Source of the DNA: Rhodospirillaceae bacterium
Lineage (GTDB): Bacteria; Pseudomonadota; Alphaproteobacteria; CACIAM-22H2
Direction: 5' to 3'
Assembly (NCBI GenBank): GCA_022843945.1
Contig: JALHMR010000020.1
Coordinates: 1 to 64,000 of the forward strand
DNA: 64,000 bases
Shown here: in pieces, positions 1 to 64,000 of the stretch
How positions within the stretch are numbered: position 1 is the stretch's first letter
Layout: every line of letters starts with the position of its first letter
Made by a program: the position numbers and the translations under genes
The notes under the pieces: model-generated
Databases searched by the model: none
Told to the model about the DNA's origin: nothing
Seen by the model: only the letters and a program-made list of their open reading frames with translations

Positions 1-2
1 TC

Positions 3-344
3 AGCCAGCCGGCCGAACCGGCCGCACCCGCGGTCGCCGCCCTGCCGCGGCCGAGCGAGCCCCTGCCGAGCGCGCCGCCCGAGGATGTGCGCCGGCTGGT
101 CGGCCTGAGCGGCGACACGCTGCGCGACTGGATGGGCGAATCGGTGTTCACCCGGCGTGACGGCGTCGCCGAGATCTGGCGCTTCGCCGCCGATACCTGC
201 TTCCTCGACGTCTTTCTCTATCGCTACAACGAGGGACTGCGCGTCGCCCATCTCGACGCGCGCACCCGCGTCACCGGCCAGCGCATCACGCTCCAGGCCT
301 GCTACGGCCGCATCATGGCCGGCCGCCCAAAGCCGGCGAGCTGA
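3..344 (+). CDS. Hypothetical protein, C-terminal part (5' truncated)
   Basis: The reading frame is open from the window edge, so the true start lies upstream. The visible part begins with an Ala/Pro-rich low-complexity stretch of about 28 residues, typical of a linker after a signal peptide or lipobox. A compact domain follows, containing GDTLRDWMGES and later VFLYRYNEGLRVAHLDAR, and the protein ends with TGA at 342-344. Linker plus small domain suggests an exported or lipid-anchored envelope protein, but no family is recognised. A GTG at 87 could be read as an internal start, yet continuous coding-like sequence upstream argues against it. Confidence 0.6.
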   Translation, partial: SQPAEPAAPAVAALPRPSEPLPSAPPEDVRRLVGLSGDTLRDWMGESVFTRRDGVAEIWRFAADTCFLDVFLYRYNEGLRVAHLDARTRVTGQRITLQACYGRIMAGRPKPAS

Positions 345-363
345 CGCTCCCGCGAGCCGTGAA

Positions 364-470
364 CCTCATTCCTTCGATGCTCACTTCGTTCGCACCTCAA
401 GATGAGGTTCACGAAACATAAGGCCTGACCCTGAGGTGCGAGCCCGTTAGGGCGAGCCTCGAAGGGTGAC
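364..470. repeat. Dispersed palindromic intergenic repeat, copy 1
   Basis: Two adjacent hairpin-forming units fill the gap between the first gene and nth. The first is bounded by CCTCAT and ATGAGG. The second runs from CCTGACCCTGAGGTGCGAGC to its approximate inverse GCGAGCCTCGAAGGGTGACG. The same arrangement recurs at 3774-3878, also next to a minus-strand gene end. It resembles the REP-like palindromes common between genes of alphaproteobacteria; it is noncoding. Confidence 0.8.
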
Positions 471-475
471 GACAT

Positions 476-1162
476 TCAGCGCTTGCGCGCCTGTTTCTCG
501 CGCGCCGAAGGCGGCGCGGGCGGCAGGGTCTTCTTCTTGTAGGCGCAGAGATCGATGACCGCGCAAGCCGGGCAGTTCGGCTTGGGCGCCTTGCAGGTGT
601 AGCGCCCGTGCAGGATCAGCCAGTGATGGGCGTGGCGGCGGTATTTCGCCGGGGTGACCTTCAGCAGCTTCTGCTCCACATGGTCGGGCGTCTTGCCCGG
701 CGCCAGGCCGGTGCGGTTGCCCACCCGGAAGATATGCGTGTCGACGGCAATGGTCTCCTCGCCGAAGGCCACGTTGAGCACCACGTTGGCCGTCTTGCGC
801 CCCACCCCGGGCAGGGCCTGCAGATCGTCGCGGCTGCGCGGCACCTCGCCGCCATGCTTGTCGATCAGCATCTGCGACAGGGCGATGACGTTCTTGGCCT
901 TCATGTTGAACAGGCCGATGGTCTTGATGTGCTCCTTGAGACCGGCCTCGCCCAGCGCGAGCATCTTCTGCGGCGTATCGACGGTCTTGAACAGCTCCCT
1001 CGTCGCCCGGTTGACCCCGACATCGGTGGCCTGGGCCGAGAGCACGACCGCCACGAGCAACTGGTAGACAGTGCCGTACAGGAGCTCGGTCTCGGGCTCT
1101 GGCCGCTGCTCGGACAGGCGGCGGAAAAACTCTTCGACGGCCGGTGCTTTCATCGCGGCCAC
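476..1162 (-). CDS. nth: Endonuclease III (DNA glycosylase/AP lyase)
   Basis: A 228-residue base-excision repair enzyme that removes oxidised pyrimidines and cleaves the abasic site. The helix-hairpin-helix LPGVGRKTA at about 117-125 contains the catalytic Lys (K123). The catalytic Asp is in VDTH (D141). Four cysteines spaced C-X6-C-X2-C-X5-C (C190, C197, C200, C206) form the [4Fe-4S] loop. Length and all key residues fit the family. The basic C-terminal tail (KKK...KQARKR) is a small extension. It is divergent from the GNAT gene that starts about 50 bp away. Confidence 0.96.
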   Translation of the reverse strand: MAAMKAPAVEEFFRRLSEQRPEPETELLYGTVYQLLVAVVLSAQATDVGVNRATRELFKTVDTPQKMLALGEAGLKEHIKTIGLFNMKAKNVIALSQMLIDKHGGEVPRSRDDLQALPGVGRKTANVVLNVAFGEETIAVDTHIFRVGNRTGLAPGKTPDHVEQKLLKVTPAKYRRHAHHWLILHGRYTCKAPKPNCPACAVIDLCAYKKKTLPPAPPSAREKQARKR

Positions 1163-1210
1163 CCTAGCCGGTGATCTTTCGGCTGCAAAGCGACGGTGTT
1201 AGAAACGCCC

Positions 1211-1966
1211 ATGTCCGACAGCGATCTTGCCTGGCGCCTGGAAGCGCTGTTCACCGCCGCCTGGCCGCCGCTGCGCCGGGAGACGGAAGGCGACTGGCTG
1301 CTCAAATTCGCGCCGGGCGTCAGCCGGCGCGCCAACTCCGCCAATCCGCTTCGCCCACAGCTCCGCGAGGTGGAGGCGACCATCGCCGCGAGCGAACGCC
1401 GCTACCGCGCGGCGGGCCTGCCGGCGCTGTTCCGCATCCTGTCGGTCATGGAACCCGAAGCGGGCGCACGGCTGGACCGTCTCGGCTATCGCCCCGAAGG
1501 CGAGACGGTCAACCTCTACGCGCCGATGGATGAGGCCGTCGCCAGGCCCGATGCGGCGGTGACCATCCTGCCGCGGCCCACGGCCGAGTGGCTGGCGGCG
1601 ATGACCGCCGCGCAGGGCCATGCGGGAGACCGGCAGAAGACCTACGAGCGCATCGTCGGATCGATCGCCATCCCGGTCGCCTTCGTGGCGCTGCGCCAGG
1701 ACGACGAGCTCGCGGCGCTGGCCTACGGCGCGCTGGACGACGGCATCATGTGCCTCGAATCGGTGGTCACGGTGGAGCGCTATCGCGGGCAGGGACTGGC
1801 CTACCGGGCGCTGAGCGCGCTGATGCATTGGGGCCGGATGCGCGGCGCGGGTGGGATCTGCCTGCAGGTCGAGGCGAGCAACGAGCGCGGGCGCCGGCTC
1901 TACCACCGTCTCGGCCTGATCCAGGAGCTCTATCGCTACGACTACCGGCGGGAGCCGCAGCGCTAA
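1211..1966 (+). CDS. GNAT family N-acetyltransferase
   Basis: About 251 residues. The C-terminal half holds the acetyl-CoA-binding motif RGQGLA within a typical GNAT fold (VTVERYRGQGLAYRAL, then LQVEASNERGRRLYHRLGL). The N-terminal half is a less conserved GNAT-like domain, giving a tandem architecture. The acyl acceptor cannot be predicted. ATG at 1211 is chosen over a GTG 15 bp upstream because the sequence MSDSDLAWRLEALF starts a natural helix; neither has a good ribosome binding site. Stop at 1964-1966 lies 7 bp from the convergent RidA-like gene. Confidence 0.85.
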   Translation: MSDSDLAWRLEALFTAAWPPLRRETEGDWLLKFAPGVSRRANSANPLRPQLREVEATIAASERRYRAAGLPALFRILSVMEPEAGARLDRLGYRPEGETVNLYAPMDEAVARPDAAVTILPRPTAEWLAAMTAAQGHAGDRQKTYERIVGSIAIPVAFVALRQDDELAALAYGALDDGIMCLESVVTVERYRGQGLAYRALSALMHWGRMRGAGGICLQVEASNERGRRLYHRLGLIQELYRYDYRREPQR

Positions 1967-1973
1967 GCGCGGC

Positions 1974-2366
1974 TTAGCGCTGTTTGGCCGCCCAGGCTTC
2001 GACCTCAACCAGGTACTCGGGCGAGGCAAGCCCGGCGGCGATCACTAGCGTGGATGCGGGCTCGATCTCGGACCCCAGAACCGCGCTGCGACCGGCCCGG
2101 TAAGCCTCGGTATAGCGCGCGTCCGTCAGGTAAGCCGTCAGCTTCACCAGGTCACGCTGGTCCATACCGTTTGCTTCCAAGCAGGCCAGGATGTTGCGGA
2201 ACACTTGCTCAGTCTGGGCCTGCACACCGCTGGCGATCTTGCCCCCGCGGTCCATTCCGACCTGTCCGGCGATGGCCAACAAGTCCGAGTTCCCCGGGAC
2301 CTTCACCGTGTGGTGGTACTTGCCCAGCGGTTTGTGAACGCTGTCGGGCTTGGCGAACGTATTCAT
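1974..2366 (-). CDS. RidA family (YjgF/YER057c) protein lacking the catalytic Arg
   Basis: A 130-residue single-domain protein of the Rid superfamily. Canonical RidA hydrolyses reactive enamine/imine intermediates from PLP enzymes. The C-terminal block PASTLVIAAGLASPEYLVEVEAWA aligns with the RidA signature, in which the second residue after PA is the substrate-binding Arg. Here it is Ser, so deaminase activity of the Rid1 type is doubtful, and one of the less characterised Rid subfamilies is more likely. Start ATG at 2364-2366 is preceded by a good GGGAGG at 2375-2380. Confidence 0.88.
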   Translation of the reverse strand: MNTFAKPDSVHKPLGKYHHTVKVPGNSDLLAIAGQVGMDRGGKIASGVQAQTEQVFRNILACLEANGMDQRDLVKLTAYLTDARYTEAYRAGRSAVLGSEIEPASTLVIAAGLASPEYLVEVEAWAAKQR

Positions 2367-2441
2367 GGCCGGAACCTCCCAGTTGTCGCCCTGTCGTACC
2401 AAGTTCCGGACGAGATGTCTTTTGGCTACTATGGGTGCCCG

Positions 2442-2918
2442 ATGAGCGACGACGGCGCCGAGCTCGACCTGTATCTGCGGCCTTACCGCAGCCTGTCGCC
2501 GACCGGCTTCTGGGTCGTCATGGCCATCCTCGCCGCCTGGAGCTTCGTCGGCGGCATCGTCTTCTGGATCGTCGGCGCCTGGCCGGTGATCGGCTTCGTC
2601 GGCGTCGACGTCGCCTTGGTCTGGTGGGCTTTCAAGGCCAGCTACGGCGACCGCCGCGCCTACGAGCGCCTGCGCCTAGCCAAGGGCGTGTTCACCGTGG
2701 AGCGCAGCGACAAGCGCGGCGCCCGGGAGCACCACGAGTTCCCGTCCTACTGGCTCAAGGTGACGCTGGAAGAGCAGCCGCCCGACAGCAACCGGGTGGT
2801 GCTGTCGAGTCACGGAAGGCATCTGGTGGTCGGCGGTTTCCTCGGCCCCAGGCAGCGCGAAGAGGTGGTCACAATATTGAGCGAGGCACTGGCCCGCGCG
2901 CGGGCCACACCCGTCTAG
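2442..2918 (+). CDS. DUF2244 membrane protein
   Basis: About 158 residues. A short acidic N-terminus and PYRSLSPTGFW precede two close transmembrane helices (about residues 25-70). A cytoplasmic domain with RRAYERLRLAKGVFTVER and a C-terminal GGFLGPRQREEVVTILSEAL follows. This layout matches the DUF2244 family of alphaproteobacteria, whose function is unknown. ATG at 2442 is favoured; ATG at 2415 would add nine residues. Its stop overlaps that of convergent dapB by 3-4 bases, so the two transcripts must read into each other. Confidence 0.85.
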   Translation: MSDDGAELDLYLRPYRSLSPTGFWVVMAILAAWSFVGGIVFWIVGAWPVIGFVGVDVALVWWAFKASYGDRRAYERLRLAKGVFTVERSDKRGAREHHEFPSYWLKVTLEEQPPDSNRVVLSSHGRHLVVGGFLGPRQREEVVTILSEALARARATPV

Positions 2919-3721
2919 AGGCCCAGCACGTCCTTCATGCTGTAGAGGCCCGGCGCCTTGCCGCGAGCCCACAGAGCGGCGCGCACCGCGCCGCTGGCAT
3001 AGCCGCGCCGGCTGGTCGCCTTGTGGGCGATCTCGATACGCTCGCCCTCGCCGCAGAACATGACCACGTGGTCGCCGACCTCGCTGCCGCCGCGCGCACT
3101 GGTGAAGCCGATGGCGCCCGCGGCCCGTGCGCCGGTGTGGCCGTCGCGCCCGCGCACCGCGACCTCATCCAGCTTCACCTTGCGGCCGCGCGCCGCCGCC
3201 TGGCCGAAGGCCAGCGCCGTGCCCGAGGGTGCGTCGACCTTGTGCTTGTGATGGATCTCGAAGATCTCGATGTCGTAGTCGGGACCGAGGCTGGCCGCGA
3301 CCCGTTCGGTCAGCGCCTCCAGCAGGTTCACCGCCAGGTTCATATTGGGCGAGCGCACGATGACGGCCTTCTTCGCCGCCTCGGCGATCGCCTGATCGTC
3401 GGCCGCGCTCAGACCGGTGGTGCCGATGACATGCACCTTGCCCAGCTCCGCGGCGAGGCGGGCATGCGCCACGCTGGCGGCGGGCGCAGTGAAATCGATC
3501 ACCGCATCGGCGCCGGCGAACAGCGCTTTGGCGTCACCGCCGACCTTCACCTGCAGCGGGCCCACACCCGCCAGGTCGCCGATGTCTCGCCCGATGAAGG
3601 GGCTGCCATGCGCCTCCGTGCCGCCGGCAAAGGCGCAGCCCTTGGTGCCGATGATCTCGCGCACCAGCATCTGCCCCATGCGCCCGGCACAGCCGGTCAC
3701 GCCGATTCGAAAGTCCGCCAT
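2915..3721 (-). CDS. dapB: 4-hydroxy-tetrahydrodipicolinate reductase
   Basis: 268 residues; NAD(P)H-dependent step of the lysine/diaminopimelate pathway. The N-terminal Rossmann motif is GVTGCAGRMGQM (residues 7-18). The central signature HHKHKVDAPSGTAL contains the catalytic His and substrate-binding Lys, and GIGL-type C-terminal residues are present. Start ATG at 3719-3721 (MADFRIGVTG) is supported by GGGGA about 10 nt upstream; a reading extended to 3802 would run into the intergenic repeat. Monocistronic in appearance, convergent with the DUF2244 gene. Confidence 0.96.
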   Translation of the reverse strand: MADFRIGVTGCAGRMGQMLVREIIGTKGCAFAGGTEAHGSPFIGRDIGDLAGVGPLQVKVGGDAKALFAGADAVIDFTAPAASVAHARLAAELGKVHVIGTTGLSAADDQAIAEAAKKAVIVRSPNMNLAVNLLEALTERVAASLGPDYDIEIFEIHHKHKVDAPSGTALAFGQAAARGRKVKLDEVAVRGRDGHTGARAAGAIGFTSARGGSEVGDHVVMFCGEGERIEIAHKATSRRGYASGAVRAALWARGKAPGLYSMKDVLGL

Positions 3722-3773
3722 GACAGTCCCCGCTGAAAACGTGCCGCATTCAATCACAGGCGGTGACTGTACG

Positions 3774-3878
3774 CCATGCTTCGAGGCTCGCTTCGCTCGC
3801 ACCTCAGCATGAGGTGCGTGAACAAAGAGGCCTCACCCTGAGGTGCGAGCCCGCCAGGGCGAGCCTCGAAGGGTGAGG
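3774..3878. repeat. Dispersed palindromic intergenic repeat, copy 2
   Basis: A second copy of the element at 364-470, lying between the dapB start and the dprE2 stop. It again has a first unit around CGAGGCTCGCTTCGCTCGCA and a second unit CCTCACCCTGAGGTGCGAGC ... GCGAGCCTCGAAGGGTGAGG, whose ends CCTCACCCT and AGGGTGAGG pair perfectly. The hairpin could end transcription or protect the upstream operon mRNA. Confidence 0.82.
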
Positions 3879-3884
3879 ACCACG

Positions 3885-4655
3885 TCAGATATTCAGCTTC
3901 TTGAAGATCCGCTCGGGGATCAGGCGGATGATGGTCATGATGATCAGCCAGATGCCGGGCGTGTAGAGGGTCTCCGCACCCTTCTTGGCCGCCTTGAGCG
4001 ACGCCGCGGCGACCGTCTCGGGTGCCGCCATCATCGGCATGTCGTTGAGCCCGTAGCTCATCGCCGTGTCGACCGGGCCGGGCTTCACCGTGGTCACCGT
4101 GCAGCCGGCGCGGAACAGGCGCGCCCGCAAGCCCTGCAGGTAGGCATTCAGGCCGGCCTTGGCCGAACCGTAGACGTAGTTCTTGAGCCGGCCGCGATCG
4201 CCGGCCACCGAGGTCAGCACCACCACGCGGCCGGCGCGCCGGGCTTCCAGCACGGGGGCCGCGACATGCAGGATATGCGCAGCACCCGTGTAGTTGGCCT
4301 CGATCACCTTGGCGATCAGCGCGGGATCGGCATCGATCTCGCCTTGCGACGGCATGGTGCCGAAGGCGAGGAAGATGTTGAGCAACCCGTCGCCGGCGAA
4401 GGCCTTGGCCTGGGCAACCGTCGCTGCGTGGGAGGCGTAGTCGGTCGCATCGAAGGCGACGACGCCGGCCCGCCGGCCGGAACGCGCCCGCAGGTCGGCG
4501 GCGGTCGCTTCCATGTCCGTCCTGTCGCGACCGGCCAGCAGGATATCGGCCTCCGCCGAGGCCGCGCGGGCAAAGGCCCGGGCGATGGCCGAGGAGGCGC
4601 CGAGGATCAGCCAGGTCTCGTTCAAGGGCTTCTCGCTTGGGGAGGTGTCGCTCAT
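3885..4655 (-). CDS. dprE2: DprE2-like decaprenylphospho-erythro-pentofuranosid-2-ulose 2-reductase (SDR)
   Basis: 256 residues. A short-chain dehydrogenase with the NAD(P) motif LGASSAIA (about 18-25) and the catalytic pair in NYVYGSAKAG. The segment GDRGRLKNYVYGSAKA and the C-terminal membrane-associated tail IMTIIRLIPERIFKKLNI are characteristic of DprE2. In mycobacteria this enzyme reduces the 2-keto lipid made by DprE1 to decaprenylphosphoryl-D-arabinose. Its start overlaps the upstream dprE1 stop as ATGA, indicating translational coupling. Substrate in this organism is inferred from the operon. Confidence 0.85.
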   Translation of the reverse strand: MSDTSPSEKPLNETWLILGASSAIARAFARAASAEADILLAGRDRTDMEATAADLRARSGRRAGVVAFDATDYASHAATVAQAKAFAGDGLLNIFLAFGTMPSQGEIDADPALIAKVIEANYTGAAHILHVAAPVLEARRAGRVVVLTSVAGDRGRLKNYVYGSAKAGLNAYLQGLRARLFRAGCTVTTVKPGPVDTAMSYGLNDMPMMAAPETVAAASLKAAKKGAETLYTPGIWLIIMTIIRLIPERIFKKLNI

Positions 4656-5992
4656 GGGGCGCCCTTGAGGCCGAGGCGCCGCGCCTGGTCCGACATCAGC
4701 CGGCTCGCAGGGTCGACCTTGGCCAGCACCCGCTCGAAGCGCGGCAGCAACGGATACATGGCGCGGAAGCCCTCACGGGTGAGTAGCGAATCCTTGGCCA
4801 GGTAGATGCGGCCCTGGTGGTCGAGGGTGATCGCCTCCAGCCGGCGCAGCAGTCCATCGGCGCCATTGATGCGCGGGAAATCGAGCGCCAGGGTGAAACC
4901 GCGCATCGGAAACGAGAGGTGTCCGCGGCCGGAACGGCCGAGCGTCTTGAGCACGGCGAGGAAAGACGGATTGCCGGCCTCCGAGATCGCCTCGAGCAGA
5001 CGGCGCAGGCCGGCGCGGGCGCCGGCATCGGGCAGCACGCACTGGAACTGGTAGAAGCCGCGCTTGCCGTAGATGCGGTTCCAGCCGTGCAGCGCGTCGA
5101 GGGGATAGAGGAACTCGGCGAAGGATTTCCTGCGCTCGCGGCCGGTCTGGGGTACCCGCCGGTAATGTTGGGCGTTGAAGGCCTTCACCGTGAAATGGTT
5201 GAGGGCAAAGCCGGGAAAGTCGAAGGGGACGCGGTGCGGGTTACGCGGTTTGGGCAGGGTGTCGTGCGCTTCGAACTCCGCCGTCTCAAGGATGCCACGA
5301 CCCAGCGCCGCACCCGTGGCCACGGCATCGATCCAGCCGACCGAGAAGGTCGAGCGGTCGCGGATGGTGGCGAAGGCCTCGATGTATTCGTCGAGGTCGC
5401 GGATGCGCCGCTCCTTGACCCGCACCCATGGCGAAGCGTTGGGCAGCAGGCGGAAGGCCACCGCCCGCACGATCCCGGTCAGGCCCATGCCGCCGATGGT
5501 GGCGGCGAACAGTTCGGCATCGTTCTGGGCGTCGACCCGCCTGGTCGTGCCGTCGGCCAGCAGCAGGTCGAACCATTCAACGTGGTCGCCGAAGCCGCCG
5601 TGGCGGTCGTGGTTCTTGCCGTGCACGTCGGCGGCCAGCGCCCCGCCCACGGTGGCGAAGGACGTGCCGGGGCTGGCCGCCGGCATGAAGCCGCGCGGCA
5701 GGAAGATCTCCATCAAGTTGGCGAACGTGACGCCGGGCTCGCAGATGACAAGGCCGGTCGCGGCATCGAAGCCCAGCACGCGGTCGAGACGCTCGGTCAG
5801 CACGACGCGGCCGTTGGTGTTGAGCGCCGAGTCGCCGTAAGCGCGGCCCGCCCCGTGGGCGATCAGCGTGCCGGATGCCGTGTCGGCCATCGCCTCATCG
5901 AGATCGCGCGGACGCTCGGGGCGCGCCGCCTCCACGCTGGCGACGTGCGAGCGTCCCCAGCCGGTCAGCGTCATCTTCTTCCAGCGGGTCAT
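4652..5992 (-). CDS. dprE1: DprE1-like decaprenylphosphoryl-beta-D-ribose 2'-oxidase
   Basis: 446 residues, close to mycobacterial DprE1. A PCMH-type FAD domain includes GAGRAYGDSALN (47-58) and SFATVGGALAADVHGKNHD (111-129). The C-terminal substrate domain contains LSFPMRGFTLALDFP and YLAKDSLLTREGFRAMYP, where K400 matches the catalytic Lys418. The residue equivalent to Cys387, the covalent target of benzothiazinones, is Ala369. The enzyme oxidises the 2'-OH of polyprenylphosphoryl ribose. Start ATG at 5990-5992 overlaps the ubiA stop (ATGA). A longer open frame reaching 8002 on this strand is antisense to the next gene and is not real. Confidence 0.9.
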   Translation of the reverse strand: MTRWKKMTLTGWGRSHVASVEAARPERPRDLDEAMADTASGTLIAHGAGRAYGDSALNTNGRVVLTERLDRVLGFDAATGLVICEPGVTFANLMEIFLPRGFMPAASPGTSFATVGGALAADVHGKNHDRHGGFGDHVEWFDLLLADGTTRRVDAQNDAELFAATIGGMGLTGIVRAVAFRLLPNASPWVRVKERRIRDLDEYIEAFATIRDRSTFSVGWIDAVATGAALGRGILETAEFEAHDTLPKPRNPHRVPFDFPGFALNHFTVKAFNAQHYRRVPQTGRERRKSFAEFLYPLDALHGWNRIYGKRGFYQFQCVLPDAGARAGLRRLLEAISEAGNPSFLAVLKTLGRSGRGHLSFPMRGFTLALDFPRINGADGLLRRLEAITLDHQGRIYLAKDSLLTREGFRAMYPLLPRFERVLAKVDPASRLMSDQARRLGLKGAP

Positions 5993-6879
5993 CGTGCGCC
6001 GTACATCAGGAAGGCGAAGGTGGCGATCCAGCCAACGACCGCCAGGATCAAAAAGCGGTCGGTGAGCGCCAGATCGGTCGGCGAGCCGGAACGCTCCTCG
6101 ACCAGGGCGACCTGCAGATAGCGCAGGACGCCGGCAGTGACGAAGGGCGCGGTCAGGTAGAGCTGATCGGTGCCGTAGCGGCGGATGACGCCCTCGTTCG
6201 TCGTGTAGATGAGATAGGAGACGAGCAGGGCCGCGAGAACGACCGCCAGCGCCGCATCGACAAAACGCAGATTGTAGCCGGCCAGTGCGGGACGGTGCGT
6301 GTCGGCCAGGTCCCGGGCGAGATCGTCGCGCCGCTTGGCCAGCGCCATGAACAGGGCGAGCAGGAAGGTGCAGATGACGATCCACACGGTGGGCGCGACA
6401 CCGATGGCCGCCGAGCCGGCATCGACCCGCAGCACAAAGCCGATGGCCACGATCATCACGTCGAGGACCGAGATGTGCTTGAGCCACAGCGAATAGGCGG
6501 TCGAGGCGAGCGCGTAGAGCGCGGCGTAGACGGCAAAGCCCGGCGGCATGAAGGCCGCCGTAAGCCCGGCCGCCGCGGCCAGCAGGACCAGGCTGAAGGC
6601 GAGGCCGGCGGCCGGCGAGATCTCGCCCGAGGCGATGGGCCGGCTGCGCTTCTTGGGATGCTGGCGGTCGGCCTCGCGGTCGCACCAGTCGTTGAAGGCG
6701 TAGATGGCGCTGGCCAGCAGGCAAAAGATCGCCACCGCCAGCGCAACCCGGACGAGGTTGGCAGCGTTGATGGCCTCGGGCGTGAAGAACAGCGGGGCCA
6801 CCACGAAGGCGTTCTTGACCCACTGACGCGGACGGGCGAGGCGGAGGAGAGCGGACGGCGATGCAGCCACGGGCGGCAC
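5989..6879 (-). CDS. UbiA-family polyprenyl-phosphate 5-phosphoribosyltransferase (DPPR synthase-like)
   Basis: 296 residues, polytopic membrane protein with about 8-9 helices. The prenyl-phosphate/Mg site is NDWCDREADRQHPKKRSRPI (about 62-81), the NDxxDxxxD pattern of UbiA enzymes, followed by IASG. The second loop has VLRVDAGSAAIG. This arrangement and the link to dprE1-dprE2 match Rv3806c-type enzymes that move phosphoribose from PRPP to polyprenyl phosphate. It appears to be the first gene of a three-gene operon with 4-bp overlaps. Start is GTG at 6877-6879; a second GTG nine bases in is possible. Confidence 0.87.
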   Translation of the reverse strand: MPPVAASPSALLRLARPRQWVKNAFVVAPLFFTPEAINAANLVRVALAVAIFCLLASAIYAFNDWCDREADRQHPKKRSRPIASGEISPAAGLAFSLVLLAAAAGLTAAFMPPGFAVYAALYALASTAYSLWLKHISVLDVMIVAIGFVLRVDAGSAAIGVAPTVWIVICTFLLALFMALAKRRDDLARDLADTHRPALAGYNLRFVDAALAVVLAALLVSYLIYTTNEGVIRRYGTDQLYLTAPFVTAGVLRYLQVALVEERSGSPTDLALTDRFLILAVVGWIATFAFLMYGAR

Positions 6880-7087
6880 TTATAAGGGCTTGGCCGGCAA
6901 CCGCAAAGAGCGGCAAACGGCAGAGGCGGGGGAGGGTGCGGACCGGGAATAACGCGCGGGGCTGGCCCGTAATTCTGGCACCCCGGGACGCGTTCCCAGG
7001 GCCCCGCGAATTGGCGTACAACAGCGTCGGCTTCCTGCCCGCACCCGCTGTTGCCGCTCGGTTCGCGGCGTCTTTTACGTCAAATTC

Positions 7088-8752
7088 ATGAGCACCGCCC
7101 CCGCCTCCTTCCCGCCTGCACGCTGGCTCACCGGCCTCGCTTTCCTCCTCGCCGCCGTGCTCGCCGCCCTGGCCTTGCGGCCGGTGGCGCATGTCTACGA
7201 CATGCCGATGACCGAGGACGGCTATTACGCCCTGGCCGTGGCCCGCAACCTCGCCGCCGGCAACGGCCTGACCATCGACGGCGTCAACCTGACCAACGGC
7301 TTCCAGCCCCTGTTCACCCTCCTGCAGGGCGCGATGTTCTGGCTCGCCGGCGGCGAGGAGATCACCGCCATGCGCCTGGTCATGGGGCTGGGCTGGCTGT
7401 TCCATATCGGCGGCGCGCTGCTGGTCGCCGCCCTCGCGCGCGACGCCTGGCCGGCGCTGCAGGGGGAGAACGAGAAGCGCCTGCGCGCGGCGCTGGCCGC
7501 CGTCCTCTATCTCGCCTCGCCGCTGATGCTCAACCACGCCTATAACGGGTTGGAGACCGGCTGCGTCATGTTCTTCTACGCGGCCATCGCGCGCTGGATG
7601 CAACTGTCGCGCGACGAAACCTGGCCCGGCCTCGCCATCATGGGAGCGCTGGTCGGCCTGCTGGTGCTGGCCCGCATCGACGCGGCCTTCGTGGCCCTGG
7701 TCCTCGGCCTCAACGAGCTGCGGCGCGCCTGGCCTCGCGGCTTGGCGATCACGCTGGCGCGCGGCGCCGTGCTCGGCGGCACGGCCCTCGTCGTGTCGCT
7801 GCCCTGGTGGCTCTACAACACGATCTATTTCGGCTCGCCCATGCCGACCAGCGGCACGGCGCAGCAGGCTTGGGGGCTCGAATGGCTGCGGCTCGAACAT
7901 GCCGAATGGGCGCTGCGTCTCGTGCTTTTCCCCTGGCTGTTCGCCGGCGCGCATGAAGGCGCCATCGGCGTCGATGTGCCCGTCCCCGCCGAGCCCGGCC
8001 ATATGACCATGACGCTGATGGGCTTCCTGCGCACGGCGGCACTCGCCGGCGTGGCGCTGGTGCTATGGCAGGCCTGGCGCTCGGGCGTGATGCGCCGCGA
8101 TCTCGATGCCGCGAGCGGCGAGGAGCGCCGGCGCATCGAACGCACGCGCGAATTCGCCGCCTGCTTCCTCATCGCCTTTGCCGGCCTGGTCGTCTATTAC
8201 GCCTTCTCGTTCATCGCCTACTGGTTCTACTACCGCTACTTCGCGCCGCTGGCCCTGATCGCCTTCGTGGTAGCGCCGATCCTCGCGGCGCGCTGGCTGG
8301 TCGGGCGGCCGTCGCCCCGCCCCGCCACCATCGTCATCGCCGCGCTGGCACTGCAGCTCGTCGCCCTCGCTGGCTTTGCCTGGGTCGGGCGCGGCCTGGG
8401 CGGCAACACCGTCTATCACGACCAGGTGGCGCTGGTGCGTCAGCACGTGCCGCCCGAGGCCGAGGTCGCGGCCGGCCAATCGGGCACGCTCGGCTTCTTC
8501 CGTACCCGCGTGGTCAACACCGACGGCAAGGTCAACCGCGAGGCGCTCGCCTACCAGGACCGCATGTGGGAGTACCTGCGTGCACGCGACGTGCGCTGGT
8601 TCGTCGACTGGCCGTTCTACATCAACAAGTATCTCGGCGTGCCGCTCGACCCGGCGACCGGGCTGGCGCTGGCCGAAGGCAATGGCTGGCGGCGCGTGGC
8701 CGAGCAGAATTACTTCTATCTCTACGAATATGTCGGGCCGCCCGCGCGTTGA
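7088..8752 (+). CDS. GT-C type membrane glycosyltransferase, candidate pentosyl/arabinosyltransferase
   Basis: 554 residues with a signal-anchor helix at 12-32 and about ten further helices. The first large periplasmic loop has DMPMTEDGYYALAVARNLAAG, with the acidic pair placed as in GT-C enzymes that use polyprenyl-phosphate sugars, then NLTNGFQPLF. The C-terminal third is a soluble periplasmic domain. Divergent from ubiA-dprE1-dprE2 across about 208 bp, which suggests co-regulation and makes a polyprenylphosphoryl-arabinose donor plausible; the acceptor is unknown. ATG at 7088 is the only reasonable start. Confidence 0.78.
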   Translation: MSTAPASFPPARWLTGLAFLLAAVLAALALRPVAHVYDMPMTEDGYYALAVARNLAAGNGLTIDGVNLTNGFQPLFTLLQGAMFWLAGGEEITAMRLVMGLGWLFHIGGALLVAALARDAWPALQGENEKRLRAALAAVLYLASPLMLNHAYNGLETGCVMFFYAAIARWMQLSRDETWPGLAIMGALVGLLVLARIDAAFVALVLGLNELRRAWPRGLAITLARGAVLGGTALVVSLPWWLYNTIYFGSPMPTSGTAQQAWGLEWLRLEHAEWALRLVLFPWLFAGAHEGAIGVDVPVPAEPGHMTMTLMGFLRTAALAGVALVLWQAWRSGVMRRDLDAASGEERRRIERTREFAACFLIAFAGLVVYYAFSFIAYWFYYRYFAPLALIAFVVAPILAARWLVGRPSPRPATIVIAALALQLVALAGFAWVGRGLGGNTVYHDQVALVRQHVPPEAEVAAGQSGTLGFFRTRVVNTDGKVNREALAYQDRMWEYLRARDVRWFVDWPFYINKYLGVPLDPATGLALAEGNGWRRVAEQNYFYLYEYVGPPAR

Positions 8753-8763
8753 GCTGAACAAGC

Positions 8764-8788
8764 CGGTTAACGGGTCACCCGTTAACCG
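8764..8788. repeat. Perfect hairpin / palindrome after the GT-C gene
   Basis: CGGTTAACGGG, a 3-base loop TCA, then CCCGTTAACCG: an 11-bp perfect stem beginning 11 bases after the stop at 8752. There is no T run on either strand, so it is either a factor-dependent or mRNA-stabilising structure, or a binding site for a dimeric regulator in front of the next gene at 8906. Confidence 0.7.
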
Positions 8789-8905
8789 AATCATCGCGAT
8801 CACGTCCTTATAGTTCTTACAATTGTCGCCACGGCCAAGCCGTGCTGTATTAACCGCCTGAAAAACCAGTGGTATCGGATAACGGTACCGCCAGGGTCGG
8901 GGGGA

Positions 8906-10600
8906 ATGGGCGCTCTGGGACACGACCGGCTGTATCGTCTCGCCACGCTCGCGCTGTTCGGCGCGGCGCTCTATCTCGTCTGCGACACGGTCGTCGATTA
9001 CGGCATCACCTGGGACGAGCACTATCACGAGGCCTATGGCCGCCACGTCCTCGACTATTACCGCTCCGGCTTTCGCGACCAGGCGGCGCTGACCTATCAC
9101 AATCTCTGGCTCTACGGCGGCGCCTTCGACGGGCTGACGGCGCTGGTCAAGACCGTCTCGCCGCTCGGCAACTACGAGACGGCGCATCTGATGAACGCGC
9201 TGGTGGGACTGGCCGGCGTGCTTGCCGCCTACCGCATGGGCTGCCTGTTCGACGGCCCGCGCGCCGGCTTCTGGGCCGCGACCCTGCTGCTGATCACGCC
9301 GTCCTGGTACGGCCACATGTTCAACAACCCGAAGGACATCCCCTTCGCCGCCGGCATCGCCTGGTCGCTCTATTTCATGATCCGCGCGGCGCCGCATTTC
9401 CCGCGTGTCCCTCTGAACATCACCCTGTGGCTCGGCCTGTGCCTGGGCCTGACGCTGGGCGTGCGCATCGCCGGCGTCTTCGCGCTGATCTACCTGGGCG
9501 CGGCGCTGGCCTTGTGGGCGAGCTTGCGGCTGCGCGAGGCCGGGCTCGCCACGGCGTGGCGCGAGTCATGGCGCGTCAGCCTGACCTTCCTCCTCCCCAG
9601 CCTCGCCGTCGCCTGGCTGGTGATGCTCGCCGGCTGGCCCTGGGCGCAGCAGAACCCGCTGCTCCATCCGCTCCAGGCGCTGACCACCTTCTCCAACAAC
9701 CCGTGGGATCTCGACACGCTGTTCGAGGGACGGCTGGTCAACTCGCTGGACCTGCCGCCGGACTACCTGTCGGTCTATTTCCTGATCCGCACGCCGGAGT
9801 TGATCCTGGTCCTGCTCGCGGCGGCGCTGGTCCTCACCGGCGCCGCGCTCCGGCGCCACCGGGCCCTGCCGGAGTGGAGCGTGTTCTCGCCCTATTTCGT
9901 GCTGACCTTCGCCGCGGCTTTTCCCTTTGTCTTCTTCATCGCCTTCCGGCCGGTGAGCTATGACGGCATCCGGCATTTCCTGTTCGTGCTGCCGCCGGTG
10001 GCGGTGATCGCGGGTGTCGCGCTGGCCCGCCTGTTCGCGGCCCTGAGCACGCGCCCGCTCTGGCCGCGCGCGGCGTTCTCGGCGGTGATCCTGGCCTATC
10101 TCGGCTGGCACACCAGCTTCATGCGCGAGCTGCACCCCGACCAGTACGTCTACTACAACCAGCTGGTCGGCGGCGTCGACGGGGCGGAGAACAAGTACGA
10201 GCTCGACTACTGGGGCAACTCCTACCACGAGGCCGTCGACCGGCTCGTCGCCTACATCAACGCCGAGGAGCAGCTCGGGCCGCCGCCGGTCTACCGCATC
10301 ATGGTGTGCTCGAGCGGCATCTCGGCCGCCTACTACTTCCCCAAGCATTTCATTCTGGCGCGCAACGAGCGCGAGGCGGATTTCTATATCTCGAATACCC
10401 GGCTTGGCTGCGACACCGAATACGAGGGCGAGACCATCATCAGCGTCGAGCGCGATGACGCCGTTCTCAGCGTGGTCAAGGATCGCCGCTGGCTGCGGGC
10501 GATGGCGCCCGAGCGGCTGGAGGCGCGTCTGAAGCCGGTCGGCTTCCAGCGCCAGCATCCGGGCGTGCCGCTCGATGTCCTCGACGTGATGGACTACTGA
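8906..10600 (+). CDS. GT-C / ArnT-like (GT39/GT83-type) membrane glycosyltransferase
   Basis: 564 residues, about 10-12 membrane helices, with a C-terminal periplasmic domain. The first periplasmic loop has YGITWDEHYHEAYGRHVLDY, where the DE pair is the catalytic acidic motif of PMT/ArnT-like enzymes. The second loop has MFNNPKDIPFA, a segment frequent in this superfamily. It would transfer a sugar from polyprenyl phosphate to an envelope acceptor such as lipid A or a protein. Start ATG at 8906 follows a G-rich stretch at 8898-8904. Its last 125 bases overlap the convergent GT2 gene, which is unusual. Confidence 0.8.
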   Translation: MGALGHDRLYRLATLALFGAALYLVCDTVVDYGITWDEHYHEAYGRHVLDYYRSGFRDQAALTYHNLWLYGGAFDGLTALVKTVSPLGNYETAHLMNALVGLAGVLAAYRMGCLFDGPRAGFWAATLLLITPSWYGHMFNNPKDIPFAAGIAWSLYFMIRAAPHFPRVPLNITLWLGLCLGLTLGVRIAGVFALIYLGAALALWASLRLREAGLATAWRESWRVSLTFLLPSLAVAWLVMLAGWPWAQQNPLLHPLQALTTFSNNPWDLDTLFEGRLVNSLDLPPDYLSVYFLIRTPELILVLLAAALVLTGAALRRHRALPEWSVFSPYFVLTFAAAFPFVFFIAFRPVSYDGIRHFLFVLPPVAVIAGVALARLFAALSTRPLWPRAAFSAVILAYLGWHTSFMRELHPDQYVYYNQLVGGVDGAENKYELDYWGNSYHEAVDRLVAYINAEEQLGPPPVYRIMVCSSGISAAYYFPKHFILARNEREADFYISNTRLGCDTEYEGETIISVERDDAVLSVVKDRRWLRAMAPERLEARLKPVGFQRQHPGVPLDVLDVMDY

Positions 10601-11567
10601 GGCTGTCTTCCGCCTCGCCGAAGCCCAGGCGCTCGCTGACGAGGTAGAGCGGCCGCCCCTTCACCTCGGCAAAGACGCGGCCGAGATAGGCGCCGAACAG
10701 GCCCAGGGTCAGCAGCTGGATGCTGCCCAGCAGCAGCACCGCGACCATCACCGAGGCGTAGCCCGGGACATCCACGCCCCAGACCAGGGTGCGCACGACG
10801 AAGTACATGCCGAGCAGCAGCGAGGGCGCGGCGAGAATGGCGCCGAGATAGCCGGCGACGACCAGCGGGAAGGTGCTGAAACTGGCTAAACCGTCGACGG
10901 CGAAGGCCGTGAGGCGGGGGAGCGACCAGGTCGTGGCCCCGGCGCGGCGCTCGGCCGGATCGTAGGCGACGCCGATCTGGCGGAAGCCGACCCAGGCGAA
11001 GAGGCCCTTCATGAAGCGCGCGCGCTCGGGCATGGCGTTGAGCGCGTCGACCACCTTGCGGTCGAGCAGCCTGAAATCGCCCGCCCCCGGCGGCAGCCGG
11101 ATATCGGAGAAGCGCTCGAACAGGGCGTAGAAGCTGCGGCTGAGGACGCTGCGCAGCCAGGAATCGGTCACCCGGCTGCGCCGGCTGGCGTAGATCATGT
11201 CGTAGCCCTCGCGCCACTTGGCGAGGAGCTCGGCGATCAGCTCGGGCGGATGCTGCAGGTCGGCATCGATCGGCACCACCGCCAGGCCCTGGGCATGCCT
11301 GAGCCCGGCCGAGAGCGCGATGTCCTTGCCGAAGTTGCGCGACAGGCGCAGCAGCCGCAGCCGGGGATCGCGGCGCTGGCGCGCCGCCAGCCTGTCCCAG
11401 CTGTCGTCGCGGCTGCCGTCATCGACGCAGACGATCTCGCTGCTGATGCCGAGCTGCTGCAGCACCGCGTCGAGGCGGCCGAAGAACGCCTCGAGATTGG
11501 CGCCCTCGTTGTAGACGGGCACCACGATCGACAGCTCCGGAGCGTCAGGCGGCCGACGCTGATCCAT
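10476..11567 (-). CDS. GT2 polyprenyl-phosphate glycosyltransferase (GtrB/ArnC/FlmF-like)
   Basis: 363 residues. An N-terminal GT-A fold contains LSIVVPVYNEG (about 12-22), CVDDGSRDDSW and the catalytic PIDADLQHPPELI. Two membrane helices lie at about 230-255 and 265-295. This is the layout of enzymes that load a sugar onto undecaprenyl phosphate on the cytoplasmic face. The normal domain ends near LGFGEAEDSLS. Beyond it is a 40-residue Ala/Pro/Arg-rich tail translated antisense to the neighbouring GT-C gene, probably a readthrough after loss of the original stop. Divergent from the deacetylase gene at 11636. Confidence 0.9.
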   Translation of the reverse strand: MDQRRPPDAPELSIVVPVYNEGANLEAFFGRLDAVLQQLGISSEIVCVDDGSRDDSWDRLAARQRRDPRLRLLRLSRNFGKDIALSAGLRHAQGLAVVPIDADLQHPPELIAELLAKWREGYDMIYASRRSRVTDSWLRSVLSRSFYALFERFSDIRLPPGAGDFRLLDRKVVDALNAMPERARFMKGLFAWVGFRQIGVAYDPAERRAGATTWSLPRLTAFAVDGLASFSTFPLVVAGYLGAILAAPSLLLGMYFVVRTLVWGVDVPGYASVMVAVLLLGSIQLLTLGLFGAYLGRVFAEVKGRPLYLVSERLGFGEAEDSLSSPSRRGHRAARPDAGAGSRPASDAPPAARAPSPAASGDP

Positions 11568-11635
11568 GGCGTTCCCCCGGGGTCTTTTGCGCTATCCTTC
11601 GCATCTCTCGTCCCCAGGTCAACCCGTTCGCTCCC

Positions 11636-12460
11636 GTGACCCGCCTCATCCTCTGCGCCGACGATTACGGGCTCGCCCCCGGGGTCAGCCGGGCCATCGT
11701 CCGCCTGCTCGCCGCCGGCCGGCTGAGCGCCGCGAGCTGCATCACCGTGACACGCTTCTGGCCGGAGCAGGCAGCGGCCCTGCGGCCGTTCGCCGACCGG
11801 GCCGATATCGGCCTGCACCTGACCCTGACCGATCTCAAGCCGCTCGGCTCCCTGCCCGAGCTCGCCCCCGCGGGAACGCTGCCGCCGATCACCACGCTCC
11901 TCGCCCGCGCCCTCCTGCGCCGCCTGCCGCGCCAGGAGATCGCCGCCGAGTTCGAGCGTCAGCTCGCTGCCTTCGAAAGCGCATTCGGTCGCCCCCCCGC
12001 TTTCCTCGACGGTCATCTCCATGTCCAGCAATTGCCGATGGTGCGCGACGTGGTGATCGAGCTGTGGCAGCGCCGGTTGCGGGGCGCGGGCGCCTGGCTG
12101 CGCATCGCCGATGAGCTGGCACTGGAGAACGGCATCAAGGGCCTGACGATCGCCCTTCTCGGCCGCGGCCTGCGCCGCCGCGCGCGGCAGGCCGGCGCCC
12201 CGGCCAACGACCGCTTCGCCGGCGTCTACGATCTCACCGACCGGGTTCCCTACGGCGCGCTGTTCGAGCGCTTCGTCGCCGGAAACGGCGCGCCGAACCA
12301 GCGCCTGCTGGTCATGTGCCATCCCGGCGAGGTCGACGATGAGCTGCGCGCGGTCGACCCGGTGACCGCGGCCCGCGAAGCCGAGCTGCGCTTTCTCGAA
12401 GGGCCGGACTTCCTGCCGCTGCTCGCCCGCCACGGCCTCACCCTCGGCCGGTTCGCCTAG
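11636..12460 (+). CDS. ChbG/HpnK (YdjC) family carbohydrate deacetylase, NaxD-like
   Basis: 274 residues. YdjC-family metal-binding residues are seen as CADDYGLAPGVS (DD at 9-10), GLHLTLTD and DGHLHVQQLP, with a late CHPGEVDD. Family members remove acetyl groups from N-acetylhexosamines. In Francisella and Bordetella the relative NaxD deacetylates a polyprenyl-linked amino sugar between a GT2 and an ArnT-like enzyme, and both partner types are present next to this gene. Hopanoid HpnK is the other option, but no hopanoid genes are in view. GTG start at 11636. Confidence 0.83.
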   Translation: MTRLILCADDYGLAPGVSRAIVRLLAAGRLSAASCITVTRFWPEQAAALRPFADRADIGLHLTLTDLKPLGSLPELAPAGTLPPITTLLARALLRRLPRQEIAAEFERQLAAFESAFGRPPAFLDGHLHVQQLPMVRDVVIELWQRRLRGAGAWLRIADELALENGIKGLTIALLGRGLRRRARQAGAPANDRFAGVYDLTDRVPYGALFERFVAGNGAPNQRLLVMCHPGEVDDELRAVDPVTAAREAELRFLEGPDFLPLLARHGLTLGRFA

Positions 12461-13170
12461 GTGGATGCAAGACTAGGGGCGGATGCAAGATAGGTGCGGC
12501 GCACCGGATGGAAGCCGAGATTGCGCGGCGCCCGGCTGACGGAAAATCCGGCCGCCTGCAGCAGCGCCGTCATCTCCGCCTCGCCGTAGATGGCAAAGCC
12601 CAGATCGTGCCGCAGGCGCCGGTAGTCCGAAAAGAACGTCGCCGCCAGGCCGGCGAGGGCCGGCAGCAGGAAGCCGTGTCGCGCCGCCGTGCCGAGGAGC
12701 GAGCGGATATCGTCGAGCATGCGCGCCTCGGGCGGAATGACGTCGGCCACCACCAGCAGGCCGCCGGGCGCCAGCCAGCGCCGCGCCCGGGCCAGCAACG
12801 GCGGCAGGGCGGCCCGCGGCAGGTACTGCACGACCGAGAAGATGATCACCGCATCGACCGCGCCGTCGCCCAGGGCTGCCAGCCCGGCATCATCGAGAAC
12901 GGTGATGCCGGTCTCGCCGGCGAAGCGCTCGCGCAGGCGCGCCTGCACCGAGGGCGCGGCATCGTAGAGAGTGAGATGCCCGACGCCGGCAGCGACCTGC
13001 CCCGCCTCCAGCGCTTCGCCGCAACCATAGTCGAGCACCCGCAGGCCCGGCCGCGGCGGCAGGATGCCGAGAATCTCGTCGGCCACGCGCCGGTAGTGGA
13101 CGCGCAAGTGACGGTCGTTGACGTAGATGCGGTGCGGGCGGTCCCAAAAGCGAAGCCACGAATCGGCCAT
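12457..13170 (-). CDS. Class I SAM-dependent methyltransferase
   Basis: 237 residues. Motif I is VLDYGCGEALEAG (about 44-56), followed by an acidic residue in LTLYDAAP (motif II) and the motif IV-like AVIIFSVVQYLPR. The enzyme binds S-adenosylmethionine; the substrate is unknown. Its position beside glycosyltransferases hints at a lipid or sugar substrate, but this is only context. Start ATG at 13168-13170. The stop overlaps that of the convergent deacetylase gene by 4 bp. Confidence 0.85.
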   Translation of the reverse strand: MADSWLRFWDRPHRIYVNDRHLRVHYRRVADEILGILPPRPGLRVLDYGCGEALEAGQVAAGVGHLTLYDAAPSVQARLRERFAGETGITVLDDAGLAALGDGAVDAVIIFSVVQYLPRAALPPLLARARRWLAPGGLLVVADVIPPEARMLDDIRSLLGTAARHGFLLPALAGLAATFFSDYRRLRHDLGFAIYGEAEMTALLQAAGFSVSRAPRNLGFHPVRRTYLASAPSLAST

Positions 13171-13178
13171 GGCAATAT

Positions 13179-13706
13179 TTACGCCGGATGCCTGAGCTTG
13201 CCCAGCTCACGCCCCAGCGCGTGCCAGGGAGCGGGATCCCAATGCTTGCAGGCCAGGCCCGAGGTCGAAGGCACGACGAAGACCCGCGTCTCGCCGAGGG
13301 TCGCCGGCTGCAGGCCGTAGCGGCGCAGCGGTCCGAGCACGGCGCGCGCCGGCGACAGGCCGTTGAAGGCCAGCAGGCGCGGCCGGTAGCGGCGGATCTT
13401 GGCGCGGACTGAATCGGGATCGTAGGCGGTCTTCGAGAGCTCGCTGTCGGCGCCGAACTCGCTCTTGCAGACATCCGTCAGGCCGATGCCGAACTCGATC
13501 ACGCTGGGATATTCGGCCGGCAGCAGGCGGCGCGGCGTCAACCCGGCCTCAAACAGGATCGACCAGAAGCGGTTTCCCGGGTGGGCGTAGTAGAAGCCCT
13601 CCTGCGCCGAGCGCGTGCCGGCCGCGCTGCCGCAGATGACCAGGCGAAGATCGGGGCGAAGAACGTCGGGCAGGACCGGCTGGATCAGCCGCGCAGGTCT
13701 TCCCAC
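13179..13706 (-). CDS. mug: Mug-like mismatch-specific uracil-DNA glycosylase
   Basis: About 175 residues of the uracil-DNA glycosylase superfamily. Motif 1 is [11 protein letters not shown], followed by [21 protein letters not shown] as in Mug/TDG-type enzymes, then [12 protein letters not shown]. The second active-site loop is [14 protein letters not shown]. It removes uracil or damaged pyrimidines from mismatches. No ATG exists at the N-terminus: GTG at 13704-13706, inside the dnaJ 3' end (22-bp overlap), is the likely start and would couple translation to dnaJ. A downstream CTG is the only other option. Confidence 0.83.
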
Positions 13707-14821
13707 AGCTCCTTGACCTTGGTGAAGAAGCCCGCCGATTCCGGACTCGTCCGGTCGGGGCTCGCCGCCTTCTCGAACTGGCGCAGCAGCTCCTGCTGTT
13801 CCTTGGTCAGGTTGACCGGCGTCTCGACGATCGCCTCGACGAACATGTCGCCGCGCCGGGTCTCGCGCAGCACGCTCATGCCCTTGCCCTTGAGGCGGAA
13901 CTGCTGGCCGGTCTGGGCGCCGGCGGCGATGGTCACGCGGGCCCGCGTGCCGTCGACGGTCGGCACCTCGATCGAGCCGCCCAGGGCCGCGGTGGTCATC
14001 GGGATCGGCACCCGGCAGTAGACGTCCGCCCCTTCGCGCTGGAACAGGCGGTGTGGCGCGAGCGTGAGGAAGATGTAGAGATCGCCCGGCGGCGTGCCGC
14101 GCACGCCGGCCTCGCCTTCGCCGGCCAGGCGGATGCGCGTGCCCTCCTCGACGCCGGCGGGGATGTTGACGTTGAGCGTGCGCTCGCGCTTGACGCGGCC
14201 CTGGCCGCGGCAGGCGGGGCACGGGTTTTCGATCACCGCGCCCTGGCCGTGACAGGACGGGCAGGTGCGCTCGACGGTGAAGAAGCCCTGCTGGCTGCGC
14301 ACCTTGCCGTGGCCCCGGCAGGTCGGGCAGGTGACGGGCCGCGAACCCGCTTCGGCGCCCGTCCCGGTGCACTCTTCGCAGAGTACGGCGGTTGCCATGC
14401 GCACGGTCGCGGTCTTGCCGTGGAAGGCCTCTTCGAGGCTGATCTCGAGATTGTAGCGAAGGTCGGCGCCCTGCGGCGTCGCCCGGCCGGCGCCGCGCCG
14501 CCCGCCGCCCATGAACTCGCCGAACATCTCGTCGAAGATGTCGGCGAAGCCGCCCATGTTGAACCCGGCCTCGGCGCCGCGCCCGTTGGCGCCGCTCTCG
14601 AACGCGGCATGGCCGAAGCGATCGTAGGCCGCGCGCTTCTGATCGTCCTTGAGGACGTCGTAAGCCTCGTTGAGCTCCTTGAAGCGCTGCTCGGCTTTCT
14701 TGTCGCCCGGATTGCGGTCCGGGTGATGCTGCATGGCGAGCTTGCGATAGGCCTTCTTAAGGTCGTCGCCCGAGGCGCCGCGCGCCACGCCAAGAGTCTC
14801 GTAATAGTCTTGTTTCGCCAT
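13685..14821 (-). CDS. dnaJ: Chaperone DnaJ
   Basis: 378 residues. The J domain at 1-70 carries the HPD motif ([12 protein letters not shown]). A Gly-rich segment containing [11 protein letters not shown] follows. Four CXXCXGXG zinc repeats lie at about 145-210 ([32 protein letters not shown]), then the substrate-binding C-terminal domains. It stimulates DnaK ATPase and delivers clients. It lies 81 bp downstream of dnaK on the same strand with a stable hairpin between them, which could lower dnaJ expression relative to dnaK. Confidence 0.98.
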
Positions 14822-14866
14822 CGCCCTGAGAATCCCGGCGGCCGCCGCCCCCCTACCCCGAACTGA

Positions 14867-14894
14867 CGGGCCGGGACCTCTCGGCCCCGGCCCG
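14867..14894 (-). promoter_or_regulatory. Hairpin between dnaK and dnaJ
   Basis: CGGGCCGGG and CCCGGCCCG form a 9-bp GC stem around a 10-base loop, located just after the dnaK stop and before the dnaJ start. There is no T run, so complete termination is unlikely. It is a candidate attenuator or mRNA-stability element that tunes the DnaK:DnaJ ratio. Confidence 0.55.
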
Positions 14895-14902
14895 CAGTTT
14901 AC

Positions 14903-16858
<1,956 letters not shown>

Positions 16859-16960
16859 AACGAAACCTCACTATTGCGGCAGGCCGTCGGGCGGCCCCGG
16901 ATCGGGCCCCGCCCCGGCCCCCATGATGGTCCACAAGGGGTATAGGGACTTCTGTGGCGT

Positions 16961-16989
16961 ATATAGGCAGCGAATTGAATCGCTGCAAC
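16961..16989 (-). promoter_or_regulatory. Candidate dnaK promoter (heat-shock sigma-32-like or sigma-70)
   Basis: Read on the minus strand: GTTG, an 18-base spacer, then CCTATAT. This fits the alphaproteobacterial RpoH consensus CTTG-N17/18-CYTATNT except for the first base. The same bases also read as TTGCAG-N17-TATATA for sigma-70. The spacer is itself an inverted repeat (CAGCGA...TCGCTG). Its start is about 100 bp upstream of the dnaK ATG. Confidence 0.5.
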
Positions 16990-17360
16990 CATCGGCCAAG
17001 GCAAAACCGGCGGTCTTTCAGGACCCTGACCGCGACCCACAGGATTGAGCGGAGGCCTTCCTTGGCAGCGTGCCGGCAGCGTCTTATCCCGACTTGCCGC
17101 ACTTTGCTGATCGGCCGCAGGTATTATAACTCGGTTTTATTGATCCTCGACGGAAGACGGCAAGGAATCGCGAGCGGCGGATCGTGTAAGGGCGAAGCAG
17201 GCGCGCTCAACTCGCCGGTGTGAGCCTTCTCCGTCGTCCATAAACAGGGGTTTTGAGAGTTCGGTTAGCGCCTGTTAAGGCTGAAATACTGGGCCGATTC
17301 CAAGGATCTAGGCTGAATACTGCCAAAAATCGCGAATCGGGCCCATTCCCAGCTTGACTT

Positions 17361-17388
17361 TTGACACGATTACGGGCTTGCTTATATC
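17361..17388 (+). promoter_or_regulatory. Candidate sigma-70 promoter for the 17439 gene
   Basis: TTGACA at 17361-17366, a 16-base spacer and TATATC at 17383-17388, about 50 bp before the ATG at 17439. The -35 hexamer is a perfect consensus match; the -10 is moderate. An inverted repeat CGTAT...ATACG lies in the leader between promoter and start. Confidence 0.5.
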
Positions 17389-17438
17389 GTACAGGGTAGA
17401 AGGATCCTTGTACGTATCCGTAGAATACGGGTTTTTAT

Positions 17439-17966
17439 ATGAATGCGCTTCACATTTTGCCGCTAGGTGCCAAGACAGCACCGCCGGGGTCGATAGGGGG
17501 GAAACCCCCGGTCGGCGAAGCATTGTCTCCGATCAAAAAGGTCCCGCTGGCCATCGGGCCCGCGACCAATGGTGCCCCTGTGGCAGGAGCCGCGCCGAAG
17601 CCCATTGCGCCGGCCGGCGCCGAGCAGCTCGCCCAGGCGCGGGCGAACACCGTCCAGGCCGCCGAGGATCGCAAGGCGCAGGCTGAAAAGGCTGCCGCAG
17701 CCGCCAAGGCCGCCGCCGAGGCCAAGAAGGAGGCCGCCGAGCTCGCCAACGGCGCGCTCGAGCGCGAAGTCGGCCTGGTCGAGGGGACCATGAAGGTCTT
17801 CGTCGACCTCGTCGATCCGGTCCGCAAGAAGTCCGTTTTCCGCGTCTTCGGCCCTGAAGAGTCGGCGGCTCCGGCCGAGGCCCCCGCCCCGAAGAGCACC
17901 GGCGTGACCAATGCCTATACGCGCAATGCGGCACCCATGCCGCTGAAGGACGTCGGCATCGCCTGA
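17439..17966 (+). CDS. Hypothetical Ala-rich coiled-coil protein
   Basis: 175 residues of unrecognised family. Residues 1-60 are Pro/Gly/Ala-rich and likely disordered. Residues 60-110 form a strongly helical Ala/Lys/Glu segment with coiled-coil character (DRKAQAEKAAAAAKAAAEAK). Then comes a short conserved-looking module VEGTMKVFVDLVDPVRKK followed by SVFRVFGPEE, which faintly recalls the C-terminal strand pair of FlaG-type proteins, and a disordered tail. No signal peptide. It has its own promoter and a clear terminator, which supports a real monocistronic gene. Function unknown. Confidence 0.68.
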   Translation: MNALHILPLGAKTAPPGSIGGKPPVGEALSPIKKVPLAIGPATNGAPVAGAAPKPIAPAGAEQLAQARANTVQAAEDRKAQAEKAAAAAKAAAEAKKEAAELANGALEREVGLVEGTMKVFVDLVDPVRKKSVFRVFGPEESAAPAEAPAPKSTGVTNAYTRNAAPMPLKDVGIA

Positions 17967-17996
17967 GACAGGCGCCATCTGCGGCTTACGGAAAGA

Positions 17997-18027
17997 CCCC
18001 GGCCTCAGTGCCGGGGTTTTCGTTTCT
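17997..18027. terminator. Rho-independent terminator (plus strand, possibly bidirectional)
   Basis: CCCCGGC, loop CTCAGT, GCCGGGG, then TTTTCGTTTCT, 30 bp after the stop of the 17439 gene. The 7-bp GC stem with a T-rich tail is a standard intrinsic terminator. It also lies just past the grpE stop on the other strand, where the tail is weaker. Confidence 0.85.
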
Positions 18028-18032
18028 GGGCT

Positions 18033-18620
18033 TCAGGCTGAGGTATCGACGGCCCCGCCGCTGGCCGCGGCACCCGCCTTCGACACGACCACCATGGCCG
18101 GCCGCAGCAGTCTTCCGTGCAGCGTGTAACCGGACTGCAGGACCTGCACCACGGTTCCCGGCGGCTTGTCGGCGGCTTCGACCTGCGCCACCGCCTGGTG
18201 CAGGTTGTGATCGAAGGGCTGACCCAGCGGCTCGACGCGCTTGATGTGGTAACGCTCAAGCGTCTGCACGAACTCGCGCTCGATCAGCTCGATGCCGGTG
18301 ACGAACTGGTTGACCTTCTCGTCGCCGCGCAGCTCGGGCGGCAGCTGGTCCAGCGCCCGGCGCAGATTGTCGGCGAAGGGCAGCAGGTCGCGCGCGAAGT
18401 TGCTGACCGCGTATTTGTTGTTGTCCTCGATCTCGCGCTGGGCGCGGCGGCGCGTATTCTCCGCCTCGGCCATGGCGCGCAAGGCCTGGTCCTTGAGGCG
18501 CGCAACCTCGGCCTCGAGCTCGGCAAAGTGCCCTCCGGGCGTGCCGGTATCGTTGGCCAGCGGCTCGTCAGGGGTGTCTTCGGGGCGGGGGTCGCCGGAA
18601 TTCGGTGTATCGGACGTCAT
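18033..18620 (-). CDS. grpE: Nucleotide exchange factor GrpE
   Basis: 195 residues. An acidic disordered N-terminus is followed by a long coiled coil (about 30-85, including LKDQALRAMAEAENTRRRAQ) and a C-terminal beta domain with EREFVQTLERYHIKRVEPLG and GYTLHGRLLRPAMVVVSK. These match GrpE, which releases ADP from DnaK. It is on the same strand as hrcA and 66 bp after its stop, forming the usual alphaproteobacterial hrcA-grpE pair. ATG at 18618-18620. Confidence 0.96.
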   Translation of the reverse strand: MTSDTPNSGDPRPEDTPDEPLANDTGTPGGHFAELEAEVARLKDQALRAMAEAENTRRRAQREIEDNNKYAVSNFARDLLPFADNLRRALDQLPPELRGDEKVNQFVTGIELIEREFVQTLERYHIKRVEPLGQPFDHNLHQAVAQVEAADKPPGTVVQVLQSGYTLHGRLLRPAMVVVSKAGAAASGGAVDTSA

Positions 18621-18686
18621 TGCGGTTCCTTCGACCGTACAAATAAGGCGTATCGGGGGAGCAGCGCCAGAGGGCGCCGGTAAAAT

Positions 18687-19778
18687 TCAGCCGATCAGGC
18701 GGCCGATGACCTTCGCCGTGTAGTCCACCATCGGAATGATGCGGGCGTAGTTCAGCCGCGTCGGCCCGATCACGCCGATCGCGCCGACGATCTGCTCCTT
18801 GGCGTTCGTATAGGGCGCGATAACCATCGAGCAGCCGCCCATGCCGAACAGCTTGTTCTCGGCGCCGATGAAGATCTGCACGCCGTCGCCGCCCTGCGTG
18901 GCATCGAGCAGGCGGACCATCGTCTCCTTGGTCTCGAGGGTCTCGAACAGGAGGCGGATGCGCTCGAGATCCTCGATGGCCGTCACGTCGCCCAGCAGCT
19001 TCGCCTGACCGCGCACGATCAGATAGCCGTCGTCGCCCTTGCCGGTGCCTGACCAGGTGGCGAGGCCGGCCTCGACCACTTTCTGGGTCAGGGCATCGAG
19101 CTCGGCGCGGTTGGTCTCGAGCTCGGTCAGCACGTCGCCGCGCGCCTCGCCGATGGTGCGGCCCATCAGCCGGGCGTTGAGATAGTTGGAGGCCTTGACC
19201 AGCTCGGAGACCGTCAGGCCGGGCGGCAGCTCGATGACCCGGTTCTCGACCAGGCCGTTCTCGGTCACCATCACCACCAGCGCGCGGCCGGGGCTCAGGC
19301 TGACGAATTCGACGTGCTTGAGCGCGCCCTCGGTCTTGGGCGCCATGACCAGGCCGGCGCATTGCGACAGGCCGGCGAGGATCTGCGAGGCTTGCTCCAG
19401 CACCTGGGCGAAGCTGCGGCCCGAGGCGCTGCACTGGACGTCGATCTGCTGGCGCTCCTCGGCCGACAACCGGCCCACTTCCAGGAGCCCGTCGACGAAC
19501 AGCCGCAGGCCGAGATCGGTCGGCAGCCGGCCAGCGGAGGTATGCGGGGCATAGAGCAGGCCGGTGTCCTGCAGGTCGGCCATGACGTTGCGGATGGTGG
19601 CCGGCGAGAGGTGCTGGCCCAGCTTGCGCGACAGGGTGCGCGAGCCGACCGGCTCGCCGGTCTCGACATAGGCCTCGACGATGTGGCGGAAGACCTCGCG
19701 GCTGCGCTCATTGAGCTCGGCCAGGGCCGGCTTCTTGCCGGACAGGCCGAGGGCATCGGGGCGGGGAGGCTTGACCAT
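18687..19778 (-). CDS. hrcA: Heat-inducible transcription repressor HrcA
   Basis: About 363 residues. The N-terminal winged helix includes VEAYVETGEPVGSRTLSRKL and LSPATIRNVMADLQDTGLL, with PHTSAGRLPT directly after: the HrcA signature. The rest is a GAF-like and dimerisation domain ending in GVIGPTRLNYARIIPMVDYT. It represses chaperone genes through CIRCE elements; none is visible in this window, so its targets (probably groESL) lie elsewhere. ATG at 19776-19778 is preferred over TTG/GTG codons up to 12 bases upstream. Confidence 0.96.
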   Translation of the reverse strand: MVKPPRPDALGLSGKKPALAELNERSREVFRHIVEAYVETGEPVGSRTLSRKLGQHLSPATIRNVMADLQDTGLLYAPHTSAGRLPTDLGLRLFVDGLLEVGRLSAEERQQIDVQCSASGRSFAQVLEQASQILAGLSQCAGLVMAPKTEGALKHVEFVSLSPGRALVVMVTENGLVENRVIELPPGLTVSELVKASNYLNARLMGRTIGEARGDVLTELETNRAELDALTQKVVEAGLATWSGTGKGDDGYLIVRGQAKLLGDVTAIEDLERIRLLFETLETKETMVRLLDATQGGDGVQIFIGAENKLFGMGGCSMVIAPYTNAKEQIVGAIGVIGPTRLNYARIIPMVDYTAKVIGRLIG

Positions 19779-19945
19779 ATTCACAAACAAAACTTAGGGA
19801 CGCGGTGGGGGACCGTCAATGCGGCATCGGCGGCGGCTCGGAAGGCGCTTTGGCGGGCCTACGGGCCGGCAAAGCCCGTTCCTTCTGGACGCCAGCGGGG
19901 GCGGCTTGTAGGGTCGCCGCCGTTTCCCAAGCTTAAGGTTCACCC

Positions 19946-20659
19946 ATGCGTCCCTCCGGCCGTGCTCCCGACGCACTTCGCGCCGTTACCCTCGAAACGG
20001 GTGCCGCCAAATACGCCGAGGGCTCGTGCCTGGCGAAGTTCGGCGACACCCATGTCCTGTGCGCCGCCACGGTCGAGGAGAAGGTCCCGCCGTTCCTGCG
20101 CAACTCCGGCACCGGCTGGGTGACCGCCGAGTACGGCATGCTGCCGCGTTCGACCCACACCCGCACCGATCGCGAGGCGGCCAAGGGAAGGCAGAGCGGC
20201 CGCACCCAGGAGATCCAGCGCCTGATCGGCCGCAGCTTACGCGCGGTAACTGACATGAAGGCCCTGGGCGAGCGCCAGGTGCGGATCGATTGCGACGTCA
20301 TCCAGGCCGATGGCGGCACGCGCACGGCCGCCATCACCGGCAGCTACGTGGCGCTGCACCTCGCCATGCAGAAGCTGGTCGCCGCCGGCAAGCTCACCCG
20401 CGTGCCGCTGGCCGATCACGTCGCGGCGATCAGCTGCGGCATCTTCCAGGGCACGCCGGTTCTCGACCTCGACTACCCCGAGGATTCGGGAGCCGACGCC
20501 GACGCCAACTTCGTGCTCACCGGTGCCGGCCGGATCATCGAGGTCCAGGGCACGGCCGAGAAGATCCCGTTCAGCGAGGCGGAGCTGATGCTGCTCCTCG
20601 GCCTCGCCCGCAAGGGCATCGGCGAGCTGGTGGCTCTTCAGAAGAAAGCCATCGGCTGA
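19946..20659 (+). CDS. rph: Ribonuclease PH
   Basis: 237 residues; phosphorolytic 3' exoribonuclease that trims tRNA 3' ends. Family motifs are [11 protein letters not shown] near the start, the Arg-rich tRNA-binding segment [20 protein letters not shown] and the phosphate site [11 protein letters not shown], followed by VDLDYPEDS-type residues. Full length with no truncation of the kind known in E. coli K-12. Divergent from hrcA, the usual alphaproteobacterial order, and 6 bp upstream of rdgB. Confidence 0.97.
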
Positions 20660-20665
20660 CTCTCC

Positions 20666-21277
20666 GTGGCGCGTCGCTTCACCAACAAGAAGCTGGTCAT
20701 CGCCAGCCATAACCCGGGCAAGGTGCGCGAGATCGGCGAGCTCATGGCGCCGTTCGGCGTCGAGGTCGTCCCGGCCGGCGCGCTCGGCCTGCCCGAACCC
20801 GAGGAAACCGGCACCACCTTCGAAGCCAATGCCGAGCTCAAGGCACTGGCCTCGGCCAAAGCGGCGAAGCTGCCGGCGCTGGCCGACGATTCCGGTCTCG
20901 TGGTGCAGGCGTTGAACGGCGATCCCGGGATCTATTCGGCGCGCTGGGCGGGGCCGACCAAGGATTTCGCCATCGCCATGCGCAAGGTCGAAGAGGCGCT
21001 GGCCGGCAAGACGGCCCAGGGCAACCATGACCGGCGCGCCTATTTCGTGGCGGCGCTGACCCTGGCCTGGCCCGACGGTCACACGGAAACCTTCCGCGGC
21101 GAGGTGCACGGCGCGCTGGTCTGGCCGCCGCGGGGGCTTCGCGGCTTCGGCTACGACCCGATGTTCCTGGCCGACGGGCAGAGCCAGACTTTCGGCGAGA
21201 TGGAGCCCGACGCTAAGCACGCCATGAGCCACCGCGCCCGGGCTTTCAAACAGCTCGTCGACGCCTGCTTCGGCTAG
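20666..21277 (+). CDS. rdgB: XTP/dITP diphosphatase (RdgB/HAM1)
   Basis: 203 residues; removes non-canonical purine triphosphates from the nucleotide pool. Motifs are [12 protein letters not shown] (about 10-21), [10 protein letters not shown] with the catalytic Asp, GIYSARWAG, and the C-terminal [13 protein letters not shown] start at 20666 immediately follows rph, so the two are probably cotranscribed, with hemW next after 9 bp. Confidence 0.96.
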
Positions 21278-21286
21278 AATACAACC

Positions 21287-22438
21287 ATGACCCGTGACGG
21301 CTTTGCGGTGTACGTGCACTGGCCGTTCTGCCTGTCCAAGTGCCCGTACTGCGACTTCAACAGCCATGTGCGCGAGAGCCGCGACGAGGCGGGCTGGCGT
21401 GACGCCCTGCTGGCCGAGCTCGACCACTACGCCGCCCTTACCCCGGGCCGGACCGTCACCTCGATCTTCTTCGGCGGCGGCACGCCGTCGCTGATGGCGC
21501 CGGCGACGACGCATTCCGTCATCGAGCGCATTGCCGCGCGCTGGTCGTTGGCCGACGGCGCCGAGATCACGCTCGAGGCCAATCCGAATTCGGTCGAGGC
21601 GGCGCGCTTCGCCGGCTTCCGCGCCGCCGGCATCAACCGCGTGTCGATCGGCGTGCAGGCGCTCGACGACGATGCCCTGCGTTTCCTGGGCCGCGGCCAC
21701 AATGCCGGCGAAGCGCGCGCGGCGATCGCCGCGGCCCAAAAGAGCTTCGAGCGCTATTCCTTCGATCTCATCTACGCCCGGCCGGGACAGACGGTCGCCG
21801 GCTGGATGGCGGAGCTCGACGAAGCGCTCAGCCTCGCCGGCGATCACCTGTCGCTCTACCAGCTGACCATCGAGCCGGGCACGGCGTTCCATGCGGCGCA
21901 GGCGCGCGGCGACTTCGTGCTGCCGGATGACGAGCTGGGTGCGGCGCTCTACCAGGCCACGCAGGACCGGCTCGAAGGCGCCGGGATGCCGGCCTACGAG
22001 ATCTCCAACCACGCGCGGCCCGGCGCCGAGTCGCGCCACAACCTCGTCTACTGGCGCTACGAGGATTATGTCGGCGTCGGTCCGGGCGCGCATGGCCGCC
22101 TGACCCTCGACGGCGGGAAACGCGCCACCCGCCAGGAACGCGCGCCGGAGACCTGGCTGACGCGTATCGCCGAGCGCGGCCATGCCACCGCCGAGACGCG
22201 CATGGTTCCCGCGCGCGACGCCGCCGACGAGGCGCTGCTCATGGGCCTGCGGCTGAGCGAGGGCATCGATCCGGCGCGTTTCGAGCGGCAGACCGGCCTG
22301 GCGCTCGATCAGGCGATCGACGCGGCGCGCCTGGAGCGGCTGACCCAGGCTGGCTACGTGGTGCGCGATACGCGCTTGCGCGCCACGGCGGCTGGCCGGC
22401 GCGTGCTCAACAGCGTGATCGCAGAGCTTGCCGCCTGA
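21287..22438 (+). CDS. hemW: Radical SAM heme chaperone HemW (HemN-like)
   Basis: 383 residues. The radical SAM cluster motif is CLSKCPYC (C15, C19, C22, a CX3CX2C pattern). FGGGTPSL and GVQALDD follow. The C-terminal HemN domain carries YEISNHARPGAESRHNLVYW. The first residues of true coproporphyrinogen dehydrogenase HemN are missing, so heme transfer (HemW) is more likely than porphyrin oxidation. Third gene of rph-rdgB-hemW. Its stop abuts the stop of the convergent lpoA-like gene with no space. Confidence 0.95.
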   Translation: MTRDGFAVYVHWPFCLSKCPYCDFNSHVRESRDEAGWRDALLAELDHYAALTPGRTVTSIFFGGGTPSLMAPATTHSVIERIAARWSLADGAEITLEANPNSVEAARFAGFRAAGINRVSIGVQALDDDALRFLGRGHNAGEARAAIAAAQKSFERYSFDLIYARPGQTVAGWMAELDEALSLAGDHLSLYQLTIEPGTAFHAAQARGDFVLPDDELGAALYQATQDRLEGAGMPAYEISNHARPGAESRHNLVYWRYEDYVGVGPGAHGRLTLDGGKRATRQERAPETWLTRIAERGHATAETRMVPARDAADEALLMGLRLSEGIDPARFERQTGLALDQAIDAARLERLTQAGYVVRDTRLRATAAGRRVLNSVIAELAA

Positions 22439-23821
22439 CTATTGGGTAACGGGGCGGAAATCCTGCGGCGCCGGCGAGACGGTGCGGAAGCCGTCGCGCC
22501 GCACCTCGAGCACGGCAAGGCCGCGCTCCACGGTGCCGTCGGTGCCGAAGCGGAAGATGCCGTCGGCGCCGGCGAAGCCGTTGGGATTGGCGATGGCCGG
22601 CAACGAGAAATCCGGCGCTTCGCTGCCGCGCGCCAGGATCGCGGCCAGCGCCACGGCGTCATAGGCGAGAGTGGCCAGACGCGGCGGATCGCGGCCGTAG
22701 ACGTCGCGGAAGCGGCGGGCGAAATCGACCCGCGCCTCGGGCGGCGGGGCGGGGAACCAAGCGCCGATCAGCGCCGGCTCGCGGGTGACGCGCGGGTCCT
22801 CCCACAAGGCGCTGCCCAGGAAGCGGATACGCGCCGGGTCGATGTCGTAATAGGGCAGCAGCGGCGCCAGGGCCAGCAGGCGGTCGCCGAAATCAGGCAT
22901 CAGCACGGCGTCGAAGCCGACCTCGCCCAGTGTGTCGATGCCGTCGAGCCGCTTGAGGGCCTGGCGCGAAATCTCGTCGTCCTTGGTCTCGAGCTCGCGG
23001 CGCTGCTGCAGCAGGGCAGCGCGGCGGACCTCGAACGAGGCAAAACGGCGGACCACCGGCGTCGCATCGCCGGCACCGGGGTCGTAACGCTCGACCAGGG
23101 ACATCTGGGCGCTCACCGCCGGCACGACGCGCCGCATCGCCTCGTCGACATTCATCCCGAAGGCATTGCCCGGCAGCAGGGCGGCGAAGCGCTGCAGGCC
23201 GCGCGAGCGCGCGAAGCTGATCACGCGCTCGACCTGGGTCTGCGGCGACAGGCCGAGCACGAACACGCCATTGCCGGCGACCGAACGGTCGTTGGAGAGC
23301 GAGACCACGTTGACGCCAGCCGGCCGGGCGACCGCGGCGACGGCCGGCACCTCGGCGGCGAAGAGCGGCCCGATGATCAGCCGGGCGCCGGCCTCGATGA
23401 CGGCGCTCGCCGCGGCGGTGGCGCCCTCGGCCGTGCCGCCGGTATCGCGCGGCACGAGGACGAAGCTGTCGTCACCGATGTCGAAGGTGGCGAGGGTGGC
23501 GCTATCGAGCAGGGCGCGGCCGGCGGCGGCGCTGGGGCCGGAGAGCGGCAGCAGCAGGGCAACGATGGGCTTGGCCTGGGCCGCGGCGGGCGTCTCGGGC
23601 GCCTCGGCCGGGGGCGGCGCCGGGACGGGTGTCTCGAGGGTCTCGCTCGGACGGACCACGGATTGCGGGGCCTGCGTCGCCGGGCCGCTGGCCGAGCCGC
23701 TACCGAAGATATAATAGTCACGCGGGGCCATGTCCTGGCAGGCGGCCAGGGTGCCGGCCAGCAGCGCCACCAGGACGGCGGCGCGAAGCCGCCCGAAGCG
23801 TAAGAACCCGGCTTTGTTCAA
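22439..23821 (-). CDS. LpoA-like penicillin-binding protein activator lipoprotein
   Basis: 460 residues. Signal peptide with lipobox LAAC at about residues 25-28, a Pro-rich linker, then a type I periplasmic-binding fold (Peripla_BP_6): IVALLLPLSGPSAAAGRALLD, IIGPLFAAEVPAVA, VVSLSNDRSVAGNGVFVLG. This is the LpoA C-terminal domain without the N-terminal TPR domain, as is usual outside gammaproteobacteria. The location next to divergent rsmI-yraN-BON matches the E. coli lpoA locus. Start is TTG at 23819-23821, supported by GGAGAG 5 nt upstream; no ATG is available. Confidence 0.85.
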   Translation of the reverse strand: MNKAGFLRFGRLRAAVLVALLAGTLAACQDMAPRDYYIFGSGSASGPATQAPQSVVRPSETLETPVPAPPPAEAPETPAAAQAKPIVALLLPLSGPSAAAGRALLDSATLATFDIGDDSFVLVPRDTGGTAEGATAAASAVIEAGARLIIGPLFAAEVPAVAAVARPAGVNVVSLSNDRSVAGNGVFVLGLSPQTQVERVISFARSRGLQRFAALLPGNAFGMNVDEAMRRVVPAVSAQMSLVERYDPGAGDATPVVRRFASFEVRRAALLQQRRELETKDDEISRQALKRLDGIDTLGEVGFDAVLMPDFGDRLLALAPLLPYYDIDPARIRFLGSALWEDPRVTREPALIGAWFPAPPPEARVDFARRFRDVYGRDPPRLATLAYDAVALAAILARGSEAPDFSLPAIANPNGFAGADGIFRFGTDGTVERGLAVLEVRRDGFRTVSPAPQDFRPVTQ

Positions 23822-23832
23822 GGATGCTCTCC

Positions 23833-24783
23833 GTGGCGCAGACGCGCGACCGATCCGGCGGCGACCCTAACGGCGGGCCGACCCCAAGTAAATCGGGGGA
23901 AACCCCCAATCCATCGGGCAAAGCCCGTGCGGGGCAATCGGGGCGGCCGCCGGCCGGGCTGTACATCGTGGCGACGCCGATCGGCAACCTGGGCGACATT
24001 ACCCGCCGGGCCGTCACCCTGCTCGCCTCGGTGGGCACGATCGCCGCCGAGGATACGAGGGTGGCGCGCCGGCTGCTGGCCGCCCTGGGCATTTCGGCGC
24101 CCCGCCTGGTGCGTTACGACGATCATGCCGATGACTCCGATCGCGAGCGGCTCATTCAAGCGATCAAACACGGCGAAAGCGTGGCGTTGATCTCCGATGC
24201 CGGCATGCCGCTGGTCGCCGATCCGGGATTGAAGCTGGTGCAGTCGGCCTATGCGGCGGGTCTGACGGTGACGGTCTCGCCGGGTCCCTCGGCGGCCCTC
24301 TCGGCGCTGGCCTTGTCGGGTCTGCCGTCGGACCGTTTTTTGTTCGGGGGATTCCTGCCGCCCAAGGACGGGGCCCGGCGCCAGGCCCTGGCCGAACTCG
24401 CCGGCGTGCCGGCCACCCTGATCTTCTTCGAGGCGCCCAGCCGGCTGGCCGCCAGCCTGGCGGCGATGGCGGCCACCCTGGGCAACCGCGAGGCGGCGGT
24501 GGCGCGCGAAATCACCAAGCTGTTCGAGGAGGTTCGCCGCGGCCCGCTCGCTGAGCTTGCCGCGCAATACGGCGAGGCCGAGCGGCCCAAGGGCGAGATC
24601 GTCATCGTCGTCGGCCCGCCCGATCCGGAGCAGCCGACGGTCTCCACCGCCGACGTCGATGCCCGGCTGCGCCAGGCGCTGGCCGTCTTGAGCGTGCGCG
24701 ACGCGGTCGACAAGGTGGCGGCCGAGACCGGGCTGAAGCGCCGCGAGGTCTATGCCCGGGCCCTCGCCCTGACCATGTCATGA
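23833..24783 (+). CDS. rsmI: 16S rRNA (cytidine(1402)-2'-O)-methyltransferase RsmI
   Basis: About 316 residues. The SAM-methylase core starts at GLYIVATPIGNLGDITRRAV and contains AAEDTRVARRLL, ISDAGMPLVADPG and SPGPSAALSALALSGLP, all RsmI signatures. It modifies C1402 in the ribosomal decoding centre. The first 35 residues are a non-conserved Gly/Pro/Ser stretch built from palindromic DNA. GTG at 23833 has AGGA at good spacing; ATG at 23824 would sit directly on that site. The start lies only 11 bp from the divergent lpoA-like start. Confidence 0.94.
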   Translation: MAQTRDRSGGDPNGGPTPSKSGETPNPSGKARAGQSGRPPAGLYIVATPIGNLGDITRRAVTLLASVGTIAAEDTRVARRLLAALGISAPRLVRYDDHADDSDRERLIQAIKHGESVALISDAGMPLVADPGLKLVQSAYAAGLTVTVSPGPSAALSALALSGLPSDRFLFGGFLPPKDGARRQALAELAGVPATLIFFEAPSRLAASLAAMAATLGNREAAVAREITKLFEEVRRGPLAELAAQYGEAERPKGEIVIVVGPPDPEQPTVSTADVDARLRQALAVLSVRDAVDKVAAETGLKRREVYARALALTMS

Positions 24784-25157
24784 GCGGCGGCCGTCACGCG
24801 GCCCAGCGCTGGGGACGCTGGGCGGAGAGCCTGGCGGCCTGGCGCCTGCGCCTGGCCGGCTACCGGGTGGTGGCCCGCAACTTCCGCTCGCCGGTCGGCG
24901 AGATCGACCTCGTGGTGCGGCGCGGCCGGATCCTCGCCTTCGTCGAGGTCAAGACCCGGGCCCGGCTGGCCGACGCGGCCGAGTCCATCCGCCCCGCCCA
25001 GCAGACCCGCATCCGCAACGCCGCCGCCGCCTTTCTGGCCCGCCACCCGGCGCTGGCCACGCTCGACCTGCGCTTCGACGCGGTGCTCGTCCCGCCCGGC
25101 CGCCTGCCCCGGCATCTACCGGACGCTTGGCGCGACTCGGGGTCGTGGACTAGATAG
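24780..25157 (+). CDS. yraN: YraN family (UPF0102) nuclease-like protein
   Basis: 125 residues. The restriction-endonuclease-like core is visible: GRWAESLAAWRL, RNFRSPVGEIDLVVRRG and FVEVKTR, with the D...ExK arrangement typical of PD-(D/E)XK folds. The cellular role is unknown. Its ATG overlaps the rsmI stop (ATGA), so it is translationally coupled. The rsmI-yraN pairing is conserved across many proteobacteria. Confidence 0.92.
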   Translation: MSGGRHAAQRWGRWAESLAAWRLRLAGYRVVARNFRSPVGEIDLVVRRGRILAFVEVKTRARLADAAESIRPAQQTRIRNAAAAFLARHPALATLDLRFDAVLVPPGRLPRHLPDAWRDSGSWTR

Positions 25158-25201
25158 GCCTCGGCGTCGGGGGATTGCGCCAACCAGTCCGGGAGCTCAC
25201 G

Positions 25202-25828
25202 ATGAGACATCGCCATTTTACGTCCCTGACCGTCCCCGCCTTGCTGCTGACGGCCGGCTTCGCTCTGTCCGGCTGCGTCGGCGCGGCGGTGGGTGCCGGT
25301 GCCGCCGCCGGCACCACCGCCATGCAGGAGCGCGGGGTCAAGGGCGCGGTCAGCGACACCGCGATCCGCGCCGAGATCAACCACTACTGGCTCGACAAGG
25401 ATCACCGCCTGTTCATCGACCTGAACCTGCAGGTGCACGAGGCCCGGGTCCTGGTCTCGGGCGTGGTCAAGGACGCCCAGATACGCGCCGACGCCATCCA
25501 GCTCACCTGGAAGGCCAAGGGCATCCGCGAAGTGATCAACGAGGTCGAAGTCATTCCCGAGGGCACGGGCGTCATCGATTACGGCCGCGACACCGCCATC
25601 TCGACCGAGCTCAAGGCGCGCCTGCTCTTCGCCAAGGAGATCAACTCGGTCAACTACTCGACCGAGGTGGTCAACGGTTCGGTCTACCTGCTCGGCGTGG
25701 CCCAGAACCAGGCCGAGCTCGACCGCGTGCTCAACGTGGCGCGCAACATCAACAACGTGAAGCGCGTGGTGAACCACGTCCTGATGAAGGACGATCCGCG
25801 CCGCTTCCGCGACCCGCCCCCGGCCTGA
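25202..25828 (+). CDS. BON-domain lipoprotein (DolP/YraP-like)
   Basis: 208 residues. Signal peptide with lipobox LSGC at about residues 21-24, a Gly/Ala-rich segment, then two BON domains: the first with INHYWLDKDHRLFIDLNLQV and VSGVVKD, the second with LKARLLFAKEINSVNYSTEV and LLGVAQNQAE. In E. coli the DolP homologue supports outer-membrane integrity. It sits in the same lpoA-rsmI-yraN-dolP neighbourhood here, lacking only diaA. ATG at 25202 has GGGAG upstream. Confidence 0.9.
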   Translation: MRHRHFTSLTVPALLLTAGFALSGCVGAAVGAGAAAGTTAMQERGVKGAVSDTAIRAEINHYWLDKDHRLFIDLNLQVHEARVLVSGVVKDAQIRADAIQLTWKAKGIREVINEVEVIPEGTGVIDYGRDTAISTELKARLLFAKEINSVNYSTEVVNGSVYLLGVAQNQAELDRVLNVARNINNVKRVVNHVLMKDDPRRFRDPPPA

Positions 25829-25838
25829 CGACACGGGC

Positions 25839-26672
25839 GTGGACACCAGCGCAGCCGAAGCGATCCTGCGCGAGGCCGGACAGGCGGCGGACGAGGAGAT
25901 CGACCTCGCCCGCACCGCCCTGGCCTTCGCCGTCTGTAACCGCCCCCAGGCCGGCGAGGCGCGCTTTCACGACCATCTGCGCCAGCTCGTCAACGAGGTG
26001 ACGCAAGAGGCCGCCGGACAGCCCACCAGCCTGGCGACGCAGGCCGCTTCCCTGCGCGCCGTGCTCGTGGAACGGCACGGCTACCGCGGTGACCGCGAGA
26101 GCTACGACGATCTGAGCAACGCCGACCTGTCGCAGGTCATCGAGCGCAAGCGCGGCCTGCCGGTGGCGCTCTCGATCCTCTGGCTCCATGCCGGGCGCGG
26201 CCAGGGCTGGGCGGTCGACGGCCTCAATTTCCCCGGCCATTTCATCCTTCGTCTCGAGGCCGCCGGCGGCGAGCGGCTGATCCTCGATCCGTTCAACGAC
26301 GGCCAGATCCTCGACACCAACAACCTGCGCGCCTTGCTCAAATCCTTCGCCGGCGAGAAAGCCGAGCTCGATTCAGCGCATTACCAGGCCCTGCCCAACC
26401 GGGCGATCCTCCTGCGCCTGCAGAACAACATCAAGATCCGGCTGCTCAACGCCAACGCCTACGACCAGGCGCTGCCGGTGATCGAGCGTATGCTGATGGT
26501 GGCGCCCAAGGACGCGGCGCTGTGGCGCGAGGCCGGGCTGGTCCATCGCCAGCTCGAGAACCTGCGCGCCGCCATCACCTGCCTCGAAAACGCTTCCGGC
26601 CTTGCAGAGCTGCCCGCGGCGCGGCAACGTATCGCCGCCGAGATCGCGGCGCTCAAGAACAAGCTCAACTAG
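25839..26672 (+). CDS. SirB1-family protein (transglutaminase-like plus TPR)
   Basis: 277 residues. The SirB1 N-terminal domain shows [25 protein letters not shown] and [13 protein letters not shown], a transglutaminase-like fold. The C-terminus carries TPR-type helices ([20 protein letters not shown], then [19 protein letters not shown]). Biochemical role unknown. GTG start at 25839, 10 bp after the BON gene and 17 bp before gshB, suggests a run of cotranscribed genes. Confidence 0.87.
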
Positions 26673-26689
26673 CACCGGAACACACCCTC

Positions 26690-27628
26690 ATGGCCCTGGC
26701 TGTCGCCATCCAGATGGATCCGATCGATCGCATCGATATCGATGCCGATTCGACCTTCGCCCTCGCCCTCGAGGGCCAGAAACGCGGCCATCGACTCTGG
26801 CACTACCTGGTGCAGGACCTGACCTTCGCCCACGGCAAGGTGCGCGCCCAGGCGCGGCGGCTCACGGTCAAGCGCGAGAAGGGCAACCATTTCACGCTGG
26901 GCGCCTTCGAGAGGCTCGATCTCGCCAGCATGGACGTGATCCTGATGCGCCAGGATCCGCCCTTCGACATGGCCTACATCACGGCGACGCACGTGCTGGA
27001 GCACATCCATCCCAGGACGCTGGTGGTCAACGATCCGGCGGAGGTGCGCAACGCGCCCGAGAAGCTGTTCGTCACTCATTTCCCCGACCTGATGCCTCCC
27101 ACGCTCATCGCCTCGGACCGCGCCGAAATTGACGCCTTCCGCGCCGAGCACAAGGACATCATCGTCAAGCCGCTCTTCGGCAACGGTGGCGCCGGCGTCT
27201 TCCACATCCGGCCCGACGACGAGAACCTGGGCTCACTGCTCGAGATGTTCACCAGCATGAGCCGCGAACCGGTGATCGTGCAGCGCTACCTGCCGGAAGT
27301 CCGCCAGGGCGACAAGCGCATCATCCTGGTCGACGGCAAGGCCGCCGGCGCCATCACGCGCGTGCCCGCAAAGGGCGAGGCGCGGGCCAATCTGCATGTC
27401 GGCGGCACCGCGGTGAAGTCGACGCTGACCAAGCGCGAGCAGCAGATCTGCGAGGCTATTGGCCCGGAACTGTCGAAGCGCGGCATGATCTTCGTCGGCA
27501 TCGACGTGATCGGCGACTACCTCACCGAGATCAACGTCACCTCGCCGACCGGCATCCAGCAGATCGACCGCTTCGACGGCGTCAACCTGTCGGCCCAGAT
27601 CTGGGACGCGATCGAGCGCAAGCGCTAG
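26690..27628 (+). CDS. gshB: Glutathione synthetase
   Basis: 312 residues; joins gamma-glutamylcysteine and glycine using ATP. N-terminal [25 protein letters not shown] is the prokaryotic GSH-S signature. The ATP-grasp domain has [15 protein letters not shown] and the C-terminal [21 protein letters not shown]. Start ATG at 26690 rather than an upstream codon inside the SirB1-like gene. Stop at 27628 lies 19 bp from the convergent extensin-like gene. Confidence 0.97.
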
Positions 27629-27646
27629 GTCGTTTGATGCCTTCGG

Positions 27647-28297
27647 TCACGCCCCGCAATGCGGGCGGGGGCCGATGTCGAGATGGAAGTGGTCGTGATG
27701 CTCGCTGTCGCTGCGCGGCGTGAGCACCACGCTGAAGATCGAGCAGGCGCCCTTAGCCACCTCCTCCAGGAAGCGCGAGCGCGGGCCGGCGTTCTTCCAG
27801 TGCTCCTTGATGCTGATGCGGATATTGCCTTCGAGCTCGAAGCCGGCGATGTCGAGGGCCAGCCCCCTGGCGTGCTCGGAGAGCCGCCGCGTGCCGCGGA
27901 TGTTGCGGCAATCGTAGGCGCCGAAATGGTTGATGCGGGCGAGCTTGCGCCGGAAGTGGCGCTGGGCCGCCGGCTGCACCACCTGGGTCTCGAAATCGCT
28001 CAGCGCCACGGCCAGCGGGCAGGCCAGGGTCGCCGGCTTGTCGAGCGCCACCGAGGAGCGCGTCAGGCTGACCCCGTTGGTCAGCTGGCAGCCGTTGCTG
28101 GAGGCGCGTTCCGCGACGATCTCGAACGCGGCCCCAACCGCCGCCAGTCTCTCCAGGCATTGCAGCCCGCTGGGCGGCTTCAGCCGTATGGCCGACTCCG
28201 GCGGCGGGCTCGGCGGAGCCACGACACGCGGCGCGCAGCCCGCCAGCAAGGCGAGCAGCACGACTCCGGCTGCCCGACAGGCGAAGCGAAGATCCAT
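27647..28297 (-). CDS. Extensin-like family lipoprotein
   Basis: About 216 residues. Signal peptide with lipobox LLAGC at residues 16-20, a short Pro-rich linker, then the extensin-like C-terminal domain: RINHFGAYDCRNIRG, SEHARGLALDIAGF and DSEHHDHFHLDIGP. The His/Asp pattern SEHA...D and HDHFHLD is that of the D-Ala-D-Ala carboxypeptidase/VanY-like metal site, so a peptidoglycan-related role is likely. ATG at 28295-28297 is chosen because it starts the signal peptide directly; upstream in-frame sequence overlaps the LLM promoter region. Confidence 0.86.
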   Translation of the reverse strand: MDLRFACRAAGVVLLALLAGCAPRVVAPPSPPPESAIRLKPPSGLQCLERLAAVGAAFEIVAERASSNGCQLTNGVSLTRSSVALDKPATLACPLAVALSDFETQVVQPAAQRHFRRKLARINHFGAYDCRNIRGTRRLSEHARGLALDIAGFELEGNIRISIKEHWKNAGPRSRFLEEVAKGACSIFSVVLTPRSDSEHHDHFHLDIGPRPHCGA

Positions 28298-28398
28298 CGC
28301 GGAAACAAACCCCTTACGGCGACTCGGCGCGTCCAGCGAACTATACGAGACAGGCAATTCGCTGTGAATCTTCTCACAGACATCCACGACCGGCCGGG

Positions 28399-28428
28399 TT
28401 GACCGCCGCCGCACCGGCAGCGCATAAT
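28399..28428 (+). promoter_or_regulatory. Candidate sigma-70 promoter of the LLM-marR operon
   Basis: TTGACC at 28399-28404, an 18-base spacer, CATAAT at 28423-28428. It is followed 10 bp later by a perfect palindrome and then the ribosome binding site, a classical repressor-controlled layout. Confidence 0.6.
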
Positions 28429-28438
28429 CCCGGCAATA

Positions 28439-28458
28439 TTACTTGCAAACGCAAGTAA
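28439..28458. promoter_or_regulatory. Perfect palindromic operator, probably for the MarR regulator
   Basis: TTACTTGC-AAAC-GCAAGTAA: 8-bp perfect arms with a 4-bp centre, between the promoter and the LLM gene start. A symmetric site of this size over the transcription start is typical of MarR-family dimers. The only regulator in the operon is the MarR protein at 29545, so autoregulation is inferred. Confidence 0.75.
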
Positions 28459-28475
28459 CTTCACGGGAGGCGGCC

Positions 28476-29528
28476 ATGCAGTTCGGTTACTTCACACTCA
28501 GCGACAATCGCTATCCGAACAACCCGCGCACGCCCGAGCAGTTCGTCGAGGAGATTTACCGCCAGGCCCTGCACGCCGAGACCATCGGCCTCAACTCCGC
28601 CTGGATCGGCGAGCATCATTTCAACCTGCTCGGCGTCAACCCCTGCCCCAACATCCTGCTGGCCAAGCTGGCCGGCGCCACGACCCGCATCCGCCTCGCC
28701 CCGGCCGTGGTGCTGCTGCCGGTGCATCATCCGCTGCACGTGGCCGAGGAATGGGCGACGCTCGATCTGCTATCAGGCGGACGGGTGGATTTCGCCGCTG
28801 GGCGCGGCTACGACCGGCTGGAATACGAGCCCTTCCAGGCTGACTTCCAGAACTCCGCCGAGCTCTTCGCCGAGGGCCTGGAGATCCTGTGGCGGTCCTG
28901 GACCGAGAAAGGCAAGTGGTCGCACAAGGGCAAGCACTACCAGTTCGAGAATATCGAGGTGCGGCCCAAGCCCCGCCAGGACCCGTTGCGGCCCTACGTT
29001 GCCTGCTTCTCGCGCATGTCGATGGAGCTCGCGGCCCGGAACGACTGGAACATCATCTTCGCGCCCTTCGCCGCCGCCATGGTCTACGGCAGCCTGGCCC
29101 AGGGTGTGGACGCCTATCGCCAGGAAGCGGCACGCTTCGGCAAGCAGCCGCGCCGCGCCATGTGCAGCTATTTCTGCCACATCGCCGACACCAAGGCGGA
29201 AGAGGATTACGGCCGCGAGGCGCTGATCCGCTATTTCAAGGATGCGCTGATCGCCGCCTTTCCGTCGGACGCCAAGACCGTGCCGCCGACGCTCAAGTAC
29301 TTCCTGGAGATCGTCGACATCCTCAAGAACATGAAGGCGGAGAGCCTGACCTCGAAGTCGATCCTCACCGGCAGCCCGCAGAAGATCATCGACGATCTCA
29401 AGCAGGTCGAGAAGGCGGGCATCTCCGAGGTCATTCTTTATTTCAATTACGGGCTCAAGCCCTACAACATGGTCATCGAGCAGATGGACCGCTTCGCCGC
29501 CGAGATCATGCCGGCCTTCGCGCGCTAG
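28476..29528 (+). CDS. LLM-class flavin-dependent oxidoreductase
   Basis: About 350 residues; luciferase-like TIM-barrel monooxygenase. Signatures are NSAWIGEHHFNLLG, RIRLAPAVVLLPVHHPLHVAEEWATLDLLSGGR (two adjoining segments) and FAAGRGYDR near residue 110. It uses reduced flavin from a partner reductase; the substrate is not predictable. ATG at 28476 follows a strong GGGAGG. It is cotranscribed with marR 16 bp downstream, which suggests induction by its substrate or a toxic compound. Confidence 0.93.
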   Translation: MQFGYFTLSDNRYPNNPRTPEQFVEEIYRQALHAETIGLNSAWIGEHHFNLLGVNPCPNILLAKLAGATTRIRLAPAVVLLPVHHPLHVAEEWATLDLLSGGRVDFAAGRGYDRLEYEPFQADFQNSAELFAEGLEILWRSWTEKGKWSHKGKHYQFENIEVRPKPRQDPLRPYVACFSRMSMELAARNDWNIIFAPFAAAMVYGSLAQGVDAYRQEAARFGKQPRRAMCSYFCHIADTKAEEDYGREALIRYFKDALIAAFPSDAKTVPPTLKYFLEIVDILKNMKAESLTSKSILTGSPQKIIDDLKQVEKAGISEVILYFNYGLKPYNMVIEQMDRFAAEIMPAFAR

Positions 29529-29544
29529 GCTGGCGCGTTCGCGG

Positions 29545-29991
29545 ATGTTCGACCTCGGCCAGTACCTTCCCTACCTGATCAACCGCGCCGGCGCGCGCCT
29601 GGCCGTGGCCTTCGGCCAGGAGATCCGGCGCCACGGCGTCACGCTCCAGGAATGGCGGGTGATGGCGGCCCTGGCGGCGCACGGCGCCCAGCGCCTGTCC
29701 GACCTGGCGGCGTTGACCTCGATCGAGCTGTCGACCCTGTCGCGGCTGATCGGCCGCATGGCGCGCTCCGGCCTGCTGACCCGCTCGCGCGCCGAGGGCG
29801 ACCGGCGCGAGATCGCGGTCAGGCTGACAGCCAGGGGCACAGGCCTGACACGCACCATCATCACCACCGCCAAGCGCTACGAACGCCTGTCGCTGCGCGG
29901 CATCAGCAAATCCGAAGAGGACCAGCTCAAGCGCCTGCTGGTGCGGGTCTACGGCAATCTCGGAACGCTGGAGCCGGCGCCTCAGCGGTAG
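29545..29991 (+). CDS. MarR family transcriptional regulator
   Basis: 148 residues. Winged helix with the recognition region LSDLAALTSIELSTLSRLI and wing GLLTRSRAEGDRREIAVRLT, the DxRxxxLxLT signature of MarR proteins. N- and C-terminal helices give the dimer interface. It probably binds the palindrome at 28439-28458 and responds to a small phenolic or related ligand. The 3' end overlaps the convergent cupin remnant by 10 bp. Confidence 0.93.
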   Translation: MFDLGQYLPYLINRAGARLAVAFGQEIRRHGVTLQEWRVMAALAAHGAQRLSDLAALTSIELSTLSRLIGRMARSGLLTRSRAEGDRREIAVRLTARGTGLTRTIITTAKRYERLSLRGISKSEEDQLKRLLVRVYGNLGTLEPAPQR

Positions 29992-30301
29992 AACACCGCC
30001 AGCCAGACCGTCGGCACCGCGGGGTCCGTCCACTCGACACGGTGGCGGGTATGCGCCGGTAGGTCGATGAAATCCCCGGTCTTCAGAAGCCGCGGTCTGT
30101 TTCGCCTTCGATCAGCAGCCGCGCGGCACCGGACAGCACCACCACCCACTCGCCCTCGTCCTGGTCGTACCAGAAGCCGGGCGGGCTTGCCTGGCCGGTG
30201 GAGACGATGCGCTCGACGCGCACGTGGGCGGCACGCAGCAGCGGCGTGACCACTTCGTCAGGCACGGTTCCGCGCGGCAGGTCGGCCAGCAGATTTCTCA
30301 T
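29982..30301 (-). pseudogene. Cupin-domain protein broken by a -1 frameshift
   Basis: The first frame reads MRNLLADLP ... WYDQDEGEWVVVLSGAARLLIEGETDRGF and then hits TGA near 30084. The next frame continues without a gap as LKTGDFIDLPAHTRHRVEW and TDPAVPTVWLAVFYR to a stop at 29982. Together they make a normal small cupin of about 107 residues with its HRVEWT strand. One missing C in GGC(C)TTCTG near 30090 explains the break. ATG at 30299-30301 overlaps the upstream YkvA stop (ATGA). It is either a recent pseudogene or a sequencing error. Confidence 0.8.
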
Positions 30302-30675
30302 ATCGCCTCGGGCCAGAACAGCCACAGCAGCAAGGAAGCGGTCGCGATCCATAGTACGACGATCGCTGCCGCTCCCGCTCGGCTGGCCGGCCGGCTCTCG
30401 GCCGCCAGGGCGGCGGCGCGAGCCTCGGCCATGACCTCGACGGGAACGAGTCGCACCACGAGCATGAGGCCGAGCGGCAGCAGGATCAGCTCGTCGAGAT
30501 AGCCGAGCACGGGAATGAAATCGGGGATGAGATCGATCGGGCTCAGCGCGTAGGCGGCGATGAACAGGGCCAGCGCCCGGGCGTACCAGGGCGTGCGCGG
30601 ATCACGCGCCGCGAGATAGACGGCGTGCGCATCGCGCTTGAGGCCTCGCGCCCAGTCCCGCAGACGGCCGGCCAT
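30298..30675 (-). CDS. YkvA/DUF1232 membrane protein
   Basis: 125 residues. The DUF1232 signature RDPRTPWYARALALFIAAYA followed by LSPIDLIPDFIPVLGYLDEL is clear, with a C-terminal transmembrane helix (AAIVVLWIATASLLLWLF). Function unknown. It is the first gene of a short unit with the cupin, coupled by a 4-bp overlap. Confidence 0.9.
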   Translation of the reverse strand: MAGRLRDWARGLKRDAHAVYLAARDPRTPWYARALALFIAAYALSPIDLIPDFIPVLGYLDELILLPLGLMLVVRLVPVEVMAEARAAALAAESRPASRAGAAAIVVLWIATASLLLWLFWPEAI

Positions 30676-30733
30676 CGTTCACACCCGGCAGCGATTGTCC
30701 CGCGCCAGTGTAACGACAGCCGGGCCGGCGGTT

Positions 30734-31018
30734 TCACCGGTGACGGCTGACCTTGCGCCCCAGCTTGCGCAGCTCCGTCTTCGCCTGGCTCAGCACCTTC
30801 TTCGCGGCCTTCGGCAGCTCGCGACCGCCGCGATTGATATAGAAGGTCAGCATCGACAGGGCGGACTGGTACGCGCTCACCTTGCGACGCCGACGCGGGG
30901 TGGCCTTGGCGCGGCCGACGGCACGGCGCTTCAGCGGCGCCTTGCGCGCGACGTTGCGGCGAACGGCAGGCCCACGCGCGCGGACCTTGCGAGGAGCGGA
31001 TTTGCGTTTGACGGCCAT
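30734..31018 (-). CDS. Small highly basic protein (DUF3175-like)
   Basis: 94 residues. The N-terminal half is a Lys/Arg/Ala-rich histone-H1-like tail (KRKSAPRKVRARGPAVRR). The C-terminal half is an ordered helix pair SALSMLTFYINRGGRELPKA and AKKVLSQAKTELRKLGRK. From memory that helical core matches the DUF3175 family; this should be checked. Nucleic-acid binding is inferred from charge alone. ATG at 31016-31018 has an excellent GGAGGAAT upstream, which supports a real gene. Confidence 0.75.
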   Translation of the reverse strand: MAVKRKSAPRKVRARGPAVRRNVARKAPLKRRAVGRAKATPRRRRKVSAYQSALSMLTFYINRGGRELPKAAKKVLSQAKTELRKLGRKVSRHR

Positions 31019-31124
31019 GGGTATTCCTCCGTGTGACCCTGACCATAACGCCAAGGCTCAGCTTCGGTTCCTCCCTCGACGGCCTTTACCGCAGTCTGTA
31101 GCGTAGCTCCTTCAGGGGGTTACG

Positions 31125-32642
31125 ATGGTTGCCCGCGTCACTACGGTCGCATTCCAGGGGATCGACGTTGTCGATGTCGATGTCCAGGTGCATATCGGCG
31201 GCGGGCTGCCGGCGTTTGCCGTGGTCGGGCTGCCCGACAAGACCGTGGCCGAGGCGCGCGAGCGGGTGCGCGCCGCTCTTGCCGCGCTCGGCTTGGCCAT
31301 GCCGCCCAAGCGCATCACCGTCAATCTGTCGCCCGCCGACCTGATGAAAGAGGGCAGCCATTACGACCTGCCGATCGCGCTGGGTCTGCTGGCGGCGATG
31401 GGCGTGATCGAGAGCGAGGCGCTGACGGGCTACATGGCGCTGGGCGAGCTGGCGCTGGACGGCAAGCTGACGCCGGTGGCCGGCGCGCTCGCCGCAGCGA
31501 TCGGCGCCAACCAGCGCGGCCGCGGCCTGATCTGCCCGGCGGCCTGCGGCGGTGAAGCGGCCTTCGCTGGCGCCGAGGTGCTCGCCCCTGAATCGCTGCT
31601 CGCCCTGCTCAATCATTTCAAGGGCGCCCAGGTCCTCACCCCGCCGACGCCGAAGATGGAGACCAGCACGGCGGCAATTCCCGATCTCAGGGACATCAAG
31701 GGTCAGGAGACGGCCAAGCGCGCGCTCGAAGTCGCCGCTGCCGGCGCGCATCATCTCCTGATGATCGGCCCGCCGGGCGCCGGCAAGTCGATGCTCGCCC
31801 AGCGCCTGCCCGGCATCCTGCCGCCGCTGGAACCGGCCGAGGCGCTCGAGGTCAGCATGATCCACTCGGTCGCCGGACTGTTGCTCGATGGCGGCCTGTC
31901 GCGCCAGCGGCCGTTCCGCTCGCCCCACCACTCCGCCTCGATGCCGGCCCTGATCGGCGGCGGTGTGCGCGCCAAGCCGGGCGAGATATCGCTCGCCCAT
32001 CTCGGCGTGCTGTTTCTCGACGAGCTTCCCGAATTCGCACGGGCCGCGCTGGAGGCTCTGCGACAGCCGCTCGAATCCGGGCGCGCGGTGGTGGCGCGGG
32101 CCAACGCGCACATCACCTATCCCGCCCGCGTGCAGCTGGCGGCGGCGATGAATCCCTGCCGCTGCGGTTATCTCGACGACCCGGCGCAGGCCTGCGGCCG
32201 GGCGCCCAAATGCGCGGCCGAGTACCAGTCCAAGATCTCGGGCCCGCTCTTCGACCGCATCGATCTCCATGTCGACGTGCCGGCCGTGACCGCCGCCGAC
32301 CTCGCCCTGCCGCCGCCCGCCGAATCCTCGGCCGACATCGCGGTCCGGGTGGCGAAAGCGCGGCGAATCCAGACCGAACGTGTGCGGCACCTGGCCGAAG
32401 ATCGCCGGCCGCGCACCAATGCCGAGCTCGACGGCGAGTTGCTGGAAGAGCTGGCGGCCCCCGAGCCCGCCGGCCGCAAGCTGCTGACCGAGGCGGCCGA
32501 GCGCTTGCGCCTCTCCGCCCGTGGATACCACCGGGTGTTGCGCGTCGCCCGCACCCTGGCCGACCTCGAAGGCGCGACCACCGTCGCCCGCCTGCACGTC
32601 GCCGAAGCCCTCTCCTATCGCCGTCTCGCCCTACCTCGCTGA
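31125..32642 (+). CDS. yifB: YifB/ComM family Mg-chelatase-like AAA+ ATPase
   Basis: 505 residues, full length. The N-terminal chelatase-like domain starts with FQGIDVVDVDVQVHIGGGLP and AVVGLPDKTVAEARERVRAA. The AAA+ module has Walker A GPPGAGKSM at about 214 and Walker B-like GVLFLDELPEF. A Cys-rich patch NPCRCGY...PKCAAEY and the C-terminal YHRVLRVARTLADLEG follow. ComM is a helicase that helps branch migration during natural transformation. Its last 486 bp (32157-32642) are duplicated in degraded form at 41287-41767 across the cox cluster. Confidence 0.96.
   Translation: MVARVTTVAFQGIDVVDVDVQVHIGGGLPAFAVVGLPDKTVAEARERVRAALAALGLAMPPKRITVNLSPADLMKEGSHYDLPIALGLLAAMGVIESEALTGYMALGELALDGKLTPVAGALAAAIGANQRGRGLICPAACGGEAAFAGAEVLAPESLLALLNHFKGAQVLTPPTPKMETSTAAIPDLRDIKGQETAKRALEVAAAGAHHLLMIGPPGAGKSMLAQRLPGILPPLEPAEALEVSMIHSVAGLLLDGGLSRQRPFRSPHHSASMPALIGGGVRAKPGEISLAHLGVLFLDELPEFARAALEALRQPLESGRAVVARANAHITYPARVQLAAAMNPCRCGYLDDPAQACGRAPKCAAEYQSKISGPLFDRIDLHVDVPAVTAADLALPPPAESSADIAVRVAKARRIQTERVRHLAEDRRPRTNAELDGELLEELAAPEPAGRKLLTEAAERLRLSARGYHRVLRVARTLADLEGATTVARLHVAEALSYRRLALPR
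32157..32642 (+). repeat. yifB 3' end, intact copy of a direct duplication
   Basis: Matches 41287-41767 in the same orientation. By direct reading, the first 244 bp (32157-32400) differ at five positions. The last 242 bp differ at roughly 35 positions, mostly third codon bases, plus a 5-bp gap in the other copy. The two copies bracket the complete cox cluster. Confidence 0.95.
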
Positions 32643-32696
32643 CAGCGTCGCGCTGAGCTCACCCTTAAGCCCCCGGAACCGATGGCTTCGCGCGCC

Positions 32697-32717
32697 GGCA
32701 GAAAGGCAATGCGTCTA
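32697..32717 (+). repeat. 21-bp boundary repeat, left copy
   Basis: GGCAGAAAGGCAATGCGTCT plus A, matching 41266-41286 at 19 of 21 positions in direct orientation. It lies 55 bp after the intact yifB stop. The right copy directly abuts the broken yifB fragment, so this pair may mark the ends of the inserted DNA. Confidence 0.75.
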
Positions 32718-32813
32718 GGTGATTGAACAATCGCGGCGAATTGTATCCGCCCAAGTTTGGGCGCCCGAGGGCTTCCTCCCGGCCGGACTGGGCGCGCTAG
32801 AACACGCAGTGGT

Positions 32814-33698
32814 TTAGAGCGCTTCAACTCTGCCGAGACACTCCGGGCCGACCGGGTGATCTGGCCTGGCGGTAACGGTAGGTGATTCTTCGCCCTTTGC
32901 CCGACTGCCCCGCCGACGCCGCTCGACAATTTCGGCCAGTATCGACAGGGCTATCTCGGCCGGCTCGATGCTATGGATGTCGAGTCCGGCTGGAGCCTTC
33001 AGGCGGCTGAGGCGGGTTTCGGGCATTCCTTGCTCGCGGAGCTGCTCGCACAGCACCTTGGCCTTGCGGCGGCTGCCGACGAAAGCGACATAGGCAGCGG
33101 CGCTCGCCAGTGCCGCCCCGAGAGCCTCGCGATCACGCTTGCCTTGGGTCGAGACGACGACCCAGTCCTCGGGTGCGATGCGCAAGGCTTCGAGGTCGAA
33201 GCCGGCAGTGATTTCATCGGCATCCGGGAAGGCGGCACGATCTTCGGCGAGTGCGGCGATCGCCACCCGATAGCCGAGACGCGGAGCAAGATCGCTGACG
33301 GCGAGGGCGACGGCTGAGGCACCGCACACCACGATGCGCGGCGGGCGGCGCAGGGGCTCGACAAACAGGTCGACCGTACCGCCGCTTGGGCAGGCACTGC
33401 GATGCAGCTCCGTGCCGTCGACATCGACGATGGCGGTGACGTCCTCCTTCGGCTTGACGCGGATAAGGCGCGCGCGTCCTTCCTTCAGCACCGCCGCCGC
33501 AGTCTGGCGCAGGGCGCGCTGCACGCAGCCACCACCGAGGAAGCCCCGCACTGTGCCGTCATTCAGGATCACCGCTTTGGCGCCCGCCTTGGCGGAGGTC
33601 GCGTTCTCGGTGCGCACGACGGTGGCGACGCAGAAATCCTCGCCCTTCTGCCGCAGCGCGGCGATAAGCTCGAAAATGTCGTCGGGATGAACGGTCAT
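32814..33698 (-). CDS. coxF: XdhC/CoxF family molybdoenzyme maturation factor
   Basis: About 294 residues. The N-terminal XdhC domain has ATVVRTENATSAKAGAKAVI and GFLGGGCVQRAL, the CxC-less GGGC cysteine motif. The C-terminal Rossmann domain has IVVCGASAVALAVSDLAPRLGY and YVAFVGSRRKAKVL, ending near GLDIHSIEPAEIALSILAEIV. XdhC/CoxF/CoxI proteins insert or sulfurate the Mo-cofactor. As the last gene of coxCMSLDE it is most simply CoxF, but CoxI is possible. ATG at 33696-33698 has GGAGGA upstream, 14 bp after coxE. Confidence 0.87.
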   Translation of the reverse strand: MTVHPDDIFELIAALRQKGEDFCVATVVRTENATSAKAGAKAVILNDGTVRGFLGGGCVQRALRQTAAAVLKEGRARLIRVKPKEDVTAIVDVDGTELHRSACPSGGTVDLFVEPLRRPPRIVVCGASAVALAVSDLAPRLGYRVAIAALAEDRAAFPDADEITAGFDLEALRIAPEDWVVVSTQGKRDREALGAALASAAAYVAFVGSRRKAKVLCEQLREQGMPETRLSRLKAPAGLDIHSIEPAEIALSILAEIVERRRRGSRAKGEESPTVTARPDHPVGPECLGRVEAL

Positions 33699-33712
33699 CG
33701 CATCCTCCAAAA

Positions 33713-34897
33713 TCAAAGCCGGGCGAGTTCGCCCTCGAGCGCAGCGAGGCTTTCCAGCGAATGGGCGGCGGCAAAGCAGTCGATGAAGGGCAGTGCCGCC
33801 GCCATGGCTCGCGCCACCGGCGCGTAGTCCTTCCAGCCGAGCAGCGGGTTGAGCCAGACCAGCCGGCGGGCGCGCCGCTTGAAACGCCGCAGTTCCACCG
33901 CGAGCGCCTCGGGCGGATCGGTGTCGTAACCGTCACTCATCACGATCGCCACGCTGCGTGAATTCAACGCCGCGCGCGCGTAATGATCGTTAAAGCTCTT
34001 CAGCGCCGTGGCGATCCGCGTGCCGCCGCCGAAACCCTCGGCGAGCAGCGACAGCCGGCCCATGGCGCGCATCGCGTCGCGCTCGTGCAGCGCCTCGGTG
34101 ATGCGCACGAGCCTGGTGTGGAACAGGAACACGTCGGTGCGCAGCCAGGTACTGATCAGGCCGCGCACGAAGCTGAGGAAGTAGCGGCTGTAGATCTTCA
34201 TCGAGCCGGACACGTCGAGCAGCACGACGAGGTTGACCGGGCGCTCGGGGCGGCGCTTGCGCAGCAATTCGACCGGCTCACCGCCGCGCGACAGGCTGCG
34301 CCGAATCGTGCGGCGGAGATCGATCGTGTCGCCGCGCGGTGATGGGATGCGGCGGCGGCTGAGACGGTGGCGGATGGCCCGGGCCAAGCGCTCGGCCACG
34401 CGTTCGGCCGCCGCGATCTCGGCCGCGCTCGTCAGCGTACGCAGATCGACCCGCGCCAGGGCCTCCTGGCCGCTCGCCAGCAGCCGGCCGGTGCCACCGG
34501 GACCGTCTGCGCCCCTCCGGCCCTCGGTGATCTGCTCGGCGGTGCCGGTCCCGCCGGTCTCGTCGGGCGGCAGGATCTTGTCCCAGACATCCGGGCGTCG
34601 GCGTTCGCGGGCCGCGCCGGACCTTGGCCCGGACGGCTCGACGATGCGCAAGCCGCGATCTAACCAGTAAGCGTCGAACAGATCGTCGAAGCGCTCCCAA
34701 TGCGCGTGGTCACCCGCCAGCATGGTCTTGAGGCCGAGGCGGACCGCCGACGCCTCGGCGAGCCCGGTGGCGGCGAGAGTCGAGAGAACCAGCTCCGTTT
34801 CGCCCGGGCCGACGGTGAAGCCGTTGCGCCGCAGATGGCCCATGAACCCGGCCATGCGCATCGAGGCGCCGCGAGGCTCCGACGCCGGCATGGTCAC
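33713..34897 (-). CDS. coxE: CoxE-like VWA-domain protein
   Basis: 394 residues. The N-terminal half is the CoxE-specific helical region with an Arg-rich linker. The C-terminal von Willebrand A domain has the MIDAS motif VVLLDVSGSMKIYSRYFLSF, with a later SDGYDTDPPEAL. In carboxidotrophs CoxE works with the AAA+ protein CoxD to build the CuSMoO2 centre of CO dehydrogenase. GTG at 34895-34897 overlaps the coxD stop as GTGA; ATG six bases further is an alternative. Confidence 0.92.
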   Translation of the reverse strand: MTMPASEPRGASMRMAGFMGHLRRNGFTVGPGETELVLSTLAATGLAEASAVRLGLKTMLAGDHAHWERFDDLFDAYWLDRGLRIVEPSGPRSGAARERRRPDVWDKILPPDETGGTGTAEQITEGRRGADGPGGTGRLLASGQEALARVDLRTLTSAAEIAAAERVAERLARAIRHRLSRRRIPSPRGDTIDLRRTIRRSLSRGGEPVELLRKRRPERPVNLVVLLDVSGSMKIYSRYFLSFVRGLISTWLRTDVFLFHTRLVRITEALHERDAMRAMGRLSLLAEGFGGGTRIATALKSFNDHYARAALNSRSVAIVMSDGYDTDPPEALAVELRRFKRRARRLVWLNPLLGWKDYAPVARAMAAALPFIDCFAAAHSLESLAALEGELARL

Positions 34898-35775
34898 GCC
34901 ACCCTGCCGACGAGCCGCGCCGTGACCTCGCGCGGCACGGCTTTGAGGTCGGCCTCGGTCTTGAGCAGACAGAGCAGGCTCGCCTGGACCGCCGCCGGGT
35001 CCTGGGCGAGCGAGCGGATGTCGAGGCCCATGAGGGCGCCGGCCCAGTCGAGTGTCTCGGCAATACCCGGCGTCTTCTCAAGATCCTCACGGCGCAGGGC
35101 CTGCACGAAGCGCACGACCTGTCCGGCCAGTTGGCCGTCGATGCGGGGCTGCCGTGCGCGCAGGATGGCCAACTCCTTCCGCTCGTCGGGGAAATCGATA
35201 TAGCTGTAGAGGCAGCGCCGGCGCAGCGCGTCGGACAGCGCGCGCGTGCCGTTCGAGGTCAGGATCACGTAGGGGATCGAGCGCGCCACAATCGTTCCAA
35301 GCTCGGGGATGGTGATCTGGAAGTCTGACAGGATCTCCAGTAGGAAAGCCTCGAACTCCTCGTCGGCGCGATCGATCTCATCGATCAGCAGGACGGGCGA
35401 GACCGGCTGTGAGATCGCCTCAAGCAGCGGTCGGCGCAGGAGGTAGTCCTCGGAGAAGACCTGGCGCTCGACGGCCTCGGCAGGCAGTGCGTCACGCTCA
35501 TGGGCGCGGATAGCGAGGAGCTGGCGCTGGTAGTTCCACTCGTAGAGCGTCGCCGTAGCGTCGAGACCCTCATAGCACTGCAGGCGAATGAGATTGGTCT
35601 TGAGCACGGCGGCCAGCGCCTTGGCGACGTCGGTCTTGCCGACACCCGCTTCGCCTTCGAGCAGCAGCGGCCGGTGCAGCCCGACGGCGAGGCACAGCGC
35701 CATCGCCAGCGCGTCGTCGGGGATGTAGCCGACTTCGGTCAGATCGCGCTGCAGCGGCTGGTAGTCGAGCTTCAT
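34894..35775 (-). CDS. coxD: CoxD-like MoxR-family AAA+ ATPase
   Basis: 293 residues. Walker A is GEAGVGKTDVAKA (about 41-53), Walker B-like PVLLIDEIDRADEEFEAFLL, and sensor TSNGTRALSDALRRRCLY. CoxD is a membrane-associated ATPase that drives sulfuration and copper insertion in CoxL maturation. It is coupled to coxE by a 4-bp overlap and follows coxL by 64 bp. VWA plus MoxR pairs also occur elsewhere, but position between coxL and coxE fixes the call. Confidence 0.94.
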   Translation of the reverse strand: MKLDYQPLQRDLTEVGYIPDDALAMALCLAVGLHRPLLLEGEAGVGKTDVAKALAAVLKTNLIRLQCYEGLDATATLYEWNYQRQLLAIRAHERDALPAEAVERQVFSEDYLLRRPLLEAISQPVSPVLLIDEIDRADEEFEAFLLEILSDFQITIPELGTIVARSIPYVILTSNGTRALSDALRRRCLYSYIDFPDERKELAILRARQPRIDGQLAGQVVRFVQALRREDLEKTPGIAETLDWAGALMGLDIRSLAQDPAAVQASLLCLLKTEADLKAVPREVTARLVGRVA

Positions 35776-35839
35776 GGCGCGTGTCCTCCGGCGCGACCCT
35801 TCCCCCTCCCACGGACGGGCCGCGCCGAAGGGCGACCGC

Positions 35840-38266
35840 CTAAGCGGCGGCGGTCAGCTTCAGCCGTTCGGCGGTCTTCCATACGCGCCAGTGGTCGTGG
35901 GGCATCTGCGTGTGGGTGAGGCCGGCATGGGCGAAAGCGTCGTTGACCGCGTTCGAGAACGCCGACACGCCGCCGACATTGGGCGACTCGCCGACGCCCT
36001 TGGCGCCGATCGGGTGATGGGGCGAGGGTGTGGTCGTGTAGTCGGTCTCCCAGGCCGGCGTCTCGACTGCGGTCGGCAGGAAAAAATCCAGCAGGCTGGC
36101 GTTCTTCAGGTTGCCGAGCTCGTCATAGGCCATCTCCTGGCCCATGGCGATGGCCAGCGCCTCGGTCAGGCCGCCATGGACCTGGCCTTCGATGATCATC
36201 GGGTTGATGCGCGTGCCGCAATCGTCGAGGGCGTAGAAGCGGCGCACCTCGGTAATGCCGGTATCGACGTCGACATCGACGACGCAGACATAGGCGCCGA
36301 ACGGATAGGTCATGTTCGGCGGGTCGTAGTAGCTGACCGCCTCGAGGCCCGGCTCCATGCCCGGCGGCACCTTGTTGTAGGCGCTGAACGCTATCTCGGC
36401 CATGGTCTTGAAGCGTTCCGGCGCGCCCTTGACCCGGAAGCGGTCGATATCCCATTCGAGATCGTCGTCGTGCACCTCGAGCAGGTAGGCGGCAATCATC
36501 TGGGCCTTGGCGCGGATCTTCCGCCCGGCCATGGCCGTGGCGGCGCCGGCGACCGGCGTCGAGCGCGAGCCGTAGGTACCCAGGCCATACGGAGCCGTGT
36601 CGGTGTCGCCTTCCTCGACCGTGATGTTGGAGGCGGGAATGCCGATCTCCGTGGCGAGAATCTGGGCAAAGGTCGTGGCGTGGCCCTGGCCCTGGCTGAT
36701 CGTCCCCAGCCGGGCGATGGCGCTGCCCGTCGGGTGGACGCGGATTTCGCATGAATCGAACATGCCGAGGCCCAGAATGTCGCAGTTCTTGATCGGCCCG
36801 GCGCCGACGATCTCGGTGAAGAAGCTCACGCCGATGCCCATGAGCTTGCGCGTCTCGCCGCGGGCGAAAGCCTCGCGGTTGCGCTTCTGCTCGCTGCGCA
36901 GGCCCGGGTAGTCGACGGCCTTGAGCGCCTTGTCGAGGGCGGTGTGATAATCGCCGCTGTCGTATTCCCAGCCCAGGGCTGAGGTGTAGGGGAACTGCTC
37001 CTTGCGGATGAAGTTCTTCCGCCGCAGCTCGGCCGGGTCCATGTTGAGCTTACGCGCCAGCACGTCGACCATGCGCTCGATGAAGTAGGACGCCTCGGTG
37101 ACGCGGAACGAGCAGCGATAGGCGACGCCGCCCGGCGCCTTGTTGGTATAGACGCCGTCGACCGTCACATGCGCCGCCGGGATGTCGTAGGATCCCGTGC
37201 AGATGTTGAAGAATCCGGCCGGGTATTTGGTCGGGTCGGCGCAGGCGTCGAAGGCGCCGTGATCGGCGAGCACGTGGCAGCGCAGGCCCGTGATGCGGCC
37301 GTCCTTGGTCGCGGCGATCTCGCCGGTCATGTGGTAGTCGCGGGCGAAGGCGGTCGCCTGCAGATTCTCCATGCGATCCTCGATCCATTTCACCGGAACG
37401 CCGGTGACGATCGAGGCGACGATCGAGCAGATATAGCCGGGATAGACGCCGACCTTGTTGCCAAAGCCGCCGCCGATATCGGGCGAGATGATGCGGATCT
37501 TGTGCTCGGGGATGCCGGAGATCAGCGAGGCGACGGTGCGCACGGCGTGCGGCGCCTGGAAGGTGCCCCACACCGTGAGGTGGCCGTTGATCTTGTCCAT
37601 CGAGGCGACGCAGCCGCAGGTCTCGAGCGGGCAGGGATGGACGCGCTGGTAGACGATGTATTCCTTGGCCACCACCTGGGCGCTCTTGAGCGCCTTGTCG
37701 GTGGCTGCGGCATCGCCGGTCTCCCAGGTGAAGATGTGGTTATGGTGCTTGCGCGGCCCGTGCGCGCCGCTGGTCTTGCCCTTGAGGTCGTCGCGCAGCT
37801 CGGGCGCGCCGGGCGCCATGGCCTTGGTCGGGTCGACGAGGGCGGGCAGCTCTTGGTACTCGACCTCGACGAGGTCGACCGCGTCGGCCGCGCTGTAGCG
37901 GTCCTCGGCGACCACGAAGGCGACCTCCTGGCCCTGGAACAGCACCTTCTCGTCGGCGAGCACCGCCTGTACGTCGCCGGCCAGGGTGGGCATGTAATGC
38001 AGCTTGAGCGGCTTGAGGTCGGCGGCGGTGAGCACCGCCTTGACGCCGGGCACCTTGAGGGCCGCGTCCTTGTTGATCGATTTGATGCGCGCGTGGCCGT
38101 AGGGCGAGCGCACGAAATCGCCGAACAGCATGCCGGGCAGCTTGATGTCGTCGACATAATTGCCCTTGCCCTGGGTGAAGCGGGCGTCCTCGACGCGCTT
38201 GCGCTTGGTGCCGAGGCCTTCGAGCTTCTGGGTCCGCGCCTGGGCGGTTTCGGTGTCGACCGTCAT
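35840..38266 (-). CDS. coxL: Aerobic CO dehydrogenase large (Mo) subunit, form I
   Basis: 808 residues, the length of Oligotropha CoxL (about 809). The active-site loop is AYRCSFR at 382-388, the form I signature, with Cys385 as copper/sulfur ligand; form II relatives carry AYRGAGR instead. Molybdopterin-binding segments [25 protein letters not shown] and [14 protein letters not shown] are present. The catalytic Glu is in [12 protein letters not shown] near the C-terminus. CO is oxidised to CO2 with electrons passed through CoxS and CoxM. Start ATG at 38264-38266 overlaps the coxS stop (ATGA). Confidence 0.97.
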
Positions 38267-38757
38267 TCCGCAGCCTCCTTGACGCTGGCCAGGGTGTCCG
38301 CGGCGGCGCGGATCGCCTTGACGATGTTCTGGTAGCCGGTGCAGCGGCAGAGATTCCCCGAGATGCCGAAGCGGATCTCGGCCTCGGTGGGATTGGGATT
38401 CTCCTGCAGCAGCCGGTAGGCGCGAGTGATCATACCGGGCGTGCAAAAACCGCACTGAAGACCATGATGGGTCCTGAATGACTCTTGCAGCGCGTGCAGC
38501 GTCCCGTCGGGGCTCGCCATGCCCTCGATGGTCAGCAGCGTGGCGCCGTCGGCCTGGGCGGCGAGAACCGTGCACGACTTCACCGACCTGCCGTTCATGT
38601 CGACCGTGCAGGCGCCGCAATGGCTGGTGTCGCAGCCGATATGCGGGCCGGTGAGGCCGAGTTGCTCGCGCAGCACGTGGATCAGCAGCGTGCGCGGCTC
38701 GGTCAGCGTTTCGACGTCGCGGTTGTTCACCTTGAGCTTGAGATGCATCTTGGACAT
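38263..38757 (-). CDS. coxS: Aerobic CO dehydrogenase small [2Fe-2S] subunit
   Basis: 164 residues. The N-terminal plant-type ferredoxin domain has CDTSHCGAC with a fourth Cys in VKSC. The C-terminal helical domain binds the second [2Fe-2S] cluster through CGFCTPGM and CRCTGY. It relays electrons from the Mo site to the FAD subunit. ATG at 38755-38757 follows GGAGA. It lies 17 bp after coxM and overlaps coxL by 4 bp, so stoichiometric translation is expected. Confidence 0.96.
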
Positions 38758-38774
38758 GGGGTGTCTCCGCGAGA

Positions 38775-39638
38775 TCAGGCGGCGCGCCCGGCGGCGCGCT
38801 CGATCGCGCGGCGCACCATGACGCCGGCGACGTGGGTACGGAAATCCGCCGGACCGCGCCCGTCGGGCGAGGGGCGGGCGATTTTCTGAGCCAGCCGCAC
38901 CGCCTGTGCGATGGCCTTGGCGTCGAGCGCGGTGCCGACCAGCGCCGCGCCGGCGTCGGCGGCGAACAACGGCGTGTCGGCGACGTTGGTCAGCGCGACC
39001 GACGCGGCGGTGCATTTGCCACCGGTCCTGCTCAGGACGACGGCAGCCGCGGCGGTGGCGTAGTCGCCGACCTTGCGCTTCTGCTTCTCATAGGCGTAAC
39101 CGTGACCGGCGGCGAGCACGGGAATACGGATCTCGGTGAGGATCTCGCCCTCCTGCAGTGCCGTGGCGAAGGTCCCGCGATAGAAGTCGCGGGCCGCGAC
39201 CTGGCGCTCGCCGCCTGCCCCGGCGATCCGATAGGACGCCGCCAGGACCATCATCACCGCCGGCATGTCGTTGCCGGGATCGCCGTTGGCCACGTTGCCG
39301 CCCAGGGTGCCGCAATAGCGCACCTGCGGGTCGGCGATGAGCAGCGAGGTTTCGCGCAGGATCGGGCATTTGGCCGCCAGCAGCTCAGAGCCGATCAGCT
39401 CGTGCTGGGTCGTCATCGCCCCGATAACCAGGTAGCCGGTTTCGCTGCGGATCTGGCGCAGCTCGGCCAGCTCCTGCAGGTCGACCAGATGATCGGGCCG
39501 GGCCATGCGCAGCTTCATCATCGGCACGAGGCTGTGCCCGCCGGCGACGACCCGGGCGCCGTCGCCATGGGTGGCGAGGAGGGCCAGGGCCTCCTGCACG
39601 GATCGCGGACGATGGTATTCAAATGACGCGGGTATCAC
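38775..39638 (-). CDS. coxM: Aerobic CO dehydrogenase medium (FAD) subunit
   Basis: 287 residues. FAD-binding signatures of CoxM are [20 protein letters not shown] (about 31-50) and [20 protein letters not shown] (about 110-129). C-terminal domain present in full. It passes electrons to the quinone pool via CoxG/membrane partners. GTG start at 39636-39638 is fixed by a strong GGGAGGAG 8 nt upstream. A longer open frame to 40106 would run through the promoter region and is rejected. Confidence 0.95.
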
Positions 39639-39657
39639 GTCTGATCTCCTCCCAAAG

Positions 39658-39671
39658 GATCCATGGATCCA
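39658..39671. promoter_or_regulatory. Perfect 14-bp palindrome in the coxM leader
   Basis: GGATCCATGGATCC, continuing as a tandem GGATCCAT-GGATCCAT (39658-39673), 20 bp upstream of the coxM GTG and just upstream of its ribosome binding site. It could be an operator or an mRNA structure. It lies inside the 263-bp gap between coxC and coxM. Confidence 0.45.
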
Positions 39672-39789
39672 TGCGGCAGTGCAGCATTTTGGCCCGACCG
39701 GTTGCCCCGGACTGCTGCGCGGCTTATGGGGGGAGCATGATCGGCGCGTCGCGGCCGGGGTAGTGCCGGTCAACGGAGTGCTGGGCGAT

Positions 39790-39817
39790 TGCACGAAATG
39801 CGAATGCGCTGCACGAA
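39790..39817 (-). promoter_or_regulatory. Direct repeats upstream of coxM, candidate LytTR binding site
   Basis: On the minus strand TTCGTGCA occurs twice with a 20-bp period (39810-39817 and 39790-39797) and a partial TTCGCAT between. LytTR DNA-binding domains usually recognise two direct repeats about 21 bp apart. The neighbouring coxC encodes a LytTR protein. The site is about 150-180 bp upstream of the coxM start. Confidence 0.5.
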
Positions 39818-39901
39818 CGGCGCGGTCCGGACTATGCGAGGGCCAGTCTGAACACGGCCCTAGTAGGGCGCTGGCCAGCTGCCCCTCTGGCTTGGGGCAC
39901 T

Positions 39902-41050
39902 TTACAAGCCGAGAGCGCGCCGGACTCCCGGCAGGTGGAAACGGCTGACCGGTACCAGAGTCTCGGCGAGGGCCGGGACCATGAGATATGCCTTGTCTTT
40001 CTTGCGCTGGAAGGCGCGGGCGTGGTGCACGTTGACGAGGAAGCTCCGGTGGGTCCGCACGAAGGAGTGGCCCACGAGGTGCGTTTCGACCCGGGAGATC
40101 GACCACGGGCAGAAATAGGTCTCCGTCCCGTCATACAGCCACGTGTAGTGACCCTCGGCCTTGATCGCCTGGATGCGCTCGGCGTCGATGAAATAGGTCG
40201 TGCTATGCTGCTCGTAAGGCAGGCGCGCCTGCTCGGCACTCGCGGTCGTCGCGCTACCCTCGCGCCCCGCGACCGCGTCGATTTCTGCGGCGGCGGAAGG
40301 CTCCGTTGCCTCAGCGGAGGACGACGCCACCCGAGGCGGCCGGGCGGCGTCGAGCGGCAGTGCAGTCAGCAGGAACAGCCCGCAGACGAGAAAGGCGGCC
40401 ACCGCGACGATCAAGGCGAGGTAGCCGTCTGGGATGACCGGGGCGGCGATCGGATCGACTACCGTCGCTTCGGCGAAGCGGGTGTACGCCATGGCCGAGT
40501 AATGCATGCTGGAAATGGTGACACCGAGCACCGCAGCGCCGAGCGAGAGCTGCAGCAGCGTGCGGCGGCCGTAGGCGAGGCGTAGCGCGCAAATCGAGAA
40601 GAGGATGGCGATCGCGGTGGACAGGAAAAAGCCGGTCGGATCGTAACTTACGATGCAGTTGCCGGAGATCGCGCTCATGCCGACATAGTGCATGCTCACA
40701 ATGCCAAGGCCGGTCAATGCGCCGGCAACGACCGTGCGCGTCGAGTTGCGTTCGCCGACGAACATCAGCGACAGTCCGAGCCCGGTGATCAATATGGCGA
40801 TGAGGACCGAACCCAGTGTGTAGAGCGCGTCATACTCGATGACGATCGGCAGACGCAGCGCCAGCATAGCGACGAAATGCATCGACCAAATACCGCCCCC
40901 GAGCGCGAAAGCGGCTTTGGCGATCTGAATGCGCCGACGCCCTGGCTCCAGGGCGCGCAACCCGCTCGCCAGCCACAGACCAGTGAACGACGCCATGACC
41001 GCCACGACGATCGACGCCAGCACCAGCAACGGGTCGTATGTGACGAGCAT
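39902..41050 (-). CDS. coxC: CoxC-like MHYT-domain sensor with LytTR DNA-binding domain
   Basis: 382 residues. About seven membrane helices carry three MHYT-type motifs: MHFVAM (about 58), MHYVGM (about 120) and MHYSAM (about 183). A linker of about 50 residues rich in Ala/Ser/Glu follows. The C-terminal LytTR domain (about 285-380) includes AIKAEGHYTWLYDG, FVRTHRSFLVNVHHARAF and VPVSRFHLPGVRRALG. Oligotropha CoxC and CoxH share this architecture. MHYT domains are proposed to sense diatomic gases through bound metal. It lies directly upstream of coxM on the same strand. Confidence 0.92.
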   Translation of the reverse strand: MLVTYDPLLVLASIVVAVMASFTGLWLASGLRALEPGRRRIQIAKAAFALGGGIWSMHFVAMLALRLPIVIEYDALYTLGSVLIAILITGLGLSLMFVGERNSTRTVVAGALTGLGIVSMHYVGMSAISGNCIVSYDPTGFFLSTAIAILFSICALRLAYGRRTLLQLSLGAAVLGVTISSMHYSAMAYTRFAEATVVDPIAAPVIPDGYLALIVAVAAFLVCGLFLLTALPLDAARPPRVASSSAEATEPSAAAEIDAVAGREGSATTASAEQARLPYEQHSTTYFIDAERIQAIKAEGHYTWLYDGTETYFCPWSISRVETHLVGHSFVRTHRSFLVNVHHARAFQRKKDKAYLMVPALAETLVPVSRFHLPGVRRALGL

Positions 41051-41265
41051 GGCCGTTCAGGCTCAAAGTGCCGGCACTCCGGTCCGCCCGGCACGTCCAG
41101 CGGGCCAACTATAACAACCGGCGGGATGGGTCACAATCGTAGCATCGTGAAGGGCCCGGAGCCGCTCCCCGTAGGATCCGGCGCTTCCTAAGGCGCTCTC
41201 CCAGCGTCTTGGGATCGGACGGAAAATCCCGCGGTTTCGGGACTCTGAGGGTGACTGGCACCCCT

Positions 41266-41286
41266 GGCAAAAAGGCAACGCGTCTA
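41266..41286 (+). repeat. 21-bp boundary repeat, right copy
   Basis: GGCAAAAAGGCAACGCGTCT plus A, 19 of 21 identical to 32697-32717. Homology to yifB begins at the very next base (41287). This makes it the best candidate for a recombination junction. Confidence 0.75.
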
Positions 41287-41767
41287 TGCCGCTGCGGTTA
41301 TCTCGACGACCCGGCGCAGGCCTGCGGCCGGGTGCCCAAATGCGCGGCCGAGTACCAGTCCAAGATCTCGGGCCCGCTCTTCGACCGCATCGATCTCCAT
41401 GTCGACGTGCCGGCCGTGACCGCCGCCGACCTTGCCCTGCCGCTGCCCGCCGAATCCTCGGCCGACATCGCGGTCCGGGTGGCGAAAGCGCGGCGAATCC
41501 AGACCGAACGTGTGCGGCACCTGGCTGAAAACCGCCGGCCGCGACGCCGAACTCGACGGGGAGCTGCTGGAGGAGCTGGCCGCCCCGGAAGCGGCCGGCC
41601 GCAAGCTGCTGACCGAGGCCGCCGAGCGGCTGCGGCTCTCGGCCCGCGGGTACCACCGCGTCCTGCGCGTCGCCCGCACCCTGGCCGACCTCGAGGGCGC
41701 GGCCACCGTTGCCCGGCTGCATATCGCCGAGGCCCTGTCCTACCGGCGGCTTGCCCTTCCGCGCTGA
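41287..41767 (+). pseudogene. Truncated, frameshifted yifB 3' fragment
   Basis: Encodes residues equivalent to YifB 345-505. The first frame reads CRCGYLDDPAQACGRVPKCA through RHLAENRRP. A 5-bp deletion near 41544 then shifts to the second frame, which reads AELDGELLEELAAPEAAGRK to YRRLALPR and the native stop. There is no start codon, promoter or ATPase domain, so it cannot function. It is a relic left by insertion of the DNA between it and the intact yifB. Confidence 0.95.
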
Positions 41768-41791
41768 CCGCAGGGCGAGCGGGCCGGGAGG

Positions 41792-42580
41792 TTAGAAGCC
41801 CTTGAACCGGTAGGTAACGCCGATCATCGCCGCGTGGGAGCGCAGATCGGCCGTGGTATCGAGGGTCGACCTGCCGGCGGCGGGATTGATATGCGCAACC
41901 TGTGTCGAGGCCTCGACCCGGCCGAAATCGGTGTAGAGGTATTGGGCCGCGAGCGACCAGTTCTGGCCCAGCGCATATTCACCGCCCAGCCCCAACGCCG
42001 CGCCGTATTTCGTCTTCGTGCTCGAGCTGTGCCCGAGGGCGCCTATTTGGCCGCCGAAAGGAAAATTGTCGCTGTAGGTGGTCTCGACGGTCACGCGGGT
42101 CACAGCCGGACCGGCGGTGATATAGGCGAGCCACCCGTCCTGCGCCCAGCCCAGCCGCGGCCGCAAGGTCCCCATCCAGTCCGCCTTGACCTTCTGGCGG
42201 ATGGTGAACCGCGAGCCCTGCTGATCGAGAAATGCCTTGGATCCGAACCGCGCTTCGTCAAGAAACAGCGTGTCGGCGCTGGCCTCGAGGCCGACGAGGA
42301 CGTTGCCGAATTGCCGGCTATAGCCGCCCTTCAGGCTGCCCGACCAGGCCCACTCGGCCACGTGGCCGCGGCCCTCGCGCGCGATGTCGTTGAAGTCGTT
42401 GCCAGTGAAATAGGTGCTGCCGTCGCGCCGGGCGGTCGTCCTGGTGTCGGAATCGCTCCGCGTACCGCCGACGAGGCCGCTGACGTGAAACCCCGACCAG
42501 TCGATGCTTGGGGGAGATTGCGCCTGCGCAGCGCCGCTAACCGCCCAATACGCGACCGCGCAGCCCAGGTAACGCCACAT
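41792..42580 (-). CDS. Outer-membrane beta-barrel protein (Omp25/31-like)
   Basis: About 262 residues. Signal peptide ending in GAAQAQ, then WSGFHVSGLVGG, alternating amphipathic strands (GSLKGGYSRQFGNVLVGLEA, YALGQNWSLAAQYLYTDF) and a C-terminal aromatic VTYRFKGF, the outer-membrane assembly signal. This matches the small porin-like/Omp25 family of alphaproteobacteria. ATG at 42578-42580 is chosen over TTG 12 bases upstream. Likely monocistronic; it would originally have lain downstream of yifB. Confidence 0.88.
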   Translation of the reverse strand: MWRYLGCAVAYWAVSGAAQAQSPPSIDWSGFHVSGLVGGTRSDSDTRTTARRDGSTYFTGNDFNDIAREGRGHVAEWAWSGSLKGGYSRQFGNVLVGLEASADTLFLDEARFGSKAFLDQQGSRFTIRQKVKADWMGTLRPRLGWAQDGWLAYITAGPAVTRVTVETTYSDNFPFGGQIGALGHSSSTKTKYGAALGLGGEYALGQNWSLAAQYLYTDFGRVEASTQVAHINPAAGRSTLDTTADLRSHAAMIGVTYRFKGF

Positions 42581-42812
42581 ACCGTTTGCCAAACGACGAC
42601 CCCCCTCCGACTCGGAGTCGCGATTATATCATCCGTTCGACTCCAAACATCAGCGGGCGGTTCCAGCCCCAGCGATCTTCGGCGGAACGGCCATGGGGCG
42701 GCGACGGACCCCGGCGCCCCGATCTCACTCTTCCGCGCCCAAACCTGCTTCGGAACCTAAGCCGTCTCGCGCCGTTCGCGAGATGTTGATTCCAAACAGC
42801 GGGGAGCAGCCC

Positions 42813-43394
42813 ATGGTCAGCGCAGCGTCGGATAGTTTCGCGGGGGCCTCGCCCTCCCAATCGGACCCTCCTGACAGCCGGTCGACCGGGCCGCGCAACA
42901 GCAGTGAGGACTTGCTCAACCGCGCCTCGGAAGCCGCCTCGGCCGTCAAGGAGCGGGTGCGCAACCTGGCCGGCGACGAGATCGTCGACCAGGCCTCCGA
43001 TGCCGTGCTGGAGCTCAAGGACCGGGTCAGCGACCAGGTCAACGATCTGGCGGACGAGCAGCTTCAGCGCGGGGCCGCCGGCATCGACAGCGTCGCCCAG
43101 GCCGTCCACGGCGCCGCCAAGGATTTCGAGAAGTCGCTGCCGCAGGCGGCGGGGCTGATCCACCACGCCGCCGACCAGATCGAGCGGGCCTCCACGGTCG
43201 TCCGCGACAGCAGCCTCGAGGACATCGTCACCATGGTCGACGACTTCGCCCGGCGGCAGCCCGTGGCGTTCTTCGGCGCCTCGGTGCTCGCCGGCTTCGT
43301 CTTGACCCGCTTTATCAAGAGCTCCGCCGGATACCGCGAGACGCACGGTGACAGCGGATTTCCACCCCGCCGGGTGGCCGGCGAAGGAGTCTGA
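42813..43394 (+). CDS. Membrane-anchored helical protein of a DUF3618/holin cluster
   Basis: About 193 residues. An N-terminal Ser/Asp-rich disordered stretch precedes repeating amphipathic helices (ASEAASAVKERVRNLAGDEI, then VDQASDAVLELKDRVSDQVN) and one membrane helix near residue 150 (PVAFFGASVLAGFVLTRFI). Such proteins regularly precede holin-like and DUF3618 genes in alphaproteobacteria, as here; function unknown. ATG at 42813 has GGGGAG upstream; ATG 30 bases earlier is less supported. Confidence 0.78.
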   Translation: MVSAASDSFAGASPSQSDPPDSRSTGPRNSSEDLLNRASEAASAVKERVRNLAGDEIVDQASDAVLELKDRVSDQVNDLADEQLQRGAAGIDSVAQAVHGAAKDFEKSLPQAAGLIHHAADQIERASTVVRDSSLEDIVTMVDDFARRQPVAFFGASVLAGFVLTRFIKSSAGYRETHGDSGFPPRRVAGEGV

Positions 43395-43397
43395 CCC

Positions 43398-43841
43398 ATG
43401 GCGCTCTCGCGTACCGTCCCCGACATCCTCTCCGACCTGGTGAAGGAGTTCACCTCCCTGTTCCGCACCGAGATCCGCCTGGCGCGCGCCGAGGTCTCGG
43501 AGAAGATCAGCCTGGTCGGCATGGCCCTCGCCCTGATCGTCGCCGGCGCCGTGCTGCTGATGGCGGCGCTGGTCCTGCTGCTGCAGGCCGCCGTGGTCGG
43601 CCTGATCGAGCAGGGCTTCACGCCGGCCGTCGCCACGCTGATCGTGGCGGGCGGCACGCTGCTCGTCGGTATCGTGCTGCTCTGGTTCGGACTCAGCCGG
43701 CTCACACCGAGCCATCTGGCGCCACGCCGCACGGTTGACCAGCTGCAGCGCGATGCCGCCGTCGCCCGCTCGCAGGTGAGCGGCGGCGGTGACTATCCCC
43801 CTTCGGCCGGCTTCCGGCCTCTCTCGGAGGCCCGGCCATGA
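43398..43841 (+). CDS. Phage holin family (DUF1469, Act-holin-X-like) membrane protein
   Basis: 147 residues. An amphipathic N-terminus (LSDLVKEFTSLFRTEIRLAR, AEVSEKI) precedes two membrane helices (MALALIVAGAVLLMAALVLL and TLIVAGGTLLVGIVLLWFGL). The family name is historical: chromosomal members are not phage lysis genes. It starts 3 bp after the preceding stop, and its own stop overlaps the DUF3618 start (ATGA), so all three genes form one operon. Confidence 0.88.
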   Translation: MALSRTVPDILSDLVKEFTSLFRTEIRLARAEVSEKISLVGMALALIVAGAVLLMAALVLLLQAAVVGLIEQGFTPAVATLIVAGGTLLVGIVLLWFGLSRLTPSHLAPRRTVDQLQRDAAVARSQVSGGGDYPPSAGFRPLSEARP

Positions 43842-44830
43842 GCGACGATCTTCGCAATCTGGAGAATGAGACCGAGCGGGCGCGCAGCAATGTGACCGAG
43901 CTGCTCGATGAACTCCGGCTGCGCGTCTCGCCCGGCGAGATGGTCGACCAGATCGTCGGCTATGCCGGCGATGGCGCCGGCGAGATGGTGCGCAACCTCG
44001 GCAGCCAGCTGCGCAACAATCCCTTGCCGGCTCTCCTGGTCGGCGTCGGCGTTGCCTGGCTGATGCTGGGCGACCGCGGTCCGCGCCTCGGGGCCAACCC
44101 GGCAGCCCTGGGCAACCAGACGCGCGGATCTACGCGCAAGATCTTCGGCGCGGTGCAAGGGGCGGTAGCCAGCCTTGGCGACAGCGCCGAGCAGGCGGCC
44201 TCGCGGGTCAGCGACACCGGCGACCTGGTCGCCTCCAGGGCGTCGCATCTCACCGCCGCGGCTGCCGATCGGGTCGACGAGGCGCGCCAGCGGCTCGGCG
44301 ACACCGTGCATGATCTCGGCGACCGGGCGCGCGGCCTGGCCGGTGATGCCGCATCAACCGCCACGAGCCTCTACGAAGCCGCGTCGGGAACGGCACAAGA
44401 CGCCGCCGACCGGGCCCGGCACCTGGCGCAGGATGCTGCCTCGGCCGGCCATCGCGCCATCGACAGCGTGCGCCAGGCCGGCGAGAGCGCGGGCGAGATC
44501 GGTCAGCGGGTTGCCGCCGATGTCGGCGCCTTCCTCAAGGAACAGCCCCTGGTCGCGGCCGGCCTTGGTCTCGCGGTCGGGGCGATGATCGGCGCCCTGC
44601 TGCCGGCCACCCAGGCCGAGAACAAGCTGATGGGCGAGACCAGCGACACGCTCAAGGATCGGGCACGCGCCGCCGCGCAAGAGCAGTACGAGGGCGCCAA
44701 GTCGGCGATCAAGGAAGCCGCCGACGAAGCCTATGGCACCGTGGTCGGCACCGTGGCAAACGAGGAGAGCGGCCGCCACGTCGAGCCCACGGAAGGTGAG
44801 GATACGACGGAGCTCCATGCGCGCCGCTGA
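43838..44830 (+). CDS. DUF3618 protein with apolipoprotein-like amphipathic repeats
   Basis: 330 residues. N-terminal DUF3618 motif: LENETERARSNVTELLDELR. A short membrane helix at about 62-72 (PALLVGVGVAWLML) follows. Residues 90-230 are 11-residue-type amphipathic repeats (DSAEQAASRVSDTGDL, DRARGLAGDAASTATS, DRARHLAQDAASAGHR) like apolipoprotein or LEA proteins. A second hydrophobic helix is at about 242-258. It probably coats or anchors to membranes under stress; this is inferred. Confidence 0.87.
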   Translation: MSDDLRNLENETERARSNVTELLDELRLRVSPGEMVDQIVGYAGDGAGEMVRNLGSQLRNNPLPALLVGVGVAWLMLGDRGPRLGANPAALGNQTRGSTRKIFGAVQGAVASLGDSAEQAASRVSDTGDLVASRASHLTAAAADRVDEARQRLGDTVHDLGDRARGLAGDAASTATSLYEAASGTAQDAADRARHLAQDAASAGHRAIDSVRQAGESAGEIGQRVAADVGAFLKEQPLVAAGLGLAVGAMIGALLPATQAENKLMGETSDTLKDRARAAAQEQYEGAKSAIKEAADEAYGTVVGTVANEESGRHVEPTEGEDTTELHARR

Positions 44831-45950
44831 GGCGCATCCCGGAGGCGGGTACGGGCGGCAGCACTTCCGCCCGCCGCCGGGAAAGCCCACGCTGTGGGCG
44901 ACGCTGCTCACGGGAGCGCTTCTCGCAGGCGGCTTCGGCTGGAGACGCTACGGCAGCGAGGATGCCCGTATCCGCCAGGCGCTCGACGAGCGCGAAGGGC
45001 CGCAGGATCGCGGCCGCTTCGCCGACTCGCCGTCGGAGATTCCGGCGCGCGGCTGGAAAGACATCATCGTCCGCATCTACAAGGAGATCGGCGACGACCG
45101 CGTCGTGCCGCTCGCGGCCGGCGTCACCTACTACGCCCTGCTCGCCATCTTCCCGGCCATCGCCGCCCTGGTTTCGATCTTCGGCCTGTTCGCCGACACC
45201 GCCGTGATCAGCGAGCAGCTGCGCGGTCTGTCCTCGTTCATTCCCGCCGGCGCCATCGAGGTCATCGAGGAACAGCTACGCCGGCTAGCCTCGCAGGGTG
45301 AGCAGGCTCTGGGCCTGACCTTCGTCACCGGCCTCCTGCTCTCGCTGTGGAGCTCCAACGCCGGCATGAAGGCGCTCTTCGACTCGCTCAACATCGTTTA
45401 CGACGAGATCGAGAAGCGCAGCTTCATCCGCCTCAACGCCATCTCGCTGGCATTCACCTTCGGCGCCATCGTCTTTATCATGCTCGCTCTCTTCGCCGTG
45501 GTAGTCCTGCCGGTCGCCCTCAAATTCGTCGGCCTGGAGCGGCAGACCGAGTTCCTGCTCACCGTGCTGCGTTGGCCGGCCATCTTCGTGGTCGTCGCCT
45601 TTGCCGTCGCCCTGATCTACCGCCACGGGCCGAGCCGCGAGAAGGCGAAGTGGCGCTGGCTGACCTGGGGCAGCGTGGTCGCCTCGCTGCTGTGGATCGG
45701 CGTGTCGATGCTGTTCTCGTGGTACGCCACCAACTTCGGCAATTACAACGAGACCTACGGCTCGCTGGGAGCGGTCGTCGGCTTCATGGTGTGGATCTGG
45801 CTGTCGACCATTACCGTCCTGCTCGGGGCCGAGCTCGATGCCGAGATGGAGCATCAGACCGCCAAGGACACGACCGAGGGTCCGCCCAAGCCGCTCGGCG
45901 CCCGCGGCGCCACCATGGCCGACACGATCGGGCCCGCCCAGACCCGGTGA
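44817..45950 (+). CDS. YihY/virulence factor BrkB family membrane protein
   Basis: 377 residues. An N-terminal extension with one helix (WATLLTGALLAGGFGWRRYG) precedes the YihY domain: GDDRVVPLAAGVTYYALLAIFPAI, SLWSSNAGMKALFDSLNIVYDE, and LLWIGVSMLFSWYATNFGNYNETYGSLGAVVGFMVWIWLS in two adjoining pieces. Six core helices. Role uncertain; proposed transporters or flippases. ATG at 44817 overlaps the DUF3618 gene by 14 bp, completing the four-gene operon. Confidence 0.92.
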   Translation: MRAAEAHPGGGYGRQHFRPPPGKPTLWATLLTGALLAGGFGWRRYGSEDARIRQALDEREGPQDRGRFADSPSEIPARGWKDIIVRIYKEIGDDRVVPLAAGVTYYALLAIFPAIAALVSIFGLFADTAVISEQLRGLSSFIPAGAIEVIEEQLRRLASQGEQALGLTFVTGLLLSLWSSNAGMKALFDSLNIVYDEIEKRSFIRLNAISLAFTFGAIVFIMLALFAVVVLPVALKFVGLERQTEFLLTVLRWPAIFVVVAFAVALIYRHGPSREKAKWRWLTWGSVVASLLWIGVSMLFSWYATNFGNYNETYGSLGAVVGFMVWIWLSTITVLLGAELDAEMEHQTAKDTTEGPPKPLGARGATMADTIGPAQTR

Positions 45951-46038
45951 GCCCGGGAGCCGCTAACGCGTGACATTCCTGTGGCATCGGCCGCGGATGT
46001 GAAGAAACGCACCTCCCGACAGCGCCGAATCAGGTCTC

Positions 46039-46063
46039 CTACCCCTGTCGGCGAAAGGGGTAG
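46039..46063. repeat. Hairpin downstream of the YihY gene
   Basis: CTACCCC, an 11-base loop, GGGGTAG. It lies 90 bp past the YihY stop and has no T run. Weak candidate for a transcript-end structure. The rest of the 243-bp gap to 46194 shows no clear gene. Confidence 0.4.
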
Positions 46064-46211
46064 CCCGCAGCCACGCTCCTTCGGCAGGGCTTTGGCCGGA
46101 GGGAAGCCGCCGCTACTCCCGATGCCGGACCCGCTTAACTCCGTCGCCGGATTGCGAATGACGCCGGCGCTGCACAGCTAAGAGTCACGGCCCTTGTTCC
46201 ACCGGATCCCG

Positions 46212-46610
46212 ATGTTCACTGTGCTCTTCACCAACCGGTACCGCGCGCACGACAGGCAGCCGCCGTGGCTGATTGTCGAGCCGGAAAGCCGTGCCGCCCT
46301 GGCGATCGAGAACGTGCTCTCCAGGCTCGGCTGGTCGGTGCTGGGGCCGATCACCGATCCCGATAACGCCCTGCCGCTCGCCCGCCAGCACCGCCTGTCG
46401 GGGGCGGTCCTCGACCTCAACGCCGAGCCCGAGCGCGTCTACCCGGTCGCCGAGATGCTCGCCAGGCGCCGGATCCCGTTCGTCTTCATCACCGGAGGCG
46501 GAAGAGAGGAGGTGCGCGAGGATTTCCGCGACCGCCCCAGTCTGCCCAAGAGCTTCCTGATGGAGCGCCTGCGCCCGCTGTTGCGCGGCCTCGCCGTGGC
46601 CTACGCCTAG
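46212..46610 (+). CDS. Receiver-domain (response-regulator-like) protein
   Basis: About 132 residues, a stand-alone REC fold: LIVEPESRAALAIENVLSRL (acidic residues replaced by VEPE), then LSGAVLDLNAEPERV with the phosphoacceptor Asp in VLDLN, FVFITGGG with the conserved Thr, and LPKSFLMERL with the conserved Lys. The acidic pair near the N-terminus is reduced to one Glu. Such single-domain receivers act in phosphorelays. ATG at 46212; a TTG 18 bases upstream is possible. Its stop overlaps the convergent thioesterase stop. Confidence 0.82.
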   Translation: MFTVLFTNRYRAHDRQPPWLIVEPESRAALAIENVLSRLGWSVLGPITDPDNALPLARQHRLSGAVLDLNAEPERVYPVAEMLARRRIPFVFITGGGREEVREDFRDRPSLPKSFLMERLRPLLRGLAVAYA

Positions 46611-47059
46611 CCGCCCAGGTTTTCGCCCTCGCGGACCCGCAACAGGCCGCGCAGACGATCACCGACCGCCACCGGCCGGTGGCTGCGCTGGTCGGTATGG
46701 ACCCAGACCACCTCGCCCGTCGCCAGCAGCGCCTCGCCGCCCTTGGGGAAGATTCCCAGCGCGAAGGACAGACTGGAGCGGCCCAGCCGGGCCACGCGAC
46801 AGCCGATCTCCAGCTCCTGATCGAAGCGGATCGGCGCCTTGTACTCGACCACGCAGCGCACGGTATGGAAGTCGATGCCGCTGGCGGTGGCCTCCGCCAT
46901 CAGGTCGTAGGGCAGACCGCGGAAATACTCGGTGATCGCCGTGTCGTAGTAGGTCAGGTAATGGGCGTTGAACACCACCCCCTGCTGGTCGACCTCCGAG
47001 TAACGGACCCGCAAGGGGCAGAAGAAGCGGAACGCCGCCCGCGTCGTGACATTGTCCAT
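46607..47059 (-). CDS. Acyl-CoA thioesterase, 4HBT hotdog family (YbgC/FadM-like)
   Basis: 150 residues. The hotdog signature VRYSEVDQQGVVFNAHYLTY contains the catalytic Asp of the 4-hydroxybenzoyl-CoA thioesterase class. A second part VVEYKAPIRFDQELEIGCRV follows. It hydrolyses acyl-CoA thioesters; chain preference is not visible. No Tol-Pal genes are nearby, so YbgC itself is not claimed. Confidence 0.9.
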   Translation of the reverse strand: MDNVTTRAAFRFFCPLRVRYSEVDQQGVVFNAHYLTYYDTAITEYFRGLPYDLMAEATASGIDFHTVRCVVEYKAPIRFDQELEIGCRVARLGRSSLSFALGIFPKGGEALLATGEVVWVHTDQRSHRPVAVGDRLRGLLRVREGENLGG

Positions 47060-47128
47060 CCCCCTCTCCTATCCCCGAATCAGGGTTTTGCGCTAGGCTG
47101 CCGTTTCCGCGACCCGAGGGGGATTCCC

Positions 47129-47398
47129 GTGCTCGAGCTCCGACCGAACTGCGAATGCTGCGACCGCGACCTGCCGCCCGAATCGGCCGCGGCGCGGATC
47201 TGCTCCTTCGAGTGCACCTTCTGCAGCACCTGCGCCGAGGGCGTGCTGGGCGGCCGCTGCCCCAACTGCGGCGGCGAGCTGGTCCGCCGGCCGGTGCGGC
47301 CCGCCGCGAAGCTGGCGAAATTCCCGGCTTCGGCGACCCGTAAGGTGAGGCCACAAGGCTGCGCACCCGCGGCGGCGGCCAATCGGGCCGGGGCATGA
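47129..47398 (+). CDS. DUF1272 zinc-binding protein
   Basis: 89 residues. Eight cysteines in CECCDRDLP, CSFECTFCSTC and CPNCGGELVRRP give two zinc knuckles, the exact DUF1272 layout beginning LELRPNCECC. The C-terminal tail (after RPAAKLAKFP) is longer than usual. GTG start at 47129 with GGGGGA upstream. Its stop overlaps the next gene as ATGA. Function unknown. Confidence 0.9.
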   Translation: MLELRPNCECCDRDLPPESAAARICSFECTFCSTCAEGVLGGRCPNCGGELVRRPVRPAAKLAKFPASATRKVRPQGCAPAAAANRAGA

Positions 47399-48690
47399 GC
47401 GGGCGCGAGCTGCGTATCGGCACGCCCTGGAATGCACCGGGCCTGCAGCGCTTCAACGGCGATCATCCACTGCCCGGCAGCCTGATCGCCGACTATCCCG
47501 GCTACAGCTTCGACTTCGCGCTGTCCCAGGCCGACGCCGCCAATATCCGCCGGGCCCAGGACGAAGCCAACGCGCTACGCGCTGCCCTGGCGGCGCTCGA
47601 GCCGCCGCCGGCGGCCGCCGACATCGAGGAATTCGTGGTCTCGCGCGGCCTGCAGACCCAGGCGATGATGCTTGCCCCCTGCGACATGCATTTCCTGCAC
47701 ACCGCACCGCTGACCCACGGCAAGAAACCCTGGATCCTGCACATCGAGGAGATGATCACGCTGTTCGCGCCGTTCGTCTGGCACGGCATCTCGGCCAATG
47801 TGAAGATCCGCGAAGTCCCCGCTTACCGGATGGTGAAACACCTGCTGGAATCGCCGGCCTGCCGGGCGGTCTTCTCGCATCTGACGCACAGCAAGGATTT
47901 CCTGCCCGTGCTGTTCGACAGCGAGATCCTCGCCCGGAAGGTGCATCACGTGCCGCTGGGCGTGGAGTTCTCCTCGGCGGCGACCAAGAAGATCGCCGAG
48001 CGCCAGGCGACGCGCGGCGGCTTGCCGGGAACCACCTTCCTGTTCACCAACTCCTGGTCGCAGCACGAATCGAGCTTCGTGCTGCGCGGCGGCAGCGACG
48101 TCATCCGCGCCTTCATCGGCCTGGTGCAGAAATATCCGGACGTGCGGCTGATCGTGCTTTCTACCCTGCCGGTGTCGCATTACGGCGAAGGCTTCCGCGA
48201 CTTCGTGCGCCAGATCCCCAACCTGATCCTGATCGAGAATCGCGCCAGCGACGATGAGCTGGTGGAGCTGATGATGACGGCCGACGTCTTCCTGGTGCCG
48301 TCGGTCGGCCTGCACGCGCTTTCCATCCTGCGCTCCATGTATTGCGGGCTGCCGACCGTCGTCTCCGATGCGCCGGGCAACGAGGAGTATATCGAGCACG
48401 ACAAGACCGGTGTCGTCGTGCCGGGTCGTCGGGGCAAGACCGCCTGGTATGACGAGATCGGCTTTCTCCACCAGACCTTCGAACCGGTCTTCTCCAAGCA
48501 GCTCGACGATTTTTCCGCCGGGTTGTTCAAGGAGATGGAATCCCTGCATCTCGACCGCGAGCGGCGGCGGCGGATCGGCGCCGCGGCGCGCGAGCTGGCC
48601 CGCCGTCGCCACCGCATCGAGGATTGGCGGGCCGGCTTCCAGCGCATTCTCGACGAGGTCCGGCCGACCCTCTCTACCGCCTCGCCTTAA
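47395..48690 (+). CDS. Glycosyltransferase, GT4-like (GT-B fold)
   Basis: 431 residues. The C-terminal half has GT-B signatures: LFTNSWSQHESSFVLRGGSD, LIVLSTLP, then SVGLHALSILRSMYCGLPTVVSDAPGNEEYIEHDKTG in adjoining segments, where the E of NEEYI is the donor-binding Glu. The N-terminal part is divergent and includes CDMHFLHTAPLTHGKKPW. Acceptor and sugar unknown. Translationally coupled to DUF1272; unrelated in position to the 4-12 kb glycan region. Confidence 0.85.
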   Translation: MSGRELRIGTPWNAPGLQRFNGDHPLPGSLIADYPGYSFDFALSQADAANIRRAQDEANALRAALAALEPPPAAADIEEFVVSRGLQTQAMMLAPCDMHFLHTAPLTHGKKPWILHIEEMITLFAPFVWHGISANVKIREVPAYRMVKHLLESPACRAVFSHLTHSKDFLPVLFDSEILARKVHHVPLGVEFSSAATKKIAERQATRGGLPGTTFLFTNSWSQHESSFVLRGGSDVIRAFIGLVQKYPDVRLIVLSTLPVSHYGEGFRDFVRQIPNLILIENRASDDELVELMMTADVFLVPSVGLHALSILRSMYCGLPTVVSDAPGNEEYIEHDKTGVVVPGRRGKTAWYDEIGFLHQTFEPVFSKQLDDFSAGLFKEMESLHLDRERRRRIGAAARELARRRHRIEDWRAGFQRILDEVRPTLSTASP

Positions 48691-48768
48691 TCCTGACATG
48701 CTGCCCGGCGAGGCTCCGGCCTGCTAAGCTGGGGAAGCCGCGGTTCGGGGGCAGGTCAGGGGACGGGG

Positions 48769-50184
48769 ATGTCGCGCAGTTCCGAACGCCCGATTTCGAC
48801 GCTGGCAGAGCGCCGCGCCTCCCGGCTGCGCCTGGCCTTTGCCCGCGAGCAGCTCGGCGGCCTGCGCCTTGCCACCTATGCGCGGCTGGTCGCGCTCGGC
48901 ATCATCGCCGTCTGGCTGGTGGCCGCCCAGCGCGAGATCTCGGTCGTCTACTATCTCGGCATCGTCGCCGTCTTCGCCGTGCTGGCCTTCATTCAGCTGG
49001 GGGCGAGCGGCGGCCCCGGCCGGGCTTGGGTGAAATATGTATTCACGGCGCTGGAGATGGCGCTGCTCGCCGCGGTGCTGGTGCATCCCAATCCGCTGGC
49101 CTCCTACATGGCCGACATTCCGCCCGCCATGCTCGTGCGCGGTCAGAACTTCCTCTATTTTTTCGTCCTGCTGGCGCTGACGGCCCTCAGCCTTTCGCCG
49201 GCCTATGTGCTGTGGAGCGGTGTCGCCGCGGCAGCCGCCTGGTGCGGCGGCGTCTTCTGGGTGGTCATGCAGCCCGGCACGGTGACCGTCGGCTCGTTCG
49301 CCGAGTATCGCTCGATGACCTTGGCCGACCGGGCGGCGGCGCTGTTCGATCCTGACTTCGTGGATATCGTCGTCCTGCAGCAGCAGATCGTCCTGCTGCT
49401 GGTCGTCGCCGGACTGATCGCGCTGGCCGCCGGCCGGGCCCGGCGGGTGGTCGAGCGCCAGGCGATCCTCGAGCGCGAACGCGCCAGCCTCGCCCGCTAT
49501 TTCTCGCCCAACATCGTCGACCAGCTCACCCAGGCCGACAACCCGCTGGGGGCCGTCCGTCGCCAGGACATCGCCGTGCTGTTCTGCGATCTCGTTGGCT
49601 TCACCGGCATGGCGGCCACCGAGCCGCCGGAGCGCGTCGTCGGCTTCCTGCGCGAGCACTACGCCCGCCTCGAGGAGGCGGTGTTCGCCTGCGGCGGCAC
49701 CATCGACTGCTACTTCGGGGACGCCATGATGGCGACCTTCGGCACGCCCAACCCCGGCACCAACGATGCAACCCGGGCCCTGCAATGCGGCCGGGACATT
49801 CTCGAGCGGCTGGAAACCTGGAACCGCGAACGGGCCGAACGGCGCGAGCCCGCGGTGCGCGCCGGCATCGGCATCCATTACGGGCCGGTGGTGCTCGGCA
49901 ATATCGGCGGCGAGCGTCGCCTGGAGTTCACCGCCATCGGCGACACCGTCAACATCGCCAAGCGGCTGGAGAGCCTGACCCGCGATGTCGGCTCGGCGCT
50001 GGCCGTCAGCGGCGCGCTTGTCGAGCAGATCCGGCGCGAGAACAAGGATGAGGCGCCGCCGGAGCTCGAAGGCCTGAGCGAGGCCACACCGGTGGTCCTG
50101 CGCGGCCGGGCGGTGGAGACGGTGGTCTGGCTGCTCAGGCCCGAGAGCCGCGCGGTCGGGCCCACCCTGGTGGCCGGGGACTGA
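48769..50184 (+). CDS. Membrane-bound class III adenylate/guanylate cyclase
   Basis: 471 residues. Six membrane helices (about 30-215) precede a helical linker (ERERASLARYFSPNIVDQLT) and the catalytic domain (about 255-440): AVLFCDLVGFTGM and CYFGDAMMATFG hold the metal-binding Asps, and TAIGDTVNIAKRLE the transition-state Asn/Arg. At the place where adenylate cyclases usually have the purine-specifying Lys (DKY/IKF before xGDA) this protein has Cys, so nucleotide specificity is uncertain. Likely a membrane sensor making a cyclic nucleotide. Confidence 0.92.
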   Translation: MSRSSERPISTLAERRASRLRLAFAREQLGGLRLATYARLVALGIIAVWLVAAQREISVVYYLGIVAVFAVLAFIQLGASGGPGRAWVKYVFTALEMALLAAVLVHPNPLASYMADIPPAMLVRGQNFLYFFVLLALTALSLSPAYVLWSGVAAAAAWCGGVFWVVMQPGTVTVGSFAEYRSMTLADRAAALFDPDFVDIVVLQQQIVLLLVVAGLIALAAGRARRVVERQAILERERASLARYFSPNIVDQLTQADNPLGAVRRQDIAVLFCDLVGFTGMAATEPPERVVGFLREHYARLEEAVFACGGTIDCYFGDAMMATFGTPNPGTNDATRALQCGRDILERLETWNRERAERREPAVRAGIGIHYGPVVLGNIGGERRLEFTAIGDTVNIAKRLESLTRDVGSALAVSGALVEQIRRENKDEAPPELEGLSEATPVVLRGRAVETVVWLLRPESRAVGPTLVAGD

Positions 50185-50188
50185 CGGC

Positions 50189-50560
50189 ATGCCGTCGGAC
50201 GCTGCCGCCGAGTGCGCTTTGTGCCGGCCCGAGGACGTCGTGCTGGAAAACGATCTCGTCTACGTCGCCCGCGATAAGTTCGCACTGGCTCCCGGCCACG
50301 TGATCGCCGTGCCGCGCCGACATGTCGCGGACTTCTTCGCCATGACCACGCCCGAGAAGCACGCCGTTCTGGCCGCCCTTGATGAGGCGAAGGCACGGCT
50401 GGATCGCGAGCACCGACCCGACGGCTACAACATTGGGGTTAATATCGGCGCCGCCGCGGGGCAATCGCGCCTGCATGTGCATGTGCATCTGATCCCGCGC
50501 TATCGCGGCGATGTGGCCGATCCGCGCGGCGGCGTGCGCTGCGTCCTGCGCAAGGCCTAA
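50189..50560 (+). CDS. HIT family nucleotide-binding protein
   Basis: 123 residues. The histidine triad is LHVHVHLIPRY (HxHxH), preceded by YNIGVNIGAAAGQS, as in HIT hydrolases. An N-terminal CALC pair resembles the zinc-binding start of some HIT proteins. Substrates would be AMP-linked compounds or dinucleoside polyphosphates. ATG at 50189, 4 bp after the cyclase stop, so cotranscription with it is likely. Confidence 0.92.
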   Translation: MPSDAAAECALCRPEDVVLENDLVYVARDKFALAPGHVIAVPRRHVADFFAMTTPEKHAVLAALDEAKARLDREHRPDGYNIGVNIGAAAGQSRLHVHVHLIPRYRGDVADPRGGVRCVLRKA

Positions 50561-50639
50561 GGTGATGTTCCTGGACCGCGCAGGCAACCAAAGGTAGCGG
50601 TCGCCTCGCCGTGCCTTCCCGCGTAAGCTGCGCGCGGTC

Positions 50640-51218
50640 ATGCCGCGCTTCCTCGCCGCCCTCGTATTCGCATCCCTCGCGCTCGTCACCCCGGCCCACG
50701 CCGACGGCACTAGCGAAGCGGCGTGGGCAGCACTCGCCCGCGGCGCGGTCGCGCTGATCCGCCACGCCGAGACCTCGGGAGGTGCGGGAGATCCGCCCGA
50801 CTTCCGGCTCAATGACTGCGACACCCAGCGCCTGTTGAATGCGCGCGGGCGGCAGCAGGCCATCGCGCTTGGCGAAGTCTGGCGCCGGCGCGGCGTCATC
50901 GCCCGCCGCGTGATGTCGTCGCAATGGTGCCGCTGCGTCGAAACCGCGATCCTGATGGGCATCGGCCCGGTACAGCCGTTCGCGCCGCTCAACAACCTGT
51001 TCGGCCGCTACGAGGCCAGCCAGGCGCAGGTTGCGGCGCTGCGGCCACTGGTCGCGGAATGGAAGGGACCGGGCGCCCTCGTCCTGGTCAGCCACGGCTC
51101 GACGATCCTGGCTTTCGCCGGCGTCAGCCCGGCCGAGGGCGAGATCGTGGTCGTCGAGCCCGAACCGGCGAACAGCCGGGGCGTGCGCGTCGTCGGCCGG
51201 ATTCCGCCGCCGCGCTAG
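50640..51218 (+). CDS. Exported histidine phosphatase family protein
   Basis: 192 residues. Signal peptide (FLAALVFASLALVTPAHADG). The catalytic RHG-like motif is ALIRHAETSG, LNARGRQQAIALGEVW follows, and the second His is in VLVSHGSTILAF. This is a branch-2-like small periplasmic phosphatase; substrate unknown. ATG at 50640. The gene is separated from the convergent hydrolase by 6 bp. Confidence 0.88.
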   Translation: MPRFLAALVFASLALVTPAHADGTSEAAWAALARGAVALIRHAETSGGAGDPPDFRLNDCDTQRLLNARGRQQAIALGEVWRRRGVIARRVMSSQWCRCVETAILMGIGPVQPFAPLNNLFGRYEASQAQVAALRPLVAEWKGPGALVLVSHGSTILAFAGVSPAEGEIVVVEPEPANSRGVRVVGRIPPPR

Positions 51219-51224
51219 ACGCGC

Positions 51225-52067
51225 TCAGACCTTGCCGGCGACCAGGTCGCGCGCCGCGACCGCGATTTCGCCATCGGGATCGGCCAGCTCGTCCAGCACG
51301 TTGAAGTGGTTGTAGGTGCCGATCTCCAGCAGCCGGCCCTTGAGCCCACTGCCGATCCAGGCGGCCGCGTAGTCGCGCGACTGGCGGATGAACTCGGGCA
51401 GTTCTCCGCCACCCACCGCGACGATCTGCGGCGGCGCCTTGGCCGGCAGGTGAAGCATCGGGCTGGTGCGCTTCGCCTCGTCCTCGTCGAGCCGGAAATC
51501 GGCATTCATCGAGCACAGCCGCATCGGCGCCATGTCGAACACGCCGCTGATCGGCAGGGCACCCTTGACGCCCTTCTCGCCGACCACCATGGCGGTCAGA
51601 TGGCCGCCCGCCGAATGGCCGGAGACATAGAGCCTGTCGGGATCGCCGCCGAGCGCGGCGAGGTTGGCGCGCAGCCAGGCCAGCGCCTGCTTCACCTCGG
51701 CGATAATGCCGTCGATGCGGTTCGCGGGGGCCAGCGTGTATTCGATATTGGCGACGTTGATGCCGTGGGCCAGCGGCCCGCCGGCGACGAAACCCCAGTT
51801 CTCCTTGTCCGTGGAGCGCCAGTAGCCGCCATGGATGAAGGCCAGCGTCGGCGCCCCGCTTGGGCCGGCGGCATAGAAATCGAGGCGCTGGCGCGGCGCC
51901 TTGCCATAGGCGAGATCGCGCTTCGGCGTGGCCTTGGCGTCCAGCGCCTTCGTGCGCGCGGTGTATTCCGCGATGATCCGGTCGCGCGCTTCGGCGCCGC
52001 CGATGGCGCCGGAGTTGTTGTAGGCGGCGTCGATGGCCGCCTTATCCATGCCGCGATAGAGGCTCAT
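51225..52067 (-). CDS. Alpha/beta hydrolase, arylformamidase (kynurenine formamidase)-like
   Basis: 280 residues. The oxyanion motif is HGGYWRSTDK, the nucleophile elbow GHSAGGHLTAM, and the late His is in YNHFNVLDEL. The HGGYW form is characteristic of the AFMID-type kynurenine formamidases, although other esterases share it. No other kynurenine pathway gene is nearby. It is coupled by a 4-bp overlap to the TRAP large permease, so it probably acts on the imported compound. ATG at 52065-52067. Confidence 0.85.
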   Translation of the reverse strand: MSLYRGMDKAAIDAAYNNSGAIGGAEARDRIIAEYTARTKALDAKATPKRDLAYGKAPRQRLDFYAAGPSGAPTLAFIHGGYWRSTDKENWGFVAGGPLAHGINVANIEYTLAPANRIDGIIAEVKQALAWLRANLAALGGDPDRLYVSGHSAGGHLTAMVVGEKGVKGALPISGVFDMAPMRLCSMNADFRLDEDEAKRTSPMLHLPAKAPPQIVAVGGGELPEFIRQSRDYAAAWIGSGLKGRLLEIGTYNHFNVLDELADPDGEIAVAARDLVAGKV

Positions 52068-53362
52068 GATTTGTAATCCATGGTCGAGGGAAGCCAGAGC
52101 GCGATCTGCGGGAAAATAATGATCAGGGCAATGCCCAGCATCAGCATCAGGATATAGGGGATCGCCGCTTTGTCGATCTCGGCCAGCGGTGCCTTGGTGA
52201 TCGACTTGATGACGATCAGGTTCATGCCGACCGGCGGCGAGATCAGGGCCAGCTCCAGGTTGATGGTCAGCAGCACGCCGTACCAGACCTTGTCGATGCC
52301 CAGCGCCGTCATCACCGGCAGGATGACCGGCGTGGTGATCAGGATGATCGAGATCGATTCGAGGATCAGGCCCAGGATGAAGATCAGGACCATCATCGCG
52401 ACCATGAAGCCGGTCTGCGAAACATTGTATTCGAGCACCAGCCTCACCGCTTCCTGCGGGATGTTGAGCTTGGTCAGCATGTAGCCGAACAGGCCGGCGC
52501 CGATGATGATCATGAACAGCACGGCCGAGGTGCGCGCCGCCTCCATGCCGCCGTCCCAGAGATCCTTCCACGAGAACTTGCGATAGATCAGCCAGGCGAT
52601 GGCCAGCGCCCACAAGGCACCGGTGCCGGCCGCTTCGGTGGCGGTGAAGACGCCGAAATACATGCCGCCCAGCACGAAAGGCGGCAGGGTGAGCGCCCAG
52701 AAGGAGCGGCGGACGGCCGTGCCCATCTCCGGCAGCGAGGCGCGCTCGGGCCGCACATAGTCGGGAATTGTCCGTTCGCGGCGCGCCTCGACCCCCATGC
52801 AATAGGTGGCGAAGATGAGGGCGAGCATGAGGCCCGGGAACACGCCGGCCATGAAGAGGGCGCCGATCGAGGTGTCCGAGACGAAGCCGTAGAGCACCAT
52901 CGGTGCCGAGGGCGGGATGAGGATGCCTAACGTGCCGCCGCCGGCCACCACGCCATAGATGCCGCGCTTGTCGTAGTTGTATTTGAGCATCTGCGGGATG
53001 GCGACCTTGCCGATGGTGAGCGCCGTCGCCACCGACGAGCCGGACACCGCGGCGAACACCGTGCAGGCAAACACCGTCGCCACGGCCAGGCCCCCGGGCA
53101 GGTGGCGGGTCAGGGTGTGCGCCGTTGCGTAGATGTCATCGACGACACGGCCACGCACCATGAAGTGCGACATCAGCATGAAGAGCGGGATGGCGACCAG
53201 CAGGTAGACGTTGAGCTTGCCGAAGACGAACTCGCCCAGCGTGGCGACGTTGCCCTCGACGAAGATCAGGACCGCGCAGGAAAACAGGAACATGCCGGCG
53301 AACATCGGCAGTCCGGTGTAGAGGAATGCGATCAGCGCCGCGAGGATGAGGAGGAACGTCAC
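52064..53362 (-). CDS. TRAP transporter large permease (DctM-like)
   Basis: 432 residues, about 12 helices. DctM signatures include LFMLMSHFMVRGRVVDDIYA, AVSGSSVATALTIGKVAIP, GGTLGILIPPSAPMVLYGF and ISPPVGMNLIVI. It forms the sodium-driven channel of a tripartite importer with the DctQ and DctP genes just upstream. GTG start at 53360-53362, 19 bp after dctQ. Confidence 0.95.
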   Translation of the reverse strand: MTFLLILAALIAFLYTGLPMFAGMFLFSCAVLIFVEGNVATLGEFVFGKLNVYLLVAIPLFMLMSHFMVRGRVVDDIYATAHTLTRHLPGGLAVATVFACTVFAAVSGSSVATALTIGKVAIPQMLKYNYDKRGIYGVVAGGGTLGILIPPSAPMVLYGFVSDTSIGALFMAGVFPGLMLALIFATYCMGVEARRERTIPDYVRPERASLPEMGTAVRRSFWALTLPPFVLGGMYFGVFTATEAAGTGALWALAIAWLIYRKFSWKDLWDGGMEAARTSAVLFMIIIGAGLFGYMLTKLNIPQEAVRLVLEYNVSQTGFMVAMMVLIFILGLILESISIILITTPVILPVMTALGIDKVWYGVLLTINLELALISPPVGMNLIVIKSITKAPLAEIDKAAIPYILMLMLGIALIIIFPQIALWLPSTMDYKS

Positions 53363-53381
53363 GCCCTATTCGTGCCGATCT

Positions 53382-53936
53382 CTATTCATGGGCATCGAGG
53401 GCATCCGGCTCGGGTCCCTCGGGCTCCACGCCGGCGGCGTAGCAGAGAAGCTGTCCAAGCGATACGAGGAGCAGCAATACCGCGCCGATCGGCACGAAGA
53501 TCTGGATCGCCCAGAGCGAGACTTCCGGGATGCCGATCGACTTGAGCCCGACCATGTGGCTGAAAGCAACCATCTCCCAACCCTCGCGGATCAGGATCAG
53601 GGCGGTCACGGCCACGGCCAGCACGCCGAAGCCGAGCAGGAGGCGCCGCCGCCGGGCCGGTGCCCTCTCGATCAGCACGTCGACGCCGATATGCTCGGCG
53701 CGGCGCTGCGCCTCGGGCACCGCGAACATCACCGCGACGACGATCAGCCAGCCCACGGCCTCGTCCGTCCAGCCCTGCGGCTGGTTGAGAAAATAGCGCA
53801 TGGCCACGGCGTAGCAGACCATCGCCAGGGTCGCGAGGCAGGCGAGGCCCGCCACCGCCACGGCGCCGCGGCTGACCAGGGCGATGACGGCCTCGACCGC
53901 GCGCGCGGTGCGCGCGAGAGCCGAGGCCGCTGCCAT
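53382..53936 (-). CDS. TRAP transporter small permease (DctQ-like)
   Basis: 184 residues, four helices. The family segment FLNQPQGWTDEAVGWLIVVA (around residues 50-70) and HIGVDVLIERAP identify DctQ. It bridges the large permease and the binding protein. Located between dctP and dctM with 13- and 19-bp gaps. Confidence 0.93.
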   Translation of the reverse strand: MAAASALARTARAVEAVIALVSRGAVAVAGLACLATLAMVCYAVAMRYFLNQPQGWTDEAVGWLIVVAVMFAVPEAQRRAEHIGVDVLIERAPARRRRLLLGFGVLAVAVTALILIREGWEMVAFSHMVGLKSIGIPEVSLWAIQIFVPIGAVLLLLVSLGQLLCYAAGVEPEGPEPDALDAHE

Positions 53937-53949
53937 GACCCGCTCCGGA

Positions 53950-54936
53950 TCAGAGCTTGTTGATCAGCTCGATGAGCTTCGGCCCGTCCGGGGCCTTCAT
54001 GACCACGTCCATCACCGGCTTCTGCATGGCGTCCTTCCACACATTGGCCTCGGCGGCGTTGTGGACCTTGACGGTCATGCCCTTGGCGCGCAGTTCCTCC
54101 ACCGCGCGGCCCGCGGTCTCTTCGGTGATGGTGATGGCATCCTGCTCGGCCTTGCGGGCGGCCGCGTCGAGCGCCTGGCGCTGCGCCGGCTGCAGCCGGC
54201 CCCACCACTGCGGGTTCACATAGAGGTGAAAATAGACCGTGAGCGCCGGGGTCACCGTGGCGAATTTCTGGACCTCGTAGAAGCGCCGGCTGACCGCCGC
54301 CGAGAGATCGGTGAGGCCGGCATCGAGCACGCCGGTCTGCAGCGCGTTGTAGACCTCGGGTCCCGGCATGGCCGAGGTCGAGGCGCCGAGCGATTCGAGC
54401 GCGAAATCGGCCGGCTTGCCGAAGCCCCGGATCTTGATGCCCTTGAAGTCCTCCAGCGCCAGGATCGGCTTCTTGCCCGAGGTGAAGATCGCCTGGCGGG
54501 TGATGTAGAACCACGCCAGCTGGTGGACGCCCTTCTCGGCGAGCTTCTTCGAGAGGATGCCGGCGGCCTCGGAGGTTGGGAACTTCTTGATCTTCTCCAG
54601 GTCGCTGAAGAAGTAAGGGATCACCACCACGCTCATCTCGGGAATGGTGTTGCCCCACTGGAAGTTGACCGACAGCGCGCCCTCGACGGCGCCACGCGCC
54701 ACGGCCGGATGATTCTCACCGGCCTTGTGGAGCTGCTCGGCGGGGAAGAGCTGTACCTGCACCGAGTTGTTGGTGCGCTGATGCACATCGGCGGCGAAGC
54801 CTTCGAGCATCTTGTGCAGATGGTGGCCGGTCGGCACCTGGTGGCTGATGCGCATGGTGACGTTCTGGGCCTCGGCGCCGTTCACGCCGAGCACCAGGGC
54901 GGCGATCGAAATCGCGCCGTAAATAAGCTTTCGCAT
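53950..54936 (-). CDS. TRAP transporter substrate-binding protein (DctP-like)
   Basis: 328 residues. Signal peptide ends at GAEAQ. DctP features: MRISHQVPTGHHLHKMLEGF, ALSVNFQWGNTIPEMSVVVI, DFKGIKIRGFGKPADFALES with the conserved Arg that binds a carboxylate, and LYVNPQWWGRLQPAQRQ. The ligand is probably a carboxylate, given the Arg. First gene of dctP-dctQ-dctM-hydrolase. ATG at 54934-54936 has GGAGG upstream. Confidence 0.95.
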   Translation of the reverse strand: MRKLIYGAISIAALVLGVNGAEAQNVTMRISHQVPTGHHLHKMLEGFAADVHQRTNNSVQVQLFPAEQLHKAGENHPAVARGAVEGALSVNFQWGNTIPEMSVVVIPYFFSDLEKIKKFPTSEAAGILSKKLAEKGVHQLAWFYITRQAIFTSGKKPILALEDFKGIKIRGFGKPADFALESLGASTSAMPGPEVYNALQTGVLDAGLTDLSAAVSRRFYEVQKFATVTPALTVYFHLYVNPQWWGRLQPAQRQALDAAARKAEQDAITITEETAGRAVEELRAKGMTVKVHNAAEANVWKDAMQKPVMDVVMKAPDGPKLIELINKL

Positions 54937-55023
54937 GTCGAGGTTTCCTCCGGGCAAAACTGTCTTGGCCCGAGAATGCGCGGCGCTTCAGGGCGGCGTC
55001 AAGACGCGGCTAGCGGCGGCCAA

Positions 55024-55284
55024 TCACCGGCGAGGGGGCGACGGCTGCGTGGTGTAGCGCTCGGGCGCCGGCACGGCATTCACCCGGCTGTCGCCGAGCG
55101 GGACCGGCCGCTCGTTCTGCAGCAGCGAGCGGCTGTCGGTACGAGCCCGGGTATCCTCGGCGCGCTGGCGATCATGCGCGTCCATGAGCGTTTCAAAGGG
55201 CAGCGGTGCGCCAGGTTTGGTTTGGGCCTGGCCGGGCCCCGCGGTCAGCAGAAGGGCCGCCACGACAAGCGCAAGACGACGCAA
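55024..55284 (-). CDS. Small exported hypothetical protein
   Basis: 86 residues: signal peptide MRRLALVVAALLLTAGPGQA, then a hydrophilic Arg/Pro-rich tail with RARTDSRSLLQNERPVPLGD and no recognised domain. TTG start at 55282-55284 is supported by GGAG 6 nt upstream. The mature protein of about 65 residues may be unstructured or associate with the envelope. Divergent from the SDR gene at 55399. Confidence 0.62.
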   Translation of the reverse strand: MRRLALVVAALLLTAGPGQAQTKPGAPLPFETLMDAHDRQRAEDTRARTDSRSLLQNERPVPLGDSRVNAVPAPERYTTQPSPPRR

Positions 55285-55398
55285 GGAGGTCTCCTAAGGC
55301 CTTGATTAGCCAGAGCCCATGATAGAACATATAGAGAACAAGCACAAGGCGCCGCGGGCTGGACAGCGGCGCGGAAATCGGGAAGGGTCGGCGCCTCC

Positions 55399-56163
55399 AT
55401 GGCAGAGCATCCGTTTTCTCTCGGCGGTAAAGTGGCTCTCGTCACCGGCGCCGCGCGCGGCCTCGGCTACGAGATGGCCAAGGCCCTGGCGCGGGCCGGG
55501 GCCACGACAATCATCAACGGCCGCGACGAGAAGCGGCTGGGCGAAGCCGTGGCCCAGGCGGCCAAGGACGGCGTGGCCCTGCAGGCTGCAGCCTTCGACG
55601 CCGCCGATTCCGCCTCGGCCAAGACGCTCGCCGCCCTGGCCGAGCGCCACGGACGCCTCGACGTATTCGTCAGCAATGTCGGCGCACGCAACCGCAAGCC
55701 ACTCTTCGACTTCACGCTTGAGGAGATCCAAGCGCTGCTGCAGACGGATCTCGTGGGGCCGTTCGTGCTGGCGCGCGAAGCGGCGCGGCTGATGGTGCCA
55801 CGCAAGACCGGCCGGATCATCCTCATCACTTCGGTCGCCGGACCGTTCGCGCGCGCCGGCGACGCCGCCTATACCGCGGCCAAGGGCGGTCTCGCCGCGC
55901 TGACCAAGGCGCTGGCCGTCGAGCTCGGAGCCCACAACATCACGGTCAACGCCATCTCGCCTGGCTTCTTCGCCACGCCGGTGAATGAGTATCTGGTGCG
56001 CGACCCCGAGCTCAACGCGACCTTCGCCAAGCGCACGGCGCTGGGCCGCTGGGGCCGGCCGGAGGAGATCGCCGGGGCGGCGGTGTTCCTCGCCTCCGAC
56101 GCCGCCTCCTTCGTCACCGGCCACGTGCTGACGGTCGACGGCGGCACGACGGCGATGTTCTGA
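55399..56163 (+). CDS. SDR family oxidoreductase, gluconate 5-dehydrogenase-like
   Basis: 254 residues. Cofactor motif TGAARGLG (16-23), NVGA-type NAG variant, ISSVAG-like LITSVAG, and catalytic AAYTAAKGG. The overall pattern, including the N-terminal FSLGGKVALVTGA and C-terminal HVLTVDGG, resembles gluconate 5-dehydrogenase/KDG reductase types. The true substrate is open. It is followed by an isocitrate lyase family gene after 14 bp, suggesting a short catabolic operon. Confidence 0.88.
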   Translation: MAEHPFSLGGKVALVTGAARGLGYEMAKALARAGATTIINGRDEKRLGEAVAQAAKDGVALQAAAFDAADSASAKTLAALAERHGRLDVFVSNVGARNRKPLFDFTLEEIQALLQTDLVGPFVLAREAARLMVPRKTGRIILITSVAGPFARAGDAAYTAAKGGLAALTKALAVELGAHNITVNAISPGFFATPVNEYLVRDPELNATFAKRTALGRWGRPEEIAGAAVFLASDAASFVTGHVLTVDGGTTAMF

Positions 56164-56177
56164 TTGGGAGACTTCGC

Positions 56178-57038
56178 ATGAACAAGAAGCCGACATGGCG
56201 CGAGCTGCTCGCGCGCGAGAAGCCGCTCGTCCTGCCCGGCGCCCACGATGCGCTGTCGGCACGGCTGATCGAGATGGCCGGCTTCCCGGCCTATGTCATC
56301 GGCGGCTATCCGGTGGTCGGCGCACGCTACGCGCTGCCCGATATCGGCCTGTGCGCGCTGGGCGAGATCGCGGCCGGCATCCGCGACATCATGGCGGCGA
56401 CCGAGCTGCCGGTGCTGATCGACGCGGATACCGGCTACGGCGACGTCAAGAACATCACCCGCACCATCCGCACCTACGAGGACATGGGTGCTTCCGCCAT
56501 CTTCATCGAGGACCAGGTCAGCCCGAAGCGCTGCGGCCACATGGAAGGCAAGGCGGTGGTGCCGGTCGAGGCGATGGAGCAGAAGATCCGCGCCGCCGCC
56601 GCCGCGCGGCGCAACAAGGACACGTTCCTCATCGCCCGCACCGACGCCCGCGCCTCGGAGGGGCTCGACGGCGCGCTGCGCCGCGGCGAGCGCTACGTGA
56701 AGGCCGGGGCCGACGGGCTGTTCGTCGAGGCACCGCTGACGGTCAAGGAGCTGGAGATCGTCGGCAAGGCCTTCGACGTGCCGCAGTTCTGCAACATGCT
56801 GACCAGCGGCAAGACGCCGATCCTGACCAACCAGGAGCTCTACGATATGGGCTTCGAGATGGTGGTGCACGGCATCACCCTGGTCATGGGTGTGGCCAAG
56901 GCGATGCAGGAGATGCTGGCCGACATCAAGAGCGACAACGTCAAGGCGATCGCCGCCCGGTCGGCGACCTTCGACGAGTTCAAGCAGATCACCCGCTTCA
57001 ACGAGTGGGTGGCGCTGGAAGACAAGTTCAACGGCTGA
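56178..57038 (+). CDS. Isocitrate lyase/PEP mutase superfamily protein
   Basis: 286 residues. TIM-barrel enzyme with the Mg site DADTGYGD (about 76-83), EDQVSPKRCGHMEGK carrying the KRCGH catalytic loop of lyases, and IARTDARASEG. The Cys in the loop argues for lyase activity (2-methylisocitrate lyase or similar) rather than mutase or oxaloacetate decarboxylase. ATG at 56178 follows TGGGAG. Probably acts with the SDR and with the divergent TRAP system on a hydroxy-acid substrate; that link is inferred. Confidence 0.88.
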   Translation: MNKKPTWRELLAREKPLVLPGAHDALSARLIEMAGFPAYVIGGYPVVGARYALPDIGLCALGEIAAGIRDIMAATELPVLIDADTGYGDVKNITRTIRTYEDMGASAIFIEDQVSPKRCGHMEGKAVVPVEAMEQKIRAAAAARRNKDTFLIARTDARASEGLDGALRRGERYVKAGADGLFVEAPLTVKELEIVGKAFDVPQFCNMLTSGKTPILTNQELYDMGFEMVVHGITLVMGVAKAMQEMLADIKSDNVKAIAARSATFDEFKQITRFNEWVALEDKFNG

Positions 57039-57169
57039 AGCCGCGCTTTCCGTGGAGAAACCGAGGCACCGCGGCTGGCGGACGATAATGCCGCGGCATT
57101 GAAACGCGAGGCACCGCTGCACAGATGATATGGCCCCCGCTTTTGGGGTCATTTCAGAAAGCGGTTGCG

Positions 57170-59604
<2,435 letters not shown>

Positions 59605-59608
<4 letters not shown>

Positions 59609-60443
59609 CGCGGAGGCCAGCGCCCCGCTTCGGCGGCGACGAAAAAGTCCTCCAGCGCCGTGTTGAACGCCGCCGGCTCCTCGAGGTTCATGCAGTGCCC
59701 GGTGTTCGGGCAGACCCACAGCCCGGCCTTGGGCAGCGTGCGCTTGAGCCAGAAGCTCGCCTCCAGGCACGGCGTATCGTCATCGCCGACCGCGACCAGG
59801 ACGGGCACATCGAGGCGCCGGATGGTCTCCTCGATGTCGTAGAGCGAGGGCCGCTTGGCCTGGTAGTTGCGCATGGTCAGCGCCGAACCCCGGGCGTCGT
59901 GCTCGCCGAGCTGGCGCACGTGCTCGTCCCAGCCGCGCGGGTCCTTCCGTTTGAGTGTAATGCGCGTCGGGATCCGGCCCATCGCCTGGGCCACCACGGG
60001 CGAGCCCTCCTCCAGGAACTGCCGCGCGCGGGCCTCCGAATCCCTGGCGAACGACTCGCGGTCGCCCTTGGGGGCGCCGGAGCCGCAGCCGGCAAGCACG
60101 AGCGCGCTGGCCATCCCGGGGTGACGCAGGCCGACATGCAGCGCGGCGAAGGCGCCCATGCTGAGGCCCACGACATGCGCCCGAGCGATATCCAGGTGGC
60201 GCAGCACCGCGGCGACGTCGTCGGCCGCGTGGTTCTGCCCGTACAGCTCGTCAGCCTGCGGACCTCGGACGGCGGATAGCCGCGGGCATTGAAGGTGATG
60301 CAGCGATAGCGCCGGCTGAACCAGCGCACCTGCGTTTCCCAGGAACGGTGATCGCCGCCGAATTCGTGAACGAAGATGACCGGGTAGCCCGTGCCGGTCT
60401 CTTCGTAATAGAGCTTCGCTCCGGTCGACGGCGCCAGCGGCAT
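59605..60443 (-). pseudogene. Alpha/beta hydrolase broken by a single-base frameshift
   Basis: The first frame from ATG at 60441-60443 gives APSTGAKLYYEETGTGYPVI, FVHEFGGDHRSWE and FNARGYPPSEV. At about 60257 the reading must shift by one base, giving ADELYGQNHAADDVAAVLRH, then GLSMGAFAALHVGLRHPGMA with the nucleophile elbow and PNTGHCMNLEEP with the catalytic His. Together a normal hydrolase of about 279 residues. Restoring one C in GTCC(C)GCAG repairs it. Either a pseudogene or a sequencing error. The stop overlaps the lon stop by 4 bp. Confidence 0.85.
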
Positions 60444-60450
60444 GACGGCG

Positions 60451-61743
60451 CTATTTCTCGTCGAGCTGCAGTTCGCGGCTCAGGCCGCGGGAGACCTTGC
60501 GCTCCTGCGCCAGCTGCTCGGCGCGGCGCAGTTCCTCGAGGTTGAGCTGCGGGCGCAGCTGGTCGAGCAGGCGCAAGGCCCCGGTGGCGCGCACCGGGGC
60601 GGCGAGCGACAGCCAGGCATAGGCCTCGACTAGGTCGCGCTCGACGCCGTCGGAGCGCTCGTAGCGGATCCCCATCTCGGCCTGCGATTCGGCATCGCCC
60701 GCCAGGGCCGCCTTGCGGAACAGCGAGGCGGCGCGCTTGGGGTCGCGGCCGACGGCACCGCCATGGTCGAAGATCCGGGCGAGCAGCCGGTCGCCGTGCA
60801 CCGACTTGCGATCCTGCAGGGAAAGAGCAATAAGCCGCGCCGACATCGGGTTGCCCTTCTGCCAGCGCGCGCCGTAGAGCTGCAGGAAGCCGCGGAAGTA
60901 ATCGCCGTAGTCGCTGCCCTGGTCAGAGGCGAATTCGAGCAGGGTGACGGCCTTCTTGAATTCGATCTCGCTGCGGCCGGGGCCGGCGAGGATGGCGCCG
61001 AGCCGGGCCTGCGCCTCGGCGCTGCCGTCGGCGGCGGCCAGCGTGTACCACTTGATCGCCTCTTCCTTGTCGACGTCGACGCCCAGGCCGAGGTCGTAGC
61101 TCAGGCCGAGCTCGAACCAGGCGCCGGCATCGCCGATCTCGGCGGCCTGGCGCAGGTAGCGCATTGCCGCTGACGGATCGGCCGGCACGCCGACCCCGTC
61201 GCGCAGCATCTGGCCGACGCAGGCCGCGCCCGCACCGTGACCGGCCTCGGCCGCCGCCTTGAACAGCTCGAAGGCGCGGCTCTCGTCCTTGTCGGTGCCC
61301 CAGCCGTTCAGGCAGCACAGGCCGAGATTGACCTTGGCCAGTGCAAAGCCCGCATCGGAGGAACGCCGGAAGCTGTCAGCGGCGCGCCCGGCATCGCGCT
61401 CGACGCCTTTGCCTTGCGCGTACATGAAGCCGAGATTGTTGATCGAGGCGGGAATGCCGCTCTCGCTCTCGCTGGCGAAGGTCGTCGCCGCCTGCACGTA
61501 GTGCTTGAGGGCAAGATCCGGATCGCGCGCCACGGCCAGGCCGTGCTCGTGCATGAAAGCGTAGCAGAAGGCGGAGAACGCCTTGCCCTGGCGGTGAATG
61601 CGGTCGAACGTCTCGCGAGCCAGCGCTTCGTCCTGCGGCAATCCCTCGCCACGATAGGACTTCAACGCGCGCTGCAATTCCTGCCAAGCGTCGCGATGCT
61701 CGTTCGCCTCGGTCAGGTAGACCATCGCGAAATAGCGATCCAT
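60451..61743 (-). CDS. Sel1-repeat (TPR-like) protein
   Basis: 430 residues, with no signal peptide. Multiple Sel1-like repeats: INNLGFMYAQGKGVERDAGR, KVNLGLCCLNGWGTDKDESR, AACVGQMLRDGVGVPADPSA, WFELGLSYDLGLGVDVDKEE, and weaker C-terminal ones ending SEAEMGIRYERSDGVER-like. Such proteins are scaffolds in signalling or stress. ATG at 61741-61743. A hairpin with a T run on this strand lies upstream. Confidence 0.88.
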   Translation of the reverse strand: MDRYFAMVYLTEANEHRDAWQELQRALKSYRGEGLPQDEALARETFDRIHRQGKAFSAFCYAFMHEHGLAVARDPDLALKHYVQAATTFASESESGIPASINNLGFMYAQGKGVERDAGRAADSFRRSSDAGFALAKVNLGLCCLNGWGTDKDESRAFELFKAAAEAGHGAGAACVGQMLRDGVGVPADPSAAMRYLRQAAEIGDAGAWFELGLSYDLGLGVDVDKEEAIKWYTLAAADGSAEAQARLGAILAGPGRSEIEFKKAVTLLEFASDQGSDYGDYFRGFLQLYGARWQKGNPMSARLIALSLQDRKSVHGDRLLARIFDHGGAVGRDPKRAASLFRKAALAGDAESQAEMGIRYERSDGVERDLVEAYAWLSLAAPVRATGALRLLDQLRPQLNLEELRRAEQLAQERKVSRGLSRELQLDEK

Positions 61744-62050
61744 GCAGCAAGCTTAGCACAATTCGTTAAGGCGGGAATCGCTGCTCAAAAAAACGGCCGC
61801 AGCGGCGAGGGGCAAGGGGCCGCTCGCCGCGGCAAACAGCGCCGCCGCCAACGCCGTTCCGCTGGTAAGTCAGGCACTTGGGAGTGGCTTACCGGCCGGG
61901 CAATGGCCATGCGCGGGGCGCAATCGAGAGTTGTCTGCCGGCCCCGGCCATTTGGCCTTGTCGGCCCCAAACACGCGGTTTACGTTCCGCCCCGCAAATC
62001 GCATGCGAGTCGGGGGGCCCCCGTGCGATGCAAAGCCAGGAGACCGGGGA
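61744..62050. other. 307-bp divergent intergenic region
   Basis: Separates the Sel1-repeat gene and the RND operon. It holds one clear structure, a minus-strand hairpin plus T run (61787-61830), and otherwise GC-rich sequence without a coding pattern. Promoters for both operons must lie here; I could not pick convincing hexamers. Confidence 0.5.
61787..61830 (-). terminator. Intrinsic-terminator-like hairpin upstream of the Sel1 gene
   Basis: On the minus strand GCGGCGAG and CTCGCCGC pair around a 13-base loop and are followed 8 bases later by seven Ts. It lies 44 bp upstream of the Sel1 start, so it could stop antisense readthrough from the RND operon side or act as a leader attenuator. Confidence 0.4.
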
Positions 62051-63178
62051 ATGTCGGGCCCGCGATTCTTACCGTTGATTTTGTTTGCCCTCGCCATGAC
62101 GGCGAACGTTGCGCTGGCGCAAGCCCCCGGACCGCCACCGGTGACGGTGGCCAAGCCGATCGTCAAGGATCTCGTCGAATGGGATGAGTTCACCGGGCGT
62201 TTTGAGGCTGTCGGGGCCGTGGACGTGCGCGCGCGGGTGAACGGCTTTCTCGACTCCGTGCACTTCACCGATGGCGCGCTGGTCAAGCAGGGCGACCTGC
62301 TCTTCGTCATCGACCGTCGGCCGTATCAGGCGCTGGTCAACCAGGCGCAGGCGACCCTGAACTCGGTGCAGACCCGCTTCGAGTTCGCCAAGATCGAATT
62401 CGAGCGTGCCGACCGCCTGGTACGTTCCGGCACCGTGTCCGAGAGCAGGCTCGACGAGCGTCGCCAGCAGTATCTCTCCTCGCAGGCCGACGTGAACGGG
62501 GCGCGCGCCGCCCTCGACCAGGCGCGGCTCGATCTCGGCTTCACCGAGATCCGCGCCCCGATCGCCGGCCGCATCAGCCGCAAGCTGATCACCGAGGGCA
62601 ATCTGGTGCGGGCCAACGAAACCTTGCTCACCACGCTGGTCGGCGTGGACCCGATCTACTTCTACTTCGACGTCGACGAGCGCTCGTTCCTCGCCTACAT
62701 GCGCCTGGCGCGCGACGGGTCGCGCAGCTCCGCCGGCGGCAACGGCTACGAGGTCTTCATCGCCCTCTCGGACGAGAAGGAGTTCAACCACAAAGGCGTG
62801 ATGGACTTCATCGACAACCGCCTCGACGCGGCGAGCGGCACGATGCGCGGCCGCGCCCGGCTCGACAATGGCGGCGGAATGTTCATCCCCGGCCTGTTCG
62901 GCCGCATCCGCGTGCCCGGCAGCCCGACCTACAAGGCCGTCCTCATCCCCGACGAGGCGATCGGCGCCGATCTCGACCGCCGCTTCGTCTACGTCGTGGC
63001 CGAGGACGGCTCGCTGTCGCAGAAGGTCGTGCGGCTGGGCTCGCGCCAGGACGGCTACCGCATCATCCGCCAGGGCCTGACCGGCGACGAGACGATCATC
63101 ATCAGCGGCCTGCAGCGCATCCGTTTCGGGGCCGGCAAGGTGACGCCGCAGGTGACGACGTTGCCGCCCGCGCGCTGA
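62051..63178 (+). CDS. RND efflux periplasmic adaptor (MexE/AcrA-like)
   Basis: 375 residues. Signal peptide ends at NVALAQA. Membrane-fusion protein features: lipoyl-like halves VDVRARVNGFLDSVHFTDGA and FTEIRAPIAGRISRKLITEG, a coiled-coil hairpin between them, and the beta-barrel region. No lipobox Cys, so it is probably soluble or weakly associated. DVRARVNGFL and VDPIYFYFDVDERSFL resemble MexE. ATG at 62051 with GGAG upstream. First gene of an operon with the permease 70 bp downstream. Confidence 0.93.
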   Translation: MSGPRFLPLILFALAMTANVALAQAPGPPPVTVAKPIVKDLVEWDEFTGRFEAVGAVDVRARVNGFLDSVHFTDGALVKQGDLLFVIDRRPYQALVNQAQATLNSVQTRFEFAKIEFERADRLVRSGTVSESRLDERRQQYLSSQADVNGARAALDQARLDLGFTEIRAPIAGRISRKLITEGNLVRANETLLTTLVGVDPIYFYFDVDERSFLAYMRLARDGSRSSAGGNGYEVFIALSDEKEFNHKGVMDFIDNRLDAASGTMRGRARLDNGGGMFIPGLFGRIRVPGSPTYKAVLIPDEAIGADLDRRFVYVVAEDGSLSQKVVRLGSRQDGYRIIRQGLTGDETIIISGLQRIRFGAGKVTPQVTTLPPAR

Positions 63179-63248
63179 CGCCGCCCTACAGCTCTTCGCC
63201 GCCGCCGCGCTGAACCCGTTTCCGGGGATTCTCCCAAGGGTCACCAAG

Positions 63249-64000
63249 ATGCGTTTCGCCCATTTCTTCGTCGACCGGCCGATCTTCGCCTCGGCCCTCT
63301 CGATCGTCACCGTGATCGTCGGCCTGATCGGCTATGTCACCCTGCCGGTCTCCGAATACCCGGAGATCGCGCCGCCCAGCATCGTGGTGCGCGCCGCCTA
63401 TCCCGGCGCCGATGCCGAGACCGTCGCCGCCACCGTGGCCACACCGCTCGAGGTCGAGATCAACGGCGTCGAGGACATGCTCTACATGTCCTCCTATTCG
63501 ACCGCCGACGGCGCCATGACATTGACCGTGACCTTCAGGATCGGCACGAACCTGGATATCGCCCAGGTGCTGGTACAGAACCGCGTGCAGATCGCCCTGC
63601 CGCGCCTGCCGGAAGAGGTGCGGCGCATCGGCGTCACCACGGTCAAGAGCTCGCCCGACCTGATGATGGTCGTGCACATGCTCTCGCCCGATGAGACCTT
63701 CGACAATCTCTACATCTCCAACTACGCCGCCTTGCGCGTGCGCGATCCGCTGATCCGCCTCGAAGGCGTGGGCAATGTCATGCTCTTCGGCGCCCGCGAA
63801 TACAGCTTGCGCGTCTGGCTCGATCCCGACCGCCTGGCCGGCTACGGGCTGAGTGCGGGCGACGTGATCCGCGCGCTGCAGGAGCAGAACGTCCAGGTCT
63901 CGGGCGGCGCCCTGGGCCAGGAACCCACGGCCGCCGGGACGGCCTTCCAGCTCACCGTGACCACGCAAGGTCGCTTCGACGACGTCCGCCAGTTCCGCGG
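63249..64000 (+). CDS. RND efflux permease (AcrB/MexF-like), 5' part
   Basis: Starts at ATG 63249 with MRFAHFFVDRPIFASALSIV, the invariant N-terminus of HAE1 RND pumps, then LPVSEYPEIAPPSIVVRAAY, PGADAETVAATVATPLE and VQNRVQIALPRLPEEVRRIG. It runs open off the window edge after about 250 codons, so the ligand-binding and proton-relay regions are not visible. With the adaptor it forms a multidrug or solvent efflux pump; an outer-membrane partner may follow outside the window. Confidence 0.95.
   Translation, partial: MRFAHFFVDRPIFASALSIVTVIVGLIGYVTLPVSEYPEIAPPSIVVRAAYPGADAETVAATVATPLEVEINGVEDMLYMSSYSTADGAMTLTVTFRIGTNLDIAQVLVQNRVQIALPRLPEEVRRIGVTTVKSSPDLMMVVHMLSPDETFDNLYISNYAALRVRDPLIRLEGVGNVMLFGAREYSLRVWLDPDRLAGYGLSAGDVIRALQEQNVQVSGGALGQEPTAAGTAFQLTVTTQGRFDDVRQFR

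What the first reader, a model, noticed from the sequence alone, without database searches (positions are those of the whole stretch)
3885..10600. Mycobacterial-type polyprenylphosphoryl-arabinose operon in an alphaproteobacterium with its own GT-C enzymes
UbiA-type phosphoribosyltransferase, DprE1 and DprE2 homologues form one operon with successive ATGA overlaps, and a GT-C membrane glycosyltransferase is transcribed divergently with another following. Established knowledge: these three activities make decaprenylphosphoryl-D-arabinose, the donor for arabinogalactan. Arabinose decoration is known in a few proteobacteria (for example Nod factors or pilins). Here no nod or pilin genes are near, so the acceptor (LPS, glycoprotein, capsule) is unknown. 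The phosphatase that should act between UbiA and DprE1 is not seen.
Basis: partly seen in the sequence, partly recalled or inferred. Interest (0 to 1): 0.7.

Follow-up and report, generated by a model that had tools for sequence, protein, structure and literature searches.

The report
Arabinose-donor operon with AftB-like transferase
This alphaproteobacterium carries the same three enzymes that tuberculosis bacteria use to make lipid-linked D-arabinose, next to an unnamed membrane enzyme whose active site matches the tuberculosis arabinose transferase AftB and which travels with this pathway across many bacterial phyla, so it probably puts arabinose on a surface sugar chain.

Summary
On the minus strand ubiA (polyprenyl-phosphate phosphoribosyltransferase), dprE1 and dprE2 overlap by ATGA. 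A GT-C glycosyltransferase (GT-C1, 7088-8752) diverges from ubiA and a second (GT-C2, 8906-10600) follows. The donor enzymes are sound by profile, motif and synteny. The pathway itself is not exotic: 48 of 289 sampled genomes of the class carry the first enzyme, and Kelly et al. 2024 (PMC11127046) describe it as a common route for adding pentofuranoses outside the cytoplasm. What is new is GT-C1. No Pfam or NCBIfam model claims it. It aligns with mycobacterial AftB with all four functional residues matched. It occurs in 16 of 17 family relatives that carry the operon (the 17th is a broken contig) and in none of 5 that lack it. All 8 carriers in the class sample, and 36 of 40 carriers from many phyla, have the phosphoribosyltransferase. 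Relatives sit in pentofuranose loci of Rhodobacterales, a cyanobacterium and an actinobacterium. I read GT-C1 as the arabinofuranosyltransferase. The acceptor is probably a surface polysaccharide (inferred). GT-C2 shows no AftB resemblance and more likely belongs with neighbouring GT2/YdjC genes. The 5-phosphatase and flippase remain unidentified.

The parts
5989..6879 (-). ubiA-type polyprenyl-phosphate phosphoribosyltransferase (PPPRS/DPPRS), makes polyprenyl-P-5-phosphoribose from PRPP
   Evidence: NF008977 235 bits over cut-off; PDB 8j8j E 9e-31 with NDxxDxEADRxHPxKRxRPIA motif shared; motif conserved in 10 relatives
4652..5992 (-). dprE1, polyprenyl-P-ribose 2'-oxidase; catalytic Lys kept (K400 = Mtb K418), Mtb Cys387 replaced by Ala369
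   Evidence: NF053785 397 bits; PDB DprE1 E 3e-75 and alignment
3885..4655 (-). dprE2, SDR 2'-keto reductase completing the epimerisation
   Evidence: NF053786 184 bits, NF005489 249 bits; conserved in the operon
7088..8752 (+). GT-C1: AftB-like GT-C membrane glycosyltransferase, proposed polyprenyl-P-D-arabinofuranose-dependent arabinofuranosyltransferase; D44, E156, R196, R383 aligned with AftB D62, E172, R221, R372
6880..7087 (.). divergent intergenic region between ubiA and GT-C1 (same arrangement in G002, G003, G006)
8906..10600 (+). GT-C2: second GT-C glycosyltransferase, donor uncertain; in tandem after GT-C1 in 4 relatives
   Evidence: weak PMT_2
10476..11567 (-). GT2 polyprenyl-phosphate sugar synthase (PgfS/ArnC-like), candidate donor maker for GT-C2
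   Evidence: PF00535 E 3e-30; NF047588 250 bits of 500, PRK10714 162 of 529
11636..12460 (+). YdjC-family deacetylase, candidate partner of the GT2/GT-C2 module
   Evidence: PF04794 E 1.4e-50
12457..13170 (-). SAM methyltransferase, conserved in the same cassette in G015 (L072)
   Evidence: PF13649 E 1.6e-10
2915..3802 (-). dapB, conserved housekeeping neighbour downstream of dprE2; marks the conserved site of the operon

Best explanation
The operon makes polyprenyl-phosphoryl-beta-D-arabinofuranose: UbiA joins 5-phosphoribose from PRPP to polyprenyl phosphate, an unidentified phosphatase removes the 5-phosphate, and DprE1 plus DprE2 invert C2 (ribose to arabinose). The donor is flipped by an unidentified transporter. 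GT-C1 then transfers D-arabinofuranose in the periplasm with an AftB-like active site (D44 as catalytic Asp, R196 and R383 holding the phosphate, E156 near the sugar C5 hydroxyl), most likely as a side-chain or terminal residue on a surface polysaccharide. Shown here: gene identities, operon, conserved synteny, co-occurrence and linkage of GT-C1 with the pathway, residue correspondence with AftB. Inferred: donor sugar and enzyme activity. Inferred and weakest: acceptor class, and a retaining (beta) linkage by analogy with AftB.
For: Gene identities. Synteny in the family. GT-C1 is present in 16 family members with the operon and absent in 5 without (Fisher 2e-4). In 289 genomes of the class, 8 of 8 GT-C1 carriers (four families) have PPPRS against 40 of 281 non-carriers (Fisher 3.4e-7). 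In 40 GT-C1 carriers from many phyla, 36 have PPPRS and 24 DprE1; of 14 control genomes only Corynebacterium rings at these thresholds. Linkage far away: Rhodobacteraceae L152 and alphaproteobacterial L227 (HAD-UbiA, GtrA, DprE1, DprE2 with GT-C1), Ruegeria L239, Jannaschia L240, cyanobacterium Kovacikia L241, Solirubrobacteraceae L161. AftB: BLASTP 28-30% identity, E 1e-8 to 7e-8 as a pairwise comparison; hhalign 92% with all four functional residues in register; residues conserved in 44, 42, 44 and 44 of 44 family members; AftB residue roles from PMC12041299. Fold: model pLDDT 88.6; AftB 9dlh Z 15.4 over 424 residues with 17% identity, the highest identity in the list. Polysaccharide context: GT-C1 relatives beside Bac_transf and a UDP-sugar decarboxylase-like gene in nine genomes of one genus, and in polysaccharide clusters of Ruegeria, Jannaschia, Rhodovulum. 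D-arabinan exists in an alphaproteobacterium, Devosia submarina (PMC8707391).
Against: No biochemistry. DprE1 and DprE2 score under their curated cut-offs. The AftB resemblance is weak in sequence: real AftB tops at 35.8 bits against family members, the best of 100 local shuffles reached 31.2, and profile A5 does not find AftB in the PDB by hmmsearch. Some GT-C1 carriers have PPPRS but no DprE1, so parts of the family may transfer ribose or another pentose. No phosphatase of the HAD-PRP type, no GtrA and no PF03706 orthologue were found in the genome; the first of these searches had no positive control. The window itself holds no polysaccharide assembly cluster that I recognised.
Confidence: 0.72

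Rival explanations
1. GT-C1 is a general pentofuranosyltransferase and in this organism the transferred sugar is ribofuranose or a mixture; DprE1/DprE2 serve another transferase.
For: 16 of 40 GT-C1-family genomes lack a DprE1 hit although 12 of those have PPPRS; Jannaschia has HAD-UbiA next to GT-C1 and no dprE within 12 kb; the Citrobacter GT136 enzyme accepts both Ribf and Xylf (PMC11127046).
Against: In the window's own family GT-C1 tracks a full UbiA-DprE1-DprE2 operon and is divergent from it in four genera; only one GT-C1-like gene was found in this genome.
Confidence: 0.15
2. GT-C1 and GT-C2 are both arabinosyltransferases acting one after the other on the same acceptor, building a short arabinan.
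For: GT-C2 follows GT-C1 in tandem in G015, G020, G021, G022 as well as here, in three of them without GT2 or YdjC next to it; Devosia makes a D-arabinan (PMC8707391).
Against: GT-C2 has no AftB-like signal and only 63% hhalign probability to the GT-C1 profile over 132 columns; in the window and in L072 it sits with GT2, YdjC and a methyltransferase that suggest another donor.
Confidence: 0.25
3. GT-C2 with the GT2 synthase and the YdjC deacetylase is a separate polyprenyl-P-aminosugar module (working like Francisella FlmF2/NaxD/FlmK), unrelated to arabinose. This is compatible with the best explanation for GT-C1.
For: GT2 is PgfS/ArnC-like and YdjC is a carbohydrate deacetylase family; the same five genes GT-C1, GT-C2, GT2, MT, YdjC lie together in L072. 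The Francisella comparison is from general knowledge.
Against: GT2 and YdjC score below all curated NCBIfam cut-offs; in three relatives GT-C2 occurs with GT-C1 but without the module close by.
Confidence: 0.45
4. The operon serves Nod factor or pilin arabinosylation as in rhizobia or Pseudomonas.
For: The donor genes are homologous to noeC, noeH, noeO (PMC5080398).
Against: No nod or pilin genes recognised in the window; NoeP of IRBG74 (L243:6557-7762) shows no detectable similarity to the GT-C1 profile; related GT-C1 genes sit in polysaccharide clusters.
Confidence: 0.05

Closest known systems
Mycobacterial decaprenylphosphoryl-arabinose pathway (Rv3806c, Rv3807c, DprE1, DprE2) with AftB
   Same: Same three donor enzymes; GT-C1 shares the AftB active-site residues and GT-C fold.
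   Different: No Rv3807c-like gene linked; no Emb/AftA/AftD gene beside the operon (the rest of the genome was not searched for them); DprE1 has Ala at the benzothiazinone cysteine; AftB similarity only about 28%.
Three-component pentofuranose systems of Citrobacter youngae O1/O2 (PPPRS-PRP, MATE flippase, GT136), PMC11127046
   Same: PPPRS plus optional epimerase plus GT-C acting outside the cytoplasm; DprE1/E2 for arabinose is predicted there too.
   Different: No fused phosphatase and no linked flippase here; GT-C1 is AftB-like.
Rhizobial noeCNHOP Nod-factor arabinosylation operon (IRBG74, L243)
   Same: UbiA, DprE1, DprE2 in the same order.
   Different: Has a GtrA gene and NoeP as transferase; NoeP is not detectably related to GT-C1.
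Rhodobacterales pentofuranose loci (Ruegeria L239, Jannaschia L240, L152) and alphaproteobacterial L227
   Same: GT-C1-family gene, annotated 'hypothetical protein' on the plasmids, within the same loci.
   Different: UbiA carries an N-terminal HAD phosphatase and GtrA is present in most; the plasmid loci are surface-polysaccharide clusters.

Membership tests
Polyprenyl-phosphoryl-D-arabinose donor pathway | PPPRS with NDxxD..D motif and relatives solved as DPPRS | tested here: met
Polyprenyl-phosphoryl-D-arabinose donor pathway | DprE1 and DprE2 both present and in operon | tested here: met
   both below NCBIfam equivalog cut-offs, so the assignment rests on best matches, the operon and synteny
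Polyprenyl-phosphoryl-D-arabinose donor pathway | 5-phosphate phosphatase | tested here: inconclusive
   none in the operon; no HAD-PRP hit in the genome (no positive control); one PAP2 gene elsewhere, G000:C37:6411-6707
Polyprenyl-phosphoryl-D-arabinose donor pathway | D-arabinofuranose in an envelope glycan | not testable with these tools
   needs sugar analysis
AftB-like arabinofuranosyltransferase | GT-CA fold | tested here: met
   pLDDT 88.6; AftB 9dlh Z 15.4, rmsd 4.6, 424 aligned; not specific, ArnT and OST score higher
AftB-like arabinofuranosyltransferase | Functional residues D62, E172, R221, R372 | tested here: met
   aligned to D44, E156, R196, R383; conserved in 44, 42, 44, 44 of 44 members
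AftB-like arabinofuranosyltransferase | Use of polyprenyl-P-Araf, retaining transfer | not testable with these tools
   needs enzyme assay
Three-component pentofuranose system | Flippase (MATE, GtrA or other) encoded with the PPPRS | tested here: inconclusive
   no GtrA in the genome (the control genomes rang), no PF03706 orthologue; MATE family not searched in the genome
GT136 (Citrobacter ORF12) | Sequence similarity to ORF12 and C-terminal CBM | not tested
   ORF12 sequence not available here
NoeP arabinosyltransferase | Sequence similarity to NoeP | tested here: inconclusive
   hhalign probability 0.4% with a single-sequence template; a miss does not exclude a shared fold
ArnT (L-Ara4N) | Arn donor genes next to the GT-C | tested here: not met
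   donor genes beside GT-C1 are ubiA/dprE1/dprE2, not arnA/arnB; window GT2 scores 162 of 529 bits for ArnC; fold similarity to ArnT is general GT-C

The most novel reading that the evidence does not exclude
GT-C1 founds a phylum-spanning, so far unnamed family of AftB-like pentofuranosyltransferases, the acceptor-side enzyme of polyprenyl-P-arabinose pathways in many non-mycobacterial bacteria, some of them making retaining beta-linked arabinofuranose on surface polysaccharides.
Probability: 0.5. Interest if true: 0.6.

Novelty: new variant of a known kind. Interest (0 to 1): 0.48.

Why it matters
If right, a large set of genes now called 'hypothetical protein' can be named as arabinofuranosyl (or pentofuranosyl) transferases, giving a marker for D-arabinose-bearing glycans far outside mycobacteria. 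It would also give relatives outside mycobacteria in which AftB-type chemistry can be studied, and would explain what DprE1/DprE2 do in many of the proteobacteria that carry them.

Tried and rejected
Pfam and NCBIfam give no family above cut-off for GT-C1; only weak PMT_2 in 8 and NF047440 in 22 of 44 members. PDB sequence searches with GT-C1 and GT-C2 profiles found only chance matches. Flippase: GtrA absent from the genome, and the PF03706 protein that sits between ubiA and dprE1 in other Rhodospirillales has no orthologue in this family except a 26% match in G022. NoeP as the GT-C1 relative: no signal. Other GT-Cs of plasmid dprE loci (L245, L246): little or no signal.
Full report
What is there. 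On the minus strand ubiA (5989-6879), dprE1 (4652-5992) and dprE2 (3885-4655) are joined by ATGA overlaps, and two GT-C genes lie on the plus strand at 7088-8752 and 8906-10600. The donor genes are convincing. UbiA passes the curated cut-off of the decaprenyl-phosphate phosphoribosyltransferase model (235 against 234 bits), and DprE1 and DprE2 have their mycobacterial namesakes as top or near-top models, though under the equivalog cut-offs. Against solved structures, UbiA finds the mycobacterial DPPRS and DprE1 finds DprE1. In DprE1 the catalytic lysine is kept, while the cysteine that benzothiazinones attack is alanine here (Ala369 aligned with Cys387; the role of Cys387 is general knowledge).

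A long-standing chromosomal resident, not an island. In the window's family the operon lies between dapB/nth and dnaJ wherever the contig is long enough to see. The GC content of the stretch is that of the window. Relatives with names include Tagaea and other Rhodospirillales MAGs.

GT-C1 belongs to the pathway. In the family, 16 genomes have both the operon's ubiA and a GT-C1 homologue; five without that ubiA have no GT-C1; one congener (G001) has the operon on a contig that ends inside ubiA, so nothing can be said. GT-C1 sits divergent to ubiA in four genera but is unlinked in others, so the correlation is not simply synteny. In an even sample of 289 genomes of the class, 48 have PPPRS and 8 have GT-C1; all 8 are among the 48 (Fisher 3.4e-7, and 8e-5 without the own family). 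These 8 fall in only four families, so the tests overstate independence. A wider search found the GT-C1 family in many phyla: 36 of 40 such genomes have PPPRS and 24 have DprE1; of the 14 named controls only Corynebacterium rings. I could not run the matching background for those phyla.

Linkage elsewhere. L227 carries GT-C1, a HAD-UbiA fusion, GtrA, DprE1 and DprE2 in one run, and L152 has HAD-UbiA, GtrA, DprE1, DprE2, GT-C1. Ruegeria (L239) and Jannaschia (L240) plasmids hold it inside surface-polysaccharide clusters, Jannaschia without dprE genes within 12 kb. The cyanobacterium Kovacikia (L241) and a Solirubrobacteraceae MAG (L161) link it with all three donor genes. In one genus of the window's family, GT-C1 lies near a polysaccharide-initiating sugar transferase and a UDP-sugar decarboxylase-like gene in nine genomes. 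That makes a polysaccharide the likeliest acceptor, but it is inference for this genome.

What GT-C1 looks like. The AlphaFold model is good (pLDDT 88.6). Its fold matches GT-C enzymes in general; ArnT and oligosaccharyltransferases score highest by Z, while AftB has the highest identity (17% over 424 residues). The sequence evidence is more specific. I used AftB letters printed from PDB entry 9dlf (the query that pulled them out was recalled from memory, the letters compared are the tool's, with five unseen residues set to X). GT-C1 aligns with them at 28-30% identity, E 1e-8 to 7e-8 for the single comparison. The family profile aligns with 92% probability, bringing D44, E156, R196 and R383 onto AftB D62, E172, R221 and R372. 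In AftB, mutants of D62, R221 and R372 are inactive and E172 contacts the arabinose C5 hydroxyl (PMC12041299). These positions are conserved in 44, 42, 44 and 44 of 44 family members. A shuffle control shows the BLAST signal is above chance but modest (real best 35.8 bits, shuffled best 31.2). Another alphaproteobacterium (G050, L233) has a different GT-C, related to the same profile, divergent to the same operon.

GT-C2. It shows no AftB signal and little relation to GT-C1. Here and in L072 it is grouped with a GT2 polyprenyl-P-sugar synthase, a YdjC deacetylase and a methyltransferase, which suggests a different, possibly amino-sugar, donor. In three relatives it nevertheless follows GT-C1 without those genes, so a shared acceptor is possible.

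Gaps. No HAD-PRP phosphatase, GtrA, or PF03706 flippase candidate was found in this genome; one PAP2 gene exists. Precedent says a missing linked phosphatase need not be fatal: deleting noeN in IRBG74, proposed there as the phosphatase, only reduced arabinosylation (PMC5080398), although the second gene of that operon looks like GtrA by Pfam.

Against the literature. The pathway idea is known: PMC11127046 describes polyprenyl-P-ribose synthesis, optional epimerisation (DprE1/E2 for arabinose) and GT-C transfer as widespread. D-arabinan has been found in Devosia submarina, an alphaproteobacterium (PMC8707391). The new part is the AftB-like GT-C family, not the presence of the donor genes. Hence a middling interest score.

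Noticed in passing
L243:4082-4504 (Agrobacterium pusense IRBG74 symbiotic plasmid): The second gene of the Nod-factor arabinosylation operon, by position the gene proposed as phosphatase NoeN in PMC5080398, matches GtrA (PF04138) and not a phosphatase, so it may be the donor flippase.
   Followed up: partly
L098:8820-9809, L231:10291-11235, L229:10538-11515, L172, L181: In several other Rhodospirillales a PF03706 (LPG_synthase_TM) membrane protein sits between ubiA and dprE1, a flippase candidate that is missing from the window's family.
   Followed up: yes
L240:10420-13476 (Jannaschia plasmid p1): HAD-UbiA fusion directly followed by a GT-C1 relative with no dprE1 or dprE2 within 12 kb: a likely ribofuranose (or other pentofuranose) version of the system.
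   Followed up: partly
window 4652-5992: DprE1 has alanine at the position of Mtb Cys387, so it should be naturally insensitive to covalent benzothiazinones.
   Followed up: partly
L233:7572-9161 (G050): A different GT-C lies divergent to ubiA-dprE1-dprE2, the same architecture with another transferase (hhalign 96% to the GT-C1 profile over 158 columns).
   Followed up: partly
window 5989-6879: The second catalytic motif of this UbiA family reads KRRDD where mycobacterial DPPRS has KRYAE, a conservative Glu to Asp change invariant in ten relatives.
   Followed up: no
window 10476-13170 and L072:10853-15025: GT2, YdjC deacetylase and methyltransferase form a cassette with GT-C2 conserved in G015 but not found at the other relatives' GT-C loci.
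   Followed up: partly
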